A stretch of 5,886 bases of DNA from Chloroflexota bacterium (GTDB taxonomy: Bacteria > Chloroflexota > FW602-bin22 > JAMCYS01), in NCBI GenBank assembly GCA_021847625.1, contig JAJZQK010000255.1:1-5886 (forward strand), written 5' to 3'. Shown here piece by piece: positions 1-5,886 of the stretch. How positions within the stretch are numbered: position 1 is the first letter of the stretch; every line of letters starts with the position of its first letter. The notes under the pieces were generated by a model. The model ran no database searches. It saw nothing but the letters and a program-made list of their open reading frames with translations, and was not told the DNA's origin. Both the position numbers and the translations under genes were made by a program.

Positions 1-4
1 CGCG

Positions 5-20
5 TGGCACGGTATATGCT
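5..20 (+). promoter_or_regulatory. Sigma-54 (-24/-12) promoter candidate upstream of the small ORF
   Basis: The site reads TGGCACG, four bases, then ATGCT. It matches the RpoN consensus TGGCACG-N4-TTGCW at all positions but one, and the -24 GG (6-7) and -12 GC (18-19) have the exact required spacing. Transcription would start near position 31, giving a leader of roughly 37 nt that contains the Shine-Dalgarno at 51-58. An upstream activator site, if there is one, would lie outside the window. A near-identical element at 702-717 supports the call. Confidence 0.68.
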
Positions 21-67
21 ATTAAGAGGATGTGATGGCCTTAGTGGTAGAAAGGGGACAGGGAACA

Positions 68-241
68 ATGCAGACGCTTAGAGAATTGATCGCCTCTATC
101 GTCGCTTTCATAAGCAATCGCGAGAATGCGGAAGCGGCGGACGACATGAGGTATGAATATGCCTACGTTCCGGTTCGCGTTGAGACCCCGGCGGAATACC
201 TGGAGCAAATCAACCGGGCCAACGGATGGCGTGACTACTGA
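68..241 (+). CDS. Small unrecognised protein, 57 aa
   Basis: I do not recognise this protein. It opens with an amphipathic or weakly hydrophobic stretch (about residues 4-15, LRELIASIVAFI), too short for a confident membrane span. An acidic, Ala-rich segment follows, then a Tyr/Val-rich middle (YEYAYVPVRVE) and a probable C-terminal helix ending GWRDY. There is no signal peptide, Cys or metal motif. ATG 68 is chosen because AAAGGGGA (51-58) sits 9 nt upstream and the predicted sigma-54 start (about 31) precedes it. In-frame GTG 32 and ATG 35 are possible alternatives behind AAGAGGA but would sit at or next to that transcription start. Codons such as AGA, ATA, TTG and CTT are less GC-biased than in the neighbours. 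A terminator follows directly, so it looks like a monocistronic gene. That it is coding rests on promoter, SD and terminator context, not on homology. Confidence 0.6.
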   Translation: MQTLRELIASIVAFISNRENAEAADDMRYEYAYVPVRVETPAEYLEQINRANGWRDY

Positions 242-255
242 AACGGACGAACCAT

Positions 256-294
256 GAGAGGCCGCGCCGAGACATAGCACGGCCTCTTTTCTCT
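256..294 (+). terminator. Rho-independent terminator of the small ORF
   Basis: A perfect 8-bp stem AGAGGCCG (257-264) / CGGCCTCT (280-287) with a 15-nt loop runs straight into TTTTCTCT. It starts 15 nt after the TGA of the small ORF and fits a plus-strand intrinsic terminator. Confidence 0.8.
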
Positions 295-701
295 GCCCGT
301 TCGGGCCGGCCTTTGCCCCTGGCGCTGGTTCTCGCGCCAGCCTCCACGGTCAGACCGCCCACGCCCGACCCCGGATCAAATCCTCGGCTCAATCCCCAAC
401 TTCGCCCGACGGCGACAATCCGCTTCCGGGCCATCTGTTCTCCCTCCTGCCGCAGACGAGGCCGCGCCCAGCGCATACGGACGGACTGCATGCTTTGCCG
501 CGGAAGACTGCCTGCTTGGCCATCCCCCACCTCATTCTAGCACTTTCCCGCTTGCCTGAGGGCTCGCACCGCGTTCTCTGCCCGCAGCAGCCGGAACAGC
601 CATCCCCCCGGCCAGTCGGCGGCGATGAACGGCGTTTGCCGCCGCAAAAGGCCGACAAACGACCAGCCGCACCGCCCAGAATCTGCCCATACGGCCGGAG
701 C
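295..701. other. Intergenic stretch with no supported gene
   Basis: Between the terminator and the second sigma-54-type promoter I find no convincing gene on either strand. The open frames are Arg/Pro/Ser-rich GC-driven translations without family motifs or good ribosome binding sites, and no tRNA-like fold is apparent. It holds two perfect 7-bp inverted repeats: CTGGCGC (319-325) / GCGCCAG (334-340), and CGGCGGC (617-623) / GCCGCCG (638-644). The part nearest the promoter at 702 is where enhancer sites for a sigma-54 activator would be expected. I see no clear palindromic activator site there, only an imperfect repeat CATACGGACGG (474-484) / CATACGGCCGG (688-698). Confidence 0.55.
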
Positions 702-717
702 TGGCACGCATCCTGCT
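702..717 (+). promoter_or_regulatory. Sigma-54 (-24/-12) promoter candidate for the receiver-like/OsmC unit
   Basis: TGGCACG, then CATC, then CTGCT. It has the same match quality as the site at 5-20, again with exact GG-to-GC spacing (703-704 and 715-716) and a single mismatch to TTGCW. Similarity between the two sites continues past the -12 element (TGCTA..A.GAG). The predicted start is near 728, leaving a leader of about 50 nt that carries the palindrome at 741-754 and the Shine-Dalgarno at 766-772. Confidence 0.7.
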
Positions 718-740
718 ACAACGAGCTCTAGGTGGTTCAC

Positions 741-754
741 TAATCAGCTGATTA
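741..754. promoter_or_regulatory. 14-bp perfect palindrome, candidate operator
   Basis: TAATCAGCTGATTA is a perfect two-fold palindrome. It is AT-rich in a GC-rich setting and lies about 13-26 nt downstream of the predicted sigma-54 transcription start and 12 nt before the Shine-Dalgarno. This placement suits a dimeric repressor that blocks early transcription. As RNA it would fold poorly because there is no loop, so a DNA-binding site is the more likely role. The binding protein is unknown. Confidence 0.45.
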
Positions 755-777
755 CAAGATTAACCGAGGGGGCAACA

Positions 778-1263
778 ATGCGTCCGAAGGGGGTAGTAGC
801 CGCCCAATCAGGGCGCCGAGCGAGTCGGAACCTACGAGGCATGCCGTTTGTGGCGAAGAAACGCGTCCTGCTTATCGACTATGACCGTGAACTGATGGAG
901 GTCTTCGGCGAGCTGCTGGAGGACAGCGGCATCGAGGTTATCCCCCACACCTGCCAGGGAAGCACCTGCGTCTGCGCGGAGAAGGCGCTCGCCGTGGCGC
1001 CCGACCTGGTGCTTGTCAACGTGGCCCAGACCTCCGGCTGGAACGCCGACCTCCGGGGCTGGCGCTGCCTTCGCCACATCAGGAGCGATCCTCGCACCCG
1101 GCAGTTGGCCGCGCTTGGTTACAGCATCCTCGACTCATGCACGCTAGAGGAACTAGGAATCGCCATGTCTGCAGATGGACTGGTAATCCGCCCCGGCATC
1201 AGCAACCCCGGCGACTTCACGGATGATGTCGCCCGGAGCCTGCAGGTCGGTCGCGTCGCCTAG
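778..1263 (+). CDS. Degenerate single-domain receiver-like protein, 161 aa
   Basis: Residues 27-157 resemble a CheY-type receiver: a KKRVLLIDYD first strand with the acidic pair at D34/D36, a helix (ELMEVFGELLEDSGIEV), then PDLVLVNV where the phospho-acceptor should be. At that position residue 81 is Asn instead of Asp, and the conserved Lys near the end appears as Arg138 (GLVIRPG). Phosphotransfer at the usual Asp is therefore impossible. No output domain follows. There is a cysteine group C59-x4-C64-x-C66, plus C97 and C121, which is unusual for a receiver. ATG 778 is chosen for GAGGGGG (766-772) 5 nt upstream; this gives a basic 26-residue N-terminal extension. ATG 841 would remove it but has only weak SD. 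The next gene begins 33 nt later and is probably cotranscribed. Known pseudo-receivers act by protein contact; this one's partner and role are inferred only. Confidence 0.75.
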   Translation: MRPKGVVAAQSGRRASRNLRGMPFVAKKRVLLIDYDRELMEVFGELLEDSGIEVIPHTCQGSTCVCAEKALAVAPDLVLVNVAQTSGWNADLRGWRCLRHIRSDPRTRQLAALGYSILDSCTLEELGIAMSADGLVIRPGISNPGDFTDDVARSLQVGRVA

Positions 1264-1296
1264 CTCCGCCAATCCGTCAGGTAGGTTTGTCCGCAA

Positions 1297-1686
1297 ATGG
1301 ATATGGAAGCGACCTTTCCAGGCGGCAAGAAAGTTGCCGTCCATTATCGCGGTCTCTCCGTCGTCACCGATCAGCCGCGGCAAGTGGGGGGTGACGACAC
1401 GGCCCTTTCCCCCACCGAACTGTTTCTGGCATCAATCGTCGCCTGCGCGGGTTACTTCGTGCTGGTCTTCTGCACCCAGCGCAACATCTCCCTGGAGGGG
1501 ATCAAGGTAACCCAAAGCATGGAGGTCGACCCCCGCACCCATCTGGTCAGCAGGTTGATCATTGATATCCGCCTGCCCGAGGGCTTTCCGGAGCAGTACA
1601 GGCCCGCCGTGATACGCGCGGTGGACCAGTGCACGGTGAAGAGGCATCTACAGAATCCCCCGGCCATCGAGGTCAGAACGGTATAG
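1297..1686 (+). CDS. OsmC/Ohr-family protein, 129 aa
   Basis: This is a small OsmC-fold protein of about the usual family length. Recognisable parts are the N-terminal strand pair (EATFPGGKKVAVHYRG), TDQP near 24-27, the SPTELFLASIVACAG helix (38-52) and DQCTVKRHL (110-118). Cys50 and Cys112 are at the two redox-Cys positions of the family, with Glu41 preceding the first; Cys59 is extra. OsmC and Ohr proteins reduce organic hydroperoxides at the first Cys, usually with lipoyl or dithiol donors. The exact subfamily and substrate here cannot be told, and some OsmC-like proteins have other roles. ATG 1297 is preceded by AGGTAGG (1279-1285) at a rather long 11 nt, and an in-frame TAG at 1282 rules out upstream starts; ATG 1303 is the only close alternative. 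It lies 33 nt after the receiver-like gene and has no visible promoter of its own. Confidence 0.9.
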   Translation: MDMEATFPGGKKVAVHYRGLSVVTDQPRQVGGDDTALSPTELFLASIVACAGYFVLVFCTQRNISLEGIKVTQSMEVDPRTHLVSRLIIDIRLPEGFPEQYRPAVIRAVDQCTVKRHLQNPPAIEVRTV

Positions 1687-1720
1687 GCGTCCCCTTCCCG
1701 CGGCCCGCTCCGGCTTTGCG

Positions 1721-1744
1721 GGCGCCTCTCGCGGAGGCGCCTTT
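1721..1744 (+). terminator. Probable terminator after the OsmC gene
   Basis: A perfect 8-bp GC-rich stem GGCGCCTC (1721-1728) / GAGGCGCC (1734-1741) with a 5-nt loop is followed by TTT, 35 nt after the OsmC stop. The T run is short, so termination may be partial. A competing 6-bp hairpin GCCCGC (1703-1708) / GCGGGC (1718-1723) overlaps its left arm. Confidence 0.6.
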
Positions 1745-1819
1745 GCCTAGGCCCGGCAAGCCGGCCTACGCCGTTAGCTCCAACAGTTCGCACGAATCTG
1801 GCGCAGGCGTCAGAAGGCA

Positions 1820-1867
1820 GCGGGGCAGCCCCCAGTCGCCGGAAGCCCCGGCAAGGGTCTGCCCCGC
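1820..1867. repeat. Long inverted repeat between convergent genes
   Basis: GCGGGGCAG (1820-1828) pairs perfectly with CTGCCCCGC (1859-1867), a 9-bp stem. It encloses a second possible stem GCCGG (1838-1842) / CCGGC (1848-1852). It begins about 29 nt past the aldolase stop on the minus strand, where a transcript-end structure would be expected. No clean T run follows on either strand, so it may protect or slow transcripts, and it is not a canonical terminator. Confidence 0.4.
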
Positions 1868-1895
1868 GAAGGACGGCGTGCTCTTGCCCCAGGGC

Positions 1896-2747
1896 CTAGG
1901 CGCGCCCCACGGAGCCGAAGAGGTGCATGTAGTGGGCGGAGATGTCGGTGAAGCCCTGCCTCGCCGCCAGCATGACCTTCAGCAGGTGCGCCTTGCGGCC
2001 CTCTCGCTCCATCACCTCGCGCATGTTCTGCATCGCCTGCACGGACATGTCGGTGAAGATGTTGATCTTGCGGATGCCGCCCTCGACGGCCATCCGCAGG
2101 CGCTCGTCGCCGGTGGAGGAGCCGCCGTGCAGCACCAGGGGCACCGGGACGGCCGCGTTCAGCCTGCGGAGCAGATCGTAGTCGATCTGCGGCGTGCCCT
2201 TGTAGAGGCCGTGCGCGGTGCCGACGGCCACGGCGAGGGCATCCACGCCCGTCTTCTCCACGAACTCGACCGCCTGCGCGGGGTCCGTGTACCAGCCCGT
2301 GTCCAGCGCCTCCTCGGCCGACTGGTCGCCCTTGCCCACGTGCCCCACTTCGCCCTCCACGCTCACGCCCATGGCGTGGGCGGCCTGTACCACCGAGCGC
2401 GTGATGGCGATGTTGTCGGCCAGCGACTGGGTGGAGCCGTCGAACATCACGGCAGTCATCCCCGCGCGCAGGGCCCGCATGCACGACTCGTAGCTACGGC
2501 CATGATCGAGGATGGTGGCGACCGGTATGTCCAGTGGCGCGGCCAGGCCGTTCACGGCCTTGACCAGGTTGGCAAACCCACACAGCTCGCCGAAGTGCTC
2601 CGGGATGGCGATGATCACCGGCGAGCGGAGCTCCACCGCCACGTCCAGCACCGCCCGGCAAGTCTCCATATCGACGACGTCAAACGATCCCACGCAGTAG
2701 CCGTCACGGTCGGCCGCCGCCAGCAAATCAGACATAGGAACAAGCAT
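1896..2747 (-). CDS. Class II (zinc) fructose-bisphosphate-type / ketose-bisphosphate aldolase, 283 aa
   Basis: This is a TIM-barrel class II aldolase of the FbaA/GatY/KbaY superfamily, at about the family's length. The enzyme class cleaves a ketose (bis)phosphate to dihydroxyacetone phosphate and an aldehyde, using a divalent metal. Visible marks are GSFDVVDMET near the N-terminus (20-29), LDHG (80-83) with the catalytic Asp81 and metal His82, VEGEVG (130-135), GTAHGLYKG (176-184, His179), LHGGSST (206-212, His207) and KINIFTD (227-233) for phosphate binding. The metal ligands and phosphate loops look intact, so it should be active. The precise sugar substrate is not readable; FBP, tagatose-bisphosphate or a specialised ketose are all possible. 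ATG 2747 has AGGAGGG (2759-2765) 11 nt upstream; ATG 2735 is an in-frame alternative further from it. It has its own promoter (2921-2949), so it need not be expressed with the regulator upstream. Confidence 0.93.
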   Translation of the reverse strand: MLVPMSDLLAAADRDGYCVGSFDVVDMETCRAVLDVAVELRSPVIIAIPEHFGELCGFANLVKAVNGLAAPLDIPVATILDHGRSYESCMRALRAGMTAVMFDGSTQSLADNIAITRSVVQAAHAMGVSVEGEVGHVGKGDQSAEEALDTGWYTDPAQAVEFVEKTGVDALAVAVGTAHGLYKGTPQIDYDLLRRLNAAVPVPLVLHGGSSTGDERLRMAVEGGIRKINIFTDMSVQAMQNMREVMEREGRKAHLLKVMLAARQGFTDISAHYMHLFGSVGRA

Positions 2748-2819
2748 GCTTTCGTGAACCCTCCTCTAGGCAGACCGGCCATCGCCCGTGCTGCCAGCAT
2801 TATGCACGACACAAGACGC

Positions 2820-2883
2820 CCGCCTCCGTCCCCGCAGGCGGCCGCCCCTCGGACGTGACTACATCCATTCTGCCGCCCGAGGG
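2820..2883 (-). other. Structured 5' leader of the aldolase mRNA
   Basis: In minus-strand RNA, CGCCCGAGGG and CCCTCGGACG (plus-strand positions 2874-2883 and 2846-2855) form a 10-bp stem with one G-U pair and an 18-nt loop. The mismatch in the plus-strand reading (A-C) becomes G-U only in the minus-strand transcript. A second 6-bp hairpin, CCGCCT (2820-2825) / AGGCGG (2836-2841), follows. The leader runs from about 2914 to 2748. I recognise no known riboswitch family. Confidence 0.4.
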
Positions 2884-2920
2884 AGGCCTACCCCGTGCAA
2901 CGGAGAACCAGGCCAAGCAG

Positions 2921-2949
2921 ATTGTAGCAGAGCAGGCAGGAGGTGTCTA
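2921..2949 (-). promoter_or_regulatory. Sigma-70-type promoter of the aldolase gene
   Basis: On the minus strand, TAGACA (2949-2944), a 17-bp spacer, then TACAAT (2926-2921). Each box matches the vegetative consensus at five of six positions and the spacing is optimal. The -35 box starts 2 nt past the TGA of the response-regulator gene. The expected transcription start is near 2914, leaving a leader of about 165 nt before ATG 2747. Confidence 0.72.
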
Positions 2950-2950
2950 T

Positions 2951-3673
2951 TCAGCTTGTGGGAGGGGTGTTGGGGTCGGCGTCGGGGGGATTGCCGCCGG
3001 ACAGGCCCTCCTTGATGGCGTAGGCGGCGGCCTGGATGCGGTTCTGCAGGTGCAGCTTCTCCAGGATGCTGCGGAGGTGGGCCCGCACGGTGTTCTCACT
3101 GATGCCTAGGGCCAGACCGATATCACGGTTGCTCTTGCCCTTTGCCAGCTCCTTGAGGATGCCGCACTCGCGCCGCGTGAGGCCCGCTGGCGAGGGACTC
3201 ACCGGTCGCTCCGCCTGCGGGGGAGGCGCGCTCAGCTCGCGGAGGAGGTCGTCGGCCACGGCGGCGGAGACGACGACATCCCCACCGGCGATGAGGCGAA
3301 TGGCCTCCAGGAGTCTGCTCGCGTCGACGTTCTTCAGCATGTAGCCCTTGGCGCCGGCCTTCATGGCTTCCACAAGGTCCCGCCCCTCTTCGGAGACGGT
3401 GAGGATGAGGATGTTTACCCGCGGCAGCTCGGCCCTGATGAGGCGCGTAGCCTCCAGGCCGCTCGTGTGAGGCATGCGGATATCCATGAGGACGACGTCC
3501 GGCCGTAACTCGCGCGCCTTCGCCACGGCCTCGCCCCCGTCGGCGGCCTCCCCCACGAGCTCGAGAGCCGGGTTTTGGCGCAGCATGTAGGCCAGGCTTT
3601 GCCGGAAGAGGGTATGGTCGTCCGCCAGCAGCACTCTGATCTTATTGTCTTTCTCGCTCGCCGTCTTCTCCAC
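2951..3673 (-). CDS. NarL/FixJ-family response regulator, 240 aa
   Basis: This is a two-domain, DNA-binding response regulator. The receiver (about residues 12-130) has the acidic pair D18/D19, phospho-acceptor D64 in VVLMDIRMP, T92 in ILILTVS and K114 in GYMLKN, so it is competent for phosphorylation. After a Pro-rich linker (148-163), a LuxR-type helix-turn-helix runs from 164 to about 224 (GLTRRECGILKELAKGKSN, then ISENTVRAHLRSILEKL). A short Pro/Asp-rich tail ends the protein. GTG 3673 is preferred because AAGGTAGG (3680-3687) lies 6 nt upstream and the resulting length suits the family. The frame could extend to TTG 3760 but without SD and with a disordered Pro/Arg-rich head. It lies 133 nt downstream of the formate dehydrogenase gene on the same strand, with no promoter I can support between them, so readthrough is likely. 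No sensor kinase is in the window. Control of formate or respiratory genes is inferred from position. Confidence 0.93.
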   Translation of the reverse strand: MEKTASEKDNKIRVLLADDHTLFRQSLAYMLRQNPALELVGEAADGGEAVAKARELRPDVVLMDIRMPHTSGLEATRLIRAELPRVNILILTVSEEGRDLVEAMKAGAKGYMLKNVDASRLLEAIRLIAGGDVVVSAAVADDLLRELSAPPPQAERPVSPSPAGLTRRECGILKELAKGKSNRDIGLALGISENTVRAHLRSILEKLHLQNRIQAAAYAIKEGLSGGNPPDADPNTPPTS

Positions 3674-3704
3674 GCTGCGCCTACCTTGCGTCTCTACGTG
3701 CTCA

Positions 3705-3738
3705 GCCCGTTGCCGGGCATGGGCCTCCGGCGGCCCAT
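3705..3738. repeat. Two adjacent hairpins between the formate dehydrogenase and regulator genes
   Basis: GCCCG (3705-3709) / CGGGC (3714-3718) with a 4-nt loop directly abuts ATGGGCC (3719-3725) / GGCCCAT (3732-3738) with a 6-nt loop. No T run follows on the minus strand, so this is not a canonical terminator. It could be an mRNA-processing or stability element between the two cistrons. Confidence 0.4.
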
Positions 3739-3806
3739 CTAACCACGCGGGCGGCGGCAATCGGCACGCCCTCGCGAGCCTTCACGCCGACTGCTGCCCA
3801 ACCCCA

Positions 3807-5886
3807 TTATTCTGGCTTCGCCTCACCGGCCAAGAGGAGCGGCCGCCCCTCCTCGACTTTGCTCACCTTGATGGCGCAGACCTTGAGCTCCTGGATCTTG
3901 GAAATGGGGTCCAGCGCCGAGCTGGTGAGCGTGTTCGTCGGCGATTCCGCGAAGTGGAAGGTCATGAACACCATGCCCTGGGGCACCTTCTCGCTCACCC
4001 GTACCCGCGCCGTCACCTCTCCCCGGCGCGAGGCCACCTTCACCTTGTCGCCGTCCACCAGATCCAGCTTGGCCGCGTCAACCGGATTGACCTCCGCCCG
4101 CTCCTCGGGAGCGAGCTCCGTCAACCCTTTCACGCGGCGCGTCAGGCTGCCGGTGTGGTAGTGGTAGAGCGAGCGGCCGGTAGAGAGCAACAACGGATAC
4201 TCCTCGTCCGGCAGCTCGCGCGGCGGCAGGTAGCGAACCGGCGTGAAGCGGCCGAGGCCACGGGCGAACTTGCCGACGTGCAACACCGGCGTGCCGGGAT
4301 GATTCGCGTCGGGGCAAGGCCACTGCAGCCCGCCCTGCGCCAGCCTCTCGTGGGATAGGCCGCCGTAGCTCGGCGTTACAGCCGCGATTTCGTCCATGAT
4401 GGCCGAGGCGCTCGGGAAGGCGAATTGCCGTCCGGAAAGCCCTAGCCGCGAGGCCACGCGCCGGGCGACCTCGGCGACGATGTCCCAGTCCTCCCGGGCC
4501 TCCCCCGGCAGGGGCACCGCCCGGCGCACCATCTGCACGCGCCGCTCGGTGTTGGTGAAGGTGCCATCCTTCTCCACGAAGCTGGCGCCCGGCAGCACCA
4601 CGTCGGCCAGCTGCGCCGTCTCCGTGAGGAAGATATCCTCAACGACCAGGAAGTCGAGCTCCGCCAGTGAATGCGCCGTGTGCGAGGCGTTGCCCTCGCT
4701 GAGGACGGGATTCTCGCCCAAGATGTACATGGCCGTTATCTCGCCCCGGTCGATGGCCCCCATCATCTCCGTCATCGGCAAGCCCGGCACGCCCGGCAGC
4801 TCGGTATCCCAGGCCTTCTCGCTGCGGGCACGTATCCCGGCGTCGGCGACCTTCTGATAGCCGGTCAGCACGTCGGGCAGACAGCCCATGTCGCAGCAGC
4901 CCTGCACGTTGCTCTGCCCGCGCAGGGGGTTGACGCCGCCGCCGACCTTGCCCACGTTGCCCGTCAGCATCGCCAGGTTGGCCACGCCCATCACGTTGTT
5001 GGTGCCGCTCGTGTGCTGGGTGATGCCCATCGCGTAGACCAGGCTCGCGGCGCCGAAGCGCGGTTTGGCGTAGGCGCGGGCGGCCGCCCGCAGATCCTCT
5101 TCCTTCACGCCCGTTATCCGCGCCACGACGTCCGGCGTGTACTCGGCCAGGGACTCCGCCCAGGTCCCGAAGTTCTCCGTGCGCGAGGCCACGTAGTCCT
5201 CGTCCCAGAGGCCCTCGTCGAGGATCATCTTGGCCAGACCGTTCAACAGCGCCACGTCCGTCCCCGGGCGATGGCGCAGCCAGATCGTGGCGTAGCGGCA
5301 GAGCTCGATGTAACGCGGGTTGGCCACAATCAGCGCCGCCCCCCGCTCACGCACGGCCCGCTTGATGGCCAGCGCGGCGATGGGATGCGCCTCGGTGGTA
5401 TTCGACCCAATGACCAACAGCGCCCCGGATTCCTCCAGATCGCCGATCGGATTGGTCATGGCACCGCTCCCGAACGAGGTGGCAAGACCTGCCACCGTGG
5501 GGGCGTGTCATATACGGGCACAATGGTCTATGTTGTTGGTCTTCATCACCGCCCGCACGAACTTCTGCATCACGTAGTTGTCTTCGTTCGTGCACTTGGC
5601 CGAAGCAAGGGCGGCGAAGCGGCCGCGATGCTCCACCAGTTTGTCGGCCACGAGGTCGAGCGCCTCGTCCCAGGACGTCTCGACAAAAGCGCCGTCGCGC
5701 TTCACGAGCGGCTTGGTCAGGCGATCCGGATGGTGGACGAAGTCGAGGCCGAAGCGCCCCTTCACGCAGAGGCTGCCCTTGCTGACCGGGTGTTCGCGGT
5801 CGGCCGTGGCCCCCACCACGCGGTCGCCCTTAATCTGCAGGACGATGCCGCAGCCGCAGCCGCAGTAGGGGCAGGTCGTGCGCACC
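3807..5886 (-). CDS. fdhA: Formate dehydrogenase catalytic (alpha) subunit, selenoprotein, 5' end at window edge
   Basis: This molybdopterin (Mo/W-bis-MGD) enzyme oxidises formate to CO2, or the reverse. The window holds 692 residues in one frame if TGA 5510-5508 is read as selenocysteine. Numbered from the first whole codon (GTG 5885-5883), C5, C8, C12 and C40 form the [4Fe-4S] motif, followed by K42. NNIDHCARI leads to Sec126 and His127, the catalytic pair (Sec140/His141 in E. coli FDH-H). LRGQSNVQG supplies the conserved Arg322. The C-terminal dinucleotide-binding domain spans about 562-680. Alignment from memory with FDH-H (715 aa) is good throughout, so little or nothing of the core is missing. 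GTG 5885 could be the start, but FDH-H has a few more residues before the first Cys, and NAD(P)-linked enzymes have a NuoG-like extension, so the true start probably lies outside. The partner subunits are not in the window. The gene is also called fdhF. Reading the TGA as a true stop would wrongly split it in two. Confidence 0.96.
5465..5510 (-). promoter_or_regulatory. Selenocysteine TGA codon with bacterial SECIS hairpin
   Basis: The TGA (5510-5508) is followed after 11 nt by a perfect 7-bp stem GGTGGCA (5496-5490) / TGCCACC (5484-5478) closing a GGTCT loop (5489-5485). The E. coli fdhF SECIS has the same 11-nt distance and the same GGUCU loop, which SelB binds. A lower stem is possible from CGC (5505-5503) with GCG (5467-5465) and CCC with GGG (5471-5469). 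The reading frame continues through the TGA without any other stop, and His follows as in Sec-type formate dehydrogenases. Confidence 0.95.

Follow-up and report, generated by a model that had tools for sequence, protein, structure and literature searches.

The window (the whole 5,886-nt stretch of DNA analysed here) carries fdhA, the gene for a formate dehydrogenase alpha subunit, on its minus strand (3807..5885; 692 residues plus stop). The frame was open from the window edge at 5885 to a TAA codon ending at 3807, and its sole internal stop was a TGA codon at 5510-5508. The product, FdhA, passed the curated cut-off of TIGR01591 (789.3 bits against 666.25) over model positions 1-672 of 672 and contained, in this order, the Fe4S4, molybdopterin, and dinucleotide-binding domains (Pfam PF04879, PF00384, and PF01568). 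The sequence-only reading of this DNA had named a joined 692-aa product. It is very probably partial, with the 5' end of fdhA lying beyond the window and the N-terminus cut by the window end, because 115 of the 120 listed database relatives (the best 120 of 7999 scored) were at least 780 aa long and most of the 120 carried further Fe-S domains or an extra N-terminal Fe-S region according to Pfam.

Just downstream of fdhA and in the same direction lies a NarL-type response regulator gene (2951-3760, minus strand; Response_reg and GerE domains), whose best NCBIfam model, NarL, gave 175 bits against a cut-off of 250. The window also encodes a class II ketose-bisphosphate (fructose-bisphosphate type) aldolase (1896-2747, minus strand), an OsmC-like protein (1297-1686, plus strand), and a receiver-like 140-aa frame (841-1263, plus strand; KKRVLLIDYDRELMEVFGELL). 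For the OsmC-like protein, TIGR03549 (OsmC/YcaO) and a model named "OsmC-related (seleno)protein" matched below cut-off, and the frame contained no internal TGA; no Pfam or NCBIfam model matched the receiver-like frame at E 1e-3. Apart from the hairpin in fdhA, the only perfect Watson-Crick hairpin in the window with a 7-bp stem and a 5-nt loop was found at 1722-1740, 36 bases past the OsmC-like stop (GCGCCTC-TCGCG-GAGGCGC). It is possibly a terminator, although a terminator scan of 1600-4200 returned none.

Under translation table 11, the fdhA frame falls into two minus-strand pieces: an upstream piece of 125 aa (5508..5885), which is still open where the window ends and holds the 4Fe-4S domain and the start of the molybdopterin domain, and a downstream piece of 562 aa from a GTG codon (3807..5495). 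That standard gene calling would split the gene had been predicted, and for the downstream piece this was borne out, as the database protein for this contig (P0002, 550 aa) starts at Met143, past the TGA. The next most identical proteins among the 120 listed, P0004 (75% identity, 552 aa) and P0076 (73%, 548 aa), also start just past the TGA position, which is what one would see if a selenocysteine (Sec) gene had been split in all three cases. This pattern bears on the reading of the locus as a pseudogene or split gene, in which mutation of a Cys codon to TGA left the enzyme dead or truncated. Cys versions of the family do exist (30 of 79 relative loci), but such decay is hard to reconcile with a frame open for 692 residues across both sides of the TGA, with intact domains and a similar GC3 before (0.87) and after (0.90) the codon, or with the two closest proteins starting just past the same point, and we regard it as very improbable.

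The in-frame TGA codon and its counterparts

The TGA (5508..5510, minus strand), here read as selenocysteine, is codon 126 of the partial FdhA and stands in the peptide HCARI-U-HAPTVAGL, at the catalytic Sec position, as the sequence-only reading had claimed. A total of 79 relative loci were found with this FdhA protein among genome contigs. Alignment with these Sec and Cys formate dehydrogenases, a check which that reading had proposed, revealed TGA in 49 loci, TGC in 15, and TGT in 15 at this codon, and nothing else. Position 126 aligned with a Cys in 7qv7 and, in 9t1s, a solved structure of an F420-dependent formate dehydrogenase, with an X, which denotes a non-standard or unknown residue and here presumably stands for Sec. 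FdhA has the Sec/Cys-then-His arrangement (U126-H127) together with Arg322 in the motif PLRGQSNVQG; we take position 126 to be a metal ligand and His127 and Arg322, the latter as the active-site Arg, to have catalytic roles. The 120 listed database proteins were set aside as a Sec/Cys sample: 117 show C and the other three begin past the position, the list is biased because gene callers split Sec genes, and C in these rows may stand for Sec, U being passed on as C in processing.

These codon counts also weigh on two other explanations. The sequence is known from a single contig, which leaves room for a sequencing or assembly error with TGC or TGT as the true codon. However, a one-base slip would need to hit the Sec codon exactly, where 49 of the 79 relatives have TGA, and would have to do so in a copy that also has the hairpin seen in only one of the 30 Cys loci; an error of this kind is extremely unlikely. 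An altered genetic code, in which TGA would stand for one of the common amino acids (Trp or Gly), would be compatible with a frame that stays open when TGA is read as a residue. Against this, the frame has just one TGA, the nearby genes for the aldolase, the OsmC-like protein, and the response regulator have open frames that cover their Pfam domains under table 11, and relatives carry either TGA or a Cys codon at this position, so that the probability of a changed code appears negligible.

The hairpin downstream of the TGA codon

A bacterial SECIS apical hairpin was located at 5478..5496 on the minus strand, 11 nt past the TGA. It reads GGUGGCA-GGUCU-UGCCACC, with seven Watson-Crick pairs and no bulge between 5496-5490 and 5484-5478, a loop at 5485-5489, a TGA-to-loop distance of 18 nt, and a free energy of -11.2 kcal/mol for the 19 nt. 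Sequence and pairing were as previously claimed, that is, a perfect 7-bp hairpin with a GGTCT loop. The additional claim that the hairpin is as in E. coli fdhF held for the loop and failed for the stem. E. coli fdhF has a UGA and a downstream hairpin with GGUCU in the loop, but the upper stem of its SECIS contains a bulged U, which is read by SelB, whereas the window stem is fully paired. At the protein level, the window FdhA belongs to the same enzyme superfamily as E. coli FDH-H (chain 1aa6, E 1.6e-149), although most listed window relatives differ from the latter in domain layout by their extra N-terminal Fe-S region.

Section 5 of PMC13188914 gives a bacterial SECIS model with a loop of 3-9 nt and an upper stem of 4-16 bp, G at the first two loop positions, a UGA-to-loop distance of 16-37 nt, and a minimum free energy not above -7.5 kcal/mol. 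When compared directly with these published values, the window hairpin agreed with all four constraints (loop of 5 nt and 7 bp, GGUCU, 18 nt, and -11.2 kcal/mol).

A check with a SECIS covariance model had been suggested in the sequence-only reading. Rfam SECIS_3 (RF01989) matched 5455..5513 on the minus strand with 59.2 bits (E 2.9e-12), covering all 59 model positions, but the score lay under the gathering score of 63, and six columns (three pairs) were flagged as non-standard in the printed alignment. On four calibration loci, the same model gave 42.5, 47.6, and 42.0 bits for the TGA loci L002, L003, and L040 and 35.7 bits for the Cys locus L016. Because a Cys locus also receives such a score, part of the SECIS_3 score reflects shared fdhA coding similarity, and we did not treat the score as clean proof.

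To what extent the hairpin exceeds chance was assessed against one million synonymous recodings drawn with the gene's own codon usage. At least six pairs arose in 27% of them, seven pairs in 13%, and seven pairs with a GGTCT loop in 0.7%; such stems are common because the pairing is partly forced by the peptide sequence VAGLAT and by a GC-rich choice of codons. Folding of a 56-nt segment did not stand out from that of shuffled sequences (z -1.26), 22 of 200 of which folded equally well. Given the 13% of recodings with a 7-bp stem and this low z, the hairpin was rejected as sufficient evidence by itself. Three rare codons, GCA-GGT-CTT, are adjacent at the element, a cluster that was spotted post hoc: GCA is used once among 77 Ala codons, GGT is one of four among 63 Gly codons, and CTT is one of three among 65 Leu codons. 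GCA and CTT produce the A-U closing pair of the window, which among the 49 TGA loci is C-G in 36 and A-U in seven; the two states differ at two third positions, and the differences are synonymous and mutually compensating. The excess over chance comes mainly from the codons used and from comparison with relatives, and it is the comparison that decides.

That comparison revealed a clear association between hairpin and codon. At least five contiguous pairs from the loop together with a GGNCT loop were present in 44 of the 49 TGA loci (seven pairs in 17, six in 20, and five in seven) but in only one of the 30 Cys loci. Cys FdhA loci (L005, L016, L065, and others) share the family and a similar surrounding peptide with the window, yet they carry TGC or TGT and lack the hairpin in 29 of 30 cases. 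Among peptide-matched loci, all 44 with TGA had at least five pairs, as did one of the 11 with Cys; a GGT loop accompanied the pairs in 39 of these TGA loci and in none of the Cys loci. The peptide-match filter removes exactly the five TGA loci that miss the hairpin. These five (L072, L073, L074, L078, and L079) lacked the exact hairpin geometry. They are more distant homologues (31-32% identity) and keep GGTCT at the loop position with different pairing around it, and perhaps represent a variant SECIS geometry.

Covariation was analysed in 41 of the 49 TGA loci (40 distinct rows), with the window excluded. Pairing was retained in 91.1% of cells, and 31 two-sided changes were counted against a shuffled mean of 10.0. 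The covariation score was 0.388; shuffles averaged 0.177, none of 500 was as high, and slid versions reached at most 0.116. Weaker measures were not decisive, as two-sided-change pairs were matched by 30 and further pair types by 95 of the 500 shuffles, and the outermost stem pair was unpaired in 22 of the 40 distinct rows. A covariance model of our own (R1), built from the same 41 TGA loci without the window, gave the window 60 bits (E 1.1e-11), whereas the best of the 30 Cys loci were L019 with 34.8 bits (E 7.2e-6) and L027 with 30.4 bits (E 7.5e-5). These matches in Cys loci mean that part of the signal is shared coding sequence. For the pseudogene reading, both this difference in score and the retention of the hairpin with its three rare codons are further points against it.

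None of the 40 distinct rows of TGA relatives left the stem U unpaired (U-A in 28, U-G in 12). Because the window stem also lacks a bulge, SelB of this lineage might read the loop together with an unbulged stem instead of the bulge of the E. coli element, in which case recognition would have diverged between phyla; we consider this idea speculative and rather unlikely.

Selenocysteine machinery and host placement

To examine the Sec machinery, we used 23 genomes hand-picked from the 79 loci (12 TGA and 11 Cys) and 14 controls. SelB exceeded its cut-off in 11 of the 12 TGA genomes, one of the 11 Cys genomes, and two of the controls, and SelA in nine, one, and one (E. coli), respectively. SelD exceeded its cut-off in nine TGA genomes, three Cys genomes, and two controls (E. 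coli and M. jannaschii); a selD copy with an internal TGA was present in all nine SelD-positive TGA genomes and in none of the three SelD-positive Cys genomes. A tRNA-Sec at or above the gathering score of 47 was found in nine TGA genomes, four Cys genomes, and five controls, and at least 55 bits were reached in eight TGA genomes and one Cys genome, this second threshold having been set after the scores were seen. The weak tRNA-Sec matches are probably other long-arm tRNAs. All four components (SelA, SelB, SelD, and tRNA-Sec of at least 55 bits) occurred together in six of the 12 TGA genomes, and the only sampled TGA locus in a complete-genome record, L034, had SelA, SelB, SelD, and tRNA-Sec. 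Among the 12 TGA genomes, SelB was missing from one, SelA from three, SelD from three, and a strong tRNA-Sec from four; we provisionally put these gaps down to draft assemblies and, for the tRNA, also to the scoring of at most 117 candidates per genome. This machinery was seen in genomes of relatives, with the window organism's own genome outside the sample, a point that counts in favour of the pseudogene reading.

A Cys enzyme does not imply an organism without Sec, because the genome of Cys locus L043 has SelB and tRNA-Sec and that of L016 has SelA. The L016 genome (Anaerolineae) has SelA over the cut-off, a SelB-like 481-aa fragment of 125.6 bits (below the cut-off), and a formate dehydrogenase with Cys encoded by TGC, and probably represents a Sec-to-Cys switch in a Sec-using organism.

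The host of the window is probably a member of Chloroflexota, since the aldolase is 98% identical to a Chloroflexota MAG protein, which points to the host phylum. In a 56-row tree, the window grouped with P0004 and P0076 (support 100/99) and then with P0003 (100/99), and 14 of the 17 loci in the adjoining clade were from Chloroflexota. The Chloroflexota Sec FdhA loci L002, L003, L006, L007, L010, L012, and L017 share the TGA codon and the hairpin position with the window, with 56-59% protein identity and a GGUCU loop (GGACU in L012), whereas the window stands on a separate three-row branch with P0004 and P0076. Both Sec-containing formate dehydrogenases and an elongation factor specific for Sec have been reported in Chloroflexi, with Chloroflexota Sec FdhA in An-B22 and other single-cell genomes (PMC4959059 and PMC5736913).

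Eight Sec/Cys changes were counted on the tree, or six when only well-supported branches were considered; the count of eight is uncertain because the Cys labels of P0003, P0005, P0006, and P0041 may hide Sec. Such repeated switching fits the Sec-to-Cys conversions described for FdhA in PMC1794560.

The gene neighbourhoods were also compared. In three of the 79 loci (L030, L043, and L067), all of them Cys loci, a relative of the NarL-like regulator (37-54% identity) lies on the strand opposite to fdhA, within approximately 5 kb upstream of it. At E 1e-6, none of the 79 loci matched the aldolase, the OsmC-like protein, the second receiver-like frame, or the 69-aa frame, and this missing synteny says little because many of the loci end at contig ends.

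Probable selenocysteine insertion in fdhA

The position of the codon, the hairpin, the SECIS model match, and the comparison of Sec and Cys relatives agree in supporting Sec insertion, as judged from sequence. We conclude that fdhA almost certainly encodes a selenocysteine formate dehydrogenase whose UGA is decoded as Sec126 via the downstream SECIS hairpin, an element of the standard bacterial kind. The product would be the catalytic alpha subunit of a formate dehydrogenase containing molybdenum or tungsten, and the enzyme would be expected to act on formate/CO2. During translation, the hairpin in the coding sequence past the UGA would bind SelB carrying Sec-tRNA(Sec), and selenocysteine would be inserted as residue 126 instead of a stop, where it would serve as a metal ligand beside His127. 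Decoding of this kind suggests that the organism itself has SelA, SelB, SelC, and SelD, as the sequence-only reading had predicted.

Sec formate dehydrogenase is the commonest kind of bacterial selenoprotein, and the finding is therefore well supported yet ordinary. It corrects an annotation in which the database protein of this contig starts only past the TGA, and it extends the known Sec formate dehydrogenases by another member, probably from Chloroflexota.
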